Shown: one piece after another, positions 1 to 64,000 of the stretch | Layout: each line of letters opens with the position of its first letter | Numbering within the stretch: the stretch's first letter is position 1 | Source of the DNA: Glycomyces luteolus | Lineage (GTDB): Bacteria > Actinomycetota > Actinomycetes > Mycobacteriales > Micromonosporaceae | NCBI RefSeq assembly: GCF_027622875.1 | Contig: NZ_JAPZVP010000003.1 | Coordinates: 130,627-194,626, forward strand | DNA: 64,000 nucleotides | Reading direction: 5' to 3' | Notes under the pieces: generated by a model | The model's database searches: none | The model's input: the letters and a program-made list of their open reading frames with translations, nothing else | What the model was told of the DNA's origin: nothing | Made by a program: the position numbers and the translations under genes

Positions 1-524
1 CCGGTGTGGCGGGCGAGAATCTTCTCCAGCTGGTCGCGCATGCGCATGATCTCGCGGGCCTGGATCTCCATGTCGGAGGCCTGGCCGAAGGTGCCCTCGG
101 TGGCGGGCTGGTGGACGATCACGCGGGAGTTCGGCAGCGCGGTGCGCTTGCCGGGGGTCCCGGCCGCGAGCAGCACGGCGGCGGCCGAGGCGGCCTGGCC
201 CATGCACACGGTCTGGATGTCCGGGCGCACGTACTGCATCGTGTCGTAGATGGCCATCAGCGCGGTGAGCGAACCGCCAGGCGAGTTGATGTACATGATG
301 ATGTCCCGGTCGGGGTCGTTGCCCTCGAGGACGATCAGCTGGCTCATGATGTCGTTCGCCGAGGTGTCGTCGACCGGGGACCCGAGGAAGATGATCCGGT
401 CCTCGAACATCTTGTTGTACGGGTTCATCTCCTTGATCCCGTACGAGGTCTTCTCCGTGAACGACGGGACGATGTAGCGGGCGCGCGGGTCGTAGCCGCC
501 GGCCTGGGCGTGGATGTCCATCAT
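1..524 (-). CDS. clpP: ATP-dependent Clp protease proteolytic subunit, 3' end outside window
   Basis: Second ClpP peptidase of the tandem pair. With the other subunit it should form the mixed tetradecameric ClpP barrel that degrades unfolded substrates delivered by ClpX or ClpC in the cytoplasm. About 174 residues are visible. The nucleophile Ser113 lies in GQAASAAA and His138 in VIVHQP; the catalytic Asp would lie beyond base 1. Two ATG codons are possible, at 524 and 521, behind an AGGGGA ribosome site. It starts 20 nt after the stop of the upstream clpP and is clearly in the same operon. Family assignment is secure. The C-terminus and the neighbouring gene (clpX is usual) cannot be seen. 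Confidence 0.96.
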
Positions 525-544
525 CTGGTTCCCCTATTCCTTAC

Positions 545-1198
545 TTAGTTGGCCTCGGCGGGGACGTCGGCCACCCGCTTGACGACGTGGTCGATGAAGC
601 CGTAGTCCTTCGCCTCGGCGGCGGTGAACCAGCGGTCGCGGTCGGAGTCGCGCTCGATCTCTTCGATCGTGCGGCCGGTGTGCTCGGCGACGCGCTCCTG
701 GAACATCTGCTTGGTGTAGAGCATCTGCTCGGCGAGGATCGCGACGTCGGAGGCGGTGCCGCCGATGCCGCCGGAGGGCTGGTGCATCATGATGCGCGCG
801 TGCGGGAGCGCGTAGCGCTTGCCCGCGGTGCCGGCGCACAGGAGCAGCTGGCCCATGGAGGCGGCCATGCCCATGCCGACAGTGGCGACGTCGTTCTTGA
901 TGTACTGCATGGTGTCGTAGATGGCCATGCCGTCGTAGACCGAGCCGCCGGGCGAGTTGATGTAGAGCTTGATGTCGCGCTGGTCGTCCTCGGCCTCGAG
1001 CAGGAGGAGCTGGGCGCACAGGCGGTTGGCGATCTCGGAGTTGACGTCCGAGCCGAGGAACAGGATGTGCTCCTTCAGCAGGCGGTCGAAGACCATGCTG
1101 TCCAGGCCGATTGAGTTGGAGTCGCCGCCGCCCCGGCGAGCCACCGCGCTGACGACGTCCTTCTCCAGCTGCGAGGAGAATGGAATCGAACGGTCCAT
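545..1198 (-). CDS. clpP: ATP-dependent Clp protease proteolytic subunit ClpP1
   Basis: Serine peptidase subunit of the Clp protease, first gene of the clpP pair. The triad is readable with spacing like E. coli ClpP: Ser114 in GMAASMGQ, His139 in MMHQPSGG and Asp188 in DSDRDRW. The start is set at 1198 because AAGG lies 8 nt upstream. An in-frame ATG at 1213 with a weaker GAGA site would add five residues, and a farther GTG at 1252 has no site. The product is about 217 residues, normal for ClpP. In most actinobacteria tig lies directly upstream; here a subtilisin gene does, and tig is 26 kb away. Confidence 0.96.
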   Translation of the reverse strand: MDRSIPFSSQLEKDVVSAVARRGGGDSNSIGLDSMVFDRLLKEHILFLGSDVNSEIANRLCAQLLLLEAEDDQRDIKLYINSPGGSVYDGMAIYDTMQYIKNDVATVGMGMAASMGQLLLCAGTAGKRYALPHARIMMHQPSGGIGGTASDVAILAEQMLYTKQMFQERVAEHTGRTIEEIERDSDRDRWFTAAEAKDYGFIDHVVKRVADVPAEAN

Positions 1199-1426
1199 GT
1201 CTTGCACCTTCATTCTGTCTCGGCGATATGCACTCGGCGTTGCGGTTACCAATCCAGACCTTAGCCCGTCGGGGCGACGATCGGACGCGCCTGGGCTCCG
1301 TGTTCGCTGCGAGCGGAGCGCCCCGCGTCGCCCCGCCCGTCCTGGATCCCGGGCCGCCGCGGCGAGCGCACGGGATGACCGGCCTCCGAAGGAGCGGAAG
1401 CGCAGCCGGTGCCCGGAAACGCGATC

Positions 1427-1453
1427 GGGGCCCGGCCGCAGCGGCCGGGCCCC
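1427..1453. terminator. Perfect 13-bp inverted repeat, likely terminator of the subtilisin gene
   Basis: GGGGCCCGGCCGC at 1427-1439 is followed by A and its exact complement at 1441-1453. It sits 16 nt past the stop of the minus-strand subtilisin gene and before the clpP promoter region. There is no T-run, as is common for actinobacterial terminators. Confidence 0.65.
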
Positions 1454-1468
1454 TCACCGTCGCATCGG

Positions 1469-2626
1469 TCAGTCCGTCACTTGCAGGAGCAGGTTCGGGC
1501 TGCCCTGGACGTCGCTGATCGCACCGGAGACGGCCGCGCCCGTGAGCGCGTCCGAGACCTCGGCGGGGGACGCGTCAGGGTGGGCCGAGAGGTACACCGC
1601 GGCGGCCCCGGCCACGTGCGGCGAGGCCATCGAGGTGCCGCTCAGCGAGCTGGGCTGGCCGAGCAGGTAGGGCGAGGTGATGTTCTCGCCGGGCGCGAAG
1701 AGGTCGACGCAGTCGCCGAAGTTGGAGAAGTCGGCGCGGGCGTCGGCCTCGGTCGAGGCGGCGACGGTGATCGCCTCCGGGGTGCGGGCCGGGGAGACGC
1801 CGCACGCGTCGGCGGTCTCGTTGCCCGCCGCCACCGCGTAGGTGACGCCCGAGTCGATCGAGGCGGCGATGGCCGCGTCCAGGGCGTCGCTCACGCCCCC
1901 GCCGAGGCTCATGTTCGCCACGGCGGGCTTGACGGCGTTCTCGGTCACCCAGTTCACCCCTTGGATGACCCCGGCGGTGGTGCCGGAGCCGAGGCAGTTG
2001 AGCACCTGCACGGGCACGATCGTGACCGCTTTGGCCACACCGTGAGTAGTGCCGCCCACGGTGCCCGCCACGTGCGTGCCGTGGCCGTTGCAGTCGAGCC
2101 CTTGGAGGCCGGGGAGGATCGCGGAGTAGCCGGTGCCGGTGCGCCCGGAGAAGTCCGCGGTGCTCGCCCAGATCCCGGTGTCGATGATGTAGGCGGTGAC
2201 GCCCTCACCGGCGTTGGGATAGGTGTAGGAGCCCGAGAGCGGCAGGCCGGACTGGTCGATCCGGTCGAGGCCCCACGAGGGCGGGTCGTCTTGCGTCGCT
2301 TGGATCTCGATCGTCTGGTTCTGCTCGACGTAGGCCACGGCCGGGTCGGCCGCGAGCCGTTCGGCCTCGCGCTCGCTCATCGCGGCGAGCACGGTGTCGA
2401 CGGAGCCGAAGACGGTCTCGACGTCGCCGCCGAACTCGTCCACGACCTCGGTCTCGACGCCTTCCTCGAAGGCGACGAGGTAGGAGCCCGCGATGGCGTC
2501 GGGGCTGTCTGCGGCGAGGATCTCGGCGGTCTCGGCTTGGGCGGGAGCCGCCGCGAAGCCGGTCGCGGCGAGGGTTACGAGCGAGGCGGTAAGGAGGTAA
2601 CGGCGTACGGGGGGATGGTTCACCAT
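1469..2626 (-). CDS. Secreted subtilisin-like serine protease (S8, proteinase K type)
   Basis: Secreted endopeptidase of about 385 residues. A Sec signal peptide (basic RRY, hydrophobic core, ending APAQA near residue 31) is followed by an I9-type inhibitor propeptide to about residue 110 and the S8 domain. The triad is Asp149 in YIIDTGIW, His182 in GHGTHVAGT and Ser332 in [12 protein letters not shown]. The start ATG at 2626 is preceded 9 nt upstream by GAAGGG; the ATG at 2632 is too close to that site. It is a single gene with a strong hairpin downstream, divergent from a small membrane protein gene. The substrate is unknown; general extracellular proteolysis is the family role. Confidence 0.93.
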
Positions 2627-2672
2627 GTACATGCACCCTTCGGGAGGAAACGGGCTATGGCATCTGTCACAA

Positions 2673-2702
2673 GGTACCAAGAAATTGATAGATTTGGTTA
2701 CC
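2673..2702. promoter_or_regulatory. Imperfect inverted repeat in divergent promoter region
   Basis: GGTACCAA at 2673-2680 faces TTGGTTACC at 2694-2702 with a one-base bulge, in a locally AT-rich tract between the subtilisin gene and the rightward membrane protein gene. The position suits an operator for one or both. No regulator can be named. Confidence 0.3.
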
Positions 2703-2752
2703 TCGCGGTAGCGAAAACCGAAAATCCCTCTTCAACCCACAATGGAGTGAAT

Positions 2753-3091
2753 GTGTCCGGTTCCCCCACAACCCGTCTCCGCTTCCTCGGCCTGCTCTTC
2801 TGGATGGCCGGAGGCGTCGTGCTCACCTTCGCCTGGATGGGCATGGCCGAGCTCGCGTACGTCGACGGCCAGATGCCCTACCTCGTCTCCGGCGGCGCGG
2901 CCGGCCTCGCGCTCATCATCGTCGGCTCCACCCTCATCCTCTCCGCCGCGATGTTCGATGCGGCCGAGCGCGGCGCCCAGCGCACGGCCGAACTTCTCAA
3001 GCAGGCCGCCGACGAGGCGGTCGAGGAGCAGGAGCGGGCGTCCGCCGAGCCTTCTGAAGCGGATGTGAAGAGCGAGGCCGCCGCCGCCTAG
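2753..3091 (+). CDS. Small two-pass membrane protein of unknown function
   Basis: About 112 residues starting at GTG 2753, with GGAG five nt upstream; an in-frame GTG at 2747 overlaps that site and is less likely. Two hydrophobic helices are visible, roughly residues 10-33 and 40-64, joined by a short acidic loop. A charged Glu/Ala-rich tail follows (AADEAVEEQERASAEP) that looks helical and cytoplasmic. I do not recognise a family. High third-position GC and a matching ribosome site support a real gene. It is monocistronic and divergent from the subtilisin gene. Confidence 0.65.
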   Translation: MSGSPTTRLRFLGLLFWMAGGVVLTFAWMGMAELAYVDGQMPYLVSGGAAGLALIIVGSTLILSAAMFDAAERGAQRTAELLKQAADEAVEEQERASAEPSEADVKSEAAAA

Positions 3092-3130
3092 GCAGGTCTA
3101 GGCTCAAGGAAAAGTTGCAGTTCAATACCA

Positions 3131-3159
3131 CCTAACGCGCGCTACTGTCGCGCGTTAGG
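3131..3159. promoter_or_regulatory. Perfect 11-bp inverted repeat upstream of the sugar ABC operon
   Basis: CCTAACGCGCG at 3131-3141 and its exact complement at 3149-3159 flank a 7-nt spacer. The element lies 40 nt after the preceding gene and 143 nt before the binding-protein gene. It could be a terminator (no T-run follows) or an operator for the transporter operon. Sequence alone does not decide. Confidence 0.45.
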
Positions 3160-3301
3160 AAGTATCTGCTATGGTCGGGCAAGCGCATACCCGGGTGACT
3201 TGGCACACGTGGTGGCGCGCCTGCGAACGCCCGGCCGGGGGTCGGCATTCGCTCCGAACCCCGACGGGTCTCACCGGCCCGCATCCTGAAGAGAGAGCTC
3301 A

Positions 3302-4570
3302 ATGAAGAGAAGACTCATCCTCACCGCCGGCACCGCCGGTGCGGCGGCCCTGCCACTCAGCGCCTGCGGCTTCATCGGCGGCGGCGACGACGAGGGCGAC
3401 GCGAAATCCGTCAAGTTCTGGCTCTCAGGCGACGCCAACCAAGGCGGCGGCTTCCAGAAGATGGCCGACAAGTACTTCGAGGAAACCGGGATCACCGTCG
3501 ACATCGACGACATCCCTTACGACGACTTCAACACCCGTCTGCGCAACGCCGCCCAGGCCGACGGCCTGCCCGACCTCGCCCGAGTCCAGGCCCTCGACCC
3601 GATCTGGATCAACCAGCTCGAGGACCTGAGCGACGTCGCGAGCGAGGCCGGGGTCATGGAGAACCTGGTCACCGAGAACGAAGAGGGCGCCGTCCCGACC
3701 TTCCTCACCGACCTCACCGCGGTGGGACTGTACGTCAACAAGTCCCTGTTCGACGAGGCCGGGGTCGCCTACCCGACCACCGCCGACCAGATCTGGACCT
3801 GGGACGAGTTCATCGCCGCCGTCAAGGAGGTCAAGGCCGCGACTGGAGCGCGCTACGGGCTCGTGATGGACCCGTCCTCGCACCGCCTGCGCGCGATGAT
3901 GTACCAGTTCGGCAGCAACGGCTTCGAGCTCGGCGACGACTGCACGTACTCGACCGACGAGCCGACCACGACCGCCGCGCTCGAGTTCTTCGCGAACATC
4001 AACGACGACGACGTGATGCCCCGCTCCGTGTGGGTCTCCGGCGACGACCCGAACGCCCTCTTCAAGAGCGGCCAGGTCGCGGCCTACTACTCCGGTTCGT
4101 GGCAGGTGGCCGACTTCCAGGCCAACATCGCCGACTTCGAATGGGCCTCGGCCATCATGCCGGCCCAGACGCGCCGCGCGACCAACCTCGGCGGCGGCTA
4201 CATCGTGGTCTACAAGGGCGGCAAGTCGCAGACCGCGCTCGACTTCATCAACTGGCTCTTCACAGCCGAGAACTACACCGAGATCTGCGAGATCTCCGGG
4301 TTCCTGCCGGTCATCCAGGGACTCGACATCGACTACGGCGCCGCCCAGACCAGCTTCGACCTGTACAACGAGGAGATCGCAGCCTCGGACCCGATCTCGA
4401 GCGCCCAAGAGCGGAACAACCTCCAGATGGCGTACGCGGGACAGAGCGCCGGCGGCGACGCCGACCCGCTCAAGGAAGAGGCGATCAAGCTCGCCAACGG
4501 CGAGCAGGACGTGCCCACGACCATCGCCAACATCATTGCCGGACTCAACGAGAACATCGTCTGCGAGTAA
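3302..4570 (+). CDS. Sugar ABC transporter substrate-binding lipoprotein (family 1)
   Basis: Extracellular sugar-binding lipoprotein of a CUT1-type ABC importer, 422 residues. The N-terminus has a KRR start, a short hydrophobic stretch and the lipobox LSAC with Cys22 as the lipidated residue. The body has the alternating fold of MalE/UgpB-like proteins (FWLSGDANQGGG, then PDLARVQALDP and the GGYIVVY segment). It is first in an operon with two permeases and a predicted glycan-degrading enzyme and is separated from permease 1 by about 4 nt. No ATPase gene is present, which is usual when a shared MsiK-type ATPase is used. The ligand is probably an oligosaccharide from the enzyme encoded downstream (inference). 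Confidence 0.92.
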   Translation: MKRRLILTAGTAGAAALPLSACGFIGGGDDEGDAKSVKFWLSGDANQGGGFQKMADKYFEETGITVDIDDIPYDDFNTRLRNAAQADGLPDLARVQALDPIWINQLEDLSDVASEAGVMENLVTENEEGAVPTFLTDLTAVGLYVNKSLFDEAGVAYPTTADQIWTWDEFIAAVKEVKAATGARYGLVMDPSSHRLRAMMYQFGSNGFELGDDCTYSTDEPTTTAALEFFANINDDDVMPRSVWVSGDDPNALFKSGQVAAYYSGSWQVADFQANIADFEWASAIMPAQTRRATNLGGGYIVVYKGGKSQTALDFINWLFTAENYTEICEISGFLPVIQGLDIDYGAAQTSFDLYNEEIAASDPISSAQERNNLQMAYAGQSAGGDADPLKEEAIKLANGEQDVPTTIANIIAGLNENIVCE

Positions 4571-4574
4571 CCCC

Positions 4575-5501
4575 TTGACGGCCACTGCCACCACCTCCCA
4601 GACCCCTGCGGGGCCGCGCGCGCGGCCCCGCAGGGGCCGCCGCGCCCAGTACCGGCTCGCGCCGCTCGCGCTCGCCGGCGCCAGCATCGTCCTGTTCCTC
4701 GTGTTCTTCGTCTGGCCCGGCGGCCTGGGCCTGATCTACTCGTTCACCGACTACTCCGGACTCGGGACTCCCGAGTTCGTCGGCACGGACAACTACGAGC
4801 GGCTCTTCGGCGACCCGACCTTCTACGAGTCCCTGACGCGGACCCTGCTGTTCGCGCTCCTGAGCGTGCCGCTCATGTACGTCATGTCGCTGTCCGTCGC
4901 GGCGCTCCTGGTCTCGAACCACACCAGGGGCAAGACCGCGGCGAAGCTCGTGTTCTTCTTCCCCTGGCTCATCTCCCCCATCGTCGCCGGCGTCATCTGG
5001 CGGTGGATGTTCGGCGAGAGCTTCGGCTTCGTCAACTACGTCATCGACCGCCTCGGCGGGAACCCCCTCGCCTGGCAGACCGACCCCGACCTCGCGCTCA
5101 TGGTCGTCGTCATAGCCGCGACCTGGGGCGGCACGGCCTTCAACATGCTGATCTTCATCGCCGCGCTCAAGAACGTGCCGCGCGCCTACTACGAGGCCGC
5201 CGAGATCGACGGGGCGAACGCCTGGCAGCGCTTCCGCAGCATCACGCTGCCGTCGATCGCGCCCACCTCGTTCCTGGTGATCCTCCTGTCCTCGCTCGGC
5301 GCCATGAAGGAGTTCGCGATGATCCAGGCGCTCAACGAAGGCGGTCCGGGCACCTCGAACGTGCTCCTGATCCAGTACATCTACGAGACCGGCTTCCAGC
5401 GGGCCGACATCGGCTACGCCAGCGCCGTCTCGATGGTCCTCCTGCTCATCCTGCTGACCATCGCCCTGGTGCAGATGGCCGTGAACCGGAGGAGCGCATG
5501 A
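4575..5501 (+). CDS. Sugar ABC transporter permease 1 (MalF type)
   Basis: Inner-membrane permease of the same importer, about 309 residues with six predicted helices. The first is LALAGASIVLFLVFFVWPGG. The EAA loop for ATPase contact is near residue 215 (EAAEIDGANAWQ). No ATG or GTG precedes the first helix. The best start is TTG 4575, four nt after the binding-protein stop, perhaps by translational coupling; TTG 4536 inside the upstream gene is the alternative. The Ala/Arg-rich N-terminal tail is typical of actinobacterial MalF homologues. The stop overlaps the next ATG. Confidence 0.9.
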   Translation: MTATATTSQTPAGPRARPRRGRRAQYRLAPLALAGASIVLFLVFFVWPGGLGLIYSFTDYSGLGTPEFVGTDNYERLFGDPTFYESLTRTLLFALLSVPLMYVMSLSVAALLVSNHTRGKTAAKLVFFFPWLISPIVAGVIWRWMFGESFGFVNYVIDRLGGNPLAWQTDPDLALMVVVIAATWGGTAFNMLIFIAALKNVPRAYYEAAEIDGANAWQRFRSITLPSIAPTSFLVILLSSLGAMKEFAMIQALNEGGPGTSNVLLIQYIYETGFQRADIGYASAVSMVLLLILLTIALVQMAVNRRSA

Positions 5502-6376
5502 GCACCTCGACAACCGCACCGCAGCAACCGGTGAAGCCGAAGGCGCGCAAGGCCAAGGAGCTCGGCAGCGTGGTCCCGATGACCACGTTCATGTGGCTGC
5601 TGGCGGTGCTGTACGCCTTCCCGCTCGTCTGGTTCCTCTTGAGCGCCTTCAAACCCGGGTCGGAGCTGTTCCAATACCCGCTCACGATCCTGCCGGAGAA
5701 CCCGACCGCGGCCGGGTTCGAGAAGGCCTGGGACCGGTTCGACTTCATGCTGTACTTCTCGAACACGCTCGCCGTGGCGCTCACGACCACCGTGCTGACG
5801 GTGTTCGCCAGCGCGATGACCGGGTACGCGCTCGCGAAGTACCAGGACAAGGTGTGGATCCGGATCTTCTTCGTGTGCCTCCTGGCCACGACGATGCTGC
5901 CGACCGAGGTCATCCTCTCGCCGACGTTCCTGGTCATCCGGGACCTGGGCATGTACGACTCGATGGCGGGCCTGGTGGTGCCGTCGATCCTCACGGCCAC
6001 CGGCGTGTTCATGTTCCGGCAGTACTTCGTGTCCATTCCGGACGACATCCTCGAGGCGGCCCGGATCGACGGGGCGCGCGAGACGGGTATCTTCTTCCGG
6101 ATCATGCTGCCGATGTCGCGGCCGATCATCATGACGCTGGCGATCTTCTCGTTCCAGTGGCGCTGGAACGACTACATCTGGCCGCTGATCGTGGTGGGCG
6201 ACGAGCGGAAGTTCACGCTGCAGATCGCCCTGCGGTCCATTGTGGGGGCTGAGAACATCGACTGGCCGCTGCTGCTGGCGGCCTCGGTGATGTCGATCCT
6301 GCCGCTGGTGCTCATCTTCATCGTGTTCCAGAAGTACGTCATGAACGAGGACATCAATGCCGGACTCAAGGACTGA
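5498..6376 (+). CDS. Sugar ABC transporter permease 2 (MalG type)
   Basis: Second inner-membrane permease, 292 residues, pairing with the upstream permease. About six transmembrane helices are visible, with the EAA motif EAARIDGARETG near residue 190. The ATG at 5498 overlaps the upstream stop (ATGA) and is preceded by GGAGGAGC, which fixes the start. The next gene begins 20 nt before this one ends, so translation of the whole operon is probably coupled. Family call is secure; the substrate is inferred only from context. Confidence 0.92.
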   Translation: MSTSTTAPQQPVKPKARKAKELGSVVPMTTFMWLLAVLYAFPLVWFLLSAFKPGSELFQYPLTILPENPTAAGFEKAWDRFDFMLYFSNTLAVALTTTVLTVFASAMTGYALAKYQDKVWIRIFFVCLLATTMLPTEVILSPTFLVIRDLGMYDSMAGLVVPSILTATGVFMFRQYFVSIPDDILEAARIDGARETGIFFRIMLPMSRPIIMTLAIFSFQWRWNDYIWPLIVVGDERKFTLQIALRSIVGAENIDWPLLLAASVMSILPLVLIFIVFQKYVMNEDINAGLKD

Positions 6377-8033
6377 CACGGTCTTCCTGGACGCGGTCAC
6401 CGCGGCGGCCGACGAGCGGGCGCAAGAGGTGCTCGCGGGGGTCGACGAACTCCTCGCGGGCGCGCCGCACCACCGGGCGGTCATGTCCGCCGCGAAGGCG
6501 CTGGTGGCGTGCGGGGTGCACCGGGCCTCGGCGTTCTACGCCTCGGAGGACGCGGCCCGGGCGGCGGAACGGCTCGTGGCGTTCCTGGCCCGGATGCAGG
6601 GCGGGAACGGCCTGTTCGACGCCGAGAACCTCGCTTCGCCGCCGGACACCGCGTTCACGGTCAACGACCTGTGCGACACGTACGCACTGCTGCGGGACGC
6701 ACCGGAGCCCCTGCGGCCCTTGGCCGGGGCACTGGAGCCGATCGCGATGGCGGCGGCCGGGCCGCTGCGGCTCGGCGGCGTCCACACGCCGAACCACCGC
6801 TGGGAGCTGTGCGCGGCGCTGGCGCGGCTCAACGCGCACTGGCCCGACGAGCGCCTGGTGGCGCGGGTCGAGGAGTGGCTGGCCGAGGGTATCGACATCG
6901 CCCCGGACGGCTTGTACTCGGAGCGGAGCCCGAACTACTCGCTGCACGTCTCGAACCCGTCGTTGACGGCGATCGGGACGTTGCTGGGGCGGCCGGAACT
7001 GCTCGACGCGGTGTACCGGAACCTCGAGGCGGTCGCGGCCACCGCGCTGCCCGACGGCACTGTGGAGACCGTGCATTCGCGGCGGCAGGACCAGCGCGTC
7101 CCGATCCCTCTGGCGCCGTTCCTGATGCAGTTCCGGCGGTTCGCGATCGCGCGGGAACGCGGGGACTTCGCGGCGGTCGTGCGCGAGATCCTCGAGTCGC
7201 CGATCGCGTATCCGAGCGAGGCGCTGGCCGAAATCCTGCTGGAGCCGGCGCTGGCCGGGCCGCTGCCTGAAGCCGAGGCGCCGAAGCCGGTGAGCGCGGT
7301 GTTCGATTCGGCGGGCCTGGCGGTGATCCGGGACGATGACTTCGCGGTCACGGTCTTCGGCGGCACGGACTACGCCGAGCACGGCTGGATCCGCTCGGGG
7401 CTGTCGAGCAATCCGACGTTCCTGCGGGTGTTCGCGGGCGAGGCCGTGCTGGATTCGGTGCGGCTCTCGCGGGACTTCTTCGGCATGGGGCCCTTCAGGT
7501 CCGGCGATTTCGAACTGGATGAGGGCTCGTTCGTCTTGACGGAGCGGGTCGCCGCCGCGTACTACCACCCGCTGCCCGCCGAGTTCCGTCGCGCGGACGG
7601 CGAGTACGCCCTCACCGACGACGGCCGCTTCTCCGCGTCGATGGACTTCCCGCACCGGCCTCGGGAGGTGTTGTCGTTGGAGACCGAGGCTCGGGTGCGA
7701 GTCGGTGAACGTGCAGTGCGCCTTGACATCGCGGCGGATCCGGGACGCGTGCGGCAGGTGCTGGAGCTGGCGTTCCGCGAGGGGGGCGAGCTGGAGGGCG
7801 TGCGGCCGTCGGCGTCCGGCGGGTTCGAGCCGGTCGGCGGCGAGTTCGCCTATGCGGCGGGCGGGCACCGGATCGCGGTCAGTGTGGACGGTCCGGGGAC
7901 GGGCCCCGCGCTCGGGTACCACCCCGGGGAGGACTACACGCACCTGTCGGGTACCGATGCGGCCCAAGGTCTCCGGGTGTACGTGCCGCTGCCTTCCAGC
8001 GGTCGTTCCACGGTGGTGTTCCAGGCTCGGTAA
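6357..8033 (+). CDS. Predicted (alpha/alpha)6-toroid glycan-active protein, heparinase II/III-like
   Basis: 558 residues without a signal peptide, so probably cytoplasmic. The N-terminal half (to about 300) is helical and carries HTPNHRWELCAAL, then SERSPNYSLHVSN, which I associate with toroid-fold polysaccharide lyase-like proteins. The C-terminal half is beta-rich, as in the sandwich domain of heparinase II/III-like lyases. The ATG at 6357 lies within the permease gene, behind a GAGG site, and overlaps it by 20 nt. Its place in a sugar-import operon suggests that it processes the imported oligosaccharide, perhaps an unsaturated uronate product. The exact reaction is unknown. A non-enzymatic role cannot be excluded. 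Confidence 0.62.
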   Translation: MPDSRTDTVFLDAVTAAADERAQEVLAGVDELLAGAPHHRAVMSAAKALVACGVHRASAFYASEDAARAAERLVAFLARMQGGNGLFDAENLASPPDTAFTVNDLCDTYALLRDAPEPLRPLAGALEPIAMAAAGPLRLGGVHTPNHRWELCAALARLNAHWPDERLVARVEEWLAEGIDIAPDGLYSERSPNYSLHVSNPSLTAIGTLLGRPELLDAVYRNLEAVAATALPDGTVETVHSRRQDQRVPIPLAPFLMQFRRFAIARERGDFAAVVREILESPIAYPSEALAEILLEPALAGPLPEAEAPKPVSAVFDSAGLAVIRDDDFAVTVFGGTDYAEHGWIRSGLSSNPTFLRVFAGEAVLDSVRLSRDFFGMGPFRSGDFELDEGSFVLTERVAAAYYHPLPAEFRRADGEYALTDDGRFSASMDFPHRPREVLSLETEARVRVGERAVRLDIAADPGRVRQVLELAFREGGELEGVRPSASGGFEPVGGEFAYAAGGHRIAVSVDGPGTGPALGYHPGEDYTHLSGTDAAQGLRVYVPLPSSGRSTVVFQAR

Positions 8034-8138
8034 TGTCCCCCCTTGGCGGCATTTGACCGATGGGCTACGGGAATGGAAACATTGGCCATACGCATGCGTA
8101 ATGAATTGTCAATAGCCTAATATGTGATAGCCGACACA

Positions 8139-8156
8139 CAACCAACTAGATGGTTG
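8139..8156. promoter_or_regulatory. Candidate operator A upstream of the AfsA-like gene
   Basis: CAACCA and TGGTTG form a 6-bp inverted repeat around ACTAGA. The core at 8142-8156 reads CCAACTAGATGGTTG and matches 12 of 15 bases at 13161-13175 in the TetR promoter. It overlaps a weak -35 candidate (TGGTTG at 8151) that lies 18 bp from TATAGG at 8175-8180. A second palindrome, TACGCATGCGTA, lies at 8089-8100. Binding by the TetR protein encoded at 12490-13143 is inferred. Confidence 0.55.
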
Positions 8157-8267
8157 CGATGGCGCCGTCACTCCTATAGGTTGGGACCAAACACGCTTCG
8201 TGATCGATCGATCCTCTTGCGGAGCAACGGTTCTCCTTGACACCCTCTATCTAAAGAGGTCAATGCC

Positions 8268-9044
8268 ATGTTGACTGACCACCCCACTCTGCTGCTCGTA
8301 GGCAACCGATTCTCCGGATTCAGCGCCGCTCACCCGGAAGTCCTCACCGTCAGTGAGTTCATCCGACACCTCCGCAACGACGCGGGCGCTCCCCGACCCG
8401 AGCACCTCACCCTCCAGCCCGGCCAGGGCATCGGCGAGTCCCAATGGGACCTGCTGCGGCTCGAGATCGCCGAACGCGGTCTCTCCCACCGCATCCACCT
8501 CCTGCCGGCCCTCCCGGCTCCGGCCGGGCGCCACGAGACCCACAAGCACCTCGAGGTCAACCGCCTCATCGCCAGTCCCCGCATGACCGGCCCCGGCCGG
8601 TACCGAGCGGATCTGCGGGTGCACAACGACAACGAGCTGCTCATCGACCACCAGACCGGCCAGCACGTGCAGGGCATGGTCGCGGTCGAGGCGGCCCGGC
8701 AGATGTTCCTCACCGTCACCGAGCGCTTCCTGCTCCCCGACGACCGCGAGCGGTACTTCGTGATCAACTCGCTCGACACCGAGTTCGAGAACTTCCTGTT
8801 CCCGCTGGCCGCCGAGATCGACTACCGCATCGTCGAATCCGACACGGCCGACCCCGACCGCCTCTCGTTCACCGTGGAGATCGGCATCGAACAGGCCGGA
8901 CGCCGCTGCACCCGCACCGAAGTGAGGTTCACGGCCTTCGAGAACCGGCTCATCGAGTCCAAGGAGCAGCGCCGGGCCGAGAAGGCCCTCGCCGCGGTCG
9001 TGGAGCGGCGCGAAGGGGCCTATGCCGATGCAGCCGTCCACTGA
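8268..9044 (+). CDS. AfsA-type hotdog-domain protein (A-factor biosynthesis family)
   Basis: 258 residues with no signal peptide. Two weakly similar hotdog halves are visible. The first runs from about residue 92 (HKHLEVNRLIASPRMTGPG) through DHQTGQHVQGMVAVEAARQ, the region AfsA proteins use to condense a beta-ketoacyl thioester with dihydroxyacetone phosphate. The second covers about 185-250. Family knowledge: AfsA makes the first intermediate of gamma-butyrolactone hormones, and MmfL does so for furan signals. The start is fixed by AAAGAGG 8 nt upstream. It is first of five co-directional genes and overlaps the phosphatase gene by 23 nt. Assignment to the AfsA hotdog superfamily is fairly sure; the product is unknown. 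Confidence 0.75.
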   Translation: MLTDHPTLLLVGNRFSGFSAAHPEVLTVSEFIRHLRNDAGAPRPEHLTLQPGQGIGESQWDLLRLEIAERGLSHRIHLLPALPAPAGRHETHKHLEVNRLIASPRMTGPGRYRADLRVHNDNELLIDHQTGQHVQGMVAVEAARQMFLTVTERFLLPDDRERYFVINSLDTEFENFLFPLAAEIDYRIVESDTADPDRLSFTVEIGIEQAGRRCTRTEVRFTAFENRLIESKEQRRAEKALAAVVERREGAYADAAVH

Positions 9045-9762
9045 TGGGGAGTCCGAGTTCGACGCCGCTTTCTTCGACGTCGACGAGACGCTCCTGGCGA
9101 GCAAGAGCATGTTCCGCTTCCTGCGGTTCTACCTGCGCCGCAAGGGCGAACCGGAGCTCCTCTACGAGCGTCTCGCCGGCGAGCTGAGCACGCTGGCCGC
9201 CGCGGGCGTGCCGCGCGAGGAGGTCAACCGGGCGTACTACCGGCTCTACGCCGGTGAATCGGCCGAGCTCCTGGCCACTGTGGGCCGGGAATGGTTCGAG
9301 GACGAGCTGTCCGACCCCGGGTTCCTCCTCGAAGCACCGGTCGCCGAGCACGCGGAGCTGCGTGCGCGAGGCGTCCCGACCCACCTCGTCTCGGGCTCGT
9401 TCTTCGCCTGCCTGGAGCCCGCCGCCGCGCTCCTCGGGGCCTCCGAGACGCACGGCCCGCCGTTGCAGATCCGCAGAGGCCTCCTCACCGGCGAGATCGA
9501 CTACCCGGTCATCGGCCGGGGCAAGGCCGAGACCGTCCAAGCGGTGGCCCGCCTGCGCGGCTACCGGCTCGACCACTGCATCGCGTACGGCGACCACGCC
9601 ACCGACCTGCCGATGCTCGAGACCACCGGCACCGCCGTCGTCGTCGGTGACGACGCGGTGCTCCGCCGCCGCGCGGATGCGGCCGCCTGGCGCACTCTGC
9701 CGCAGACTCCGCGCACCGCGCCCCTTGAGCGCACCCCCGCGCGGCCCGGCATCGCCGCCTGA
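9022..9762 (+). CDS. HAD-superfamily phosphatase (HAD-IB, SerB-like)
   Basis: 246 residues, cytoplasmic phosphohydrolase. Motif I is DVDET with nucleophile Asp19 and Asp21; motif II is the Ser of VSGSF; the Lys is in GRGKAE; motif IV is YGDHATDLPML. Helical cap residues lie between motifs I and II, as in HAD-IB enzymes. It overlaps the AfsA-like gene by 23 nt and has GAAGGGG before the ATG. In MMF furan synthesis an AfsA homologue works with a HAD phosphatase (MmfP) that removes phosphate from the condensation product; this pairing suggests the same role here. The function is inferred from context, while the fold is secure. Confidence 0.82.
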   Translation: MPMQPSTDGESEFDAAFFDVDETLLASKSMFRFLRFYLRRKGEPELLYERLAGELSTLAAAGVPREEVNRAYYRLYAGESAELLATVGREWFEDELSDPGFLLEAPVAEHAELRARGVPTHLVSGSFFACLEPAAALLGASETHGPPLQIRRGLLTGEIDYPVIGRGKAETVQAVARLRGYRLDHCIAYGDHATDLPMLETTGTAVVVGDDAVLRRRADAAAWRTLPQTPRTAPLERTPARPGIAA

Positions 9763-9838
9763 ACCAGCGCGCTCTACCGGTCAACCCCGACGAATCCGGT
9801 CCCCGCCACCGAACCCGAACACCACTGGAGGCACCGCC

Positions 9839-10459
9839 ATGTCCGCGACCTATCTCCTCACCACCGAACTTCCCGTGCAGGCCGACCGGGCCGACGAGGC
9901 CGCAGCCGCCTGGAGCGAACTGCTGGCCGACGCGGCCGACAAGGACCGCGTCCTCTACCGCTGCCTCGAAGCCGACACCCTGCTCGAACTGCGCGCCCTC
10001 ACCGGGCTCGACGAGATCGCCGCGGCCGACGCGGACTTCGAAACCCAATGGCACGCGGTCGGACCGCACGCCGCCGGGGACTTCCGCCGCCAGGCGCTGC
10101 GCTTCGTGGAGGCCCCCAAGGAACCCGGCACCGCCCTCCCGGTGACCCCGTACGTGCAGCTGCGCTATGTGGAGGTCAAGCCCACCGCGTACGAGGCCTA
10201 CCGGGCCTGGCGCGAGGCCACCATCTTCGACGTCGTGCGCGGCGCCGAGGAAGTGGACTCCTTCAGCGCGTACCACACCGTGGTCAGCACCCAGCCCGGC
10301 GTGCTCTTCGTCAGCGGCTTCTCCTGCCCCCCTGAGCAGTACCAGCGTCCGTTCACTTCGGACCGCTACCGCGAGATCGTCCAGCAGGCCGGCGACCGCT
10401 ACATCACCGGCGGGCCCGGCGGCCTCTACACCCGCTGCTACGAGCGCATCGAACGCTAG
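9839..10459 (+). CDS. Unknown protein, possibly two dimeric alpha/beta-barrel modules
   Basis: 206 residues with no signal or membrane segment. It appears to be two related halves, about 1-100 and 103-206, each opening with a hydrophobic strand and an amphipathic helix (TYLLTTELPVQ and YVQLRYVEVKP). This resembles antibiotic-biosynthesis monooxygenase or dimeric alpha/beta-barrel proteins, but I see no diagnostic motif. ATG 9839 is preceded by GGAGG at 7 nt. It is the third gene of the AfsA-like operon, 76 nt after the phosphatase gene and 10 nt before the next. It may modify the signalling product; that is inference only. Confidence 0.7.
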   Translation: MSATYLLTTELPVQADRADEAAAAWSELLADAADKDRVLYRCLEADTLLELRALTGLDEIAAADADFETQWHAVGPHAAGDFRRQALRFVEAPKEPGTALPVTPYVQLRYVEVKPTAYEAYRAWREATIFDVVRGAEEVDSFSAYHTVVSTQPGVLFVSGFSCPPEQYQRPFTSDRYREIVQQAGDRYITGGPGGLYTRCYERIER

Positions 10460-10469
10460 GGGCGCACTC

Positions 10470-11300
10470 GTGAGCTCTGTCGTCCTGGACCTCAGCGTCA
10501 CCACCCAGGGACCCACCTATCCGCCCAGCGAGATCATGGACAAGGACGGGAACTTCGTCACCATCGGCCGGATCAACCGCGCCGGTGACGACGACACCGT
10601 CAGCGCCGCATGGGGATCGGCGCTCGTCGCGCAGGACAGTCCGCTACCGCCGTTCGGCGCCCAGGCGCCGTACCGGATCCTGCGCGAACTCACCGACGAC
10701 GACCGCGACATGGAGCTGTACACGCTGCCGCTCCCGCTGCCGTGCAACAACTACCCGATGCTGTTCGCCCCCGAGCAGCGTCCCGACGCGCACGAGGTGG
10801 TGCGGCCGAGCCACCCGCTGCACCAGGCGCCGATCCCGGACCTGCGCGAGGCCGACGGCCCGCGCCGCAGGGACCCGATCACCCTCGGGCAGTGGCGGCG
10901 GGCCCGCGGCCAGGTCGAGGTCACGGTGACCGAAGGCGGCACGGCCGCCGAGTTCGAGTTCTGGTTCACCGGCCTCATCCCCGACAGCGTCTACACCGTC
11001 ATGTCCCTGCGCCAGAAGGACCTCGACCCGGCCGGACCGACCCGTCCCGGGCCGCTCGGGATCCCGAACGCCTTCTACGCCGACCGGGGCGGCGCGGCCC
11101 ACTACACGGCCCGCCTGCCCGACCCGTTCCCCGCACCCGACCGGCTCGGCGCCAACCGCGTCATCAACGTCGTGGTGCTGTGGATGAGCTACCAGCAGAA
11201 CTACGGCGGCGCTATCGGCCACTTCGGACTCGGCGGGGACATCCACGCCCAGCTCAAGCTGACCGGACCGTCCTTTCAAGAGCTGATCACACGCTCATAG
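10470..11300 (+). CDS. Protein of unknown function in the AfsA-like operon
   Basis: 276 residues starting at GTG 10470, with AGGGG 9 nt upstream. No signal peptide, membrane helix or familiar catalytic motif is visible. It is rich in Pro and Asp, with short beta-like stretches (QVEVTVTEGGTAAEFEFWFTG, VYTVMSLRQKDLD) that suggest an immunoglobulin-like sandwich in the second half. It lies 10 nt after the preceding gene and 104 nt before the KAS III gene. Codon usage matches its neighbours. I do not recognise it; its linkage to hotdog and KAS III genes is the only functional hint. Confidence 0.65.
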   Translation: MSSVVLDLSVTTQGPTYPPSEIMDKDGNFVTIGRINRAGDDDTVSAAWGSALVAQDSPLPPFGAQAPYRILRELTDDDRDMELYTLPLPLPCNNYPMLFAPEQRPDAHEVVRPSHPLHQAPIPDLREADGPRRRDPITLGQWRRARGQVEVTVTEGGTAAEFEFWFTGLIPDSVYTVMSLRQKDLDPAGPTRPGPLGIPNAFYADRGGAAHYTARLPDPFPAPDRLGANRVINVVVLWMSYQQNYGGAIGHFGLGGDIHAQLKLTGPSFQELITRS

Positions 11301-11404
11301 CCGAGCGAGGTGAGCGATCCCCGGGAACCCGGGGCCGCAGCGACGCGGCACCGGGCGAACACCCTCCCTCCACCGATCGCCGACCCGATTCGAGGTGACC
11401 GATC

Positions 11405-12442
11405 ATGGCCATGCCCTTGTCTCCCACCGCAACCCCGACCGACTCCCCCACCGCCGCAAGGCGGCCCGTGGGGATCGTCGGCACCGGCTCCTACCTGCCG
11501 TCCCGCGTCGTCGGCAACGACGAAGTGGGCGCCAGAGCAGGCGTCGACGCCGAATGGATCCTCCGCAAGACCGGCATCGGCGCCCGCCGCTACGCCGCGG
11601 CCGACGAGGCCACCTCCGACCTCGCCGCCCACGCCGGGCGCGCGGCGCTGGAGGACGCCGGCGTGGACCCGGCCCGTCTCGACTGCATCATCGTCGCCAC
11701 GTCCACACCGGACCATCCGCAGCCCGCGACGGCCGCGATCGTGCAGCACCGGCTCGGCGCCGACGGCGTTCCCGCGTTCGACGTGAACGCCGTCTGCACC
11801 GGCTTCCTGTTCGCGATGGCCGCGGCCTGGAGGCTCGTCGCCGACGGCGGCCGCGCGCTCGTCATCGGCGCGGACATCTACTCGCGCATCATCAACCCCG
11901 CCGACCGGCGCACCGCGGTCCTCTTCGGCGACGGCGCCGGCGCGGTCGTCCTGGGGCCGGTCCCCGAAGACCGCGGCATCACCGCCGCGACCCTGCGAAC
12001 CCATGGGGCGCACCACGAGATGATCAACGTGCCCGCCGGCGGCAGCCGCTACCCGGCGCGGCTGCGCGACGCCGACGACGACGCGCATTACTTCGCCATG
12101 GACGGCAGGGCCGTGCGCGCCTTCGTCACCGAGCAGCTCCCGCTCTCGGTGAAGGAGGCCGTCGAGGAGGCCCGCACGACCACCAGCGACATCCGGCACT
12201 TCGTGCCGCACCAGGCGAACGGGCAGATGCTCGACGAGATCCAGCCGAGCCTCGGGCTCCACAACGCCTCGAGCCACCGCACCGTCGCCGAGTACGGCAA
12301 CACCGGCTCCGCGTCGGTGCCGGTCACGCTCGACCGGGCGAACCGGTCCGGGGCGTTCGAGGACGGCGACCAGGTACTGCTCTCAGGGTTCGGCGGCGGC
12401 ATGTCGATCGGCAGCGCCGTCCTGCGCTGGAGCCGCCGGTGA
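11405..12442 (+). CDS. 3-oxoacyl-ACP synthase III (KAS III, FabH-like)
   Basis: 345 residues. Thiolase-fold enzyme that condenses an acyl-CoA starter with malonyl-ACP to give a beta-ketoacyl-ACP. The triad is Cys131 in NAVCTGFLF, His269 in VPHQAN and Asn299 in EYGNTGS, with the 30-residue His-Asn spacing of FabH. About 20 extra N-terminal residues precede the core. ATG 11405 has GAGGTGA 7 nt upstream. It is the last gene of the AfsA-like operon, and a beta-ketoacyl-ACP is the substrate AfsA enzymes use, so it may supply a dedicated acyl chain. It is unlikely to be the housekeeping FabH given the absence of fab neighbours. Confidence 0.9.
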   Translation: MAMPLSPTATPTDSPTAARRPVGIVGTGSYLPSRVVGNDEVGARAGVDAEWILRKTGIGARRYAAADEATSDLAAHAGRAALEDAGVDPARLDCIIVATSTPDHPQPATAAIVQHRLGADGVPAFDVNAVCTGFLFAMAAAWRLVADGGRALVIGADIYSRIINPADRRTAVLFGDGAGAVVLGPVPEDRGITAATLRTHGAHHEMINVPAGGSRYPARLRDADDDAHYFAMDGRAVRAFVTEQLPLSVKEAVEEARTTTSDIRHFVPHQANGQMLDEIQPSLGLHNASSHRTVAEYGNTGSASVPVTLDRANRSGAFEDGDQVLLSGFGGGMSIGSAVLRWSRR

Positions 12443-12449
12443 CGGTCCG

Positions 12450-12481
12450 CCCGGCCGGCGGGGCCTCCCCCGCCGGCCGGG
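12450..12481. terminator. Bidirectional hairpin between KAS III and TetR genes
   Basis: A 14-bp perfect stem (CCCGGCCGGCGGGG at 12450-12463 with its complement at 12468-12481) and a CCTC loop lie between convergent genes. It could end transcripts from both sides. No T-run. Confidence 0.7.
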
Positions 12482-12489
12482 CCCCGGCC

Positions 12490-13143
12490 CTAACCCTGCA
12501 GCAGTCGCGCCGCGCCCGGCGGGAAGTCGTCCGGGGCGCTGGCGACCGCTTCGATGCTCGCCCGCCCGAACGCGTTCAGGGAGGCCCGCAGCGCCTCCAG
12601 GGTCGTTACCTCCGGGCGCAGCTCGATGAACAGGAGGTTCCGCTGCTGCGGCATCACGAACGGCCACGAGGAGATCCCGATGAGGGTGATCAGCAGCGCG
12701 GCCACCGCGGGCGCGTTGTCGACCCCGAGCGCGCGCTGGAGGGCGGCGATCTTGTCCTCGTAGAACGCCTGCCGCTCGTCGCGCCACGGCAGCGGCGAAT
12801 CCCCGAACGTCAGTCCCTCCCAGGCGATCAGCCGCACCATGCTGGGATCGCGCAGGTGGAAGTCGAAGACCGCGCCAACGTACTCGTCGAGCCCGGCGCG
12901 GTCGGTCGGCAGCGGCACCGCCTCGCCGAGCCGCCGGTGCGCCTCGCGCAGCACCTCGGCGAACAGGTTCTCCTTGCTCTTGAAGTACGCGTAGATCCGC
13001 TGCTTGTTGCATCCCGCGAGGGTGGCGATGCGGTCCACGCGCGCCCCGGCAGGGCCGTGCTCGGTGAACTCTTCGTAGGCGGCTTGCAATATGGCGTCCC
13101 GGGTCCGGTTCGAGACGGGCCGGGCGACGGATTGAGCGGGCAT
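12490..13143 (-). CDS. TetR-family transcriptional regulator
   Basis: 217 residues. N-terminal helix-turn-helix at about residues 10-57 (TRDAILQAAYEEF, then GARVDRIATLAGCNKQRIYAYF), with a helical ligand domain behind it. It lies between the AfsA-like operon, with which it converges, and the SDR operon, from which it diverges. I start it at ATG 13143 because a TACAAT -10 ends 6 nt before it, giving a leaderless transcript. The upstream in-frame TTG 13164 would fall inside the operator. A near-palindrome in its promoter matches one upstream of the AfsA-like gene, so it likely controls itself, that operon and perhaps the SDR operon. Its sequence is not obviously of the ArpA/ScbR subgroup. Confidence 0.88.
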   Translation of the reverse strand: MPAQSVARPVSNRTRDAILQAAYEEFTEHGPAGARVDRIATLAGCNKQRIYAYFKSKENLFAEVLREAHRRLGEAVPLPTDRAGLDEYVGAVFDFHLRDPSMVRLIAWEGLTFGDSPLPWRDERQAFYEDKIAALQRALGVDNAPAVAALLITLIGISSWPFVMPQQRNLLFIELRPEVTTLEALRASLNAFGRASIEAVASAPDDFPPGAARLLQG

Positions 13144-13149
13144 CGCGGC

Positions 13150-13176
13150 ATTGTATCTCGCCAACTAACCGGTTGG
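13150..13176. promoter_or_regulatory. TetR promoter -10 and candidate operator B
   Basis: On the minus strand TACAAT occupies 13155-13150 and ends 6 nt before ATG 13143. Just upstream, 13161-13176 reads CCAAC, six bases, GTTGG. Bases 13161-13175 match operator A at 8142-8156 in 12 of 15 positions (CCAACTANNYGGTTG). A repressor here would cover the space between -35 and -10. Confidence 0.55.
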
Positions 13177-13302
13177 GCGGCCTCGGTCGGCCCGAACCGC
13201 TTCTGATAGAACCATCCGGACGGCCGCGAAGCGGGCGCCCGGTCCACGAAGGCCGTCACCTCCATAGCGGACGGTACGGCCTCGAGACCTGAACGGAGCA
13301 CC

Positions 13303-14112
13303 ATGTCCGCACAGCAGCACTCCGAGACGATCGACATCGCCCTGGTCAGCGGCGCGACCGGCGGCATGGGCGGCGCCATCGCCGCCCGCCTCGCGAGCGA
13401 CGGCGCCCTCGTCGTCATGCTCGGCCGCGACGCCGCCCGCCTCGACACCGCCCGTGAACGCCTCGCCGGCTCGCTCGCACCCGAAGCGGCCGACCGGCTC
13501 CACAGCCTGGTCCTCGACATCAACGACACCGCCTCCGTCGACGCGGGCGTCGCGTCCGTGATCGCCGAGCACGGCCGCGTGGACATCCTCGTCAACGCCG
13601 CGGGCGACGGGCCGGTCGCCCCGCTCGACCAGGCCGACGACGACATGTGGGCGACCACGCTGGGCGGCAAGCTCCTCGGCGCGATGCGCCTCACCCGCGC
13701 CGTCGCCGCCCCGATGACCGAGCGCGGCAGCGGCCGCATCGTCTTCGTCAACGGCGTCTTCCGCTCCGAACCCGACCCGATGTTCGTGGTCAACTCCGTC
13801 GCCAACGCCGGACTCGGCGGCCTCGCCAAGGCCATCTCGAAAGACCTGGGCCGCAAGGGCATCCGCGTCAACACCGTCGACCCCGGCGCTACCGACACGG
13901 CACTGTGGGCGGACATCGTCGCCGACCTCGGCTCCCGGCTCGGCGTCGACCCCGCGGAGCTCGACAAGCAGATCCAGAGCGGCGTGCCGCTCGGCCGCCT
14001 CGTCGACCCCGAGGAGGTCGCCGCCGCCGTGGCCTTCCTCGTCTCGCCCGGGGCCGCGATGGTCAACGGCGCCTTCATCACCGTCGATGGCGGCGCGCGG
14101 GCCTCGGTGTAG
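13303..14112 (+). CDS. SDR-family protein lacking the catalytic Ser-Tyr-Lys
   Basis: 269 residues with a Rossmann fold. The cofactor motifs are intact: GATGGMG at 17-23, NAAG at 98-101 and the DPGATDT segment. The active site is not: aligning KAISKDLG with the usual YxxxK region puts Asn164 and Asn168 where Tyr and Lys should be, and the catalytic Ser is Gly151. It is therefore either a non-canonical oxidoreductase or a binding protein. It is first in a four-gene operon with an MFS transporter, a tautomerase and a carboxymuconolactone decarboxylase-like gene, and divergent from the TetR gene. The ATG follows CGGAG. The fold is secure; the activity is unknown. Confidence 0.85.
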   Translation: MSAQQHSETIDIALVSGATGGMGGAIAARLASDGALVVMLGRDAARLDTARERLAGSLAPEAADRLHSLVLDINDTASVDAGVASVIAEHGRVDILVNAAGDGPVAPLDQADDDMWATTLGGKLLGAMRLTRAVAAPMTERGSGRIVFVNGVFRSEPDPMFVVNSVANAGLGGLAKAISKDLGRKGIRVNTVDPGATDTALWADIVADLGSRLGVDPAELDKQIQSGVPLGRLVDPEEVAAAVAFLVSPGAAMVNGAFITVDGGARASV

Positions 14113-14116
14113 CGCC

Positions 14117-15352
14117 ATGACCGCCGTCAGCGCTCCCGCCGCACCGGAGGACACCGCGCTCCTCACCGTCCCCTGGCCGGCCGCGATCACCGCCGCCGCG
14201 GTCACGTGCGTCGCCGTCGCCTCCGTGTACCTGACGCAGCCGATCTTCCCCGAGATCGCCGCGCACTTCGGCGTCGCCGACGAGCAGGCCCGCTACGCGT
14301 TCACCGGCGCGAGCCTGGCCTACGCCCTCTCGTTCTTCCTCTTCGGACCGCTGACCGACCGTGTCCCGTTGCGGTTCATGGGCTTCGGCGGCGCGGTGGC
14401 GCTGGCGGCATTGCTGGCGGTGGCGGCGTTCAGCCCAGGGTTCGGCGTGTTCGTGGCGCTGCTGGGCCTCGCCGGGGCCGCTGCCGCGGCGGTGCCCTCG
14501 GCGATGATCGCGCTCATGCCGCGCCTGGCCCCGCCCGCGTTGAAGGGCATGCTGTTCGGCCTCGTCATCGGCGCTTCGGTCGCGGGCATCACGTTGGGCC
14601 GCTCGGTCACCGGCGTGGTGGCCGAATGGACGGACTGGCGCACTGCGGTGGTCAGCGTCGCCGTGCTCAACCTGATCGGCGCGGCCGCGATGCTGACGCT
14701 GCCGCGCCTGTCCGCTCCGGCGGGGACGGGCGGGCCCGTGCGGTCGGCCTACGGGGCGGTCCTCGGCCTGTTCCGGCTCCCGGCCACGGTGCGGCTGCTC
14801 GCGCTGGGGGTGTGCCTGTTCTTCGGGTACCTCGGGGTCGCGACGTTCCTGACCTACCGCCTGCAGGCCGCGCCGTTCGAGTACGACGTGGCCGCGATCG
14901 GCCTGCTCAACCTCGCCGGGCTCGTCGGCGTGGTGGGCGCCCCGGCCGCCGGCCGGCTCGTGCCGCGCATCGGCGCACCCGCCGTGGTGTTCGCCGGGCT
15001 CGGCACGGTGCTCGCGGGCATCGCGCTGCTCGGCTTCGCCGCGCACCCGACCATGATCGCGGCCGGGACGCTGCTGCTGTTCGCGGGCGTCTTCGCCTGC
15101 CAGCCCGCGGTACTGGTCATGCTCGCCGCCGCCGCGCCGCCCGGCAGCCAGGGCGGCGCCTCCTCGCTGTACATGCTCGTCTGCCTGCTGGCGGGCTCCG
15201 CCGCCAGCGCCGCTCTCGGTCCCGTGTGGACGAATAGCGGTTGGACGGGCGTGGTGCTCACCGGGATCGCCGCGGTGCTGGCCGCGGCGGTCCTCGCCTC
15301 GGCCGCGCGGTCGAGGCGTCCTGTTCCGCAACCGAGTCAAGGAGGAAACTGA
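14117..15352 (+). CDS. MFS transporter, drug/metabolite exporter type
   Basis: 411 residues, about 12 transmembrane helices, cytoplasmic membrane. The loop 2-3 signature appears as FGPLTDRVPLRFMGF. The overall pattern (YLTQPIFPEIAAHFGV, then YALSFFLFGPLTDR) resembles the YnfM/arabinose-efflux group of exporters. It starts 4 nt after the SDR stop and its stop overlaps the tautomerase ATG by one base, so the operon is tightly coupled. It may export the product of the neighbouring biosynthetic genes or confer tolerance (inference). The substrate cannot be read from sequence. Confidence 0.88.
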   Translation: MTAVSAPAAPEDTALLTVPWPAAITAAAVTCVAVASVYLTQPIFPEIAAHFGVADEQARYAFTGASLAYALSFFLFGPLTDRVPLRFMGFGGAVALAALLAVAAFSPGFGVFVALLGLAGAAAAAVPSAMIALMPRLAPPALKGMLFGLVIGASVAGITLGRSVTGVVAEWTDWRTAVVSVAVLNLIGAAAMLTLPRLSAPAGTGGPVRSAYGAVLGLFRLPATVRLLALGVCLFFGYLGVATFLTYRLQAAPFEYDVAAIGLLNLAGLVGVVGAPAAGRLVPRIGAPAVVFAGLGTVLAGIALLGFAAHPTMIAAGTLLLFAGVFACQPAVLVMLAAAAPPGSQGGASSLYMLVCLLAGSAASAALGPVWTNSGWTGVVLTGIAAVLAAAVLASAARSRRPVPQPSQGGN

Positions 15353-15564
15353 TGCCGTTCATCACCGTCACGACCTGGCCGAACCAGACCGACGAGCAGT
15401 GCCAGAAGCTCATCGAGGAACTCACCGCCACGACCCACGAGGTCACTGGCGCGCCGCTGGACAAGATCACCGTGGTCGTTCACGAGGTCCCGCAGGCCCG
15501 TTGGGGCGAGGCCGGGATCATGGCCACGAACCCGGAGTTCCCCGAGCTCAGCCGCCGTCGCTGA
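15352..15564 (+). CDS. 4-oxalocrotonate tautomerase-like protein
   Basis: 70 residues. The initiator Met is followed by Pro, the catalytic base of tautomerases after Met removal (PFITVTTW). The short beta-alpha-beta length fits the 4-OT family, which acts as hexamers on enol or keto groups. The usual Arg11 and Arg39 are not obvious, so the substrate may differ from oxalocrotonate. A strong GGAGG site lies inside the end of the MFS gene, and the ATG overlaps its TGA. 4-OT homologues occur in several secondary-metabolite clusters, which agrees with this setting. Confidence 0.85.
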   Translation: MPFITVTTWPNQTDEQCQKLIEELTATTHEVTGAPLDKITVVVHEVPQARWGEAGIMATNPEFPELSRRR

Positions 15565-15587
15565 CCAATCTGAAAGGACTGTATTCA

Positions 15588-16382
15588 ATGGACGAGCAAG
15601 CCGAACTCGGTCGCTACGACCGGGGCCTGGAGATCCTGCGGCGCTTGGCCGGTGAGGACGAGCCCGCGGTGACGCGGGACTTCACCGACATCGCGCCCGA
15701 TCTGGGGCGACTCACCGTGGAGTTCCCGTACGGGGACGTGTACCACCGCTCCGAGCTGGACCTCCGCGAGCGCCAGTTGGCGACGATCGGCGGCCTGGCC
15801 GCCCTCGGGTACGCGTTGCCGCAGTTGCGGTTCCACATCGCAGGGGCGCTCAACATCGGCTGCAGCAGGCGCGAGATCGTGGAAGCGATCATGCACCTGG
15901 CGTCCTACACGGGGTTCCCGGCGGTGCTCAACGCGATCACCGTGGCGAAGGACGTGTTCGCCTCCCGGGACGACGACGAGCCGGGCTACGCGGATGCGGC
16001 GCCGGAGCCGGAGGGCTCGCGCTATGAGCGCGGTTGGAAGGCCCTGGCGGAGATCGACGGTCACGCGGGCGAAGCGGTGATCGAGAACCTGCAGTCGATC
16101 GCGCCCGACCTGGGGCGGTACATCATCGAGTTCGCGTTCGGCGACCTCTACGTGCGCGGCGGGCTGGACCTGCGCTCGCGCGAGATCGTCACGATCGCCG
16201 CGTGCACGGCGCTCGGGAGTGCGCTGCCGCAGTTGAAGGTGCACATCCACGGTCTGCTCAATGTGGGCGGCACACGGGAGGAAGTCGTCGAGACGATCCT
16301 CCAGATGGCGGTGTACGCGGGGTTCCCGGCGGCGCTGAACGCCATGAACGCCGCGAAGGAGGTCTTCGCCGACCGCGACTGA
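15588..16382 (+). CDS. Tandem two-domain carboxymuconolactone decarboxylase-like protein
   Basis: 264 residues made of two similar halves, about 10-130 and 140-264. Each has the CMD/AhpD-like helical pattern: LDLRERQLATIGGLAALG with YALPQLRFHIAGALNIGCSR, and LDLRSREIVTIAACTALG with ALPQLKVHIHGLLNVGGTR. No CxxC pair is present, so an AhpD peroxidase role is unlikely. The gene starts 23 nt after the tautomerase gene, behind AAAGGA. Together with a tautomerase this suggests processing of a lactone or beta-keto compound, but no substrate can be assigned. It is the last gene before a strong bidirectional terminator. Confidence 0.85.
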   Translation: MDEQAELGRYDRGLEILRRLAGEDEPAVTRDFTDIAPDLGRLTVEFPYGDVYHRSELDLRERQLATIGGLAALGYALPQLRFHIAGALNIGCSRREIVEAIMHLASYTGFPAVLNAITVAKDVFASRDDDEPGYADAAPEPEGSRYERGWKALAEIDGHAGEAVIENLQSIAPDLGRYIIEFAFGDLYVRGGLDLRSREIVTIAACTALGSALPQLKVHIHGLLNVGGTREEVVETILQMAVYAGFPAALNAMNAAKEVFADRD

Positions 16383-16389
16383 CCGCATG

Positions 16390-16423
16390 GTGAAGGCCGG
16401 TCCGCACGGGGACCGGCCTTCAC
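16390..16423. terminator. Bidirectional terminator hairpin
   Basis: A 14-bp perfect stem (GTGAAGGCCGGTCC at 16390-16403 with its complement at 16410-16423) and a 6-nt loop lie between convergent genes ending at 16382 and 16429. Confidence 0.8.
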
Positions 16424-16428
16424 TGTGC

Positions 16429-16806
16429 TCAGGCGATGAGCAGGAGCACGGCGATGACGACCATGGCCGCGGCGGTGGCGAAGTGGACGCCGAAGGCGGT
16501 CGCGCGGGCTCCCTTGGAGCGCAGGACGATCAGGCCGTCGAAGACAGGCATCACGGCGGCGGCGAGCATGATCCAGCCGGTGACCGAGGTGGTGGCCAGC
16601 GCGGTCGCGACCAGGAGCATGAGGCCGGTGCCGATGTCGCGCCCGCCTTTGACGGTGAGCCAGTGGTTGAGGACGGGGTCGTCGGCCGGGGTGCCGGGGA
16701 TGCCGAAGCCCATGAAGAACTGGGGCTTGAGCATGCCGGTGGTGCCCATGGCGACGACGGCGAGGCCGATGAGTGCGGCGAGGGCGGTGGCGATGATGGC
16801 GAGCAT
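16429..16806 (-). CDS. DUF4267-like four-helix membrane protein
   Basis: 125 residues with four hydrophobic helices (about 3-22, 48-68, 72-92 and 103-124). The segment KGGRDIGTGLMLLVATALA between helices 1 and 2 resembles DUF4267 proteins. ATG 16806 has GAAGGA 10 nt upstream. It diverges from a TetR gene 108 nt away, and its minus-strand promoter (TTGAAA at 16866-16861, 16-bp spacer, TAGAGT at 16844-16839) has a perfect palindrome between the two boxes. It is very likely the main target of that regulator. The physiological role is unknown. Confidence 0.8.
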   Translation of the reverse strand: MLAIIATALAALIGLAVVAMGTTGMLKPQFFMGFGIPGTPADDPVLNHWLTVKGGRDIGTGLMLLVATALATTSVTGWIMLAAAVMPVFDGLIVLRSKGARATAFGVHFATAAAMVVIAVLLLIA

Positions 16807-16840
16807 GGGGGTGGTTCCTTCCGGAAGTCGTGTCGCTAAC

Positions 16841-16855
16841 TCTAGCATTGCTAGA
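16841..16855. promoter_or_regulatory. TetR operator 1
   Basis: TCTAGCA, T, TGCTAGA is a perfect 15-bp palindrome that lies between the -35 and -10 boxes of the DUF4267-like gene. A second, nearly identical site is centred 51 bp away in front of the divergent TetR gene. Confidence 0.75.
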
Positions 16856-16891
16856 TTCAGTTTCAACGATAGACTGAACCGCGACCGGAAA

Positions 16892-16908
16892 TCTAGCAGT
16901 GCTATACT
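16892..16908. promoter_or_regulatory. TetR operator 2 overlapping the TetR -10 box
   Basis: TCTAGCA, G, TGCTATA at 16892-16906 matches operator 1 with one arm change. It overlaps TATACT (16903-16908), the likely -10 of the TetR gene, and so predicts autorepression. Confidence 0.72.
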
Positions 16909-16914
16909 TTTGTG

Positions 16915-17487
16915 GTGACTGCCACTGAACGCCGTGAACGGCAACGCGCCGAACGACACCAGCTGATCATCACCGCCGCCCGCGAACTCGCCGAGACCGA
17001 GGGCTGGGAGGCCGTGACCACCCGCAAGCTCGCGGACAAGGTCGAGTACAGCCAGCCGGTCCTTTACGGCCACTTCGCGAACATGGAGGCCATCCGCGAC
17101 GCCGTCGCGGTCGAGGGCATCGGCGAGATGGCGGAGCAGATGCGCGAAGCGCGCCTAGCCGCCCCCGAATCGGAGGGCATCCGCGCGATCTGCACCTCGT
17201 ACCTGGCGTTCGCGGCTGCGCATCCCGCCGCATACCAGGCCATGTTTTCCTTGCCCACCAAGGTGAAGTGGGCCAGCGCCGAGACCCCGGCCCCGCTGCG
17301 CGCCGCGTTCAATGAGATCGTGAGCGCCTTCGGCCCGTATAACGAGCGGAACGCGGCCCTCGCTGAGTTGATCTGGGGCTCGTTGCACGGCATGGCGGTC
17401 CTGCTGCGGAGCGGGCGCATCCCGCAGGAGCAGCAGGAGCAGCGGCTCGACCTGCTGGTCGCGCTTTTCGCCGACGCCCCTGCGTAG
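16915..17487 (+). CDS. TetR-family transcriptional regulator of the divergent membrane protein
   Basis: 190 residues. N-terminal helix-turn-helix at about residues 8-55 (LIITAARELAETEGWEAVTTRKLADKVEYSQP, split by the turn), followed by a helical effector domain. Two consecutive GTG codons, 16912 and 16915, can start it. With TATACT ending at 16908 the transcript should begin at about 16915, so a leaderless GTG start is likely, and no ribosome site is visible. Two palindromes of the form TCTAGCANTGCTAGA flank the intergenic region and mark it as a local self-regulating repressor. The ligand is unknown. Confidence 0.87.
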   Translation: MTATERRERQRAERHQLIITAARELAETEGWEAVTTRKLADKVEYSQPVLYGHFANMEAIRDAVAVEGIGEMAEQMREARLAAPESEGIRAICTSYLAFAAAHPAAYQAMFSLPTKVKWASAETPAPLRAAFNEIVSAFGPYNERNAALAELIWGSLHGMAVLLRSGRIPQEQQEQRLDLLVALFADAPA

Positions 17488-17509
17488 ACCCGTTCGTATA
17501 CTGGCGGGC

Positions 17510-17893
17510 ATGGCATCCCGCATCAGCGAACTCGTCCTCGACTGCGAGGACCCCGAGCGGCTGGCCGCGTTCTGGAGCGCGGTCCTCGACTACGTCGAAC
17601 TCGATCGCGAGGACGATGGCAGCATCGAGATCGGCCCGGCCGACGTCGGCTTCGGAGGCCTCCAGCCGACGCTGATCCTCAGTCCCAGCATCGATCCGAA
17701 GCCCTGGAAGCTCCCCCTCCACATCGACGTCAACGCCGTCGACCGCGACCAGGACGCCGAACTGGAGCGGCTGCTCGCACTGGGCGCCAGGCCCGCCGAC
17801 GTCGGCCAGACCGGCGAGGAGAACTGGCATGTGCTGCAGGACCCCGAAGGCAACGTCTTCTGCCTTCTCCATCGGCGTCTGGACCCCGCCTAG
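17510..17893 (+). CDS. VOC/glyoxalase-superfamily protein
   Basis: 127 residues forming one glyoxalase-like unit pair: SELVLDCEDPERLAAFWSAVL at the start, LHIDVNAVDRD in the middle and VLQDPEGNVFCLL at the end. These are typical of the VOC proteins annotated as glyoxalase/bleomycin resistance/dioxygenase. Candidate metal ligands are scattered (His at the LHID strand, Glu near the C-terminus) and do not define a reaction. It starts 22 nt after the TetR gene and may be co-transcribed with it. Binding or isomerase function cannot be chosen from sequence. Confidence 0.85.
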   Translation: MASRISELVLDCEDPERLAAFWSAVLDYVELDREDDGSIEIGPADVGFGGLQPTLILSPSIDPKPWKLPLHIDVNAVDRDQDAELERLLALGARPADVGQTGEENWHVLQDPEGNVFCLLHRRLDPA

Positions 17894-18456
17894 GAGGCGC
17901 GGCACCCACATTGTCGTCCGCGACTCGGTCGCTTCCCCGCCCCGACGCTTACGGGTCCACGGTGCTCCAGGTCAAACCTGGCAGCGACGAGGAGGGGGAC
18001 GGGCGGGGTTGGTTGTCGGGTGGCGGGTTGACATGCGTTGGGGTGCAGGGGCTCTGGTGGAACTGGGGGCGCGGCCGGGGCGGCGAATGTGAGGGTTTTC
18101 CCTGCGTGTGGGTGATGACGGCGGGGTCTGTAGTGGGGATAATTGAGAGTACGTACAGGGATACGGAATCCGTGTAGGTGAACGATATGGTGGTAAGCAG
18201 ACTACGACATAAGCCTCTGGCCATATGCCTGCATTGCACGGACGTTGAGATCGGTGTCGGAGCCATGAGGAGCTCCGGCGTCACTCGGCCACGGCCCTTT
18301 GCGATGAGCTGTTGAACTGTCCTGGCAGGGACAGGGACACGGCGTGTACTCCCGGACCGGGGTGAGACCCGGGACGGACAGCGGCGAGCACCCACATGGT
18401 GCCTGCCGGCAGGCCCAGGCCCGATCGGACGATCAGGAGCCAGGGGCCAAGAATGA

Positions 18457-18614
18457 AGAGGCCAGCGCCCCCGATATGCAAGTGGGAGTGAGGGTCTGGA
18501 GGCCAGTGCCCCGATGTGCAAGAGGGGCAAAGGCTTGGAGGCCGGTGCCCCGAAACGTCTCGGCGGCAGGGGTCTAGCGGCCGGTGCCTGTGAAGGTCAG
18601 GGCCGCTGATCGCA
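18457..18614. repeat. Degenerate 39-bp tandem repeat, about four units
   Basis: Units begin near 18457, 18498, 18537 and 18576 with GGAGGCCRGTGCCCCGA or a close variant; the last three are exactly 39 bp apart. The period is a multiple of three, and on the minus strand it encodes a 13-residue motif around GHRP/GHWP, but no good gene contains it. Confidence 0.7.
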
Positions 18615-18949
18615 GGCTCAGGCGAAAGCCGAAGCCTGAATCGGAAGCCTGGGCCAGGGAGGCCGAGGCGGGGGAAGCGCGAGGAGCAGCGGGAAGGAGG
18701 CGAGAGGACATGACGACCACGACCGTGCACACGACCGTCACCGCAGCCGCGACCGAGGCGACGCCCGCCGCTGACGGCTCCCACAGCGCCACCCGCTTTG
18801 TCGCTCCGCAGTCCACCACCGTCGCTGCGGCTTCGAGCCGGACTCACCCGGTCGCTTCAGCACCGGCACGAATCCGCCCGGCCCGGCCGGAAGCGGCAAC
18901 CGGCCCCGCCCGGCCCGCATCGCCTGCCGAGTGGCGACGACCGGCCCCA

Positions 18950-19246
18950 CCCCGGCGACGCACCCCCGAGCAACCGCTCACCTCTTCATCGCCGCCCGTT
19001 TGAAGCCGGGCCGAAGAGGACCCGGCCCAGGCCAGCCACCCCGAGCAATCGCCCACCCCTCCATCGCTGCCGCTTGAACCGCGCACCGAAGAGGCCCCCG
19101 CCCCGGCGACGCACCCCCGAGCAGCCACTCACCTCTTCATCGCCGCCCGTTTGAAGCCAGGCCGAAGAGAACCCGGCCCCGGCCAGCCGCCCCGAGCAAA
19201 CCCCCCATCCCTCCATCGCTGCCCGCCCGAACCGCGCACCGAAGAC
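18950..19246. repeat. 151-bp tandem direct repeat, nearly two copies
   Basis: The segment beginning CCCCGGCGACGCACCCCCGA at 18950 recurs at 19101, 151 bp later, and the similarity runs to about 19246 with scattered substitutions. Each copy holds the block TCACCTCTTCATCGCCGCCC. The sequence just upstream may be a third, more decayed copy. No gene function is apparent. Confidence 0.75.
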
Positions 19247-19480
19247 GATCCGCACTCGCGTGGCCACGAATTCGAGGGGCCGCCAGGTCGCAGCCCCGGA
19301 CCCGCCGGAGCGCTCGGTAGGGGTGATCGAGTTCCAGCCGTTGGTCACGAAGGGCAGGTCGGCCAGCTTCACCGCCCGAACTCATGCGCCCGGATCGCCA
19401 TCGGCTCCCGGTTTCCCACTGGTTGAGTCCCGTCGCAGCCTGCCTCCTCCCTCGATCAGGCTCGCGGGAGCATGGGCGGC

Positions 19481-19969
19481 ATGGACACTGGTGAAGACGG
19501 CACGGCTGCAGACGACAAGGTCGAGATCCGCATTGCCCGTGCCGATGAGTTCACGGCCGTCGCCGGTCTGCGGTGGCAGTGGGAGGTGGAGGTCGGCGAG
19601 ACGCCGACCATGCCCCGTGAGACTTTCGAGAAGGGGTTCGCCGAATGGGCGCGGCGGCACATCGATTCGCATCGGTGCATCGTGGTGAGCCGCAACGGCA
19701 CCGTCGTAGGCATGGCCTGGCTCGCGGTCATCGAGCGCGTGCCGACACCTGACAGCATGGCACGCGCGACCGGCGATCTCCAGTCCGTCTACCTGGTCCC
19801 CGAGGCGCGCAACGGCGGTCTCGGCAGTCGGCTCATCGCCGCGTCGCTCGATGAGGCGCGGACATTGGGACTGCCGAATGTCACCGTGCAGTCAACCACC
19901 CGTGCCGTGCCCGTCTACTCCCGCAACGGGTTCGCCGCCTCACCGAAGGTGCTTCAGGCCGACCTCTAA
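19481..19969 (+). CDS. GNAT-family N-acetyltransferase
   Basis: 162 residues, single GNAT domain. An opening strand (VEIRIARADEF) is followed by motif A, LQSVYLVPEARNGGLGSRLI, with the pyrophosphate-binding RNGGLGS turn, and by the C-terminal PVYSRNGF segment seen in many GNATs. ATG 19481 with GGGAG 10 nt upstream is preferred over ATG 19472, which is too close to that site. It converges with the NmrA-like gene, whose stop is 4 nt away. The acceptor substrate (amine of a metabolite, antibiotic or protein) is unknown. Confidence 0.87.
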   Translation: MDTGEDGTAADDKVEIRIARADEFTAVAGLRWQWEVEVGETPTMPRETFEKGFAEWARRHIDSHRCIVVSRNGTVVGMAWLAVIERVPTPDSMARATGDLQSVYLVPEARNGGLGSRLIAASLDEARTLGLPNVTVQSTTRAVPVYSRNGFAASPKVLQADL

Positions 19970-19973
19970 GAGC

Positions 19974-20804
19974 TCAGCGGAAGTCGTCGGCGTGGGCTTC
20001 GGCCCATTGCTCGAACGTGCGCGGCGGACGGCCGATGACCTCTTCGACCGTGGGTAGGACCAGCGACTCGTCGAGCGATCCATCCACATAGAAGTCCCAG
20101 AAGGCGTGAACGTACTTCTCGGGCATGGTCGCTTCCAGTTGCGCCCGGGTCTCCTCCAGCGAGAGGCCTTCGAAGCGGAGGGCGCGGTCGAGGACGCGCC
20201 CGAGGATCTCGAGCTGCTCGGCGGGGAACATCGCGCGCGGGCCCGTGAGGCGGTAGACCGCCCCGGCGTGGGTGTCGTCGGTCATCGAGGCCACGGCGAC
20301 GGCAGCGATGTCGGCCGGGTCGATGCAGGCGAGCGGAATGTCGCCCCAAGGCGCGCGGACCAGGTCGCCGGCCTGGAGTTCGGGCAGCCAGCGGAAGGTG
20401 TTCGACATGAACGCGCTGGGCCGCAGGACGGTCCACGCGATGCCGGACTCGCGCGCGGCGGCCTCGGAGCCCTCCATCATCGCCGTGACGGCGTTCGAGG
20501 TGTCGCCGGTCCCGGCTGAGCTGCCCGAGAGCTGGACGGCGCGTTTCACCCCCGCCTCCCGCATCCGTTGGTAGAGCCCGGCCATGTCGGGGTAGCCGGG
20601 CAGCATGAACACCGCTTCGACCCCTTTGAGCCAGGGCGTCAGCGAGTCGGGGTCGTTGAGGTCGGCCACGGCGGCCTCGGAGCCTTCGGGCAGTCTCGCG
20701 CGGCTCGCGTCGCGGACGAGCGCCCGCACGGGCAGACCCTGTTCCGCCAAAGCCTGCACGACCGCTCCACCGACGTTCCCGGTCACTCCCGCTACGAGGT
20801 ACAT
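19974..20804 (-). CDS. NmrA-like NAD(P)-binding protein
   Basis: 276 residues. Extended-type Rossmann protein with GVTGNVGGAVV at residues 6-16 as the dinucleotide loop. AVFMLPGYPDMAGLYQRMREAG and the LRPSAFMSN segment are typical of NmrA/QOR2-like proteins. The classical Tyr-x3-Lys active site is not present, as usual for NmrA-like redox sensors or reductases acting on quinones or isoflavones. It follows the livF gene by 40 nt on the same strand and may be read through from that operon, but no functional link is evident. Confidence 0.85.
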   Translation of the reverse strand: MYLVAGVTGNVGGAVVQALAEQGLPVRALVRDASRARLPEGSEAAVADLNDPDSLTPWLKGVEAVFMLPGYPDMAGLYQRMREAGVKRAVQLSGSSAGTGDTSNAVTAMMEGSEAAARESGIAWTVLRPSAFMSNTFRWLPELQAGDLVRAPWGDIPLACIDPADIAAVAVASMTDDTHAGAVYRLTGPRAMFPAEQLEILGRVLDRALRFEGLSLEETRAQLEATMPEKYVHAFWDFYVDGSLDESLVLPTVEEVIGRPPRTFEQWAEAHADDFR

Positions 20805-20844
20805 GGCGCGATCCTAGCGCGGGAACCGTTGCACCCCAATCGGG

Positions 20845-21552
20845 TCAGACGCCGAGGTAGGCGGCGCGGACCACGTCGTCGGCGAGGGTCTCGCTGCCCG
20901 AGCCGGTGATGGTGACGCGGCCCTGCTGCATCACGAAGGCGGTGTCGGCCTGGGCAAGGACGCCCGCGTTCTGCTCGACCATGAGGACCGTGACGCCGCG
21001 CTGGTTGATGAGCTTCACCGCCGCGAAGACCTGCTCGGTGAGCTTGGGCGACAAGCCGAGTGAGGCCTCGTCGATGAGGAGCAGGCGCGGCGAGCTCATC
21101 ATGCCGCGGCCGATGGCGAGCATCTGCTGCTCGCCGCCGGAGAGGGTCCCGGCAGTCTGGTCGGCGCGCTCTTCGAGGCGCGGGAAGATCTGGTAGACCT
21201 CCTGCAGGTTGCGGCGCACCCGGCGGGCGTCCCGACGGATCGTCCACGCGCCGAGGCGCAGGTTCTGCTTCACGGTGAGCGCTGGGAACACAAGACGCCC
21301 TTCGGGAACCAGGACGATGCCGGCCCGGACGCGGGCGCCCGGCGAGCCGGTGAGCGGCTTGCCGTCGTACCGGATCTCACCGCCGGTGGCGGGGAGGAGC
21401 CCGGCGAGGGTCATGAGGGTGGTGCTCTTCCCGGCCCCGTTGAGTCCCAACAGGACGGCGTTGGAGCCCTCCTCGACGTTGAGGCTCACGCCGTGGAGGA
21501 CGGGCACGGAGCCGTACCCGGCGCGCAGGTTCTCGACCTCAAGCAGTGCCAT
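20845..21552 (-). CDS. livF: Branched-chain amino acid-type ABC transporter ATPase LivF
   Basis: 235 residues, cytoplasmic ATPase of an HAAT-type importer. Walker A is GLNGAGKST, the signature is LSGGEQQ, Walker B is LLLIDEAS and a His-equivalent switch region follows. It overlaps the livG gene by 14 nt. It is the last core gene of the liv operon that begins near 26880. LivF and LivG pair beneath LivH and LivM. The ligand (branched-chain amino acid, amide or other polar compound) cannot be read from this subunit. Confidence 0.94.
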   Translation of the reverse strand: MALLEVENLRAGYGSVPVLHGVSLNVEEGSNAVLLGLNGAGKSTTLMTLAGLLPATGGEIRYDGKPLTGSPGARVRAGIVLVPEGRLVFPALTVKQNLRLGAWTIRRDARRVRRNLQEVYQIFPRLEERADQTAGTLSGGEQQMLAIGRGMMSSPRLLLIDEASLGLSPKLTEQVFAAVKLINQRGVTVLMVEQNAGVLAQADTAFVMQQGRVTITGSGSETLADDVVRAAYLGV

Positions 21553-22372
21553 GGGGGGCTCCTTCGGGCTGCAGCGGCCACTCGGGCGGTTCGGTGGGCT
21601 CCGCCGTACCGCCGAGGTAGGCGGCGATGACCTCGGGGTGGCGTTGGATCGCGGCGGGCTCGCCCTCGGTGAGGAGTTCGCCGAAGTTGAGCACGTAGAC
21701 GTAGTCGCAGACCTCGGCGACGAGCGGCACGTGGTGCTCGATCATGAGGATGGTGAGCTTCAGGCGGTCACGGAGTTCCCGGAGCGTGTCGGCGAGGCCG
21801 AGGGCCTCCTCCGGGCTGAGGCCCGAGGCGGGCTCGTCGAGGAGGAGCATCTTCGGGTCGGAGGCGAGGGCCATCGCCATGTCGCAGGTCTTGCGGACGC
21901 CGTAGGGCAGTTCGCCGGTGCGCTCGTCGGCGACGGCCTCGAGTCCGAAGTACTCGATGATCTCGGCGGCGTCCCGGCGGAGTTCGCGCTCGCGGTGCCA
22001 GGTGCCGGCGAGGCCGAGCATCCCGGCGAGCGCCGAGTACCCGGCCCGCTGGTGCTGGGCGAGCATGACGTTCTCGGTGACGGTGAGCGCGTCGATCACG
22101 CCGAGGTTCTGCCACGTGCGGGCCATGCCGAGGCGCGCCCGGCGGTGGGTCGGCAGGTGCGAGACGTCCCGCCCGTCGAAGAAGACCCGGCCGCCCTGGG
22201 GCTGGTAGATCCCGGTGAGGCAGTTGAAGCACGAGGTCTTGCCCGCGCCGTTGGGTCCGATGAGGCCGACGATCTGGCCTTCGCGGACTGAGAGCGAGAG
22301 GTCGTTCAGGACCTGGAGGCCGCCGAAGCGGAGCATCAGGCCCTCGACCTTGAGGAGTTGGCGGCGCTTCAT
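21539..22372 (-). CDS. livG: Branched-chain amino acid-type ABC transporter ATPase LivG
   Basis: 277 residues. Walker A is GPNGAGKT and Walker B is LLLDEPASGLS. The signature region reads LPYGVRKTCDMAMAL, a LivG-type variant of the ABC signature. ATG 22372 is preceded by GAGGAAGC, overlaps the livM stop by 4 nt (ATGA) and excludes longer frames upstream. The C-terminal extension after HHVPLVAEVCDYVYVLN is standard for LivG. It is co-translated with its neighbours. Confidence 0.94.
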   Translation of the reverse strand: MKRRQLLKVEGLMLRFGGLQVLNDLSLSVREGQIVGLIGPNGAGKTSCFNCLTGIYQPQGGRVFFDGRDVSHLPTHRRARLGMARTWQNLGVIDALTVTENVMLAQHQRAGYSALAGMLGLAGTWHRERELRRDAAEIIEYFGLEAVADERTGELPYGVRKTCDMAMALASDPKMLLLDEPASGLSPEEALGLADTLRELRDRLKLTILMIEHHVPLVAEVCDYVYVLNFGELLTEGEPAAIQRHPEVIAAYLGGTAEPTEPPEWPLQPEGAPHGTA

Positions 22373-23400
22373 TGCTTCCTCTTTCCGGCAAGCCAGTCCG
22401 TCGCCGGGCGGAGCAGCTGGCCGAAGCCGCCCGGGAAGAACCGCAGGACGACCAGGAGCATCACGACCACGATGAACGGCGGTAGTACGTGATATACCGC
22501 TTCGTTGAGGAACGGCGGCTGCCACGGCAGGCTCGAGAGGAAGTTCGGGAGCGTCAAGGGCAGCAGCGCGAAGAACGCGGAGGCGAGGATGACCCCGAGC
22601 CGGGAGCGGAGGCCGCCGACCACGGTCATCAGCACCCACACGAGCGCGACCTGGAACTCGAAGTCCATGGCCTGCACGATCTGGTTCCAGTGGGCGAACA
22701 GGCCGCCCGCGAGCCCCGCGATCAGCCCGGAGAGGCTGAACGCGGCGAGCTTGTACCCGGTCACGTTGACGCCCAGCGTGGAGGCGATGCGCTCGTTGTT
22801 CCGCACGGCCGCGAGTGCCCGCCCGGTCTTGGTCGAGACGATCCGCCAGTCGAGGTACAGCACGAGTCCGAGCACGCCGAGGCACAGCAGCGCGAACGCG
22901 TGGTCCGAGGCGAGGACCGCGGGCCGGGGCGCGAAGGCGCCCGCTCCCCCGCCGGTGAACTCGCGCCAGTTGAAGATCGTGGTCTCTGCGGTGAGCCCGA
23001 ACGCGAGCGTCACCAGAGCGAGGTAGAGGCCGGTGACGCGCAGCGCCACCAGGCCGATGACGACGGCCGTGAACGCCCCCGCGACACCGGCTGCGGCGAG
23101 CCCGAAGCCGAGCGGCGCGCCGAGGCGCGAGGCCATGAACGCGGCCGCGAACGCGCCGATCCCCACGAACGCCTGGTGGCCCAGGGAGATCTGCCCGGCG
23201 TGGCCGGTGAGCGTGTTGATCGAGAGGCCGATGACGGCGTAGATCGCGGCGCGGCTGATCCGCTGCGCCCACACGTCGCCGCCCAGGAGCAGCGGCAGCG
23301 CGGCGAGCACGAGCAGGGCGAGGACGACGGTGACGCGGAGGGCGAGGCCGAAGCGGCGCTGGACTTTCACCCGGGTCAGGACCATGGTCGCAGTAGCCAT
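22369..23400 (-). CDS. livM: Branched-chain amino acid-type ABC transporter permease LivM
   Basis: 343 residues with eight to ten transmembrane helices. The LivM hallmark appears as YAVIGLSINTLTGHAGQISLGHQAF. The cytoplasmic N-terminus is short and basic. It starts immediately after the livH stop (23401-23403) and overlaps livG by 4 nt. It forms the membrane pore with LivH. Confidence 0.93.
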   Translation of the reverse strand: MATATMVLTRVKVQRRFGLALRVTVVLALLVLAALPLLLGGDVWAQRISRAAIYAVIGLSINTLTGHAGQISLGHQAFVGIGAFAAAFMASRLGAPLGFGLAAAGVAGAFTAVVIGLVALRVTGLYLALVTLAFGLTAETTIFNWREFTGGGAGAFAPRPAVLASDHAFALLCLGVLGLVLYLDWRIVSTKTGRALAAVRNNERIASTLGVNVTGYKLAAFSLSGLIAGLAGGLFAHWNQIVQAMDFEFQVALVWVLMTVVGGLRSRLGVILASAFFALLPLTLPNFLSSLPWQPPFLNEAVYHVLPPFIVVVMLLVVLRFFPGGFGQLLRPATDWLAGKRKQ

Positions 23401-24270
23401 TTACGCCTCCTTCCCTAGCAGCCCTTGGGGTCTGATGAGGAGCACCAGCATCAGCAGGGCGAAGACGCCCAGTTCGGCCGCTCCCGGGACTTTCAACTGC
23501 TGCCCCAGGTAGTAGATGCCGAGGTTTTGGACGACGCCGATCGCGAGTCCGCCGATGAACGCGCCGGGCAGGCTCGTCATGCCGCCCAGCACGGCCGCCG
23601 CGAAGGCGGGCACGAGCATCGTGAGGGTCATGAACCCGGGCGTGAAGATCCCGACCGGCGCGTACAGCAGCCCGGCGATGCCGCCGAGCAGCGCCGCCAT
23701 GCCCCACACGAGCCGGGAGACGGCCACCGGGCTGATGCCCACGACCTGCGCGGCACGGGTGTCCTGTGAGGACGCCAGGACCGCGAGTCCCATGTCCGTC
23801 TTGAAGAACCACGCCATCGCTGCCGCGAGGACCGCGAGCACCGCCATCAGGATCAGCTGCTGCGGCAGGATCCCGGCGCCGAGGATGTTGACGCCGCCGC
23901 CCGAGATCAGCGGCGGCATGACCCTCGGGATCGGCTGCCCCAGCAGGACGATGATCGCGATCGTGAAGAGCGCGACGCCCACGAGTGCCACCAGCATGAT
24001 CGTCCGCGAGGAGGACTCCAGCGGCCGGACGATGACGCGTTCGACGATGAGGCCCATGGCGACCGCCGCGGCGAGGCCGCCGACGACGCCGACCCAGTAG
24101 GGCAGGCCCGCGCCGACGACGATCGCGAAGGCAGTGAACGCGGCGACCCCGCCGAATTCGCCCTGGGCGAAGTTGAAGACGCGTTTGGCCTTGTAGACCA
24201 GGACGATGCCGACGGCCAGGAGGCCGTAGACCGCGCCTTGGAAGAGGCCCAGTGCGAGGAAGGCGCCCAC
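23401..24270 (-). CDS. livH: Branched-chain amino acid-type ABC transporter permease LivH
   Basis: 289 residues, about eight transmembrane helices. The family motif YGLLAVGIVLVYKAKRVFNFAQGEFG is at the N-terminus, starting near residue 15. It begins 1 nt before the end of the binding-protein gene region, with no intergenic space. It pairs with LivM in the membrane. Family call is secure. Confidence 0.93.
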   Translation of the reverse strand: MGAFLALGLFQGAVYGLLAVGIVLVYKAKRVFNFAQGEFGGVAAFTAFAIVVGAGLPYWVGVVGGLAAAVAMGLIVERVIVRPLESSSRTIMLVALVGVALFTIAIIVLLGQPIPRVMPPLISGGGVNILGAGILPQQLILMAVLAVLAAAMAWFFKTDMGLAVLASSQDTRAAQVVGISPVAVSRLVWGMAALLGGIAGLLYAPVGIFTPGFMTLTMLVPAFAAAVLGGMTSLPGAFIGGLAIGVVQNLGIYYLGQQLKVPGAAELGVFALLMLVLLIRPQGLLGKEA

Positions 24271-24271
24271 G

Positions 24272-25651
24272 TCAGAACCCGTTCACGAACGCGAAGTCGG
24301 TCTCGTAGTGCCCGCCGCCGTCGCAGACGTTGCGGAGCACGCTCACCTGCGTGGCGCCGAACGGGCCGTCGGAGTAGTTCAGATCGGGGAAGACCCCGGT
24401 CGAGAACTTCTGCCCCGCAACGGCATCCATGAACGCGCCCCGGTCGAGCGCCTCACCCGCCTGCTCCAGCATTTGATGGAGCACTTTGGACTGGCCCCAC
24501 ATCATCCAGGTGACGTCGTCGGCTTCGATCCCGGCCGCGTCGACCGCCGCGAGGAAGTCCGGGTCGTACTCGCCCGCGTCGGCGAACGCCGGCGTCGGGT
24601 TGAAGAACCGCGCGCCCTCGGTCGAACCCGCGGCGCTGCAGCCGGTGCTGGCGACCTGGTCGATGCCCATGCTCACGCCGACGCCCACGAACTGCGGGCG
24701 GCAGCCGGAGGCGGCGGCCATCTCCAGGTAGAAGGTGGGGCTGGTGAGCACGAAGACCACGTCGTAGTTCTTCACCGTGCCGGTGCAGAGGTTCCCGGCG
24801 GCGGAGGAGCCGCGCTCGTTCTTGTCGGGGCGGAAGACGTCCACGCCGTCGAAGGAGCCGGTGAAGCCCTCGACCGCGTCGTCGAAGTTCGGCGTGTTGG
24901 TGACGACGGCGGCCACTTTGGACGCGTCGGTGACGCCGAGCTCGTTCTTGATGTAGTCCGCGAGCATCGGGGTCTGCTGCTTGTACGTCATGGAGGCCGC
25001 GAAATAGGTGTCGAGCGAGCCCATGCCGGTCTCGGTGACCCCTGTGGACAGATACGGGACGTCCTCGCTCGCGGCGTACTGGGCGCACGCCTGGATCTGG
25101 TCGGTGCCGCCCGCGCCGATGAGCGCGAACGCCTGCTGCTCCTCGGCCATGGTCTGGCAGACCTGGCGGGCGGTGGAGGGCCGGTACTGGTCGTCGGCGA
25201 ACACCGTCTCGACGGTGCGGCCGTGGATCTCGACCGGCTTGCCGCCGTTCCCGTACTGCCAGTAGAGGTCCTTGCCCGTGGCGAAGGACTCCTGCTTGAG
25301 CGGGGCCGCGCCGGTCAGGGGCGCGTGGATGCCGATGGTGATGGTGTCGGCGGTGACGCCGGTGGTGTCGCCGTTCCCGGCGTTCCCGTTGTCGTTGCCG
25401 CCGCCTCCCCCGCCGCCACCGCCGCCGGAGGCGTCGTCGCCCCCGCCGCCGGTGGATTCGGTGCCGTCGCCGCCCGTGGCGCCGTCGTCGGCGCTGGCGC
25501 CTTCGGAGCCGCCGAGGCCCTCGTTCTCGCCGCCTTGGGCGACGAAGTCGTCATGCACGCCTTCGAACTGGCCGCACGCGGGCAGTACCAGCAGCGCGCC
25601 CGCCAAGAGCGCGAAGATCGTCCGGCGCCGTTTGGGAAGAGCGAGCCTCAT
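24272..25651 (-). CDS. ABC transporter substrate-binding lipoprotein (LivJ-like)
   Basis: 459 residues. Basic N-terminus, hydrophobic core and lipobox LPAC with Cys26, so it is anchored to the outer face of the membrane. A long disordered linker (about 40-85) with a run of Gly precedes the type I periplasmic-binding domain, which starts at ADTITIGIHAPLTGAAP. ATG 25651 overlaps the upstream stop (ATGA). The ligand pocket cannot be read by eye; the domain is a Peripla_BP_6 type, used for amino acids, amides and aromatic acids. The linker may span the thick cell wall. Confidence 0.9.
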   Translation of the reverse strand: MRLALPKRRRTIFALLAGALLVLPACGQFEGVHDDFVAQGGENEGLGGSEGASADDGATGGDGTESTGGGGDDASGGGGGGGGGGNDNGNAGNGDTTGVTADTITIGIHAPLTGAAPLKQESFATGKDLYWQYGNGGKPVEIHGRTVETVFADDQYRPSTARQVCQTMAEEQQAFALIGAGGTDQIQACAQYAASEDVPYLSTGVTETGMGSLDTYFAASMTYKQQTPMLADYIKNELGVTDASKVAAVVTNTPNFDDAVEGFTGSFDGVDVFRPDKNERGSSAAGNLCTGTVKNYDVVFVLTSPTFYLEMAAASGCRPQFVGVGVSMGIDQVASTGCSAAGSTEGARFFNPTPAFADAGEYDPDFLAAVDAAGIEADDVTWMMWGQSKVLHQMLEQAGEALDRGAFMDAVAGQKFSTGVFPDLNYSDGPFGATQVSVLRNVCDGGGHYETDFAFVNGF

Positions 25652-26880
25652 GAGCGGCCCCCGCGTCCCGTGAGCTTCTGCCACAGGCCGGCCGGGACCG
25701 GCAGGGCCCAGCCGCGCTTGTCGAGGTTGTGGGCGCGGATGCGGTCGATCGCGCCGCCGCCGCCCGCAGCCGCACTCGAAGCGCCCAACACGGAGTGCAG
25801 GAGGTAGGCGCCGACGATCCCGGCCGGGATCAGCGTCCACACGTACCAGGGCGCCTTGGGTTCGAGGGGTTCGTACGCGGCAGGCGCCAGCTCCTCGGCC
25901 GAGGCGGACTCCTCGGGTGCGGGCTCGTCCGTACCGCCTCCGGTGCCCCCGCCGCCGCCGCCCGAACCGCCGCCGCTCCCGCCTGAGCCGCCGCCGATCA
26001 CGTCGCCGCCCGGGTCGCTCGCGCCGTCCTCGGGCGCCTCGCCGGGCGTGTACGAGAACGTCGCGGCGAGCCGGTACGCGGTGGCGTCGTACTCGTTCAC
26101 GGGGGTCTGGGTGTCGTCGCGAAGCGGCAGTTTGAGGTTCACCTGCCAGGTGTCGACCGGGGTGGCCTCGTCCATGACGGGCATGAACATGACCCCGTAG
26201 TTCGCGAACGGGTCCTGTCCCCAGTCCTTGGCGAGCTCAGTGAGGTCGAACGTCCACGTGGGCAGCGGGACTTCGACGACCGGGACCTCCTCGCCGCCGC
26301 CCTCGACCGCTTCCTGCGCGGCGGCCAGCAGCGCCTCGGCGTCGGCGACCTCCTGCGGGTCGGGCTCGGCGCGCTCGCCGACGACGCAGCCGTCGCCGAC
26401 GGGCGGCTGGACGTCCCACATCTCGGCCTCGCCCGTCGTCCAGGCCTCGGTGATCGGGCAGGCCTGGACGAGCTTGCCGGTGGGGTTGAAGGTGGGCGAG
26501 TCGCCCGCGTCGTCGCCCTCGGCGACGGTGAGCTTGAAGTCGGTGATCTCGGAGCCCTCGGTGACGCCGCGTTCGGCGAGGTTGAAGGAGAGGGCGGCGA
26601 CCTTCGTGTTCTCGCCGAGCTCGACGGCGACGGGCATCGTCGTCGCCGACTGCGGATTGGGCCATTCGACCTGCTGCGAGATCGAACCGAGCTCGAGGGT
26701 CTCGTCGATCTGACGGCTCCAGTACCAGGAGACGCCGTCCACGCCGTAGTCGAAACTCAGCTCCTCTCCTCCGGACTCCTCCTGCGCGGCGGCCGGGGCG
26801 GGCCAGGCGAGCACAGTGAGAACCATTGCGGCACTGGCATAAATCGGCATCGAACCCTTGGAACGGTGTCGGGGGATCAT
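25648..26880 (-). CDS. Exported membrane-anchored protein leading the liv operon, unknown role
   Basis: 410 residues. A signal peptide ends near APAAAQ (residue 32). An acidic, beta-rich ectodomain with WYWSRQIDETLELGS and several paired Cys runs to about 285. It is followed by a long Gly/Ser linker, an acidic stretch, one transmembrane helix (YVWTLIPAGIVGAYLLHSV) and a basic C-terminal tail. ATG 26880 has GGGAG 8 nt upstream. It is the first gene of the six-gene liv operon and overlaps the binding-protein gene by 4 nt, so it probably works with that importer, perhaps in ligand capture or wall anchoring. I do not recognise a named family. Confidence 0.78.
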   Translation of the reverse strand: MIPRHRSKGSMPIYASAAMVLTVLAWPAPAAAQEESGGEELSFDYGVDGVSWYWSRQIDETLELGSISQQVEWPNPQSATTMPVAVELGENTKVAALSFNLAERGVTEGSEITDFKLTVAEGDDAGDSPTFNPTGKLVQACPITEAWTTGEAEMWDVQPPVGDGCVVGERAEPDPQEVADAEALLAAAQEAVEGGGEEVPVVEVPLPTWTFDLTELAKDWGQDPFANYGVMFMPVMDEATPVDTWQVNLKLPLRDDTQTPVNEYDATAYRLAATFSYTPGEAPEDGASDPGGDVIGGGSGGSGGGSGGGGGGTGGGTDEPAPEESASAEELAPAAYEPLEPKAPWYVWTLIPAGIVGAYLLHSVLGASSAAAGGGGAIDRIRAHNLDKRGWALPVPAGLWQKLTGRGGRS

Positions 26881-27041
26881 ATGGGGCACTCCCGAGACGG
26901 TGTCTTGCAGACCTCGGCCTGCGTCATGTCATTGATGGGTTTAGATACACACCATAGGTCAAAGTGACGATCGTCTCTACCCGTGAGTAGCAAAAATTTC
27001 GGGAGCAGCCAGGGCAAAGCGCTCCCATTCCGGCAACGCGA

Positions 27042-27075
27042 AAAGGGGCCCACCGCAGCTGCGGTGGGCCCCTTT
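27042..27075 (-). terminator. Rho-independent terminator of tig
   Basis: A perfect 17-bp palindrome (AAAGGGGCCCACCGCAG at 27042-27058 with its complement at 27059-27075) lies 19 nt after the tig stop. On the minus strand it ends in TTTT, a classic terminator shape. Confidence 0.85.
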
Positions 27076-27093
27076 GAAAACCGTGCTGAGGAT

Positions 27094-28488
27094 CTACTCC
27101 TCGGTCTTCTCCTCTTCGGCTTCCTCGGCCTCGGCCTCGGCGGCCTTGCGGCCCGGGAAGAGGTCTTCCTCGGTCAGCTCGGTGCCGGAGGCGTCGGAGA
27201 TCGAGGCCTCCTTGACGACCTCTTCGAGGGCGAGCTGCTGACGCAGCGAAGCGGCGATCTGCTGGAGGCCGCCGTTCGTGCGCAGCTCGTCGACGAACTT
27301 CTGGAACTGGTCCTGCGGGACGCCGCGCTGCTGGGCCTGGCGCACGACCTCGGCGGTCATGAGCTCGCCGGAGACCTCGAGCTCGCGGTCGCGGGCGATC
27401 TTGCCGAGGATGATCGACTGGCGGAGGCGGGCCTCCGAGTCGGCGATCATGTCGGCCTTGAACTCGTCCTCGGTCTTGCCCATGAGCTTCAGGTACTCGT
27501 CGAACTGCGCGAGCGCCTCGGCGGTCTCGCCGTCGTGGCCGCCCTTCATGTGCATGAGCTCGTGCTCGACGTCCTCGGAGACGACCTTCTCCGGCAGCGG
27601 CAGCTCGACGGCCTCGACGAGGGCCTCGAGGGTCTTCTGGCGGGCCTCGTTGGCCTTGCCGGTGCGGGCCTGGTTCTCCAGGCGCTCGCGGGTCGAGTCG
27701 CGCAGCTCGGCGAGAGTGTCGAACTGGCTGGCCATCTCGGCGAAGTCGTCGTCCAGCTCGGGGAGCTCGCGCTCCTTGACCTGGGTGACCTTGACCTCGA
27801 CGTCGGCGGTCTCGCCCTCCTGCTCACCCGCGAGGGTGGACTGGATGGTCTTCTCGTCGCCCGCGGACATGCCGATGAGGGCCTCGTCCAGGCCGTCGAG
27901 CAGGTTGCCCGAGCCGACCTCGTGGCTCATGCCGGTGACGGAGCCGCCCTCGACCTCTTCGCCGTTCTGGGTGGCGCGCAGGTCGATGACGACGAAGTCG
28001 CCCTCGGCCGCGGCGCGCTCGACGGTCTTCAGCGACGAGAAGCGCAGACGCTGGGACTCGAGGTCCTTGTCGACGTCCTCTTCGCTGACGCCCTCGGCCT
28101 CGACCGTGACCTTCAGCGACGCGAAGTCGGGGAGCTCGAACGCGGGGGTCACGTCGGTCTCGACCACGAACTCGAACGGCTTGCCCTCCTCGATCGGCTT
28201 GACCTCGGTCAGCTCGGGGCGGCCGAGCGCGTTCACGTCGTTCTCGGTGACGGCCTTGTTGAGGTTCGCCTGCACGGCCGGGTCCATCGCCTGCGCGTAG
28301 ACCGACTCGCGGCCGATGCGCTGGTCGATGACCTGGCGGGGCGCCTTGCCGGGACGGAACCCGGGGACGCGGACCTGCTGCCCGACCGTCTTGTACGCCT
28401 CGTTGATGAACGGCGCCAGCTCCTCGAACGGCACCTCGACCGACAGCCGCACCCTGGTCGGGCTCAGGGTCTCGACAGTGCTCTTCAC
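27094..28488 (-). CDS. tig: Trigger factor, ribosome-associated chaperone
   Basis: 464 residues, cytoplasmic. The N-terminal ribosome-docking domain carries the signature GFRPGKAP near residue 44; the FKBP-type peptidyl-prolyl isomerase domain spans about 155-245 (GDFVVIDLRATQNGEEVEGG); the C-terminal helical chaperone domain follows and ends in an acidic tail. GTG 28488 has AGGAG 8 nt upstream. It has its own terminator and is transcribed toward the liv operon. In most actinobacteria the next genes are clpP1 and clpP2, but here they are 26 kb away. Confidence 0.96.
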   Translation of the reverse strand: MKSTVETLSPTRVRLSVEVPFEELAPFINEAYKTVGQQVRVPGFRPGKAPRQVIDQRIGRESVYAQAMDPAVQANLNKAVTENDVNALGRPELTEVKPIEEGKPFEFVVETDVTPAFELPDFASLKVTVEAEGVSEEDVDKDLESQRLRFSSLKTVERAAAEGDFVVIDLRATQNGEEVEGGSVTGMSHEVGSGNLLDGLDEALIGMSAGDEKTIQSTLAGEQEGETADVEVKVTQVKERELPELDDDFAEMASQFDTLAELRDSTRERLENQARTGKANEARQKTLEALVEAVELPLPEKVVSEDVEHELMHMKGGHDGETAEALAQFDEYLKLMGKTEDEFKADMIADSEARLRQSIILGKIARDRELEVSGELMTAEVVRQAQQRGVPQDQFQKFVDELRTNGGLQQIAASLRQQLALEEVVKEASISDASGTELTEEDLFPGRKAAEAEAEEAEEEKTEE

Positions 28489-28810
28489 AGACGTACTCCT
28501 AGATCATTTCGCTCAATTGCCTTGCGACATTGACTTGCGTCGGGGCGAGGGGTTGCCATGGCCGCATCGGTCCGCCGGCAGCGCAGCATCGACCCCCGCT
28601 CCGATCGAGTCTAGGCCGCCGCACCGTCGCGGCCCCGGCGGGTGTGGTCGATATCGCCGCTCGTCACCTGTTGAGGGGATCGCGGCCGGGCCGACCGGTC
28701 AGCGCCGAGATCGCCTAGACTACGCCCTGCAATCGTTCTCAGGACGAGTCGGACGGCCCGGCATCCGGCTCGATCGAACGACACCCCCGCCCCGAACAGG
28801 AGTGAACGCC
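28489..28810. other. Intergenic region between tig and the ThuA-like gene
   Basis: Divergent promoter region of 322 bp. A TAGACT near 28715-28720 could be the -10 of the rightward gene. On the minus strand the tig ribosome site is the only clear element. No small gene was found. Confidence 0.4.
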
Positions 28811-29479
28811 GTGGTTTCACCCGCAATCCTCGTCTTCACCAAGACGACCGGCTTCCGGCACGACTCGATCCCGGCCGGCGTCGCGGCGGTCGAGCGCATC
28901 GCGGCCGACCTGGGCTACGAGACCGAGCACACCGAGGACGCGGGCGTGCACAACCCGCTCGACCTCGCCCGCTTCGCGGCCACCGTCTGGCTCTCCCCCT
29001 CCGGCGACATCCTGGACGAGCTCGAGCGCGCCGCCCTGGCCGACTTCGTGACCGGCGGCGGCGGCTGGTGCGGCGTCCACGCCGCCTCCACCGCCGAGCG
29101 CTCCTGGCCGTTCTTCCGCGAGCTCGTGGGCGCCCGCTTCATCGGCCACCCGCCGGGGTGCACCCCCGGCGAGATCGACGTCGTCGACCAGGGCCACCCG
29201 TCCACCGAGCACCTGCCGAAGCGCTGGTCCTGGACCGACGAGTGGTACAGCTTCGACGAGCGGCCGACGGGCTGGGAGATCCTCCTCGAAGCCGACGAGG
29301 ACACGTACGACACCGCCGACCTCGCCATGGGGAACCCGCACCCGATCGCGTGGCACCGCCGCCTGGAGCAGGGCCGCTGCTTCTATACGGCCCTCGGCCA
29401 CGCCGCCGAGGCGTACGAGGACGAGGTCTTCCTGGCGCACGTCGAGGGCGGCCTCCGCAGCGTCCTCCCACCCGCCTGA
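28811..29479 (+). CDS. ThuA-like domain protein
   Basis: 222 residues, class I glutamine amidotransferase-like fold of the ThuA family. It starts with AILVFTKTTGFRHDSIPAGV, the ThuA hallmark, and continues with FVTGGGGWCGVHAAS, DEWYSFDERP and PIAWHRRLEQGRCFYTALGH, also conserved in the family. There is no signal peptide. GTG 28811 follows AGGAG at 8 nt. ThuA proteins are linked to trehalose or other sugar utilisation, but the molecular activity is unsettled. It is followed 44 nt later by a HAD gene on the same strand. Confidence 0.88.
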   Translation: MVSPAILVFTKTTGFRHDSIPAGVAAVERIAADLGYETEHTEDAGVHNPLDLARFAATVWLSPSGDILDELERAALADFVTGGGGWCGVHAASTAERSWPFFRELVGARFIGHPPGCTPGEIDVVDQGHPSTEHLPKRWSWTDEWYSFDERPTGWEILLEADEDTYDTADLAMGNPHPIAWHRRLEQGRCFYTALGHAAEAYEDEVFLAHVEGGLRSVLPPA

Positions 29480-29523
29480 GCCCCGGCTCGTATGCTGTCC
29501 TTCCGACACCCGGGAGGCAGCTC

Positions 29524-30132
29524 ATGGGCACCGCGCGCGTCATCGTCACCGACATCGGCTCGGTCCTGTTCGACTTCGACCCCGGCCACCGCCTCGACCT
29601 CCTCGCCGAACGGACCGGGCACCGGCGCGGCAGACTCGACCGCGACCTGTTCGCGTCGGGTTTCGAGACCCGATGCGAGGCGGGCGAGTTCACGGCGGAG
29701 GAGATCCGCGCCGAGGTGGCCGAGCGCATCGGCTTCGACGGCGGACTGGAGGAGCTGAGCGAGCTGTGGACCTCGGCGTTCACGCTGAACCACGATGTTC
29801 TGGAGCGGCTGGTCGCGACCGGTCTGCCGCTGGCGATCTTCTCGAACAACGGCCCGCTCTTCGCCGACTTCTTCGACGTCCGCTATCCCGAGGCGGCCCG
29901 CTGGTTCCGCCACCGCTACTTCGCCTGCCGCCTCAAGTCCCGCAAACCCGACGACGCCGCCTTCGCGGCTGTCGAACGCGACCTGAAAGCGGCCCTCGAC
30001 GCGGACCCGGGCGACCTGCTCTTCATCGACGACAACCGCGAGAACACGGCCAAAGGCGCCGCCCGCGGCTGGCAGGTCCACACCTACGCGAACCCGGACG
30101 CGCTGGAAGCGGCCATCGCAGCGGGAACCTGA
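29524..30132 (+). CDS. HAD-superfamily hydrolase (YihX-like)
   Basis: 202 residues. Motif I is TDIGSVLFDFD: the nucleophile Asp is followed two places later by Gly instead of the usual Asp, as in the YihX group of sugar-phosphate phosphatases. Motif II is IFSNNG, the Lys is in RLKSRKPD and motif IV is LFIDDN. A helical cap lies between motifs I and II. ATG 29524 follows GGAGG. Glucose-1-phosphate is the known YihX substrate, but this is not shown here. It is upstream of tRNA-Gly. Confidence 0.86.
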   Translation: MGTARVIVTDIGSVLFDFDPGHRLDLLAERTGHRRGRLDRDLFASGFETRCEAGEFTAEEIRAEVAERIGFDGGLEELSELWTSAFTLNHDVLERLVATGLPLAIFSNNGPLFADFFDVRYPEAARWFRHRYFACRLKSRKPDDAAFAAVERDLKAALDADPGDLLFIDDNRENTAKGAARGWQVHTYANPDALEAAIAAGT

Positions 30133-30175
30133 CACCATGCGCTACACTCGTCTGCGTCCGCTTCTGGCGGACCGC

Positions 30176-30249
30176 GCGGGTGTAGCTCAATGGTAGAGTC
30201 TCAGTCTTCCAAACTGATTGCGCGGGTTCGATTCCCGTCACCCGCTCCA
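30176..30249 (+). tRNA. tRNA-Gly (anticodon TCC)
   Basis: A full cloverleaf can be folded. The acceptor stem is GCGGGTG (30176-30182) with CACCCGC (30239-30245), the anticodon stem TCAGT/ACTGA has loop CTTCCAA (anticodon TCC), and the T loop is TTCGATT. The discriminator is T30246 and the CCA end (30247-30249) is encoded. A terminator hairpin follows at once. Confidence 0.97.
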
Positions 30250-30257
30250 GTTGCGGG

Positions 30258-30283
30258 AGCCCCGGCCGATCGGCCGGGGCTTT
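30258..30283 (+). terminator. Terminator after tRNA-Gly
   Basis: A perfect 12-bp palindrome (AGCCCCGGCCGA, then its complement) spans 30258-30281 and is followed by TT, 9 nt after the tRNA end. Confidence 0.8.
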
Positions 30284-30820
30284 CGGCGTCTTCGGCCCCA
30301 TCACGGCGTGGCCGGTGCCCGCCGCTCCGAGCGCGGATGCAGGCGTCCCGAGGCCTTCGCAAGCGTTGTGCATCGAAGTTCACCAATGTGTCCTGTTGGG
30401 ACCCTCACGGTTGTTCACTCGTATCCGGCATGAGTGGTCGCACCGTTGACGCCGGCCCGCGCTCTCGAGCCGCGCCCTCCTCACCATCGATGATGGACTG
30501 TCGCTCTGGTCAGACGGGGGCTGGAGGCTGACCTGGGTGCGGCCGGGCGGCCAGCGCATCACCAGCTCCTGGAACGCCGCCGTCACGAGCTCGGGGGCGA
30601 ACGTCGCGGCCGAGGACGTCGGCCGGAACGGCTCGATCGCGGCCGGGCGGACGGCGACCGCGTGGGGGCTTCGTGGCCAGCGGCCCGAGTACGGTACCGG
30701 TGGTGACCTGCACGCCTGCATAGATCAAGGGCCGGGGCGCCGTCGCGCCCCGGCCCGAACGCGTCACAGGGCGCTCCCGCGAGGCGGACGATCATCGCGG
30801 CCGCTTGATACGTTCCCGAA
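30284..30820. other. Gene-poor stretch with one strong hairpin
   Basis: No convincing coding frame was found in 537 bp. Frames on both strands lack a ribosome site and change composition along their length, so a decayed gene is possible. A 12-bp stem (GGGCCGGGGCGC at 30729-30740 with its complement at 30745-30756, loop CGTC) lies just before the MFS gene and may be a terminator for a lost gene. Confidence 0.5.
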
Positions 30821-32029
30821 GTGTCCCAGCCCGTACCTTCCGTCCGCCTGAGGCGGCTGGCCCTGCCGATCTACGGGCCCACGATCCTCATCTCGGTGGG
30901 CATGGGCGCGGTGATGCCGCTCATCGCGCTTTCCGCGCTCGACCTCGGCGCCAGCGTCACGCAGGCCGCGATCATCGTGGGGCTCATCGGGTTCGGTCAG
31001 CTCATGGGCGACCTCCCGGCGGGGGCGCTCGCGCAGCGGTTCGGTGAGAAGCGGGTGCTGCTGGCGGCGTGCGTGGTCGAGGCGGCCGCGCTGATCACGG
31101 CGTCGCGCACCGGTTCGCTTCTGGTGCTCTCGGCGGCGGTGTTCGTGATCGGCATGTCGTCGGCCGTGTTCGGGCTGGCCCGGCACGCGTACCTGTCGGT
31201 GGCCGTCGCGGCCGGGTTCCGCGCCCGCGCGATGTCGACCCTCGGCGGGACGTTCCGCATCGGCGGGTTCATCGGCCCGTTCGTGGGCGCGTTCCTCATC
31301 GAGCAGTACTCGTTCGGCGCGGCCTACGCGTTCGCCGCCGCGACGAGCCTCGCGGGCGGCCTCCTCAGCCTTGCCCTGCCGGATCTGCCCGTCTCGCGGA
31401 CGGCAGTCGTACCGGAGCAGCGCGGTATGTGGTCGGTGCTGGCGGAGCACCGCAAGGTGCTCGCGACGCTCGGCATCGGGGTGCTGCTCATCATGATCGC
31501 GCGCGCCTCGCGGCAGGCGATCATCCCGCTGTGGGCCGAGCACCAGGGCCTCGACGCGACGGCCACGAGCGTCATCTTCGGTATCGCGGCGGGCGTGGAC
31601 ATGCTGCTGTTCTATCCGGGCGGCGCGATCATGGACCGCTTCGGGCGCATGTGGGTCGCGCTTCCCGCGATGATCGTGATGGGCGCCGGGTTCCTGCTGC
31701 TCCCCCTGTCCGGGACGGCGGTCGCGATCGGCCTCGTGGCGTGCTTCATGGGCCTGGGCAACGGGATCTCCTCCGGCATCGTCCTCACTCTCGGCGCGGA
31801 CGTCGCGCCGGACGAGGGCCGCCGCCAGTTCCTCGGCGGGTGGCGCCTGTGCGGCGACCTGGGCGGCGTCGCCGGTCCGGGACTGATCAGCCTCGTGTCG
31901 CTGGTGTTCCCGCTCGGTGCGGCGGCGATCGCCCTCGGCCTCATCACGTGGTTCGGCGCGGCCTGGCTCGCCAAGTGGGTGCCCGTGTACGACCCGGCCC
32001 GCCGGGAGCGGGAGCAGGCCGCGGTCTAG
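30821..32029 (+). CDS. MFS transporter
   Basis: 402 residues, about 12 transmembrane helices, cytoplasmic membrane. The loop 2-3 signature reads GDLPAGALAQRFGEKRVL, and the second-half equivalent is YPGGAIMDRFGRMWV. Its layout resembles drug-efflux MFS proteins of the actinobacterial MDR group. The GTG at 30821 lacks a strong ribosome site, so the start is uncertain. It is apparently a single gene. No regulator or biosynthetic partner adjoins it that would suggest a substrate. Confidence 0.87.
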   Translation: MSQPVPSVRLRRLALPIYGPTILISVGMGAVMPLIALSALDLGASVTQAAIIVGLIGFGQLMGDLPAGALAQRFGEKRVLLAACVVEAAALITASRTGSLLVLSAAVFVIGMSSAVFGLARHAYLSVAVAAGFRARAMSTLGGTFRIGGFIGPFVGAFLIEQYSFGAAYAFAAATSLAGGLLSLALPDLPVSRTAVVPEQRGMWSVLAEHRKVLATLGIGVLLIMIARASRQAIIPLWAEHQGLDATATSVIFGIAAGVDMLLFYPGGAIMDRFGRMWVALPAMIVMGAGFLLLPLSGTAVAIGLVACFMGLGNGISSGIVLTLGADVAPDEGRRQFLGGWRLCGDLGGVAGPGLISLVSLVFPLGAAAIALGLITWFGAAWLAKWVPVYDPARREREQAAV

Positions 32030-32105
32030 CCCGGCGAAACCCGGTGGCCCGCGTCCGGTCTCCGCGGTCATACTCGTGCGGCGATCTGCCGTGCGGGGTT
32101 TTCGC

Positions 32106-32459
32106 GTGTCCGAATGGAAGCGGGTCCGCTCCCGGGTCTCGGAGTCGAAAGTCCACAAGGTCGCGTTGCCGTCCGGTGCGCTCCCGACACCCGACCGGGG
32201 TGCCCTCGAACGCTGGTCCCACCGTGATTTCCGGGACCGCCTGGCGTGGAAGGTCGCGGCCGACACCCTCTTCATCGTCGGCAGCCGCCCCGCCTTCGAC
32301 TTCGAGGGATGGAGGCTCCGGGAGCTCGCCGAGGGGCGCCCGGCCCTGCTGGCCCGGAAACCAGGAGCCCACGCCTGCGCCGAAATCGGGCCCGGCTCCT
32401 ACTGGCGGCCGACGACTTACGCTGAGCTCCACGTCGAATGCTGCAACCGGCATTGGTGA
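32106..32459 (+). CDS. Small hypothetical protein
   Basis: 117 residues from GTG 32106; an in-frame GTG at 32091 would add five. High third-position GC over the whole frame favours this strand over the opposite one. The protein is soluble, rich in Arg, Trp and Ala, and has no recognised motif (EWKRVRSRVSESKVHKVALP near the start, HVECCNRHW at the end). There is no clear ribosome site. It lies after the MFS gene and converges with the ROK gene 40 nt later. Real but unidentified, with moderate doubt. Confidence 0.45.
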   Translation: MSEWKRVRSRVSESKVHKVALPSGALPTPDRGALERWSHRDFRDRLAWKVAADTLFIVGSRPAFDFEGWRLRELAEGRPALLARKPGAHACAEIGPGSYWRPTTYAELHVECCNRHW

Positions 32460-32498
32460 AAGGGATCGGCGACGGCGTCAGGGCAGCACCTTTTGCCC

Positions 32499-33698
32499 TC
32501 AGCCGAAGCGCTGCTCGGTCCAGGCGGCGATCCCGGCTTCAGTGAGGATCACGTCCCAGGCGGCTTCGGCGGCGCCGAGGATCGGGGCGTCGGGGCCGAG
32601 GGCCGAGGGTACGACGCGCGGCGGGTCGTCGCGGCGGAAGCCCATGAGGCCCGCGCCGAACGCGGCCTCGAAGGGTTCGGCGGCGGCGCGGCGCAGCTCA
32701 GGGGCGAGACCGCCGAGGCAGACGATCTCCGGGTCGAGGATGTTCACCAGACCGGCGGTGCCGCGGCCCAGCACCGTGGAGCATTCCTCTACGGCCGCAC
32801 GGGCACCGGGATCGACGAGCGCTTCGATGAGGTACGCGCGCGGGTCCTCCGGCTCGTCCTCGCCGCGCAGCCGCGCCACGGCGCGGCCGTCGACGGCCAC
32901 GTCCCAGCAGCCGTACGCGCCGCACGGGCACGGCACGGCCGGATCGCCCAGGGGCGCATGGCCGAACTCGCCGCCCGCGCCGGTCGCGCCGGTGACGGCG
33001 TGGCCCTCGTCGACGAAGATCCCGCCGATCCCGACCTCGATCGTCAGGTACAGGACGCTCCTGCCCGGGTGGGAGCGGCGGGCCTCGGCGAGACCGGCCA
33101 AGGTGGCGTCGTTGCCGAGGGCTTGGGGCACACCGGGAAGCAGCGGCTCGATTTCGAGATCGCGCCATCCGAGCACACTGGACTGCACGATCGCGTTGCG
33201 ACGCACCGTGCCCGTAGCGGAGATCGAGACGGCGCGCACGCGGCCGTCGTAGCGGCCCGCGAGTTCGCCCACGGCGGCGCGGATGTCGGCGAAGACCCGT
33301 TCGGGTCGTTTGGAGGCGTGGCGGCCGGATGTCGTGTCGACAAGGTTCCCTTCGAGATCCGCGATGGCGACCACCCAGTCGGCGAAGCGGACGTCGACGA
33401 CGGCGGCGAGGGGCCCGTCGGGGTGCGCGTGGAGGGTGGTGGTGGGGCGGCCGCGGCCGGTGGGCGGGGCGGGTGCCTCGGCGATGAGATCGAGCGCGCG
33501 GAGGCGGGCGGAGATCTCGGTGGCCGTGCCGCTGCCGACGTGCAGCTCCCGGGCGGCCTCGGCGCGGGTGACGCCGGGCCGGGAGCGCACGAGTTTGAGC
33601 AGGTCGAGCGCGCCGCTCCAGCGGGCGGCCTCGGCGCGGCCGACCCTGGCGGGCTCGGCGCTCGAGTCGTCGCCGGGAGCAGGGGTTCTGGCTTGCAC
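32499..33698 (-). CDS. ROK-family transcriptional regulator (NagC/XylR type)
   Basis: 399 residues. A winged helix-turn-helix at about 30-90 (TRAEAARELHVGSGTATEISARL) is fused to a ROK sugar-kinase-like domain. The zinc-binding motif CPCGAYGCWD is intact near residue 265, as is the GGEFGHAPLG segment before it. GTG 33698 has GGAGGT 6 nt upstream. ROK regulators sense sugars or sugar phosphates and usually repress catabolic genes. It diverges from a HAD phosphatase and MFS gene pair with only 59 nt between them, so that pair is the likely target. Confidence 0.9.
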   Translation of the reverse strand: MQARTPAPGDDSSAEPARVGRAEAARWSGALDLLKLVRSRPGVTRAEAARELHVGSGTATEISARLRALDLIAEAPAPPTGRGRPTTTLHAHPDGPLAAVVDVRFADWVVAIADLEGNLVDTTSGRHASKRPERVFADIRAAVGELAGRYDGRVRAVSISATGTVRRNAIVQSSVLGWRDLEIEPLLPGVPQALGNDATLAGLAEARRSHPGRSVLYLTIEVGIGGIFVDEGHAVTGATGAGGEFGHAPLGDPAVPCPCGAYGCWDVAVDGRAVARLRGEDEPEDPRAYLIEALVDPGARAAVEECSTVLGRGTAGLVNILDPEIVCLGGLAPELRRAAAEPFEAAFGAGLMGFRRDDPPRVVPSALGPDAPILGAAEAAWDVILTEAGIAAWTEQRFG

Positions 33699-33757
33699 TC
33701 GGGGACCTCCACCAATTATCCTCGCGTTACGAGTTTATTTCTACCCCGGAGGGCTTC

Positions 33758-34384
33758 ATGCGAAGCTACAGCACCCCTGAGGCCGTCCTGCTCGACATGG
33801 ACGGCACACTGGTCGATTCGGACGGCGCCGTCGAACGCGCATGGGCGGCATGGGCCGTCGAATACGGCGTCGACCCGGCGCTCGCCCTGGCGAACGCGCA
33901 CGGCAGCCCCGCTTCGGTCACCGCCGCCCGCTTGCGGCCCGACCTCGACGCGGCGCAGGTGCGCACGGCCGCCGCACGGCAGCTCGAGCTGCAGTACGAC
34001 GACCTGGCCGACGTCGTCCCCACCGAAGGCGCCGAACGACTGCTCGCCGCACTCGACCGGGTCGCACTCCCCTGGGCCGTCGTCACCAGTGCCGACGACC
34101 GGCTCGCGAAGGCCCGGCTGGCCGCCGCTGGCATCCGGCCGCCGCTGCTGTTCACGTTCGAGGACGTCGAGCGCGGCAAACCCGACCCGGAGGGATACCT
34201 GCTGGCCGCCAAGGCGCTCGGCGTCGACCCGGCCGCGTGCCTCGTCGTCGAGGACTCCGAACCGGGTCTGGCCGCGGGCCGGGCGGCGGGCGCGATGACC
34301 GCGTCCCTGCGCGGGCTCGCCGCCGACGTGCGGCTGCGGGACCTCGGGCACCTCGCGGAGCTGCTGGTGTCCGATGGCCGTTGA
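33758..34384 (+). CDS. HAD phosphatase (beta-phosphoglucomutase-like subfamily)
   Basis: 208 residues. Motif I is DMDGTLVDSD, with the nucleophile and acid Asp two apart. An alpha-helical cap follows, then motif II in VTSADDRLA, the Lys in RGKPDPEGY and motif IV in VVEDSEPGL. This set is typical of CbbY/PGMB-like phosphatases acting on sugar phosphates. It diverges from the ROK regulator, and an MFS gene overlaps its 3' end by 11 nt. A sugar-phosphate phosphatase with a matching transporter under ROK control is a reasonable reading; the substrate is unknown. Confidence 0.88.
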   Translation: MRSYSTPEAVLLDMDGTLVDSDGAVERAWAAWAVEYGVDPALALANAHGSPASVTAARLRPDLDAAQVRTAAARQLELQYDDLADVVPTEGAERLLAALDRVALPWAVVTSADDRLAKARLAAAGIRPPLLFTFEDVERGKPDPEGYLLAAKALGVDPAACLVVEDSEPGLAAGRAAGAMTASLRGLAADVRLRDLGHLAELLVSDGR

Positions 34385-35489
34385 CGTCCAGACCCGGGAG
34401 GAGCGGGCGGCCAGCCGCGACCTCAGTCGCGTGGTCGCGTTCGCGCAGATCGGGCTCGGCCTGCTCGTGTGCTCCTACGGGCCGTACCTGGCCGGGATCT
34501 CGGCCGAGCTCGACCGGTCCCGCGGCGAACTCGTCTGGCTCACCATGACCTTCGGCGCGGGCCTGGTGCTCGCGGCCGCGACCGGCCCGGCCGTGCTCCG
34601 CGCGGGCGCGGGCCTGGTCATGCGCCTGGCGTGCGCGGTCATCGCGGTCGGCGCGTGCGTCATGGCGGCCACCCCGCAGCTCGCACTCGCCGGGACGGGC
34701 TCGGTGCTGGTCGGTCTCGGTTGCGCCGCAATCGCCTTGGCGACGCCGTCGCTGCTGCGAGGACCGGGGGCGGCGAAGCGGATCGCGGTCATGGTCGGGC
34801 TCTCCAGCGCCGCCGGCGTGTGCGCGCCGCTGGCGTTCGGCGCGCTGGAATCGGTGGACGTGCCGGGCCGCTGGGCGCTGCTCAGCGCGGTCCCCGTGCT
34901 GCTCGCGGCCGTCGCGCACCGGACGGTCCACGGCCCGCCGGACGACACGGCGGCGGGCGGCGGGATGCCCGTCGGACCGGCTTCGCTCGCGTGGACGCGG
35001 ATCGTCCTCTGTGTGGGGATCGAGTTCTGCTTCTCGATCTGGAGCGTCGCCCGGCTGGTCGACACCGGGGTTACGCTCGGCACCGCCTCGGCGCTCGGCG
35101 CGGGCTTCGGGATCGGGATGGCCGTCGGCCGCCTGGTCGGGCCGCGGTTCGTGGACCGGCCGTGGGCGGTGCACGCCGCGCTGGCGACGATCGCGGTCGG
35201 CACCCTGGTGGTCTACCTGGGGCAGGATCCGGTCACGGTCACCGCCGGGATCGCGGTCGCGAGCCTGGGCATCGCGCCGCTGTACCCGATCATGCTGGGG
35301 CGCCTGGTCGGTATCCCGGGCCTGAGCGGGCGCCACTCGGCGTCGATCGGGTCGCTCGCGTCGGGGACGGCTATCCTGTCGGCCCCGGCGGCACTGGGCT
35401 GGCTGGACGGGCAGATCGGGTTGCGCGAGGCGTTCCTGCTGCCGATCCCGCTGCTGGTGGTCCTGCTGGTCCTGTCAAGGCGGGCATAG
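34374..35489 (+). CDS. MFS transporter coupled to the HAD phosphatase
   Basis: 371 residues with about 10-12 transmembrane helices. The N-terminal half reads GLLVCSYGPYLAGISAELDRSRGELVWL, close to the cyanate/CynX-like branch of MFS proteins. ATG 34374 lies inside the HAD gene (11-nt overlap), so translation is coupled. A hairpin follows the stop. The divergent ROK gene suggests sugar-responsive control. Direction of transport and cargo are unknown. Confidence 0.84.
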   Translation: MAVDVQTREERAASRDLSRVVAFAQIGLGLLVCSYGPYLAGISAELDRSRGELVWLTMTFGAGLVLAAATGPAVLRAGAGLVMRLACAVIAVGACVMAATPQLALAGTGSVLVGLGCAAIALATPSLLRGPGAAKRIAVMVGLSSAAGVCAPLAFGALESVDVPGRWALLSAVPVLLAAVAHRTVHGPPDDTAAGGGMPVGPASLAWTRIVLCVGIEFCFSIWSVARLVDTGVTLGTASALGAGFGIGMAVGRLVGPRFVDRPWAVHAALATIAVGTLVVYLGQDPVTVTAGIAVASLGIAPLYPIMLGRLVGIPGLSGRHSASIGSLASGTAILSAPAALGWLDGQIGLREAFLLPIPLLVVLLVLSRRA

Positions 35490-35492
35490 CGA

Positions 35493-35527
35493 AAGCGGCC
35501 CCGGACCGTGAAGGTCCAGGGCCGCTT
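35493..35527. terminator. Bidirectional terminator hairpin
   Basis: A 15-bp stem with one mismatch (AAGCGGCCCCGGACC at 35493-35507 with 35513-35527) and a GTGAA loop lies between convergent genes ending at 35489 and 35536. Confidence 0.75.
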
Positions 35528-35535
35528 CCCGCGGT

Positions 35536-36537
35536 CTACCGCTCTTCCTCCCGCTTCTTGGCGGCGGAGAGCGAACCGGCGTGCGCCTTCTCCTCAGGGC
35601 TGAGGCGGGTCTTGATGAGGCTGGCCACGGTGACCACGATCAGGACGCCGATGACCACGATGAGGCTCACTGGCGTCGAGACCTCGGGGATCGAGGTGTT
35701 GATGTCGACGTGGGCCCAGTGCAGGATCAGCTTCGCGCCGATGAACAGCAGGATGATCGCCAGGCCGGCCGAGAGGTAGACGAGGCGGTCGAGCAGGCCC
35801 TTGACGAGGAAGAACAGGGCGCGCAGGCCCAGCAGCGCGAAGGCGTTCGCGGTGAAGACGACATACGCCTCCTGCGTGACGCCGAAGACCGCCGGGATGG
35901 AGTCGAGCGCGAAGAGCAGGTCCACGCTGCCGATCGCGATGAGGACGATGAACAGCGGGGTGAAGAGCCGCTTGCCGTCCGCTTTGGTGATGAGCTTGCC
36001 GTTGACGTAGTCGGGGGTGATGGGCAGGAAGCGCCGGGCGCCGCGCACCATCACGTTCGACTCCACATCGGGGTCCTCGTTGCGGTGGCGGAAGAGCTGG
36101 ACCGCCGTGTAGACCAGCAGCAGCCCGAAGACCAGGAACATGAACGAGAACGAGTTGATGAGGGCCGCGCCGAGCGCGATGAAGATGGCCCGCATGATGA
36201 GCGCGAGGACGATGCCGAAGGTGAGCACCTTGTGCTGGTGGTGGTCGGGCACCGCGAAGGTGCTCATGATGATCACGAACACGAACAGGTTGTCGACCGA
36301 GAGGCTCTTCTCGATGATGTAACCCGCGAAGTACTCCGTACCCGCCGCGTTCCCGTACACCCCACCGAACCAGATGCCGAAGGCGATCGCGATCGCGATG
36401 TAGAAGACCGACCAGGCCGTGGCCTCTTTGAACCCGACGTGGTGGGGGCGCAGTGCCGCGAGGATCAGGTCCACCGCCAGCAGGACGACGATGAGGCCGA
36501 TGGTTCCGGCCCAAGTGAGTGGGCTGATTTCGAGCAA
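35536..36537 (-). CDS. TerC-family membrane protein
   Basis: 333 residues, about eight or nine transmembrane helices. Conserved TerC/Alx features are readable: EYFAGYIIEKSLSVDNLFVF near residue 70 with the acidic pair in the membrane, LLFALDSIPAVFGVTQEAY near 230, and a charged C-terminal tail. Known members act in tellurite resistance or manganese export. The start is TTG 36537, set by GGAGG five nt upstream; no ATG fits. It is a single gene. I looked for a manganese riboswitch in front of it and saw none. Confidence 0.93.
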   Translation of the reverse strand: MLEISPLTWAGTIGLIVVLLAVDLILAALRPHHVGFKEATAWSVFYIAIAIAFGIWFGGVYGNAAGTEYFAGYIIEKSLSVDNLFVFVIIMSTFAVPDHHQHKVLTFGIVLALIMRAIFIALGAALINSFSFMFLVFGLLLVYTAVQLFRHRNEDPDVESNVMVRGARRFLPITPDYVNGKLITKADGKRLFTPLFIVLIAIGSVDLLFALDSIPAVFGVTQEAYVVFTANAFALLGLRALFFLVKGLLDRLVYLSAGLAIILLFIGAKLILHWAHVDINTSIPEVSTPVSLIVVIGVLIVVTVASLIKTRLSPEEKAHAGSLSAAKKREEER

Positions 36538-36673
36538 CGCTTCCTCCGTCAGATTGCCATCATCACGACTGCAGGGTTGACATCATCCCTCAGTGCCCGC
36601 ATCCTAACGGCCGCTTGCCCCGTTTGTCACGACCACCCTGGCGTCCGTGACCTCGACCAAAGCACGATCGGCG

Positions 36674-37279
36674 TCACACTGCAGCCGATCCGGCGTTCGG
36701 GAGTCGGGTTCGCGGCGTCCGGCGCCTGCCGGGACGTAACGAGGCGGGCGCCGAAGCGAAGCCTTCGAGGGCCGCGACCTGGGTCGGGGTGAGTTTGAAG
36801 GAGGGGTTGGCGGCGCGGGGGTAGATCTCGGCGGCGTGCCAGAGTTCGGAGCGGACGCTGGTGGCGACGCCGATGCGGCGCATGTAGGTGCGCAGCGACT
36901 GGGTGAGCTCGAAGGCGTCGAAGACGTAGACGTGGTCGATCCCCCAGGGCCGGTGTGCTCCCGGCCTGGCGGCGGCGCGCGGTCCGGTCATGACCAGGTA
37001 GTACTCGAGCTCGTCGGAGTCGGTGAGGTCGAGCAGGCCCTCGACCCGGGTGTAGTGCTTGATGTTGACCGTGCGCCCGGCGAGCGGGCCGCTGCGGAAC
37101 CAGCCGTCCACTGCGTGGCTCGCGGAGGGTTCAAGCTCGATGTCGAAGATCTCGGCGGCGATCCAGTCCGAGAGGTGCCCGTGCACGAGCGGGCGGCCGA
37201 CGATGTCGGCGATCCGGGCCTCGATCTCGTTCCGCGCTTGGAGCAGCATGGCGATCGACTTGAGTCCGTCTTCGTCCAT
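36674..37279 (-). CDS. Conserved protein of unknown function (DUF6998-like)
   Basis: 201 residues, soluble. The core LLQARNEIEARIADIVGRPL, then HLSDWIAAEIFDIELE and GPLAGRTVNIKHYTRVEGLLDL, resembles a conserved domain I recall as DUF6998, perhaps of restriction-endonuclease-like fold; that name is from memory. The last 30 residues are Arg/Pro-rich and may be disordered. ATG 37279 has GAGGAGC upstream. It lies downstream of a TetR gene on the same strand, 74 nt away, and could be co-transcribed with it. Confidence 0.72.
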   Translation of the reverse strand: MDEDGLKSIAMLLQARNEIEARIADIVGRPLVHGHLSDWIAAEIFDIELEPSASHAVDGWFRSGPLAGRTVNIKHYTRVEGLLDLTDSDELEYYLVMTGPRAAARPGAHRPWGIDHVYVFDAFELTQSLRTYMRRIGVATSVRSELWHAAEIYPRAANPSFKLTPTQVAALEGFASAPASLRPGRRRTPRTRLPNAGSAAV

Positions 37280-37353
37280 CGTCGCTCCTCGGCTAGGCCC
37301 CCGCTCCTCATCGTACCGATCCGCAAGCCGCGGACGGAGAACGCCGTCTTCGA

Positions 37354-37950
37354 CTAGGGCGTTGGGAGTCCGGTGGTGAGGAGGCGGCCGATCGACTGGA
37401 GGCGGTCGGCCATGGTCTCGGGGTCGAGGGGGTCCTCGCCGGAGTTCAGCCACGCGCTCATCAGGGCCGCGCCGCCGCCGGCGACGAACACGGCCAGGTC
37501 GTCGGCGACGCGCGGCGGGATCTGCGTCTCGCCGAAGCGGGCGAGGAGCGCTTCGCGCCGCAGCGGCGCGAGCAGGCCGCACACCACCTGGTTGAGCGCG
37601 AACGCGCTCGCGGTGGCGAACATCGCGCGGTAGAAGCCCTGGTGGGCGGCGAAGTGGCGGGCGATCGCGAGGGCGCGGTCGCGGCCGACGGCCTCACCGG
37701 GAGCGTCCTCCCACGGTTCGGTGAGCTCACGGCGGGCCAGATCGAGCGCCGCCTCCAGGAGCAGGTTGTCCCGGTCCCCGTAGTGCAGGTAGACGAGCTG
37801 GCGGCTCACTCCGGCGGCATCGGCGATGTCGGATACCGGGACGTTCGCGGTGCCGCGCGCGCTGACCAGCGCCGTCGCGGCGCCCAGGAGGGCGGCGCGG
37901 GTTCGTCGCACCCGGCGGTCTTTGGCGGGTGGCGGAGTCGGGAGGCTCAC
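37354..37950 (-). CDS. TetR-family transcriptional regulator
   Basis: 198 residues. Helix-turn-helix at about 15-62 (RRTRAALLGAATALVSARG, then VPVSDIADAAGVSRQLVYLHYGD), with a helical ligand domain after it. Upstream, 37963-37984 contains overlapping inverted repeats that could be its operator. It does not diverge from any gene closely. The likely targets are itself and the adjoining unknown gene. The effector is unknown. Confidence 0.87.
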   Translation of the reverse strand: MSLPTPPPAKDRRVRRTRAALLGAATALVSARGTANVPVSDIADAAGVSRQLVYLHYGDRDNLLLEAALDLARRELTEPWEDAPGEAVGRDRALAIARHFAAHQGFYRAMFATASAFALNQVVCGLLAPLRREALLARFGETQIPPRVADDLAVFVAGGGAALMSAWLNSGEDPLDPETMADRLQSIGRLLTTGLPTP

Positions 37951-37962
37951 CCGACGAGGTTA

Positions 37963-37984
37963 GACACGTGTCGATGCTTCGACA
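37963..37984. promoter_or_regulatory. Inverted repeats upstream of the TetR gene
   Basis: GACACGTGTC (37963-37972) is a perfect palindrome. It overlaps a second repeat, TGTCGA, TGCT, TCGACA (37969-37984). Their position 13 nt before the TetR start suits autoregulation. Confidence 0.4.
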
Positions 37985-38005
37985 AGTCGTTCGACGGATC
38001 AATCG

Positions 38006-38410
38006 TTAACTGAAACTGATCGCGTCGACGTAGGTCCAGTCGCCGCCGATGTGCTCGAATGCGCTGTTCTCGGTCTGGGAGCCGGGGCCTTCGGCGTCGG
38101 TGTAGTGGGCGCGGAAGCGGACGGTGCCCTGGGTGTGGAGCGGGGAGCCGCCGGTGGCCTCGAGGATCTCGAGGCCGGTGAAGCGGCGGTCGTCGGCCGC
38201 GAGGTCGAGCCGTTCAGGGCGGGTCGACGGGTGCCAGGTGCGCAGCAGGTAGGCGGCGTCGCCGAGGGCGAAGGCGCTGTAGCGGGAGCGCATGAGGGCT
38301 TCGGCGGTGGCGGCCTTCGCGGTCCCGGCGTGCAGCGGCCCGCAGCAGGCGGTGTACGCGGCGCCCGAGCCGCACGGGCACGGGCGGGGCTGGCGGTTGC
38401 GTCTGGGCAT
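38006..38410 (-). CDS. YchJ-family protein with SEC-C motif (UPF0225)
   Basis: 134 residues. The N-terminal SEC-C zinc motif is clear: CPCGSG, then YTACCGPLHAG. It is followed by the YchJ domain (EALMRSRYSAFALGDAAYLLRTWHPSTRP) and a small NTF2-like beta sheet ending in YVDAISFS. ATG 38410 has only a weak upstream site. It lies downstream of the SGNH gene, separated by a strong hairpin, so it is probably transcribed alone. The cellular role of YchJ proteins is not established. Confidence 0.9.
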   Translation of the reverse strand: MPRRNRQPRPCPCGSGAAYTACCGPLHAGTAKAATAEALMRSRYSAFALGDAAYLLRTWHPSTRPERLDLAADDRRFTGLEILEATGGSPLHTQGTVRFRAHYTDAEGPGSQTENSAFEHIGGDWTYVDAISFS

Positions 38411-38428
38411 TCCAGGATTGTGCCGGAG

Positions 38429-38458
38429 CGCCGCACCGGCCCGGGGGCCGGTGCGGCG
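38429..38458 (-). terminator. Terminator after SGNH hydrolase 1
   Basis: CGCCGCACCGGCCC at 38429-38442 pairs perfectly with 38445-38458 around GG. It lies 5 nt past the SGNH stop at 38464 and upstream of the YchJ gene. Confidence 0.75.
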
Positions 38459-38463
38459 TGCCG

Positions 38464-39285
38464 TCAGCAGTTCTCGAGGTAGGGCGTGACGACCTCGGCG
38501 TACGCGGCCTGACCGGCGGCGTTCGCGTGGAACGATTCGATCGTGCCGGTGTAGCCGAGGATCCACGGGTCCGCGGAGCAGATCTCGTGGCCCGCGAAGG
38601 CGTCGCGGGGGTCGGCGAAGTCGAAGCCGTGGTCGGCCGCGACCGAGGCGGTGGTCTCGGCGAGGAGATCGGCCGTCTCGTTCAGCAGCGCCTGCTCGTC
38701 CGGCGTGATCGCCAGGGTCGCGGAGCAGCTGGTCCCGTTGAAGAGCCGCGGGTTGCCCACGATCGTGACGTCGGCGAACGGCGAGCGGTCTTCGACCTGC
38801 GTGTAGAGGTCTGCAAGCTCGGCCGGGAGCGAATCGGTGATGACGGCCTGCGCGTTCGCGACCGCGCCCTGGCACAGGGCCGTGTCGGTCCCGGCGCACG
38901 CGCCGAGCACCGAGGAGAACCCGGCGTCGTTGCCGCCCACGCCGATCGACACCTCGCGGGTGCGCCAGGTGAGGTTGCCGAGCTGCTCGGCGACGACGTC
39001 TTCGACGCGCGCGCCGGAGCAGGCGTCGAACGAGAGCCGCGCGCCGGTCGCCTCGGCGGCGAGCTGCGGGTAGGCGTTGGCGGAGCGGTAGCAGTCGGTG
39101 CCGTCGTCGGCGTAGTCGCCCGCGCCCACACCGGACACATAGGAGTCGCCGAGGGCGACGTACCGGGGCGACCAGGTGTAACCGGCGGAGGCCGGGGCGG
39201 CGAACGAGGCGGCCGTGATGCCGGCGACCGCCGCGGCCGCGAGGGTGCGGGCGATCATGCCGCGCTTGCTGGAGTTTCGGGTCAT
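38464..39285 (-). CDS. Secreted SGNH/GDSL esterase-lipase, copy 1
   Basis: 273 residues. A signal peptide ends at PASA (about residue 35). The SGNH blocks are YVALGDSYVSGVG with the nucleophile Ser, the oxyanion Gly in the ACSGARVEDV region, GVGGNDAGF with the Asn, and SFHANAAGQ with the catalytic His. Six Cys residues suggest three disulfides, as in Streptomyces scabies-type esterases. ATG 39285 has AAGGAGA upstream. A paralogue with matching length lies directly upstream on the same strand. It probably cleaves acyl or acetyl esters outside the cell. Confidence 0.92.
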   Translation of the reverse strand: MTRNSSKRGMIARTLAAAAVAGITAASFAAPASAGYTWSPRYVALGDSYVSGVGAGDYADDGTDCYRSANAYPQLAAEATGARLSFDACSGARVEDVVAEQLGNLTWRTREVSIGVGGNDAGFSSVLGACAGTDTALCQGAVANAQAVITDSLPAELADLYTQVEDRSPFADVTIVGNPRLFNGTSCSATLAITPDEQALLNETADLLAETTASVAADHGFDFADPRDAFAGHEICSADPWILGYTGTIESFHANAAGQAAYAEVVTPYLENC

Positions 39286-39342
39286 GGGTCTCCTTCTCGT
39301 TGCGGGACGGGCCCGGGAGGCCCGGCCCCTGAGGGTCCCGGC

Positions 39343-39348
39343 ATTGTA
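39343..39348 (-). promoter_or_regulatory. -10 box of SGNH copy 1
   Basis: TACAAT on the minus strand, 58 nt before the start. GCAC and TGGA lie upstream with the same spacing as in front of copy 2, whose -10 is TATAAT. The conserved arrangement supports a shared promoter design. Confidence 0.5.
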
Positions 39349-39387
39349 TGCGCGCCAGTCCAAAGTGCTTCGGAACTGGCGGTGAAC

Positions 39388-39427
39388 GAAACCGGCCCCA
39401 CGGGAAGACTCCTGTGGGGCCGGTTTC
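39388..39427 (-). terminator. Terminator after SGNH hydrolase 2
   Basis: A 14-bp perfect stem, GAAACCGGCCCCAC at 39388-39401 with 39414-39427, has a 12-nt loop. It lies 9 nt past the stop of copy 2 and separates the two paralogues. Confidence 0.8.
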
Positions 39428-39435
39428 GGTTGCTT

Positions 39436-40257
39436 CTAATAGTCGAGCAGCGGGAGGACGACGTCGGTGTACGCGTCCTGTCCGGCGGCGGTCGGGTGGA
39501 AGGACTCGAGGGTCCCGGTGTAGCCGAGGATCCACGGGTCGGCCGAGCAGACGCCGTGGCCCTCGAAGGCGGCGCGGGGGTCGGCGAAGTCGAAGCCGTG
39601 GTCGGCCGCGACCGAGGCGGTGGTCTCGGCGAGCAGGTCGGCGGCGTCGTTCAGCAGCGCCTGCTCTTCGGGGGTGATCGCGAGGGCGCCGGAGCAGGCG
39701 GTCTCGTTGAACAGGCGCGGGTTGCCGACGACGACGATGTCGGCACTGGCGGCCTTGGTCTCGACCCGGGTGTAGAGGTCGTCGAGTTCGGCCGGGAGGG
39801 AGTCGGTGATGACGGTGCGCGCGTTGGTGATCGCGGTCTTGCACAGGGCGGTGTCGGTGCCCGCGCATGCGGTCAGCACGGAGGAGAACCCGGCGTCGTT
39901 GCCGCCCACGCCGATCGTGACGTGCTCGGTGTTGACCGGGTAGAGGTGGTTCAGCTGGTTGGCGACGACGTCCTCGATGCGCGCGCCGGAGCAGGCCTCG
40001 AACCAGAGGCGTTCGCCGAGTTCGACGTTGGCCTGCTGCGCGTAGGCATTGGCGGAGCGGTAGCAGTCGGTGCCGTCGTCGGCGTAGTCGCCCGCGCCGA
40101 CGCCCGAGGCGAACGAGTCGCCGAGCGCGACGTACTGCTGGATGGTGATGTCGGCCGAGGCGGAGCCGGCGAGGCCGGCGACGCCGAAGCCTGCCGCCGC
40201 CGCTACGGCGGCCACGCGGGTGAGGACGCGGCGCGACTTGCCTTCCTTGAAGGACAC
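39436..40257 (-). CDS. Secreted SGNH/GDSL esterase-lipase, copy 2
   Basis: 273 residues, the same length as copy 1 and closely similar. A signal peptide ends at GSASA (about 35). The nucleophile is in YVALGDSFASG, the Asn in GVGGNDAGF and the His in SFHPTAAGQ; the six Cys are conserved. GTG 40257 has AAGGAG 6 nt upstream. It has its own promoter and terminator. The two genes share a 61-bp identical tract (38604-38664 and 39573-39633), evidence of fairly recent duplication or gene conversion. Substrate differences are not evident. Confidence 0.92.
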   Translation of the reverse strand: MSFKEGKSRRVLTRVAAVAAAAGFGVAGLAGSASADITIQQYVALGDSFASGVGAGDYADDGTDCYRSANAYAQQANVELGERLWFEACSGARIEDVVANQLNHLYPVNTEHVTIGVGGNDAGFSSVLTACAGTDTALCKTAITNARTVITDSLPAELDDLYTRVETKAASADIVVVGNPRLFNETACSGALAITPEEQALLNDAADLLAETTASVAADHGFDFADPRAAFEGHGVCSADPWILGYTGTLESFHPTAAGQDAYTDVVLPLLDY

Positions 40258-40325
40258 AGGGTCTCCTTGTTGTCGACGGACCGGCGGAAGGTCCCGGGTG
40301 GGGTCCCCCGCCGGAGGACCGCGTC

Positions 40326-40331
40326 ATTATA
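40326..40331 (-). promoter_or_regulatory. -10 box of SGNH copy 2
   Basis: Consensus TATAAT on the minus strand, 69 nt before GTG 40257. The upstream GCAC, two bases, TGGA pattern is shared with copy 1. No good -35 hexamer is present. Confidence 0.55.
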
Positions 40332-40421
40332 GGCAGGGAAATCCATTGTGCCGCAATAAGAACGGTCCGTGACGCTGCGTCACTCCTGAGTGGTCTAGGG
40401 GCGCTCCGCACCGCTCGGACG

Positions 40422-40467
40422 GAAAACAGTTTCAGAATGTTTCGGCAAGAGATTTGGAAACTGTTTC
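40422..40467. promoter_or_regulatory. Paired LacI-type operators
   Basis: Two sites match AAAC, one base, GTTT: 40424-40432 (GAAAACAGTTTC context) and 40458-40466 (GAAACTGTTTC, a perfect 11-bp palindrome at 40457-40467). Their centres are 34 bp apart, in front of the LacI-family gene. This predicts autoregulation. Confidence 0.65.
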
Positions 40468-40513
40468 TGATGGCGGCTAGAATGGCCGCACACGCATCGA
40501 AGGAGCACAGCAG

Positions 40514-41542
40514 ATGGGCAATCGCTCGCGGGCGACGCTGACCGAGGTGGCCGAACGAGCGGGCGTCTCCAAGGCCACGGCGTCCAAGGTACTCAACGGC
40601 CGCCCGGGCGTGGCCGAGGAGACCCGCAGGGCCGTGCGCGAGGCCATCGCCGAACTCGAGTACGTGCCCACCACGGGACCGCGTGAATCGCCTGCGCCGC
40701 AGACGATCCACGTCGTGTTCGACACGCTCCTGAACATGTACGCCGTGTACGTCCTCGACGGGATCATCAGCGGCGGACGAGAGCTCGGCGTCGAGGTCGT
40801 CACCAGCTCGCTGGAGGCCGAGACCCCGGGCGACAACGAGCCGATCGGCGCCGACCGGATCAAGGAGATCGCCGCGCAGGGGGCGGCGGGCCTGGTCCTG
40901 GTGACCGCGCAGCTCACGACCGCCGAAATGGACACGTGCGAGCAGTTGGGCCTGCCGCTGGTCGTGATCGACCCGGCGAACCCGCTCGACGAGCGGGTGA
41001 CGAGCCTCGGGGCCACGAACTGGGCCGGGGGCGTCCAGGCCACACGGCACCTGCTCGACTTGGGGCACACCAGGATCGGCTTCGCCGGCGGGCCGCCCGG
41101 GTCGCTGCCCGCGCGCGAACGCCTGCACGGCTACCGGGAAGCGCTCGAATCAGCGGGGATCGAAGTGGACCCGGCGCTCACGGGCGCGGGCAAGTTCTAC
41201 GCCGAGACCGGTGCGGCCCTGACGAATCAGATGCTCGACCTGGACGACCCGCCGACCGCGATCTTCGCCGCGAGCGACAGCATCGCCGTCGGCGTCATCC
41301 GGACCGCCCGCCAACGCGGGCTCGAGGTCCCCGGCGATCTCAGCGTGGTCGGCTTCGACGACACGTACAACGCGATGTGGGTCGAGCCGCCGCTCACGAC
41401 GGTGAAGCAGCCGCTGCGGCAGATGGGCCGCGTGGCCGCCCGCACCGTGCTCGACCTCGCGGCGGGCAAAGTCCCGGACTCGCACCACGTGCAGCTCGCG
41501 ACGAGCCTCGTAGTGCGCGAATCGACCGCGCCGCCGCGCTGA
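40514..41542 (+). CDS. LacI-family transcriptional regulator
   Basis: 342 residues. The N-terminal helix-turn-helix is TLTEVAERAGVSKATASKVLNG, with the hinge helix near 50. A type I periplasmic-binding-like sugar domain follows, with IFAASDSIAVGVIRTARQRG and VVGFDDTYNAMWVEPPLTTV as family landmarks. ATG 40514 follows AAGGAG. Two AAACNGTTT palindromes sit just upstream. No sugar genes adjoin on the same strand. The divergent SGNH gene 2 is 256 nt away and might be a target (inference). Confidence 0.92.
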   Translation: MGNRSRATLTEVAERAGVSKATASKVLNGRPGVAEETRRAVREAIAELEYVPTTGPRESPAPQTIHVVFDTLLNMYAVYVLDGIISGGRELGVEVVTSSLEAETPGDNEPIGADRIKEIAAQGAAGLVLVTAQLTTAEMDTCEQLGLPLVVIDPANPLDERVTSLGATNWAGGVQATRHLLDLGHTRIGFAGGPPGSLPARERLHGYREALESAGIEVDPALTGAGKFYAETGAALTNQMLDLDDPPTAIFAASDSIAVGVIRTARQRGLEVPGDLSVVGFDDTYNAMWVEPPLTTVKQPLRQMGRVAARTVLDLAAGKVPDSHHVQLATSLVVRESTAPPR

Positions 41543-41547
41543 CCAGG

Positions 41548-42003
41548 TTACGAGTCCGGTTCCTCCAGGGCCCGCTCGTAGGCGAGCAGGGTGTCGACGA
41601 AGCGTCGGCGCTCCTCGTTCGTCAAGGGCGCCAGAGCTTTTCGCCAGGCGGCGGCGCTCCCGGCGAGCCAGTCCTCGATCTCGGGCCGCATCTCCCCGGT
41701 GACGCTGACGATGCGGCGGCGGCGGTCGGCCTCGTCCTCGCGGCGCTCGAGGACGCCTTTGCGGCTGAGCTCGGCGACCATGAGGCTCACGGTGGTGGGG
41801 GCGACCTCCAGGCGCAGGGCCAGGTCATTGACGGCGGCGGGGCCGTCGAAGAGCAGGAGCGCGAGCAGTGAGAGGTGGCGCGGGCTCAGTTCGAGGGAGC
41901 GGACCCGCTCGGGCACGGGCAGTCGCTTGGCCCGGCCGACCATGCGCGGCATGAGCAGCAGGAGCTCGCGGATCGCGTCATCGGTGTTCCCAGGACTTGA
42001 CAC
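41548..42003 (-). CDS. MarR-family transcriptional regulator
   Basis: 151 residues from GTG 42003, which has GGAGG at 7 nt; GTG 42009 overlaps that site. The winged helix-turn-helix is at about 55-115 (PAAVNDLALRLEVAPTTVSLMVAEL, then RKGVLERREDEADRRRRIVSVT), with dimer helices at both ends. It diverges from an NmrA-like gene with 140 nt between them, the common arrangement of a repressor and its target. An AT-rich patch at 42030-42075 (ATAATGTTTGCTTGCAAAGC includes the palindrome GCTTGCAAAGC-like core) may hold the operator. Effector unknown. Confidence 0.88.
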   Translation of the reverse strand: MSSPGNTDDAIRELLLLMPRMVGRAKRLPVPERVRSLELSPRHLSLLALLLFDGPAAVNDLALRLEVAPTTVSLMVAELSRKGVLERREDEADRRRRIVSVTGEMRPEIEDWLAGSAAAWRKALAPLTNEERRRFVDTLLAYERALEEPDS

Positions 42004-42143
42004 GAGCACGCCTCCAGATTACCTTTGTTCTCAAATAATGTTTGCTTGCAAAGCAAATAGGTTCCAGGTTCATGCTACCCGAGGGCGCGGCACGCGCCCC
42101 TCGTTCGCATGCCCGCGAAACACCCACCACCAGGAGCGACGCC

Positions 42144-43001
42144 ATGACCGAACCCGACGGCACCATCCTCGACGGCACCATTCTCGTGACCGGAGCCCGC
42201 GGCAACATCGGCTCACGCCTCACCGCCCACCTCGCCAGGACCGGGCACCGGGTGCGGGCCACCGCCCGCGACACCGCCGGACTCGACGTCCCCTCAGGCG
42301 TGGAGACCGCCGCGCTCGACCTCACCGACGCCGACCCTGCCGTCCTCAAAGGCGTGCGCACCGCGTTCCTCTATCCGACGTTCGGCGACATCACCGGGTT
42401 CCTCACGGCCGCAACCGAAGCCGAAGTGGAGCATGTGGTCCTGCTCTCCTCCCCCGCCGCCTACGACCCGGTCGAGCACGCCGGGCCCATCGGCGCAGCG
42501 CACCAGGCGATCGAGGCCGCCGTCCGCGACTCCGGCCTCGGCCACACCGTGCTCTACCCCTCCTGGCTCGCCACCAACCCCGACCGCGACTGGGCCGAGC
42601 AGATCCGCGCGGGCAGGGTGGCGATCGCCCACCCCGAGTGGCGGATCAACCCGATCCACCTCGACGACATCGCCGAGGTCGCCGCCGACCTCCTGGTGCG
42701 CGAACAGTTCCGGGGCTGCAGCCTCATCCTCACCGGCCCCGAATCGCTCAGCCAGCGCGAGGTGATCGCTCAGATCGCCGACGCGCTCGGCAAGCCGATC
42801 GAGGTGGAGGAGCTGACGCACGAGCAGGCGCTGGCGGCCCGGCCCGCTTGGTTCCCGGAGGCGATGTTCGCGTCGCTCTTGGAGGTGGCCGCGAACCTCG
42901 GTGAGCGTCCAGCGACCGTGAACAACAACGTGGAACGTGTGACCGGACACCCAGCGCGATCGTTCGCGGAGTGGCTGCGGGACAACGAGCCCGGGATCTA
43001 A
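42144..43001 (+). CDS. NmrA-like NAD(P)-binding protein
   Basis: 285 residues. Extended Rossmann fold with ILVTGARGNIGSRL at about 13-26. VVLLSSPAAYDP and LYPSWLATNPDRDW are typical of NmrA-like proteins. The C-terminal region WFPEAMFASLLEVAANLGE and EWLRDNEPGI closes the fold. ATG 42144 has GGAG 8 nt upstream. It is divergent from a MarR regulator, so it is probably induced by a small molecule. A frameshifted copy of its last 50 codons lies at 43497-43650. Confidence 0.87.
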   Translation: MTEPDGTILDGTILVTGARGNIGSRLTAHLARTGHRVRATARDTAGLDVPSGVETAALDLTDADPAVLKGVRTAFLYPTFGDITGFLTAATEAEVEHVVLLSSPAAYDPVEHAGPIGAAHQAIEAAVRDSGLGHTVLYPSWLATNPDRDWAEQIRAGRVAIAHPEWRINPIHLDDIAEVAADLLVREQFRGCSLILTGPESLSQREVIAQIADALGKPIEVEELTHEQALAARPAWFPEAMFASLLEVAANLGERPATVNNNVERVTGHPARSFAEWLRDNEPGI

Positions 43002-43044
43002 CCCGCGATCCGGTGCCGTTCGAACCTCGCCGCTGTCCTCAGAC

Positions 43045-43428
43045 TCAGCCAGGCCGAGTGAAGCCGGCCTCCAGGGTGTGGAGTGTGACGGTGCCGCCGC
43101 CGAGCATCTCGGCCTTCTGGTGGAGCCGCTCCACGACGGCCGGGCTCGGTCGGCCGAAGACGTCGATGGACCGGAGGCGTATCAGTGCGCCGAACGCTCT
43201 GAACTTCGGTCCTCCGAGCGACAGGTGCAGTTCCATGGACGCCGAATCGGGATGGACGGCGAGCACGGTCATCATGGACTCGGACTCGTCGATGCAGCAG
43301 CGGTACGCGGTCAGCTGCGGCTCGCGTTCCTCGACGAACGCGGCCAGGTCTCGCATGCCGCTGCGGACCTCGGCGAGCTTCCCTTCGCGGATGTCGGATC
43401 GGTCGACGTAATAGATCGGATCGGTCAT
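43045..43428 (-). CDS. Hypothetical small protein, ABM-like
   Basis: 127 residues. It begins YYVDRSDIREGKLAEVRSGM and continues VEEREPQLTAYRCCIDESESMMTVLAVH, a strand-helix-strand pattern like dimeric alpha/beta-barrel (antibiotic monooxygenase-like) proteins. No catalytic residue is evident. ATG 43428 has no strong ribosome site. It separates the intact NmrA-like gene from the relic of its paralogue. Probably real; function unknown. Confidence 0.65.
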   Translation of the reverse strand: MTDPIYYVDRSDIREGKLAEVRSGMRDLAAFVEEREPQLTAYRCCIDESESMMTVLAVHPDSASMELHLSLGGPKFRAFGALIRLRSIDVFGRPSPAVVERLHQKAEMLGGGTVTLHTLEAGFTRPG

Positions 43429-43496
43429 GTCGCTGACGCTAGCAGCGGAAACGAGTGCAATCCGGTGAAGCGCCAGTCGGGGGAAGCCGGCCGGGG

Positions 43497-43650
43497 CGGC
43501 TCGCATGGTTCCCGGAGGCGATGTTCGATTCGCCGCTGGAGGCGGCGGCGAACCTCGGAGAGATCCCAGCGACAGTGAGCAGCAATGTTGAGAGAGTGAC
43601 CGGCCACCCCCGCGAGAACCTTCGCGGAGTGGCTGCGGGGCAACGGTTAG
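43497..43650 (+). pseudogene. Frameshifted relic of an NmrA-like gene 3' end
   Basis: Codons from 43497 read (R)LAWFPEAMFDSPLEAAANLGE and then VERVTGHPRE, nearly the same as the C-terminal part of the NmrA-like gene ending at 43001. After GHPRE the match continues only in the +1 frame (FAEWLRGNG, stop at 43648). No 5' part of the gene is present. It is a partial, decayed paralogue, with the 43045-43428 gene lying between it and the intact copy. Confidence 0.85.
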
Positions 43651-44072
43651 CCGGTGGCCGACTCGTCCTGTTCGGCGAGTTCCAGGGGGTAGGCCGCTGC
43701 GAGTCGCGCCCAAGTGCTTCTGGAGACGGACCACCGGTAGAGCTTGAGCTGCTCGTATTCGCCGTCGGCGCGGAGGACGAAGAGGCGCCGCTCGCGGACG
43801 ACGAAGCGTTCGCCGTGGCCGATGGGGCGCACGAGCTGCATGCCCCCGTTGTTCAGGAACTGCCAGAAGCCGCGCTCGTCGATCTTGGAGTGAGGGATCG
43901 CGAGGCAGACCAGGGCGATGAGGGCGACGATGCCGCCGATGATCGCGGTGGCGGCGGCCAGCTCGACGAAGTCCATGTCGTCACCGGGATCGAAGAGGGT
44001 GAAGACGAACCCGGCGGCCGCGGCGATGCCGGCGGCGATCGGGACCGATGCGAACGAGAATCGGAGTTTCAT
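43647..44072 (-). CDS. Small membrane protein of unknown function
   Basis: 141 residues. Two N-terminal hydrophobic helices (about 8-27 and 36-58) are followed by a soluble domain with SKIDERGFWQFLNNGGMQLV and RFVVRERRLFVLRADGE, which looks like a small beta barrel. ATG 44072 has GAGGA upstream. Its 3' end touches the NmrA relic on the other strand. It does not match a family I know. Codon bias supports a real gene. Confidence 0.7.
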   Translation of the reverse strand: MKLRFSFASVPIAAGIAAAAGFVFTLFDPGDDMDFVELAAATAIIGGIVALIALVCLAIPHSKIDERGFWQFLNNGGMQLVRPIGHGERFVVRERRLFVLRADGEYEQLKLYRWSVSRSTWARLAAAYPLELAEQDESATG

Positions 44073-44165
44073 GGGGGTGTTCCTCGGATGCGCTGTCAAG
44101 GGGTACAGCCGAAGATACCGGCAGGAGCGGGCCCGCGGGGCCTGCTCCGACCGGATGCTCGCCGC

Positions 44166-45326
44166 TCAGGGGCGTTTGAGCAGCATGCCGAGTACGACGG
44201 CGACCAGTGGTATGGCACATAGCACTGTGAAGACCCCTTCGGGGCCATGGTGTTCGGCGACGAGGCCGAACGCCGGGGCGAAGAGGCCGCCGACGCTCAT
44301 GGCCAGGCCGAGCGTGACGCCTGCCGCGGTGCCGGGGCGGGTCGGCAGGTAGTCCTGCGCGAGTTTGACGAGGACGACGAACGGGAGGTTGATCGCGATG
44401 CCGACGGCGAGGGCGACCGCGAGGGCCGCGTACTCGTCGGGGACGAACCGCAGCAGCACGAGCAGCGGGATGATGGCGACGCCGCCGATGCGGGTGACGG
44501 TGATCGCGCCGAGGCGGTCGGCCAGGCGTCCACCGAGGAGGGTGCCGACGACGCTGCCGAACATGAAGCCCGCCAGGGCGATCCCTGCGACGGCGTGGCT
44601 GGCGCCGAGGTGGCGAATCCAGTACAGCTCGATGAAGGTGATGGTCCCGACCCACAGGATCGAGCGGACCACTTCGATCGCGGTGAGGACGGCGAACGGG
44701 CCCCAGCGGTCGGTGCCGGTGCGGGCCTTCGCGGGTCCGGCGGCGGTGCGGGTGTGCTTGCGGAGCATGACGAAAGCGGTGAGGACGGCGGGCGGGATGA
44801 ACAGGGCCGTCGCGCCGACGCCCATCGCGATGAGCGCGGGCGTGGCGAGCACGGGGGCGAGGAAGAAGCCGACGGAGCCGCCCGCGGCGAAGATGCTCAT
44901 GCCCGCCGCGCTGTCGCCCGCCGATTCGCGCGCGCCCTTGCCCGCCGCCGGGTGGAACATCGCGACGCCCAGTCCCGAGAGGAACAGGAGCGCGAGCACC
45001 AGCGGGTACGGTCCGGCGAGGCCCGCGAGGCCGAGGCCGAGGCCGGCGAGGGACACCCCGGCGGGCGCGAACCAGTCGAGGCGGCGGCGGTCGACGAGGA
45101 GGCCGAAGAACGGCTGCGGGATCGACGCGCCGAGTGCGGCGGCGAGTGTGAGGCCGGTGGCGGCGACGTAGCCGTAGCCGCGGTCCAGCACGAAGTAGGG
45201 CACGACGGCGGGGACGAGTCCCTGGTAGAGGTCGTCGACGGCGTGGGCGGTGCCCCACAGCCACATGCGCCGAAGCGGCGATGGGGCGGTGTCCCGGGTC
45301 TCGGGCAGGGCAGCGGTCTGGGTCAT
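44166..45326 (-). CDS. MFS transporter, fosmidomycin-resistance (Fsr)-like
   Basis: 386 residues with about 12 helices. HAVDDLYQGLVPAVVPYFV at the first helix, AMFHPAAGKGARES in the middle and FGLLVDRRRLDW after helix 2 are characteristic of Fsr-type exporters. ATG 45326 has AAGGAG 9 nt upstream. It diverges from an AraC-family regulator 76 nt away, and this pairing is common for Fsr homologues, so the regulator likely controls it. The natural substrate is unknown. Confidence 0.88.
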   Translation of the reverse strand: MTQTAALPETRDTAPSPLRRMWLWGTAHAVDDLYQGLVPAVVPYFVLDRGYGYVAATGLTLAAALGASIPQPFFGLLVDRRRLDWFAPAGVSLAGLGLGLAGLAGPYPLVLALLFLSGLGVAMFHPAAGKGARESAGDSAAGMSIFAAGGSVGFFLAPVLATPALIAMGVGATALFIPPAVLTAFVMLRKHTRTAAGPAKARTGTDRWGPFAVLTAIEVVRSILWVGTITFIELYWIRHLGASHAVAGIALAGFMFGSVVGTLLGGRLADRLGAITVTRIGGVAIIPLLVLLRFVPDEYAALAVALAVGIAINLPFVVLVKLAQDYLPTRPGTAAGVTLGLAMSVGGLFAPAFGLVAEHHGPEGVFTVLCAIPLVAVVLGMLLKRP

Positions 45327-45402
45327 GCTTGGTACTCCTTGTCCTTCTGGCCCAAGGATTCCGACTCGCCGCGGCCTCCGGCTAACGGTATTCTGCCGAG
45401 TC

Positions 45403-46173
45403 ATGTCGATTGACGGCCACATTGACGGGCACAGCATTCCGAGCTCGCCGATCCGAATGCTCACGCACCTGGAGCGGATCGACCGGCACCGCCACGACGG
45501 CCACCAGTTGATCTACCCTCGGCGCGGGGTCCTGCGGGTGTTCACGGCCTCGGGCGTGTGGGTCGTGCCGCCTTCGCAGGGCGTGTGGATCCCGGCCGGG
45601 ACCGACCACGCCCACCGCGCGTGCGGGGCGACCGAGATGCGCGCGATCCTCTTCGCGACCGACGGGCCGGGACCGTTCATCGAGCGTCCGACGGTCCTGG
45701 CGTTCACACCGCTGCTGCGCGAGGCGGTCACCTGCCTGACCGACGACGCCGCGCTCGAAGCCGGCACCAGAGGGCACCTCGAGCGGGTCGTCCTCGATCT
45801 CCTGCGGAGTGTGGAAGCGCCGCAGCGGTTCCTGCCCGCGCTGCCCGATCCGCGGCTGCGCGAGGTGGTGGCGCTCCTCGAGGACGATCCGGGCGACCGG
45901 CGGACCCTCGCCCAGCTCGGCACCGCGATCGGCGCGTCCGAGCGGACGCTGAGCCGGCTGTTCCGCGAGCACGCGGGGATGACGTTCGCGCAGTGGCGCG
46001 GGCAGTTCCGGCTGCACCATGCGCTCGTGCTGCTCGCGGAGGGGCACCAAGTCACGCGGATCGCGGGCGCGTGCGGGTACGCGAGCCCGAGCGCGTTCAT
46101 CGGCGCGTTTCGGGAGGCGTTCGGCTTCACCCCGGGCGAGTACCTGCGGCGCGAGCCGGACCTCCGCCTCTAA
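45403..46173 (+). CDS. AraC-family transcriptional regulator (cupin-HTH)
   Basis: 256 residues. An N-terminal cupin at about 15-110 (DRHRHDGHQLIYPRRGVLRV) is followed by the C-terminal double helix-turn-helix, with LAQLGTAIGASERTLSRLFREHAGM and HQVTRIAGACGYASPSAFIGAFREAFG. It is divergent from an Fsr-like exporter, with 76 nt shared, and probably activates or represses it. The ligand of the cupin cannot be predicted. Confidence 0.9.
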   Translation: MSIDGHIDGHSIPSSPIRMLTHLERIDRHRHDGHQLIYPRRGVLRVFTASGVWVVPPSQGVWIPAGTDHAHRACGATEMRAILFATDGPGPFIERPTVLAFTPLLREAVTCLTDDAALEAGTRGHLERVVLDLLRSVEAPQRFLPALPDPRLREVVALLEDDPGDRRTLAQLGTAIGASERTLSRLFREHAGMTFAQWRGQFRLHHALVLLAEGHQVTRIAGACGYASPSAFIGAFREAFGFTPGEYLRREPDLRL

Positions 46174-46203
46174 GGCCGCACGGGTTGCGGTGCGCCCATT
46201 GCC

Positions 46204-46265
46204 TTGAAGGCGCTCTCCAGCTATCCTAGGACCATTATATCGATTCAATTCGATATTTCAATATC
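46204..46265. promoter_or_regulatory. Promoter and AT-rich operator cluster of the PL11 lyase gene
   Basis: TTGAAG (46204-46209), a 17-bp spacer and TAGGAC (46227-46232) form a candidate promoter. Directly downstream is a perfect inverted repeat, ATATCGA at 46237-46243 with TCGATAT at 46250-46256, and then a second, GATATT at 46252-46257 with AATATC at 46260-46265. The AT content is far above the surroundings. The placement predicts repression by a bound regulator. Confidence 0.5.
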
Positions 46266-46407
46266 TTCGAATCCAGACGACCGCGGTAGCCCGGCACGCC
46301 GCGCCGCCTGCCACCTCCCCCTGTGCCACGGCGCGCTCCTCGCGCGGCCGCCCGGCGTGCAGTCCCGGTACGGCCGCGTTCGGACCCCCATCAGATACGG
46401 AGTGAAC

Positions 46408-48654
46408 ATGAACGAGTCGAGCTCTCGACGGGCGAGACGCCTGCGAGCCCCGGCAGCGGCCTTCATCGGCCTGGTCGCCGCCGCGGCGGCGACACTGGCG
46501 GCGACGACCGGCGCTGACGCCGCCACCGTCCGCTACGAGGCCGAGAACGCCCCGGCCGTCTGCGACGGCGCGATCGAATCGAACCACACCGGGTACTCCG
46601 GCAGCGGTTTCTGCAACTCCAGCAACGCGAGCGGCGCCGCGGCCCAGTTCACCGTCAACGCCGCGAGCGCGGGAACGGCCACCGTGGCGATCCGGTACGC
46701 CCACGGCGCCACCGACTCCCGCCCGGCGAACATCCTCGTCAACGGCAACACGGCCGAATCGGCCAGCGCCTTCAGCGCGACCGGCGCGTGGACGACCTGG
46801 TTGACGAAGACCGTCACCGTCCCGGTCAACGCCGGGAGCAACACGATCCGGCTGGTGGCCGCCACCGCCACCGGCCTGCCGAACATCGACTATGTCGAAG
46901 TCACCGACGGGGGCGCGGCCCAGACCGGGCCCATCATGGAGGACCTCGGCCGCGGCGTCACCGTCGTGCCCTCCGGCGGCGGCAACCTCGTCAGCTGGCG
47001 CCTCCTCGGCACCGACACGGCCAACACGGCATTCAACGTGTACCGCAACGGGACCCTGCTCAACGGCTCCCCCATCACCGGCGCCACCAACTACCTCGAC
47101 ACCGGCGGCAGCGGGACGTACACCGTCGCGGCGGTGAACGGCGGGACCGTCGGCGGCCAGGCCGGCGCCGAAGCGGTCTTCAACTCCAGCGGGTACAAGG
47201 ACATCCCGCTGCAGCGGCCCGCGGGCGGCACCACCCCCTCGGGCGAGGCGTACACCTACAACGCCAACGACATGAGCGTCGGCGATCTCGACGGCGACGG
47301 CCAGTACGAGTACCTCGTCAAATGGGATCCCAGCAACGCCAAGGACAACTCGCAGTCCGGGTACACCGGGAACGTCTACATTGACGCGTACAAGCTCAAC
47401 GGCCAGCGCCTGTGGCGGATCGACCTGGGCCGCAACATCAGGGCCGGGGCGCACTACACCCAGTTCCAGGTGTACGACTACGACTCCGACGGCGACGCCG
47501 AGATCGCCATGAAGACCGCCGACGCCACCGTCTCCGGCACCGGGCAGGTCATCGGCAGCGCGAGCGCCGACCACCGCAACAGCGGCGGCTACATCCTCGC
47601 CGGGCCCGAGTACCTGACGATCTTCAACGGCGCCAACGGCGCGGTCCTCGACACCATCAACTACCAGCCGGGGCGCGGCACGGTCGCGGACTGGGGCGAC
47701 AACTACGGCAACCGGGTCGACCGGTTCCTCGCCGGAACGGCCTATCTGGACGGTAGCCGCCCGTCGATGATCTTCAGCCGCGGCTACTACACCCGCAGCG
47801 TCATCTGGGCGGTCGACTTCAACGGCACGGACCTGGTGTCGCGCTGGGTGTTCGACTCCAACAGCGCGGGCGGCCAGTACACCGGGCAGGGCGCGCACAG
47901 CCTCTCGATCGCCGACCTGAACGGAGACGGCCGCCAGGACGTCGTGTTCGGCGCGATGGCGGTGGGCTCGAACGGCCAGGCGCTCTACAACACCGGGTTC
48001 GGCCACGGCGACGCGCTCCACGTGAGCGACCTCGTCCCGAGCCGCGCGGGCCAGGAGGTGTTCATGGTCCATGAGAGCGCCAGCCAGCCCTCCTCGAGCT
48101 TGAACGGCAGCAACGGCGCGATCCTGTTCCAGACGCCCGCGAGCGGGGACAACGGCCGCGGTGTCGCGGCGAACGTCCTGGGCAGCAACGCGGGCGCCGA
48201 GTACTGGTCCTCGAACGTGAGCGGCCTGCTCAACGCCTCCGGCGCGAACATCGGCGCGAAGCCCGGCTCGATCAACTTCCTGTCCTGGTGGGACGGCGAC
48301 GGCGAGCGCGAACTGCTCGACGGCACCGCGATCACGAACTACCCGTCCGGCACGCTCCTGTCGGGCTCCGGGGTCGCGTCGAACAACGGCACCAAGGCCA
48401 CGCCGGGCCTCTCCGCCGACCTGTTCGGCGACTGGCGCGAAGAGGTCGTCTGGCGCACCAGCGACAACAGCGCCCTGCGGATCTACGCCACGCCCTCCAC
48501 CACCAGCCTGCGCATCGCCACGCTCATGCACAACCCGCAGTACCGGGTGGCTATCGCCTGGCAGAACACGGCGTACAACCAGCCGCCGCACCCGAGCTTC
48601 TACATCGGCAGCGACGTCACGAGCTACCCGTTCCCGTCCATCACCACGCCTTGA
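46408..48654 (+). CDS. Secreted CBM35-PL11 rhamnogalacturonan lyase
   Basis: 748 residues. A signal peptide ends around ADA (residue 38). A CBM35-like domain spans about 40-170 (VRYEAENAPAVCDGA at its start). The PL11 beta-propeller follows to the end, with Ca-binding repeats DLDGDGQYE, DYDSDGDAEIAMKTADA and DLNGDGRQD and the family segment EYLVKWDPSNAKDNSQSG. Closest known relatives are YesW and YesX, which cleave pectin rhamnogalacturonan I by beta-elimination. The ATG at 46408 follows GGAG at 5 nt. An AT-rich operator cluster lies upstream. It is a single gene. Confidence 0.92.
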   Translation: MNESSSRRARRLRAPAAAFIGLVAAAAATLAATTGADAATVRYEAENAPAVCDGAIESNHTGYSGSGFCNSSNASGAAAQFTVNAASAGTATVAIRYAHGATDSRPANILVNGNTAESASAFSATGAWTTWLTKTVTVPVNAGSNTIRLVAATATGLPNIDYVEVTDGGAAQTGPIMEDLGRGVTVVPSGGGNLVSWRLLGTDTANTAFNVYRNGTLLNGSPITGATNYLDTGGSGTYTVAAVNGGTVGGQAGAEAVFNSSGYKDIPLQRPAGGTTPSGEAYTYNANDMSVGDLDGDGQYEYLVKWDPSNAKDNSQSGYTGNVYIDAYKLNGQRLWRIDLGRNIRAGAHYTQFQVYDYDSDGDAEIAMKTADATVSGTGQVIGSASADHRNSGGYILAGPEYLTIFNGANGAVLDTINYQPGRGTVADWGDNYGNRVDRFLAGTAYLDGSRPSMIFSRGYYTRSVIWAVDFNGTDLVSRWVFDSNSAGGQYTGQGAHSLSIADLNGDGRQDVVFGAMAVGSNGQALYNTGFGHGDALHVSDLVPSRAGQEVFMVHESASQPSSSLNGSNGAILFQTPASGDNGRGVAANVLGSNAGAEYWSSNVSGLLNASGANIGAKPGSINFLSWWDGDGERELLDGTAITNYPSGTLLSGSGVASNNGTKATPGLSADLFGDWREEVVWRTSDNSALRIYATPSTTSLRIATLMHNPQYRVAIAWQNTAYNQPPHPSFYIGSDVTSYPFPSITTP

Positions 48655-49471
48655 CCTCCTCCGAGAAACCGGGGCCCGCGGCTGCCGCCGCGGGCCCCGG
48701 CCCCGTGCCAAGAGGCGGTGCGGGGGCTGAGCCCGTCGGGTCGACGCTGACGAGCTCGATCCGCTGGTCGCTGCCCTGGACGCCGGTCTCGAGGACGAAG
48801 CCGACTCCCGCGGCGTAGAACTTGTGCTCGATGACGCTGGTGTCGAGCGGGTTGACGTCCTCGGTGCGGAGGCAGTCGTCGAAGGACCCGTACGGCACCT
48901 CGACCTGCTCGTCCCTGGCCAGGACCTCACCGGTGTCCACAGCGTGGCCCTCGTAGTACTCCTGGTAATAGTAGTCGCCGACCTGGGGGTCGGTTTCCAT
49001 CGCGATGCCGGGGAGGGCGCCGTCGACCCCGGCCTCCCAGGAGCCCTCGGTGCTGGTGATCTCGCCGTCCGACATCTCCTTGGAGTCCTCGCCGAAGTAC
49101 CAGACGTTGCCGTCCGCGTCCTGGGCGTACCAGTCGTAGGTGTCCTCGACGACCTCGCCGTCCTCGCTCACGGTGTCGTGGACGACCACGGTGGTGACGC
49201 CCATGACCTCGCGGGTCTCATCGGTCACCTCGACGACGATCGTCTCGCCGCCGCCCTCGTAGGTGAATACGGTGCCCGGGATCCACGGCATGAACGGGTT
49301 GTCGATGACGGTGCTGAACGCCGAGGCGTCGGGCATCTCGGCCAACGTGGGCTCGCCCGACGGCGACGGCTCATCTGCGCCCCCGTCAGTGCCCTCGTCG
49401 CCGCATCCGGCGATGACCGCCCCGAGCAGGGGCGCGACGAGCAGAGCCGCAGCGATTCTTGAACGTTGCAT
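48641..49471 (-). CDS. Lipoprotein of unknown function
   Basis: 276 residues. A short basic N-terminus, hydrophobic core and lipobox IAGC with Cys23 mark an extracellular lipoprotein. A disordered acidic linker is followed by a beta-rich domain (NPFMPWIPGTVFTYEGGGETIVVEVTD, then DTYDWYAQDADGNVWYFGED) ending near 255. The last 20 residues (Gly/Pro/Ala-rich) are encoded by the terminator stem of the convergent PL11 gene, and the two genes overlap by 14 bp. ATG 49471 has AGGGGGA upstream. No known function. Confidence 0.82.
   Translation of the reverse strand: MQRSRIAAALLVAPLLGAVIAGCGDEGTDGGADEPSPSGEPTLAEMPDASAFSTVIDNPFMPWIPGTVFTYEGGGETIVVEVTDETREVMGVTTVVVHDTVSEDGEVVEDTYDWYAQDADGNVWYFGEDSKEMSDGEITSTEGSWEAGVDGALPGIAMETDPQVGDYYYQEYYEGHAVDTGEVLARDEQVEVPYGSFDDCLRTEDVNPLDTSVIEHKFYAAGVGFVLETGVQGSDQRIELVSVDPTGSAPAPPLGTGPGPAAAAAGPGFSEEVKAW
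48669..48700 (+). terminator. Hairpin of the PL11 gene inside the lipoprotein 3' end
   Basis: A 13-bp perfect stem at 48669-48681 with 48688-48700 and a CTGCCG loop lies 15 nt past the PL11 stop. It is within the convergent lipoprotein coding region. Confidence 0.65.
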
Positions 49472-49630
49472 CGATCCCCCTAAGGAGAGGGGCTCTCTCC
49501 CTCGTAGGCTACGCCGCTCGCGGCCCCGGGTCCCCCGTCTCGCTCGAACCGGCCGCCGCCCGCCGATGAATCCGCGCGTCGGGCGTCGTCCCCACATGCA
49601 AGGAACATCCACATCGAGGAGCGACTCCAC

Positions 49631-50218
49631 ATGACCGATGCAACGATCGACTTCACGCCCGTGACCGACCTGGTCGCGGGCTTGCTCGACGGCGTCGACG
49701 ACGCGCGGCTCGCCGACCCGACCCCGTGCGGCCACTACACCCAGGCGCAGCTGCTCAACCACCTGCTCGGCCTGTGCCTCGCGTTCACCGCCGCGGCACG
49801 GGGCGAGACCGGCCCGCACAACGACGCGCCCCCCGGCGAACCCGCGACCGCCCTGGAACCGCAGTGGCGCGGCGAACTCCAGCGCCGCTTGGCGACACTG
49901 GCCGACGTATGGAGCGCGCCTTCGGCTTGGGAGGGCGACGCGCTCGCGGGCGGCGTCACGCTCCCCGCCTCGATCATGGGCCTCGTCGCCCTCAACGAGG
50001 TCGCCATCCACGGCTGGGACCTCGCCCGCGCCACCGGCCAGGACTACGCACTCGACCCCGGCGTCGTCGAAGCCCTCACCGCCTTCACCGGCCAGGACGC
50101 CCACGACCAGTCCGCCCGCGAGGGCATCTACGGCCCGGTCGTCACGCTCCCCGCCGACGCACCCCGGCAGGACCAACTCATCGCCCTCACCGGCCGCGAC
50201 CCCGCCTGGCGCCCATAG
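49631..50218 (+). CDS. DinB/maleylpyruvate-isomerase-fold protein (TIGR03086-like)
   Basis: 195 residues. A four-helix-bundle protein with PCGHYTQAQLLNHLLGLCLAF near the N-terminus and NEVAIHGWDLARATGQ near 125-140, the pattern of the TIGR03086 family. The His residues probably bind a divalent metal. Some relatives depend on mycothiol, the actinobacterial thiol, for isomerase or transferase chemistry. ATG 49631 has AGGAG 10 nt upstream. It is a single gene. Confidence 0.87.
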   Translation: MTDATIDFTPVTDLVAGLLDGVDDARLADPTPCGHYTQAQLLNHLLGLCLAFTAAARGETGPHNDAPPGEPATALEPQWRGELQRRLATLADVWSAPSAWEGDALAGGVTLPASIMGLVALNEVAIHGWDLARATGQDYALDPGVVEALTAFTGQDAHDQSAREGIYGPVVTLPADAPRQDQLIALTGRDPAWRP

Positions 50219-50284
50219 CCACACTCCCCCGGCTGGTCAGCTACCTGCCCTGCGCTCACCGGGTTCTCTGCAGTGAGCCGTGGT

Positions 50285-51490
50285 TCAGCGGATCCGAGCC
50301 AGGACCAGGTCGAGCGACTCGGTGCCGATGACCGGGATGTCATATTGACGTGCCTTGGCCGCCTTGCCGGACATCGAGTCCGGGTCGGCCGCTACGACTA
50401 GAACGGTCTTCTTGGTGACGTTCGGTGCGACCTTGAGGCCCGCGGCCTCGAGGCGGTCGGCCCAGTGCTGCTTCGATTCGGCGAACGAGCCGGTCAGTAC
50501 GACCAGGTCTCCGGACGCCAAATGGAACTCGTGACCTGTGGTGAGTGGTCCGTCGGCAGGTCCGGGCTGCAGCGCCGCGCCGACCGCATGCGTCGGCAGC
50601 GACAGCAGTGCCGCGACTCGATGCAGGTCCTGCCGCTCCTCCTCGGTCACCTCACCGTCCGCCAACGCCACCGCGGCCAGCGCGCGGAGATAGCCGCCGT
50701 GCAGTTCCAAGGCCGTCGGGCGTCCGATGCCGAGTCGTGCCGCCGCTTCGACGAGCGCGTCCGATTCGGCTGCGGACACGTGGCGGTCCAAGAGCGCCCG
50801 GTCGAGCAGGGACAGGTACGTGTCGGCCTGCGGCGGGTCGGGAACGCGCGGAATGTGGTCGACGAGGCGCGCGAGGAAATCAGTGCCTTCATTCGCGCCC
50901 GCTCCACGGCATACGGGCTTGGCGAGACCGGTGGGCAGAGTCGGCCAGCGGAGTTCGCGCACCAGCGCAGCGCGATCGGCCCACAGCGCCTCGGGGCCCA
51001 TGCTGTTGAGGTAGAGAGCGAGCAGTTCGGCAGTGGCGAGCACGTCCGACATCGCCGCGTGGGGCCGTTCGTTGGCGATCCCGGCAGCGAGGCAGCAGTC
51101 GCGGAGACTCCGCCCCGATTCCGGGAGGAAGTAGTTCGCCCATTGCATGGTGCAGACGCCGAGGTCGAGGAGGTTCGGCAGTTCCTGGCCCAATCGCAGG
51201 TATTCGTGGGCGAGGAGGCGGCTGTCGAAGGCGAGGTTGTGCGCGACGGGGATGCGGCCGCGCAAGCGGTGGAGGATTTCCCCGGCGACCTGATCGAACG
51301 TGGGGGCTTTCCTGACGTCGGCGGAGCGGATGCCATGCAGCTCCTGCGGGCCGAGGTCTCGCTTGGGGTTGACGAGGGTCTCCCAGCGGCCGGTGACCCT
51401 GCCGTCGCCGTCGACGTGTGCTATCGCGATCTCGATGACACGGTCTTTGTTGAACAGGCCAGTCGTCTCTACGTCCAGAACCGCGTACAT
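50285..51490 (-). CDS. DEDDh 3'-5' exonuclease with C-terminal BRCT domain
   Basis: 401 residues. The exonuclease domain (1-170) has motif I DVETTG (Asp6, Glu8), motif II AHNLAFDSRLLAHEYL and motif III with the HAAMSDVLAT His and Asp. The middle (about 225-310) is helical, with an acidic TerB-like stretch (ALADGEVTEEERQDLHRVAALL). The last 75 residues form a BRCT domain (LVVLTGSFAESKQHWADRLEAAG). Family knowledge: these resemble DnaQ-like nucleases in DNA repair. ATG 51490 has a weak site. The gene is alone, converging with the previous one. Confidence 0.87.
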   Translation of the reverse strand: MYAVLDVETTGLFNKDRVIEIAIAHVDGDGRVTGRWETLVNPKRDLGPQELHGIRSADVRKAPTFDQVAGEILHRLRGRIPVAHNLAFDSRLLAHEYLRLGQELPNLLDLGVCTMQWANYFLPESGRSLRDCCLAAGIANERPHAAMSDVLATAELLALYLNSMGPEALWADRAALVRELRWPTLPTGLAKPVCRGAGANEGTDFLARLVDHIPRVPDPPQADTYLSLLDRALLDRHVSAAESDALVEAAARLGIGRPTALELHGGYLRALAAVALADGEVTEEERQDLHRVAALLSLPTHAVGAALQPGPADGPLTTGHEFHLASGDLVVLTGSFAESKQHWADRLEAAGLKVAPNVTKKTVLVVAADPDSMSGKAAKARQYDIPVIGTESLDLVLARIR

Positions 51491-51604
51491 GACCCTTCGC
51501 CTCCGTCTCGCTGCAGCGAAGTGTTCACTGTAGCGAGACCGAAGGTGTCCGCGGCTCGTACGAACGGTCCGAGTCGTCAGGTAGGTGTCGTTCGGCGGCC
51601 GGGA

Positions 51605-52009
51605 TCAGTGGTTGCGCGCGAAGCCGGAGGTCGACGCCTTCGCGGGCCGGAAGACCATGAAGACCCTCCGTTCCTGCTGCTTCACGAAGGCGCGCTTGAC
51701 ATCGGCGTCGTCGGTCGGAGCCAGATGCCCGAGGGTCGCGGCCAACGTGAAGAAGCCGTCGCCGGGGAGGCCCGTGTCCTCGTCGCGGACCAGGACCGAG
51801 ATCATGAGCTTGAGTCCGGTCGCGCTGGAGTGGGCTGTGGTGATGTCGTCGCAGAGCTTCCCGATCTGACCGGGAAGATGCGCGCCGAGATTGAACGGCT
51901 CGCCGAGTTCGCGGTTGAGATCACCGTAGGAGAGCGTTTCGCCCTGTGAGGCGTATCGCTTGAGCACTTGCAGTCCGGATTCGATGAGAGCGGAGTCGCC
52001 GTGCGCCAT
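51605..52009 (-). CDS. Small hypothetical protein
   Basis: 134 residues from ATG 52009. It begins MAHGDSALIESGLQVLKRYA and contains LSYGDLNRELGEPF, GQIGKLCDDITTAHSS, then LMISVLVRDEDTGLPGDGFF. This looks like a small DNA- or ligand-handling protein with a winged-helix-like start, but I cannot name a family. It is an isolated gene between the exonuclease gene and the CBM2-zincin gene, all on the minus strand. Codon bias supports it. Confidence 0.6.
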   Translation of the reverse strand: MAHGDSALIESGLQVLKRYASQGETLSYGDLNRELGEPFNLGAHLPGQIGKLCDDITTAHSSATGLKLMISVLVRDEDTGLPGDGFFTLAATLGHLAPTDDADVKRAFVKQQERRVFMVFRPAKASTSGFARNH

Positions 52010-52153
52010 AGCGGGCCTGCTTCTTGGAGAATGCGATCGGACCCGATGAGGGGATGGCCTCGACCGTAACACGGTTGCCGCGCCTGCTCGGCGACTTCGG
52101 TCGCCAGCCGACGCCGGCGGGACGGACCTCGCGGCCCGCCCCGCTCCGCGACG

Positions 52154-53851
52154 TCACGACGGTGTCGCGCCGGTGATGGTGAGTTCGTACGGGAACGGGT
52201 CGCCGACGCCGGTCTGCCACATCGTGTAGTTGCGGTGCTGCGACGGGGTCGCGGCGACCACGAGCATCATGTGGGTCTCCCCGCTCTGGAGCGAGAAGTT
52301 GGCGGCCTGGCCCGGCGCGAACAGCGGGCTGTAGCGGACCGAGAAGTCGGCCTTGACCGCCACGAGCCGGAAGCGCCAGTCGGCCCCGGCGAGGCTGGAG
52401 GCGCCGGTGAGCTGGACGCCCACGTTGCCCGTGGTCGGGTTGAGGCGGATGATGTTGTGGCCGTATTGGTGCGGCGCATCGGTGTTCGCGATCCGGTAGC
52501 GGTTCGAGCCGAGGCTGGTGAGCGGGTCGGTGTGGAGCGGGCGGTAGCTGCCGCCGCCGCGCCACAGGTCGGTGCGCATGGCCGCGCCCTGGTCGAAGTC
52601 GTAGACGACCTGCCTCGAGGTCATCTCGCCGATGAGCGTCGCGAACTCCTGGTGGTCGAGCTGGAGGACGCGTTTGATCGTGTCGATCGGATGCTCGCCC
52701 TGCCTGGCCTCGAACCAGAGTCGGTCGACGGCTTCGGCGCCGTAGAGCTCGGCGATGGTGTCGAACATGAGCCAGTCGCCGTAGTAGGTCTCCTGCGCGA
52801 GCCAGCGGTAGTGCTGGCGTTCAAGGTAGTAGCCGGAACCGAGGACGACCTCGGGCCGCTGCATGCGCGCCATGTAGTTGGCGTGGGCCTCCCAGACCGG
52901 CCCCGCTACGGGGTTGCCGTGGCCCCAGCCGCCGCCGTTCCCGTTGTCGGCGTTGATGTCACTGGCGTAGGACTGCAGGATGTGGTTGAACTCGTGGGAT
53001 TCGACCCAGTCGTCCCAGATCTTGTCGTACGGCAGGCACATGTGGCCGACCCCGGCGTCGTCGGGCCCGGCCCAGTTCGCGGGCGGCAGGAAGCCGTTCG
53101 ACCAGGTGCCGCACAGGTAGAGGTTGATGCGGTACTGCGAGCCGGGGCCGTGGTCGGCGGGGTCGACGAAGCCGACCTGGTCCACGTAGAAGTCCCAGAT
53201 CTCCTCCATGTGGTTCGCCACCCACTGCGGGTAGTTGTCGTAGCCGTGCTGGCGGCCCCAGGCGACGGCGTCGACCGCGTCGCCCCAGCGGACCGTGAAG
53301 TTCTCGGACTCGACGTAGTTGCTCGTGGAGGCCCCGGCTTCGATGAGGAACGCGGGGGTGCGGGTCTGCTTCTGCTGCTGGGGTTCTCCGGTGGGATCGG
53401 GTTCGCTGGGCGTCTCGGTCGGCGTGCTCGTGCCGCCGCAGGCCGCCCCGTTGACCTTGAACGCGGTCGGGATGGTGCCGGTGCCGGTCACGGTGAGGCC
53501 GAAGACCTCTTTGGTCTGACCGGCGGGGATCTGGGCGTTCCAGCCGACGTCCTCGCCGGTGAAGTGGGCGCCGGACTGGGTGAAGTCGACGTTCCAGGCG
53601 TTCTGGACGCTCGATCCCGAGGGGAGGTCGAACTCGACTTTCCAGCCGTTGAGCGACTCGGAACCGGCCTTGATGGACACCGCGGCGTTGTGGCCGGTGC
53701 CCCACTGCGACGTGATCGAGTACTGGACGGCGTCGCAGGCGGCGGCAGATGCCGGAACTACCGCCACCACTGCGACGGAAGCGGCCAGGACCGCCCCTAC
53801 CGCCAATCCGACGGCCCCGAGCCGCCGTCTCCGACTTCGCTTGACTTCCAT
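52154..53851 (-). CDS. Secreted CBM2-zincin fusion protein (DUF6055-like)
   Basis: 565 residues. A signal peptide ends near residue 37. A family 2 carbohydrate-binding domain follows (about 39-138, with Trp50, Trp70 and NAWNVDF), then a Thr/Pro linker and a large catalytic-looking domain to the end. That domain has the zinc motif His286-Glu287-x-x-His290 (HEFNH) in WVESHEFNHILQS, with a candidate third ligand Glu321 in VWEAHANYMA. It resembles secreted proteins of the DUF6055 group. ATG 53851 has AAGGAG 8 nt upstream. A perfect palindrome lies further upstream. A cellulose-targeted metallopeptidase is inferred. Confidence 0.78.
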   Translation of the reverse strand: MEVKRSRRRRLGAVGLAVGAVLAASVAVVAVVPASAAACDAVQYSITSQWGTGHNAAVSIKAGSESLNGWKVEFDLPSGSSVQNAWNVDFTQSGAHFTGEDVGWNAQIPAGQTKEVFGLTVTGTGTIPTAFKVNGAACGGTSTPTETPSEPDPTGEPQQQKQTRTPAFLIEAGASTSNYVESENFTVRWGDAVDAVAWGRQHGYDNYPQWVANHMEEIWDFYVDQVGFVDPADHGPGSQYRINLYLCGTWSNGFLPPANWAGPDDAGVGHMCLPYDKIWDDWVESHEFNHILQSYASDINADNGNGGGWGHGNPVAGPVWEAHANYMARMQRPEVVLGSGYYLERQHYRWLAQETYYGDWLMFDTIAELYGAEAVDRLWFEARQGEHPIDTIKRVLQLDHQEFATLIGEMTSRQVVYDFDQGAAMRTDLWRGGGSYRPLHTDPLTSLGSNRYRIANTDAPHQYGHNIIRLNPTTGNVGVQLTGASSLAGADWRFRLVAVKADFSVRYSPLFAPGQAANFSLQSGETHMMLVVAATPSQHRNYTMWQTGVGDPFPYELTITGATPS

Positions 53852-53957
53852 GAGCTGCGCTCCTTCGCTCGGGCGCAACGACATCGGTGCGCCCGCGGCC
53901 GCTGCCGCAGCGCTCCCGCGAGCACGCCCGACGGAAACTCGCGACCCCGACCGCACT

Positions 53958-53981
53958 TAATATTTACGGACGTAAATATTA
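53958..53981. promoter_or_regulatory. Perfect 11-bp AT-rich inverted repeat before the CBM2-zincin gene
   Basis: TAATATTTACG at 53958-53968 and its exact complement at 53971-53981 flank GA. In a region of about 70 percent GC this is a striking operator candidate. It lies 107-130 nt upstream of the start, where a promoter would be expected. Confidence 0.65.
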
Positions 53982-54105
53982 GATCGCGATGGAATTCATG
54001 AGCACAAGATCGGTGACTTTCAGAAATATATCTCCTGATACGGACAAAGCGGGTCCTGATGCCAGCAGGCCACTGCCGCAACAGTGGTCGCCGGTAAACC
54101 GTGAG

Positions 54106-54927
54106 TCAGACGATGCGGTCCGCGCGGGTGTAGAGGTTCATCGTGTCCTCGCGGACGAAGCCCGCGAGCGTCAGTCCGGACTCCTCGGCGAGGTCGGCGG
54201 CGAGGGAGGACGGGGCCGAAACCGCTGCGAGCGCGGGGATTCCGGCCATGACCGCCTTCTGGACGAGCTCGAAGGAGGCGCGACCCGAGACGGCCAGGAT
54301 CTTGCCGCGCAGCGGGACCAGGCCCTCGCGCAGGGCCTGTCCGAGGACCTTGTCGACCGCGTTGTGGCGGCCCACGTCCTCCTTGGCGGTGAGGAGTTCG
54401 CCCTCGGAGGTGAACAGGCCCGCGGCGTGGAGGCCGCCGGTGCGGTCGAAGATCTTCTGCGCCGTGCGGAGCCGGTCGGGGAGGGAGGCGAGGACCTCGG
54501 CGCTGATCGCGGTGTCGTCTTCGGCGACGCTCCAGGCGGCCTTGGTCCGGACGTCCTCCAGGCTGTCCTTGCCGCAGACCCCGCAGGCCGAGGTGACCGT
54601 GGTGTTCCGCTTCGCCGACTTCGGCGGGGCGGGGAGGTCGGCGGCCAGGACGATGTCGAGGAGGTTGTAGGTCTGCTCGCCGTTCGCGTCGACGCCGGCG
54701 CAGTAGCGCATGCTCACGATGTCGCGCGCCTTGGTGATCACGCCCTCGGCGAGGAGGAACCCGGTGGCGAGATCGAAGTCGTCCCCCGGGGTGCGCATGG
54801 TGACCTGCAGCGATTCGCCCCCGACCCGCAGCTCGAGCGGTTCTTCGACGGCGAGGGTGTCGACCCGCTCGGAGCGGTGCTCCCCGGCGAGGCGAGTGGT
54901 CTTGCGGCGGACGGTAACGCGGCCCAT
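54106..54927 (-). CDS. fdhD: Formate dehydrogenase accessory sulfurtransferase FdhD
   Basis: 273 residues, cytoplasmic. FdhD carries sulfur from IscS to the molybdenum cofactor of formate dehydrogenase-like enzymes. The Cys pair is in TSACGVCGKD (C-x2-C near 118-121). GDDFDLATGFLLAEG and KEDVGRHNAVDKVLG are strong family signatures. It starts 6 nt after the upstream molybdoenzyme gene ends, so the two are one transcription unit. The pairing supports the molybdoenzyme as its client. Confidence 0.95.
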   Translation of the reverse strand: MGRVTVRRKTTRLAGEHRSERVDTLAVEEPLELRVGGESLQVTMRTPGDDFDLATGFLLAEGVITKARDIVSMRYCAGVDANGEQTYNLLDIVLAADLPAPPKSAKRNTTVTSACGVCGKDSLEDVRTKAAWSVAEDDTAISAEVLASLPDRLRTAQKIFDRTGGLHAAGLFTSEGELLTAKEDVGRHNAVDKVLGQALREGLVPLRGKILAVSGRASFELVQKAVMAGIPALAAVSAPSSLAADLAEESGLTLAGFVREDTMNLYTRADRIV

Positions 54928-54933
54928 CGGACT

Positions 54934-57261
54934 TCAGGTTCCCTTCGGGGTCTCGGCGCCGCTGTCGGGCTCGAAGCGCACCACGATCGATTTGGAGGTG
55001 GGCGTGTTGCTGAACTCCGCCACCGAGTCGAGCGGCACGAGCACGTTCGTCTCCGGGAAATACGCGGCGGCGCAGCCGCGCGCGGTCGGATAGTGCACGA
55101 TCTTGAAATGCGGGGCCCGGCGGTCGCCGTCGGACCATTCGCTCACGAGGTCGCAGTAGTCGCCGTCGACGAGACCGAGGTCAGCGGCGTCCTCGGGATT
55201 GACGAGCACGACTCTACGCCCGTCGTGGATGCCCCGGTAGCGGTCGTCGAGCCCGTAGATCGTGGTGTTGAACTGGTCGTGGCTGCGCAGCGTCTGGAGC
55301 ACCAGCCGCCCCGCACCGGCCTCCGGCGACGTCACCGGATTCACGGTGAAGTTGGCTTTGCCTGTGGCCGTGGGGAACACGCGTCCGTCGCGCGGCGCGT
55401 GCGGTAGCGCGAAACCGCCGGGCACGCGGGCCCGCGCGTTGTAGTCCGTGAAACCGGGCACGACCCGCTCGATCCGCGCGCGAATGCGGTCGTAGTCGGC
55501 GGCGAAGTCCTCCCAAGGCACCGGATCGCCGGGCCCGAAGACCGCCCGGGCGAGGCCCGCCACGACCGCGACCTCGGATCGCATCTCCGGGCTCAGCGCC
55601 GGCACGCTCCCGCGGGAGGCGTGGACGATGCCCATCGAGTCCTCCACCGTGACGAACTGCTCGCGCCCGCCGGGCGCGTCGATGTCAGTGCGGCCGAGCG
55701 CCGGGAGGATGAGCCCCCGCGCCCCGGTCACCACGTGCGACCGGTTGAGCTTGGTCGACACGTGCACGGTGAGTCGGCAGCGGCGCATCGCCGCCTCGGT
55801 GGACGCCGTGTCAGGCGTGGCCGCGACGAAATTGCCGCCCATCGCGAAGAAGACCTTGACGCGGCCGTCGCGCATGGCGCGGATCGTGCCGACCGTGTCG
55901 AGGCCGTGGTCGCGAGGCGGCGCGAAGTCGAATTCCGTGCCGAGCGCGTCGAGGAACCGGTCGGGCATCCGCTCCCAGATGCCCATCGTGCGGTCGCCTT
56001 GCACGTTCGAGTGCCCGCGCACCGGGCACACTCCGGCGCCCGGCCGCCCGATGTTGCCGCGCAGGAGCAGGAACGCGACGAGCTCCCGGATGGTGGGCAC
56101 GGCATGCCGGTGCTGCGTCAGCCCCATCGCCCAGCAGACCACGATCTTGTCGGCGGCCAGGACCATCGCCAGGAGCCGCTCGATCTCGGCCGCGGGCAGG
56201 CCGGTCCGCTGGACCGCCTCGTCCAGCGCGGCGGCGTCGCCCGCGGGGTCGTGGATGCCGTGGTGCGCGGCGAAGGCGTCGAAGCCGTGCGTGTGGGTGT
56301 CGATGAACGTGCGGTCGATGGCGCCGGGGTCGGTCGTGCTGGCGCGCAGGAGCATCCGGTTGAGGATGCTGAAGAGGGCGAGGTCGCCGCCGACTTTGAT
56401 CTGGAGGAACAGGTCGGTGAGGTCGGTGCCGCGTCCGGCGAGTCCGCGCGCGGTCTGCGGGTTCTTGAAGCGCCGCATCCCCGCTTCGGGGAGGGGGTTG
56501 ACGGTGGCGATGCGGGCGCCGGCGCGTTTGGCCTTCTCGAGGGCGGTGAGCATGCGCGGGTGGTTGGTGCCGGGGTTCTGGCCCGCGACGATGATGAGGT
56601 CGGCCTGGGAAAGGTCGTCGAGGGTGACGCTGCCCTTGCCGATGCCGATGGTCTCGGCGAGGGCGGAGCCGGAGGACTCGTGGCACATGTTGGAGCAGTC
56701 GGGCAGGTTGTTGGTCCCGAGTTTGCGGGCGAAGAGCTGGTAGAGGAACGCGGCTTCGTTGCCGGTGCGACCGGAGGTGTAGAACGCGGCGGCGTCGGGG
56801 CGGTCGAGGGCGGCGAGTTCGGCGGCGATGAGGGCGAAGGCGTCGTCCCAGCTGATCGGTTCGTAGTGGGTGGCGCCTTCGGCGAGGTGGACGGGCTGGG
56901 TGAGGCGGCCTTGCTGGCCGAGCCAGTAGCCGGATCTTCCGGCGAGGTCGGCGACGGGGTGCGCGGCGAAGAATTCGGGGTCGACGCGGCGGCGGGTGCC
57001 TTCTTCGGCGACGGCTTTGGCGCCGTTCTCGCAGAATTCGGCGGGGTGGCGGTGTCCGGGTTCGGGCCAGGCGCAGCCGGGGCAGTCGAAGCCGCCGGCC
57101 TGGTTGACGTCGCGCAGGAGCGGCAGGCCGCGTTTGACGCCCGCTTGGGTGCCGACGACCCGGATCGAGCTGGCTACGGCGGGCAGGCCGACGGCGTGGT
57201 GCTTCGGGCGTCGGACGTCGGGCGTGTCCTGGGCGGGGTCGAGTTCGGGCGCCTTGCTCAT
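54934..57261 (-). CDS. Molybdopterin oxidoreductase, FdhF/YdeP family
   Basis: 775 residues, cytoplasmic. The N-terminus has GGFDCPGCAWPEPGHRHP and EFCENGAKAVAEEGTRR, which distinguish the YdeP/FdhF-like group. The molybdopterin domains carry NMCHESSGSALAETIG, FFAMGGNFVAATPDT and the C-terminal SHDQFNTTIYGLDDRYRG. No TGA selenocysteine codon is needed. A TACACT -10 ends 6 nt before ATG 57261, so the transcript is probably leaderless. No beta or gamma subunits or cytochrome genes adjoin. It may serve acid resistance or formate oxidation; the substrate is unproven. Confidence 0.91.
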   Translation of the reverse strand: MSKAPELDPAQDTPDVRRPKHHAVGLPAVASSIRVVGTQAGVKRGLPLLRDVNQAGGFDCPGCAWPEPGHRHPAEFCENGAKAVAEEGTRRRVDPEFFAAHPVADLAGRSGYWLGQQGRLTQPVHLAEGATHYEPISWDDAFALIAAELAALDRPDAAAFYTSGRTGNEAAFLYQLFARKLGTNNLPDCSNMCHESSGSALAETIGIGKGSVTLDDLSQADLIIVAGQNPGTNHPRMLTALEKAKRAGARIATVNPLPEAGMRRFKNPQTARGLAGRGTDLTDLFLQIKVGGDLALFSILNRMLLRASTTDPGAIDRTFIDTHTHGFDAFAAHHGIHDPAGDAAALDEAVQRTGLPAAEIERLLAMVLAADKIVVCWAMGLTQHRHAVPTIRELVAFLLLRGNIGRPGAGVCPVRGHSNVQGDRTMGIWERMPDRFLDALGTEFDFAPPRDHGLDTVGTIRAMRDGRVKVFFAMGGNFVAATPDTASTEAAMRRCRLTVHVSTKLNRSHVVTGARGLILPALGRTDIDAPGGREQFVTVEDSMGIVHASRGSVPALSPEMRSEVAVVAGLARAVFGPGDPVPWEDFAADYDRIRARIERVVPGFTDYNARARVPGGFALPHAPRDGRVFPTATGKANFTVNPVTSPEAGAGRLVLQTLRSHDQFNTTIYGLDDRYRGIHDGRRVVLVNPEDAADLGLVDGDYCDLVSEWSDGDRRAPHFKIVHYPTARGCAAAYFPETNVLVPLDSVAEFSNTPTSKSIVVRFEPDSGAETPKGT

Positions 57262-57267
57262 TGGTGC

Positions 57268-57273
57268 AGTGTA
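57268..57273 (-). promoter_or_regulatory. -10 box giving a leaderless molybdoenzyme mRNA
   Basis: TACACT on the minus strand is separated from ATG 57261 by six bases (GCACCA). Initiation 7 nt after the -10 falls on the A of the ATG. No ribosome site is present. Confidence 0.55.
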
Positions 57274-57508
57274 GGTCGGCGCGCGGCGGCGTCGGGCGGG
57301 GAACACTCGCTCAGGCCGCGCGGGAGGGTTTCGTCGCGGCACCGTTTTGGGGCAGAAATCCCAGCTCTTGGGGGCAGGGTAGGGGGTATCGGGGCGAATC
57401 ATCACGGACCGTTCGGGGATGGTAGCCCGGGTAGGCTGAACGGTGCGGACCGGCGCGGGTCCACCGTCCCGGCCCCGCGAGAGTGTCCCTTGTGGAAGGC
57501 GGTGGTGC

Positions 57509-58171
57509 ATGGGCGATGCTGCTGGCGCGCATGATGATGCTCCTGGCGGGCGCGGTCGTCTGCACGGTCGTCTTTTGCAGGTGCTCGGCGGGGTGTCGGC
57601 GGTCGCAGCCCTGATCGCCCTGTGGCAGTTCGGGGTGTTCGGTGAGGGGCCCGACCGGGATCCGGTGGACGTGATCGAGGGCGTTGAGACGCCGTCGGTT
57701 CCGGACGGCGAGTCCGAGTCGGAGGGGGCGGCGTCCGCGGGGGCCGCGAGCGCGACGGTGGAATCCCCTTCGGAGTCGAGCGCGGCGGCCACCTCCGCGG
57801 AGCCGTCGAGTGCGAGTCCCACACCGGCGGCGCCGAGCGAGACCGCTTCGGCGGCGACGGAAGCGGCCGCGCCGGCCTCGTGCACGGCGAACCTGACGCT
57901 CGAGAATGCGTGGGACGACTCGGTCGAGGTCACGGTCGAGGTGGTCAGCACCGGAAGCGTCGCGTCGGCGTCGTGGGAGATCGATCTCGATCTGCGTGAC
58001 GTGGAGATCTACAACCACTGGGCCATGCGGGAACTCGAAGACGGCCGATACGGCAGTGAGGATTGGAACGGGCGTCTCGATCCAGAGGAGAACGCGATCG
58101 CGGGGTTCCAGGCGACGGTCGGCGACCACGCCGAGCTGCCGGATGCGGTGGCCTGCACGGCCCGGGCCTGA
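57509..58171 (+). CDS. Membrane-anchored protein with CBM2-like C-terminal domain
   Basis: 220 residues. A Gly-rich cytoplasmic N-terminus, one transmembrane helix at about 22-42 (LLQVLGGVSAVAALIALWQFG), a long Ser/Ala/Glu-rich linker to about 120, and a C-terminal beta domain. That domain (SCTANLTLENAWDDSVEVTVEV, then ASWEIDLDLRD and WNGRLDPEENAIAGF) matches the CBM2 pattern with two framing Cys. No catalytic domain is attached. ATG 57509 has GGAAGG 9 nt upstream. It may display a carbohydrate-binding head on the cell surface (inference). Confidence 0.8.
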   Translation: MGDAAGAHDDAPGGRGRLHGRLLQVLGGVSAVAALIALWQFGVFGEGPDRDPVDVIEGVETPSVPDGESESEGAASAGAASATVESPSESSAAATSAEPSSASPTPAAPSETASAATEAAAPASCTANLTLENAWDDSVEVTVEVVSTGSVASASWEIDLDLRDVEIYNHWAMRELEDGRYGSEDWNGRLDPEENAIAGFQATVGDHAELPDAVACTARA

Positions 58172-58177
58172 GTCGGT

Positions 58178-59392
58178 TCAGTCGGAGGCGTCGAGCAGGA
58201 GCCTCGCCGCGGTGGTCGCGCCGTCCGTGCGGATCGAGGCGGCCACTTCGGCGGCGCGGTGACGGGTTTCGGGCGTGAGGGCGGTTTCGATTGCGGCGCT
58301 GAGAGACCGGGTGGTGATGCCGGGACCGGTGTGGTGGGCGCCGATGCCGAGTTCGGCGACGCGGCGGGCCCAGTAGGGCTGGTCCACGATCTGGGGGACG
58401 ACCACTTGGGGCGCACCGGCGATCGCGGCGGTGGCCGTGGTGCCCGCGCCGCCGTGGTGGACGACGGCGGCCACGCGCCGGAACAGCGCCTGCTGGTTGA
58501 CCTCGTCCACGGCGAGGCAGTCGTCGTGGACGTCGATGGGGGCGAGGTCGGCCCAGCCGCTGGCGAGGACGACGCGGCGGCCTTGTCTTCGGGCGGCGCC
58601 GATGGCCACACGTGCGGCGTCCTCCTTGGGGCGCAGCGGGATGCTGCCGAATCCGATGTAGACGGGCGGCGGGCCCGCGGCGAGGAAGGCTTCCAGGTCG
58701 GGTGCGAGCGGGTGCTGGTCGGTGAGTGTCCATGCGCCGGTCTGTGCGACGGGGAGGTCGGACGGGAGACGCGGACTCAGCACCGGGTCGGTGGCGAGCC
58801 AGGGGTTATCGGTGTAGACGTGGTCGCGGACGTTCCCCAAGGGCGGCAGTCCGGTCCCGACTCGGAGACGGTTGACGGCCTCGCCGTAGAGGGCTTGCAT
58901 GCTGGCTGCGTCGTGTGTCCAGAGTGTCCGGTTGTCGGCGATGCCGGCGGGCAGCGGGTGACCGGGGCGTTCGGGCGGCGGATGGTGCAGTGACGGCAGC
59001 AGGGTCGGCTGGAGGCTGACGTGACGGTAGCGGAGACCGAGCGCGTCGGCGGCGGTGCGGGCCGCTGCGGCGACCGGGAACATGCCGGTCGCCACGATCG
59101 CGTCGCAATCCGCTGCGGCCGCGGCGATCCGGTCGAAGGCGTCGGCGATGAGCGCGGCGGTCCGGTCCGCGACGGCGCCGGTCGGCGGCGGCCCGGTGCC
59201 GGTCACGAGGGGGCGTACCGCCCGGCCTATCGGGACCATCGGCACGTTCGCGTCAGCGAGGAGCCGCGCGAATTCGGGGTCGGGAGGCGCGCACACCACG
59301 GCCCCCGCACCGAGCGCGCGCAAGCCGACCGCCAGCGCGGCCATCGGCTCGACGTCTCCGCGCGAACCGTAGGTCGAGAGCAGTACGCGCAT
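58178..59392 (-). CDS. Glycosyltransferase, GT1/UGT-like
   Basis: 404 residues, GT-B fold. It begins MRVLLSTYGSRGDVEPMAALA, the acceptor-domain start shared with macrolide, sterol and glycopeptide glycosyltransferases. The donor domain holds VYIGFGSIPL and the nucleotide-sugar motif VVHHGGAGTTATAAIAGAPQ. This is the motif of enzymes using dTDP- or UDP-sugars. ATG 59392 has GGGGAACC upstream. It is convergent with the CBM2-like gene, whose stop is 6 nt away. No biosynthetic cluster adjoins it. The acceptor is unknown. Confidence 0.9.
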   Translation of the reverse strand: MRVLLSTYGSRGDVEPMAALAVGLRALGAGAVVCAPPDPEFARLLADANVPMVPIGRAVRPLVTGTGPPPTGAVADRTAALIADAFDRIAAAAADCDAIVATGMFPVAAAARTAADALGLRYRHVSLQPTLLPSLHHPPPERPGHPLPAGIADNRTLWTHDAASMQALYGEAVNRLRVGTGLPPLGNVRDHVYTDNPWLATDPVLSPRLPSDLPVAQTGAWTLTDQHPLAPDLEAFLAAGPPPVYIGFGSIPLRPKEDAARVAIGAARRQGRRVVLASGWADLAPIDVHDDCLAVDEVNQQALFRRVAAVVHHGGAGTTATAAIAGAPQVVVPQIVDQPYWARRVAELGIGAHHTGPGITTRSLSAAIETALTPETRHRAAEVAASIRTDGATTAARLLLDASD

Positions 59393-59540
59393 CGGTTCCC
59401 CGTTCGAACGGTATCGGCCTGAGCCGACCATTCTGGGGTGCGGGCGCAAGGGACCGGTGCCGCGGCGGGCCTGCACGTGCGGGAGGATAGCTGGAGCCGC
59501 GCTCTTTCAGTGGGCGGCTTCGAGCTTCGGGAGGCTTCCG

Positions 59541-60080
59541 ATGAGTCATGTGAACCCTTCGGATCCGCAGGTCATCATATTCACCGGCCTGCCCGGGACG
59601 GGCAAGTCGACGCTGTCCGAGCGCCTGAGCCGGGCGACCGGCGTGCCGGTGTTCGCCGCGGACTGGCTGCTGGGCTCGCTGAAGCCGCACGGGGTCCTGT
59701 ACGACCTGGATCAAGAGACCTACCTGGCGCTCCACGACGGCCTCATGGAGACGCTGGTCGTACGGCAGCTCCGGTTGAGCCAGTCGGCGATCACCGACTG
59801 CGTGCTCGACGAGGACACCGCGCAGCGCTGGGCCGGGATCGCGGCCGGGTACGGTGCGCGGCTGCGAGTCGTCGAATGCACTTGCAGCGATGTGGAGCTG
59901 CATCGGAGCCGGGTCGAGGGGCGGGTTCGCGGCATCCCCGGCTGGCATGAGATCGACTGGGCGCACGTCGAGCGCATGCGCGCCGAGCTGCCGTCGTTCA
60001 CGCTCGAACGGCTCGTCACCGACGCCGCCGACCCGCTTGAGACCAATATGGACAAGATTCACGACTATTTGTCTCGCTGA
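59541..60080 (+). CDS. P-loop kinase-like protein (AAA_33 type)
   Basis: 179 residues, soluble. Walker A is GLPGTGKST near residue 16-24, and the overall shape is of the AAA_33/zeta-toxin-like nucleotide kinases. DCVLDEDTAQRWAG and the LRVVECTCSDVELHRSRVEGR segment match the base-binding and lid regions. There is no antitoxin gene beside it, so a stand-alone kinase is likelier than a toxin. ATG 59541 has GGAGG 7 nt upstream. The phosphoryl acceptor is unknown. Confidence 0.85.
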   Translation: MSHVNPSDPQVIIFTGLPGTGKSTLSERLSRATGVPVFAADWLLGSLKPHGVLYDLDQETYLALHDGLMETLVVRQLRLSQSAITDCVLDEDTAQRWAGIAAGYGARLRVVECTCSDVELHRSRVEGRVRGIPGWHEIDWAHVERMRAELPSFTLERLVTDAADPLETNMDKIHDYLSR

Positions 60081-60187
60081 TCGGGTATCGCCGGCCGCGG
60101 GTCGCGGGGCGCCCTGCCGCCCAGGGGCAGTACGCTGGCAGTCCTCTTCAGACGAAGCGGCGGCGCTGAGAGGCGCGGAAGGGGAGC

Positions 60188-61123
60188 ATGATGGCCGGCA
60201 GCCGGATCGCGATCGTTTGGAATCCGTCGAAGACCTCACGCGAGGACCTCGAGGGCGCACTCCCCGCCAGCGCCGCTGACGCGGAGGTCATGTGGTTCGA
60301 GACCAGCCCCGACGACCCCGGCCAGGGCGCGACGAGCGACGCGCTCGCGGCGGGTGCCGAAGTCGTGGTGGCGGCGGGCGGTGACGGGACCGTGCGAGCG
60401 GTCGCCGAGCGACTGGCGCAGGACGACGCCGCCGAGCTCGCGATCGTCCCGCTCGGCACGGGCAACCTCCTCGCGCGCAATCTCGGCGTGCCGCTGGGCG
60501 ACCCCGGGGGCGCGCTCACGCGGGCGTTCGAGGGCCGGTCGCGCGCCATCGACCTCGGCTGGGTCACGACTGACGTGAACGATGCGGAGGTACGCCGGGC
60601 GTTCGCCGTCATCGCGGGAATCGGCATCGATGCGCACATGATCGTCGAGACCGACGACGACCTCAAGAGCAAGGTCGGGTGGCTGGCCTATGTGGAGTCG
60701 CTGGGACGCGCCCTCAGCTCGAGCGAGGTCGTGGACATCGAGATCGCCGTCGACGGCGCGGCACCCGAACGCACGGAGGCGCACACACTCCTCGTCGGCA
60801 ACTGCGGCACGCTCCAGGGCGGCGTCGCGCTCCTGCCGGACGCGGACCCCTCGGACGGCGAACTCGATCTGCTCCTGCTGAGCGCCGAAGGCATCGGTCA
60901 ATGGCTCGACACGGTCCGATCGTTCGTGTGGGACAACGGCATCCGGCGGTTCTTCACCGGCCGGGAACGTGCCGAGAGCGCCGACACCGCGACGCACGCC
61001 AGGGTCGGCAGCGTGTCGGTCGTCCTGTCCGAGCCGCGAGCGCTGGAGGTCGACGGCGACGAACTGGGCGAGACGTCGGGCTTCACGATCGAAATCCAGC
61101 CCGGCGCCGTGCGGGTGCGTTGA
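60188..61123 (+). CDS. Diacylglycerol/sphingosine kinase-family lipid kinase
   Basis: 311 residues, cytoplasmic, membrane-associated by family. The nucleotide-binding GGDGTVRAVAERL and PLGTGNLLARNLGVPL motifs define the DAGK catalytic domain, and the C-terminal beta domain ends in VDGDELGETSGFTIEIQPGAVRV. Two ATG codons, 60188 and 60191, start equally well behind AAGGGGAG. Family members phosphorylate diacylglycerol or related lipids. The gene follows the P-loop kinase gene by 107 nt and stands alone. Confidence 0.91.
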   Translation: MMAGSRIAIVWNPSKTSREDLEGALPASAADAEVMWFETSPDDPGQGATSDALAAGAEVVVAAGGDGTVRAVAERLAQDDAAELAIVPLGTGNLLARNLGVPLGDPGGALTRAFEGRSRAIDLGWVTTDVNDAEVRRAFAVIAGIGIDAHMIVETDDDLKSKVGWLAYVESLGRALSSSEVVDIEIAVDGAAPERTEAHTLLVGNCGTLQGGVALLPDADPSDGELDLLLLSAEGIGQWLDTVRSFVWDNGIRRFFTGRERAESADTATHARVGSVSVVLSEPRALEVDGDELGETSGFTIEIQPGAVRVR

Positions 61124-61132
61124 GGCGGGCGC

Positions 61133-62170
61133 TCAGTACATCGCGGTGAGGGATCGGGTCGCGCCGTCGACGCGGACCGTTCCGCCGTAAGGGATGGTGA
61201 ACTGCGGGTCGGTGTGCCCGAAATCGACTCCGAGTACAGCGGGCTTACCGGGCGCGTACTCGTCGAGCACCCGCAGCACCGCTTCGCGCTGCTCGGCCCG
61301 GAACCGGTCGGCGTCGAACGCGTCGAGCCGGCGATCCATGCTCGACGACTTCGGCCGCCCCATCAGGAACGCGGCGCAGCGTTCGAGCCAGCCGCGTTCG
61401 CCGATCGAGCGCAGGACGCGGTACACATCGTCGGCGCTCGGCATCTCCTCTGAGGTCTCGAAGAACAGCACGGCGCCGTCGAGCCGGTCCGGGCCCGGGA
61501 CGCAGCGGTCGGCCATAAGCAGCCAGGAGACGATCTCGAGGGACCCGCCCCAGGTCGGGCCCTCGACCGCCGGGCCCGGGTGGCGCCACTCCCACGCGGC
61601 GGCCTCGCGCATGTCGGGCGGTCGCTCGAACGTGGCGGGGTCGGCCCAGTCTCCCGAGGTCTCCCCGAATTCGGCGGGTTCGGTGAGCGTGTAAGGGCCG
61701 GTGGTGAAGAGGGCCGCTCGCAGCGACGCCTCCGTCGCCGGATGCATCGCGCCGGGCCGGCCGAACGCGGTCATGACCGCGCCGCCGTGATAGCCGACGA
61801 TCCCGGTCTCGGCGAGGAGCGCCAGCAGGTTCGTTCAGTCGCTGAACCCGAAGAACGGCTTGGGGTTCGCCGCGATGAGGTCGCGGTCGAGGTGCGGGAG
61901 CACCGTGATCTGGTCGTCGCCGCCGACGCTGCTGATGACGGCCTTCACCGTCGGGTCGGCGAACGCCGCGTGCAGGTCCGCGGCCCGTTCGGCCGGGCTC
62001 GCGCCCCACCGGCGCGTGCCCGGGTACTCCACCGGGACGAGCCCGAACGATTCGCGGAGGCGGCGCAGGCCGAGTTCGTACGGCAGCGGCAGCAGCGCGG
62101 GCAGCCCGGAGGACGGCGAGACGATCGCGACCTGGTCTCCTGGCACCGGTTTCGGCGGGTAATGCGGCAC
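61133..62170 (-). pseudogene. S66 LD-carboxypeptidase gene broken by an in-frame TGA
   Basis: The frame encodes a muramoyl-tetrapeptide/LD-carboxypeptidase homologue (peptidoglycan recycling, or MccF-like). It starts at ATG 62170 (YPPKPVPGDQVAIVSPSSG) and ends at 61133. Directly after PFFGFSD a TGA at 61837-61835 interrupts it, and the same frame goes on with TNLLALLAETGIVGYHGG. The family has a residue between SD and T, often Trp or Asn, so TGG to TGA is plausible. Candidate catalytic Ser lies in GFSD, Glu in LFFETSEE and His in GVDFGHTDP. Re-initiation at ATG 61774 would give only a fragment. It is a pseudogene unless a base is wrong. Confidence 0.85.
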
Positions 62171-62287
62171 GAGGCAAGGCTACCGACGCGGCGCCCCGCG
62201 ATGCCGTCCATTGCTTGATCGCCGACTGCGGCGCGGGTGGAGTAGATTGACGCCCATGATGTTCAACGAAACGAGCACCCAAGGTTC

Positions 62288-64000
62288 ATGACGCGGTCCG
62301 GCGAGCGCAATGCGCTCGAACCCGACCCCGTCCCTGTCCTCCACCGCGTCCGCGAACTCTGCGGGCGCTTCCCCGAAGGCCCGCTCCCTCCAGCGGAAGT
62401 CAAAGCCCTTCGCGAGTCCATCGATACCCCCGGCCCGGTCGAGCGGACGCTCCTGCCGGATCGGCGCACCAGGACCCGCGAGGAATTCGGGGCCTACAAG
62501 CGCGAACGCGACGCCGCCTTGGCCGAACTGGCCGAGTGGGTCCGGTCCGCCGTGTCCGGCTCGACGGCAGACCTGGAGCGGCTCGGCGACCGGCTTCGCC
62601 GCCTCGGCGACCATCGCCGACTGCGTTTCGATCCCGAAATGCTCGGCCTCGGGCTCCAGCCCGAGCAGACGCGCGCCATCGCACTCCATCTCCTGCATAC
62701 CGGCGTCTCCAGCGGCGAGATCTTCGTGGGCCTCCAGCTCATCGAAACGGTCGTGCAACCGGCCGACGCCTCGCTGATCCGCACGCTGGGCCATCTCGGC
62801 CGCAACTACGGGTACCTCGCCTCGAAGGCCGTCCGGCGCCTCGAGTTCCCCGCACCCCACCAGTTCGCGCTGGCCATGCGCGCACCGCGCACCGATCGGC
62901 AGCAGTTCGCGGCCGCCCTCGCAGGGTCGCCTCGAGCCGACATCGACGCGCTCATGACCACGCTCTCGGTCGCCGACACGATCGCGCTCCTGACCATGAT
63001 CGGCGACATCCAAGGCACTCCGAAGTGGATCGAGGGGAACGACGCGCTCGCCGCGACGGTCGTGGCGGCCGCCGAGTCCCCGAGCCTGCTGGGCGAGGGC
63101 GTCCCAGCGCTCATGTCGATCGCGTGCCTCATCGACGAGGTCGCCTACGGCACCGCCGCCTTCCTGCCCTACTCCCCCGGCCGGCGCGAGCAGGTGATCG
63201 CCGGGTTGGAGTCCGCGCTGGCCGCGCCCGCGGCTTGGGCGTCGGTGACGGCGGCGCTCGAGCGGCACCCGCGCGACAGCGAGTTGATCTGGCTGCAACG
63301 CCGAGTCCTCGAGGCACGCCGAGGCGCCATCGCCGGGTTCCCCGAGGGACTGGCGATCCGGGTCGCGGTGCCGCCTCCGGGTTCGAGGCAGGAGGTGCGG
63401 ACGCATCTGCTCATCGACGGGATGCCGCTCGTACCGCGCGTGTTCAGTCTCGGGGTCGCGGCGATGCCGGATCGGGTCCTCCAGTGCGAGAGCGGTCTGG
63501 TAGCCACAGTGGAGCCTAGGGACGTGAAGATCGCCGATCCCGACTGCGTTGAGGAATGCTGCGGTGCGCTGTACGCCGAGATCAGGCGGGACGAGGCCGG
63601 TGGTCGCGTGGAGTGGGAGCTCCGGAGGACCCGCAGCGCCCATGAGCATCGGGAGCGCCTCGTGTTCGACGCCGCCGCCTACGATGCCGAGATCGCACGC
63701 GTCTCAAGCGATTTCACGTGGGAGTGGCCCGCGCGGCGCGCGGCCAGGCTGCTGCGGGAGCGGCTGGCCCCCGATCTCATGGCTCGCTGGGACTGTCGGC
63801 TCGGCCTTGTCAACTCCTGGAACTCCGACCGTTCCATCCTCGAGCTGTCCTTCTCGTATCCGGATGCGCCGTCGTCCGCATCAGATCGACCGTGGCTGCA
63901 GTTCGTGTACCGGACCGAGATTCCAGACGCGGCAGCGGTGGACGACCGGGCGGTCGGGATCGCGGTCGAGCGGATCGCAAGCCAGTTCAGGGAAGGCGAT
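62288..64000 (+). CDS. Large unidentified protein, runs off the window end
   Basis: 571 codons are open from ATG 62288 to the edge, with strong third-position GC bias. The only upstream site is AAGG four nt before the ATG; a stop at 62243 excludes a longer start. The first 350 residues are helical and Leu/Ala/Arg-rich (LGLGLQPEQTRAIALHLLHTG, SLLGEGVPALMSIACLIDEVA). The C-terminal part is beta-like (WEWPARRAARLLRERL, then LQFVYRTEIPDAAAV). No signal peptide, helix pair or catalytic motif stands out. I do not recognise a family. Confidence 0.75.
   Translation, partial: MTRSGERNALEPDPVPVLHRVRELCGRFPEGPLPPAEVKALRESIDTPGPVERTLLPDRRTRTREEFGAYKRERDAALAELAEWVRSAVSGSTADLERLGDRLRRLGDHRRLRFDPEMLGLGLQPEQTRAIALHLLHTGVSSGEIFVGLQLIETVVQPADASLIRTLGHLGRNYGYLASKAVRRLEFPAPHQFALAMRAPRTDRQQFAAALAGSPRADIDALMTTLSVADTIALLTMIGDIQGTPKWIEGNDALAATVVAAAESPSLLGEGVPALMSIACLIDEVAYGTAAFLPYSPGRREQVIAGLESALAAPAAWASVTAALERHPRDSELIWLQRRVLEARRGAIAGFPEGLAIRVAVPPPGSRQEVRTHLLIDGMPLVPRVFSLGVAAMPDRVLQCESGLVATVEPRDVKIADPDCVEECCGALYAEIRRDEAGGRVEWELRRTRSAHEHRERLVFDAAAYDAEIARVSSDFTWEWPARRAARLLRERLAPDLMARWDCRLGLVNSWNSDRSILELSFSYPDAPSSASDRPWLQFVYRTEIPDAAAVDDRAVGIAVERIASQFREGD

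Follow-up and report, generated by a model that had tools for sequence, protein, structure and literature searches.

The window analysed here is a stretch of 64,000 nucleotides from the 5.74 Mb genome of the soil actinomycete Glycomyces luteolus, in which five open reading frames, g1 to g5, form one co-directional row on the + strand. The first, g1 (8268..9044), encodes a 258-residue AfsA-family protein with a single hotdog domain, a proposed phosphorylated-butenolide synthase. It is followed by the HAD-IB phosphatase gene g2 (9022..9762), which overlaps g1 by 23 nt, by g3 (9839..10459, 206 aa), by g4 (10470..11300, 276 aa, GTG start) and by g5 (11405..12442), which encodes a beta-ketoacyl-ACP synthase III (KAS III). 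The initial annotation had placed these genes correctly, and its account of their common direction, of the 23-nt overlap and of the AfsA, HAD and KAS III enzymes is borne out by the coordinates and by Pfam and NCBIfam matches. Its interval of 8268-12442 contains the five genes but falls short of the unit, which continues to 16382. A TetR-family regulator is encoded on the - strand (12490..13164; Pfam TetR_N and TetR_C_21). The + strand then carries genes for an SDR oxidoreductase (13303..14112; adh_short_C2), a predicted MFS exporter with a provisional start codon (14087..15352; MFS_1, 115.2 bits), a 70-residue 4-oxalocrotonate tautomerase-type enzyme (15352..15564; Tautomerase, 46.1 bits) and a double carboxymuconolactone decarboxylase-family (CMD) protein (15588..16382; Pfam CMD in two stretches). 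The tautomerase and CMD families have roles in aromatic and lactone catabolism, from which their names derive. In the loci compared, each of the five proteins g1 to g5 has relatives (31-90% identity) that share a neighbourhood in other genomes, so the gene row is non-random.

The AfsA hotdog assigned to the 8268-9044 protein at the outset was confirmed by Pfam AfsA (PF03756), which matches residues 92-222 of g1 at 58.2 bits (cut-off 24). The family was also matched by 26/26 aligned g1 proteins (E 0.01), an alignment of 26 of 36 sequences, window included, from which mostly near-copies were omitted, together with L058, where g1 is split over two ORFs. Profile comparison aligns residues 90-222 with the C-terminal hotdog of canonical AfsA (98.5%) and finds no counterpart in canonical AfsA for residues 1-88; a degenerate hotdog at the N-terminus was considered and rejected, at 0.2% with canonical AfsA and 0.1% with the protein's own hotdog. 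D127, H128, E141, A142, R144 and Q145 are invariant in all 26 aligned proteins, and the EAARQ motif of g1 aligns with the EAARQ of canonical C-terminal hotdogs, retaining an active-site-like motif. A profile search of the PDB with g1 reached a best E of 0.18. A tree of 62 rows (duplicates and the run-on ORFs L019, L023, L090, L098, L109 and L112 omitted) sets the g1 group on a branch separate from canonical AfsA with support of 100/99, some branches being very long and the bootstrap not having settled. The g4-associated g1 proteins do not form a single clade in it, as three g1 proteins from genomes lacking g4 are nested among them (3 changes). Judged by its sequence, g1 is an AfsA-family protein but no canonical GBL synthase: it has one hotdog, and NF041195, the NCBIfam model of the tandem-hotdog ScbA/BarX proteins, gives it only 28.5 bits of the 200 needed. 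Since the N-terminal hotdog is absent, the substrate of g1 may differ from that of the canonical proteins.

g2 matches Pfam HAD at 114.2 bits (cut-off 27) and the NCBIfam HAD-IB model TIGR01490 at 104.5 bits (cut-off 98.3), and its DxDxT motif is present in all 36 homologues checked, window included. g5 matches Pfam ACP_syn_III and ACP_syn_III_C as well as NCBIfam FabH (301.8 bits, cut-off 292.1), with the Cys (CTGF), His (HQAN) and Asn (YGNTGS) motifs all present. The two embedded proteins, g3 and g4, had been described as being of unidentified kind; neither matches a Pfam or NCBIfam family, tests for internal sequence repeats were negative, and plasmid records label both as hypothetical protein. 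Structure prediction, suggested for them earlier, was informative for g3, whose model (pLDDT 91.2) has a predicted tandem ferredoxin-like (ABM-type) fold with 3f44 as the best Foldseek match (E 1.3e-9) and PenE 9kdp at E 3.8e-7. It was less so for g4, whose mostly beta model (pLDDT 85.4) gave weak matches to CuZn-SOD-like or POLDIP2 folds, with a query TM of at most 0.30 among the 50 matches listed and none at E 0.001 or less, too weak for a function call. PDB profile searches gave best E values of 0.75 for g3 and 0.4 for g4. Alignments covering 27 of 34 g3 and 29 of 37 g4 sequences (window included, mostly near-copies omitted) show many invariant polar residues in g4.

A genome scan with g4 as the query yielded 36 named loci in three phyla. 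The genes found there most often are g1 (35/36), HAD (35/36) and g3 (33/36), and g3 and g4 are, on this comparison of sequences, conserved core genes. KAS III occurs in 22 of the 36 loci, so the initial annotation overstated the case in counting a dedicated KAS III among the things that make the system new. Nine of the 14 loci without it encode a thiolase or an AMP-binding ligase close to g4, and the other five have none of the three. Tautomerase homologues of at least 44% identity are found in 22 of the 36 loci, often close to g4. No more than 8 kb from g4, an SDR is encoded in 26 of the loci (a loose threshold) and a CMD in 11. An MFS protein is also encoded at one relative locus, L037 (Pfam). 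In a close sister genome (G016), g1, g2, g3, KAS III, TetR and CMD are kept under purifying selection; g4 is absent from that whole genome, and the SDR, MFS and tautomerase are absent from the 19 kb examined. If it works, the sister version therefore works without these four.

The TetR-family regulator is proposed as the repressor of both operons, acting through a shared palindrome-like site. The palindrome AACCAACTAGATGGTTG (8140..8156) begins 128 bp ahead of the g1 start codon, and a second operator-like site, CCAACTAACCGGTTGG (13161..13176), overlaps the TetR start and begins 142 bp ahead of the SDR start codon; the latter fails a stricter palindrome pattern and is the weaker of the two. 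The 15-bp pattern CCAACTANNNGGTTG has exactly two exact matches in the 5.74 Mb genome, one before each operon of the unit. With one mismatch allowed there are 10 matches, compared with 7 for the reversed control pattern, so only the exact sites stand out. The palindromic form is common to most relatives having TetR: it occurs at 17 of the 19 loci where a TetR is visible and at none of the 17 that lack one, L041, where a contig ends and no TetR is visible, being kept apart from these counts. Nine Streptomyces or Kitasatospora loci additionally carry it before the SDR gene. From this correlation we infer that the repressor would contact the site. Assignment of the regulator as an ScbR equivalog was rejected (46.6 bits against a cut-off of 150, NF041196), and genome-wide no ScbR/ArpA-type receptor exceeds the cut-off, the best score being 67.7 bits against 150.

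Gene order in related genomes, proposed earlier as a check, confirms a conserved core and leads not to an unrelated pathway, nor to a pure autoregulator locus, but to the killing cluster of Ruegeria pomeroyi DSS-3, published in 2020 as a 'GBL' cluster (PMC7426152). On its megaplasmid (L065) the g3, AfsA, g4, tautomerase and HAD genes stand in a row, and a CMD gene is present as well. Identities to the window proteins are 41% for g1, 44% for g2, 57% for g3 (158/206 residues), 56% for g4, 47% for the tautomerase and 44% for CMD, with a homologous core of 41-57% identity in the SPOA0339-0344 region. By these similarities the whole is a variant of the published cluster family, with the R. pomeroyi cluster as its nearest studied relative. 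The two differ in gene order and in accessory genes. R. pomeroyi has a LysR regulator and an aldo/keto reductase; queried against the window, neither matched within 8 kb of g4, and TetR and SDR are found there instead. An MFS transporter is annotated near the R. pomeroyi genes, yet the MFS proteins of the two do not match, and no KAS III was matched in the 18.8 kb of R. pomeroyi examined, whereas the window has g5.

The report on R. pomeroyi, a marine bacterium, describes seven isolated mutants, six of which carried their insertion in the cluster: afsA (SPOA0342) was hit three times, SPOA0341 twice and SPOA0344 once (PMC7426152). By gene order we map g4 to SPOA0341, and the hypothetical genes SPOA0341 and SPOA0343 flank AfsA. 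Both afsA and SPOA0341 were needed for diffusible killing; SPOA0341 and SPOA0344 mutants were additionally sensitive to the parent, while afsA mutants stayed immune although the cluster was down (PMC7426152). Expression of ten cluster genes in the wild type exceeded that in the afsA mutant 4- to 60-fold, and they accounted for 10 of the 21 genes changed among 4,252 (PMC7426152). Because afsA mutants kept immunity with the cluster down, and because insertions may be polar, killing could be indirect. In 2020 the authors had yet to identify the killing molecule, and they allow that GBL may be no more than a signal (PMC7426152). No later identification was found in the open-access literature searched, and the available parts of PMC7744662 and PMC12766979 gave no link.

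Other known systems share parts of this arrangement. Like the A-factor/SCB-type GBL systems (AfsA or ScbA with ScbR or ArpA), the window pairs an AfsA-family protein with an adjoining TetR-family regulator; it differs from them in the single hotdog and unrelated N-terminus of g1 (28.5 versus 200 bits), its separate branch (100/99) and the low ScbR score of its TetR (46.6 versus 150 bits). The HAD phosphatase beside AfsA recalls the MmfL/MmfP/MmfH furan system, whose MmfH is a flavin-type reductase, but none of the ten genes of 8268-16382 encodes a reductase of that type (Pfam). With methylenomycin and its furan hormones (MmyC/MmyD, MmfL/MmfH/MmfP) the window shares the logic of a beta-ketoacyl-ACP supplier and a butenolide-forming enzyme, and there one cluster gives both antibiotic and inducer; the butenolide enzyme of that antibiotic is described as AvrD-like, unlike the AfsA-type g1 (PMC12593393). 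The sphydrofuran cluster of Streptomyces ambofaciens likewise has KAS III and CMD around a butenolide-forming enzyme, besides aldo/keto reductases and an antibiotic biosynthesis monooxygenase, but is reported with an AvrD-family enzyme and a histidine phosphatase in place of AfsA and HAD (PMC11195616). AvrD (PF05655) has no match in the Glycomyces genome and matches 3 of 197 genomes of the class. The two of these three loci that were examined, neither a known sphydrofuran locus, hold no relative of g1, g3 or g4; g4 itself was rejected as an AvrD candidate, having no Pfam match. Among 72,556 plasmid records, a collection that perhaps leaves out the methylenomycin plasmid SCP1, the only matches to g3 or g4 came from Ruegeria, Streptomyces YIM 121038 and Enterobacter. 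In Chromobacterium subtsugae, likened here by description, an operon with an AfsA-related hotdog and HAD-IB is co-expressed with an efflux pump and much increased at 18 h (QS+), with MarR and the CdeAB-OprM pump where the window has TetR and MFS (PMC12114271). Condensation with dihydroxyacetone phosphate by an AfsA-like domain has been described in an antibiotic pathway (PMC7756379).

We consider it probable, with some reservation, that the locus is a unit for biosynthesis, export and self-induction of a diffusible small molecule, derived from a butenolide or furan and most likely an antibacterial, and that it belongs to the R. pomeroyi DSS-3 killing-cluster family. In Glycomyces, g5 would supply a short beta-ketoacyl-ACP, g1 would condense it with dihydroxyacetone phosphate, or with a different ketose phosphate, into a phosphorylated butenolide, and g2 would take off the phosphate. 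The ring may then be reshaped by g3, g4, the SDR, the tautomerase and CMD, and the product exported by the MFS. The TetR would repress both operons, and the product or an intermediate would release it, giving autoinduction. We know of no metabolite from any member of the cluster family, so the product class is deduced from a single domain family. Of the autoregulator biosynthesis system proposed in the initial annotation, butenolide-type chemistry stands as the most likely route; the rest finds no support in the form given, g1 being no canonical GBL synthase and no ScbR-type receptor in the genome exceeding the cut-off. An autoregulatory role may nonetheless exist, and among the published data the afsA-dependent cluster expression in R. 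pomeroyi is in its favour (PMC7426152).

The position of g4 within this scheme can be read differently. It could, perhaps with the MFS, be a self-protection protein instead of a pathway enzyme, a view that we find rather unlikely: the parent-sensitive SPOA0341 mutants (PMC7426152), the joint absence of g4 and MFS (and of SDR and tautomerase) in the sister genome and a predicted structure that resembles no enzyme well are consistent with it, but the same mutants also lost killing, afsA mutants remained immune with the cluster down (PMC7426152), polar effects on the downstream tautomerase and HAD genes are possible, and g4 has many invariant polar residues. Unlikely, too, is a pure autoregulator, whose product would be a hormone sensed by TetR or another receptor, the Ruegeria killing arising from genes switched on elsewhere. 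An AfsA paired with a HAD phosphatase is the classical enzymology of hormone synthesis, TetR adjoins the operon with a matching site at both operons, and in R. pomeroyi the cluster is under the transcriptional control of the afsA gene within it, for which the authors offer the same alternative (PMC7426152); yet the 21 changed genes, 10 of them the cluster, leave few others to make a killer (PMC7426152), the unit brings along an exporter of its own and a number of tailoring enzymes, and no ScbR-type receptor in the genome exceeds the cut-off. A catabolic or detoxification operon, in which the MFS would import a furan or lactone, the SDR, tautomerase and CMD degrade it and AfsA, HAD and KAS III only modify, is very improbable, for although the tautomerase and CMD family names point to aromatic or lactone catabolism and TetR or LysR regulators adjoin the operons, the most constant g4 neighbours are AfsA, HAD and g3, a source of acyl thioester is retained in many cases (thiolase or AMP-binding ligase in 9 of the 14 loci lacking KAS III), which is a synthetic logic, and the R. 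pomeroyi relative is needed for killing (PMC7426152).

Extending the reading of a self-inducing antibacterial unit to the family, we tentatively suggest, with more doubt than confidence, that a single-hotdog AfsA, g3 and g4 are the shared core behind butenolide-derived antibacterials that make up a class of their own, spread horizontally across three phyla, with one molecule serving as weapon and as inducer of the cluster that makes it. KAS III, a thiolase or an acyl ligase would serve interchangeably as acyl supplier, SDR or AKR as reductase and TetR or LysR as regulator, and g4 would represent a new enzyme or immunity family. As R. pomeroyi needs the same core genes to kill its competitors, the unit may act as a self-inducing chemical weapon and not simply as a hormone system, and the actinomycete version is a compact one, with its own acyl supplier, exporter and candidate operator. 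Study of the cluster would give g3 and g4 a function and would help to tell whether 'GBL cluster' annotations outside Actinomycetota mean a hormone or a weapon.

Five open reading frames run in one direction at 8268-12442, as the initial annotation had described: an AfsA-family gene (g1, 8268-9044), a HAD-IB phosphatase gene overlapping it by 23 nt (g2, 9022-9762), g3 (9839-10459, 206 aa), g4 (10470-11300, 276 aa) and a KAS III gene (g5, 11405-12442). The unit extends beyond g5, through a minus-strand TetR gene (12490-13164) and genes for an SDR, an MFS protein, a tautomerase of 70 aa and a double CMD protein (together 13303-16382); some of these genes stand near g4 in many relatives, in varying order. 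The proposal of a new autoregulator system was partly right: the enzyme assignments hold, and the unit is a new version, with KAS III, TetR and SDR, of a cluster family that has been published before. Four features were not found in the literature compared, namely the single-hotdog AfsA split, exchangeable acyl suppliers, a TetR-linked palindrome and a sister genome without g4. Just 5' of the unit (4536-8033), an ABC transporter permease gene (BPD_transp_1) is followed by a gene for a 558-aa protein with no Pfam match, which also lies upstream of the unit in the sister genome G016.

The AfsA assignment of g1, the only place matched by the family in the 5.74 Mb Glycomyces genome, holds for the domain match, limited to residues 92-222, but not for the ScbA/BarX model (28.5 bits against the 200 needed). 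In profile comparison, residues 90-222, with the EAARQ motif among them, align with the hotdog at the C-terminal end of canonical AfsA proteins (98.5%); residues 1-88 have no counterpart anywhere in those proteins. Judged by sequence, g1 is a half-AfsA with a predicted single hotdog. In the class sample, 23 of 26 AfsA-positive genomes have at least two domain matches, mostly as adjacent pairs; a single match occurs in this genome and two others. In the tree, canonical proteins split from single-hotdog ones (support 100/99), and the g4-associated g1 proteins do not form one clade, three from g4-less genomes nesting inside. Glu141 and Arg144, which we take to be counterparts of the ScbA catalytic residues, are invariant in all 26 aligned proteins. 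Other single-hotdog AfsA proteins occur in the g4-less Glycomyces genomes G002 and G007 (stretches L077 and L078), each with an SDR and a HAD nearby, which suggests a second type of half-AfsA cluster.

The two proteins that had been called unknown, g3 and g4, indeed have no match in Pfam or NCBIfam, and PDB profile searches gave best E values of 0.75 and 0.4, respectively. The g3 model is a high-confidence tandem ferredoxin-like structure (pLDDT 91.2), with a predicted fold close to ABM-type proteins, including the monooxygenase PenE. The g4 model is mostly beta (pLDDT 85.4), with weak matches to CuZn-SOD-like sandwiches and POLDIP2.

A non-exhaustive g4 scan of named genomes, able to pick up close relatives, yielded 36 loci in Streptomyces, Kitasatospora, Glycomyces, Amycolatopsis, Ruegeria, Celeribacter, Pantoea, Ewingella, Aquabacterium, Myxococcus and Corallococcus, with two further records named merely Burkholderiaceae or Actinobacteria. 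The unit is rare: g4 occurs in 5/394 genomes of the class (this one counted), 5/22 of the genus and 0/79 other relatives. Within the fetched stretches, g1 and HAD are each present in 35/36 loci (HAD within 8 kb of g4 in 34), g3 in 33, all except the three from myxobacteria, and KAS III in 22. Of the nine loci that lack KAS III but have another candidate supplier near g4, two carry a thiolase and seven an AMP-binding ligase; the remaining five of these 14 KAS III-less loci have neither there. Within 8 kb of g4, TetR is found in 18/36 loci, SDR in 26 (loose threshold) and CMD in 11; tautomerase at ≥44% identity is found in 22. Gene order is rearranged in locus L029 (g3-g4-TetR-SDR-MFS-tautomerase-CMD, then AfsA-HAD-KAS III). 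The version on a Streptomyces sp. YIM 121038 plasmid (L066, 4542-10881) includes, beside AfsA, its own KAS III, a TauD-type dioxygenase and a phosphopantetheine-binding protein, which suggests that its product is oxidised further. An Enterobacter hormaechei plasmid (NZ_CP077309.1; L067, 8001-11578) holds an eroded copy with shortened g3 and HAD that retains tautomerase, MFS and aldo/keto reductase; AfsA and g4 had no match in its 16.4 kb stretch. By its published gene list alone (aldo/keto reductase, acetyl-CoA C-acetyltransferase, CMD, MFS, HAD-IB, tautomerase, AfsA-related hotdog, LysR), a Klebsiella michiganensis island resembles the Pantoea/Ewingella version (PMC12708576).

The sequence CCAACTANNNGGTTG occurs without mismatch at two sites in the whole genome, before g1 (8142-8156) and between TetR and SDR (13161-13175). 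With one mismatch permitted, 10 matches compare with 7 for the reversed control, so just the exact sites stand out. Because this pattern was picked after both sites were seen, the relatives provide the fair test of an operator. The palindrome AACCANCTAGNTGGTT, searched with at most 2 of 14 fixed bases changed, is present in 17/19 loci where a TetR relative is visible (the window among them) and in 0/17 without one. The two misses, L029 and L030, have the site in diverged form, ahead of g1 or g3, and L041 has the palindrome on a contig ending before TetR could appear. Nine Streptomyces or Kitasatospora loci also carry it before the SDR gene. Against an operator, the stricter pattern misses the second window site (13161-13175). 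Across the 22 genus genomes, exact AACCANCTRGNTGGTT occurs only in this genome and G016, both at the unit locus, and is absent from G006, G008 and G019, which have a close TetR.

G016 carries the same island, including both exact operator sites, and its proteins there are 85-94% identical. No g4 was found in its whole genome, and the 19 kb fetched gave no match to the SDR, MFS or tautomerase. Its g3 and KAS III are separated by about 290 bp, and by eye this gap looks like it holds a g4 remnant; a deletion is likely, not proven. The retained genes (dN/dS 0.09-0.29, zero stops) are still constrained, which counts against g4 being required in every version.

AfsA-type enzymes condense DHAP with beta-ketoacyl thioesters. 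One antibiotic pathway has an AfsA-like domain for which this reaction has been shown (PMC7756379). In the unit, KAS III would supply the acyl group, HAD would act as phosphatase and several putative ring-editing enzymes would follow, a set that fits a butenolide- or furan-type product. Methylenomycin and sphydrofuran are comparable products; the butenolide enzymes there are AvrD-like (PMC12593393, PMC11195616). The nearest studied relative is on the Ruegeria pomeroyi DSS-3 megaplasmid, with a row of g3, AfsA, g4, tautomerase and HAD; by gene order, SPOA0341 corresponds to g4 and SPOA0343 to g3. Sharpe et al. 2020 report that diffusible killing is lost when SPOA0341, SPOA0342 (afsA) or SPOA0344 carries an insertion, that SPOA0341 and SPOA0344 mutants, but not afsA mutants, are also sensitive to the parent, and that 10 cluster genes are afsA-dependent; citing others, they put SPOA0339-0343 at 1-6% of the proteome, and they already list SPOA0341-0343 homologues in actinobacteria and gammaproteobacteria (PMC7426152). 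That paper does not identify the killing molecule (PMC7426152), and no later identification was found in the open-access literature searched. Weighing the MFS exporter together with the phenotype of R. pomeroyi and the shared operator, we favour, as a judgement, a self-inducing antibacterial rather than a hormone alone.
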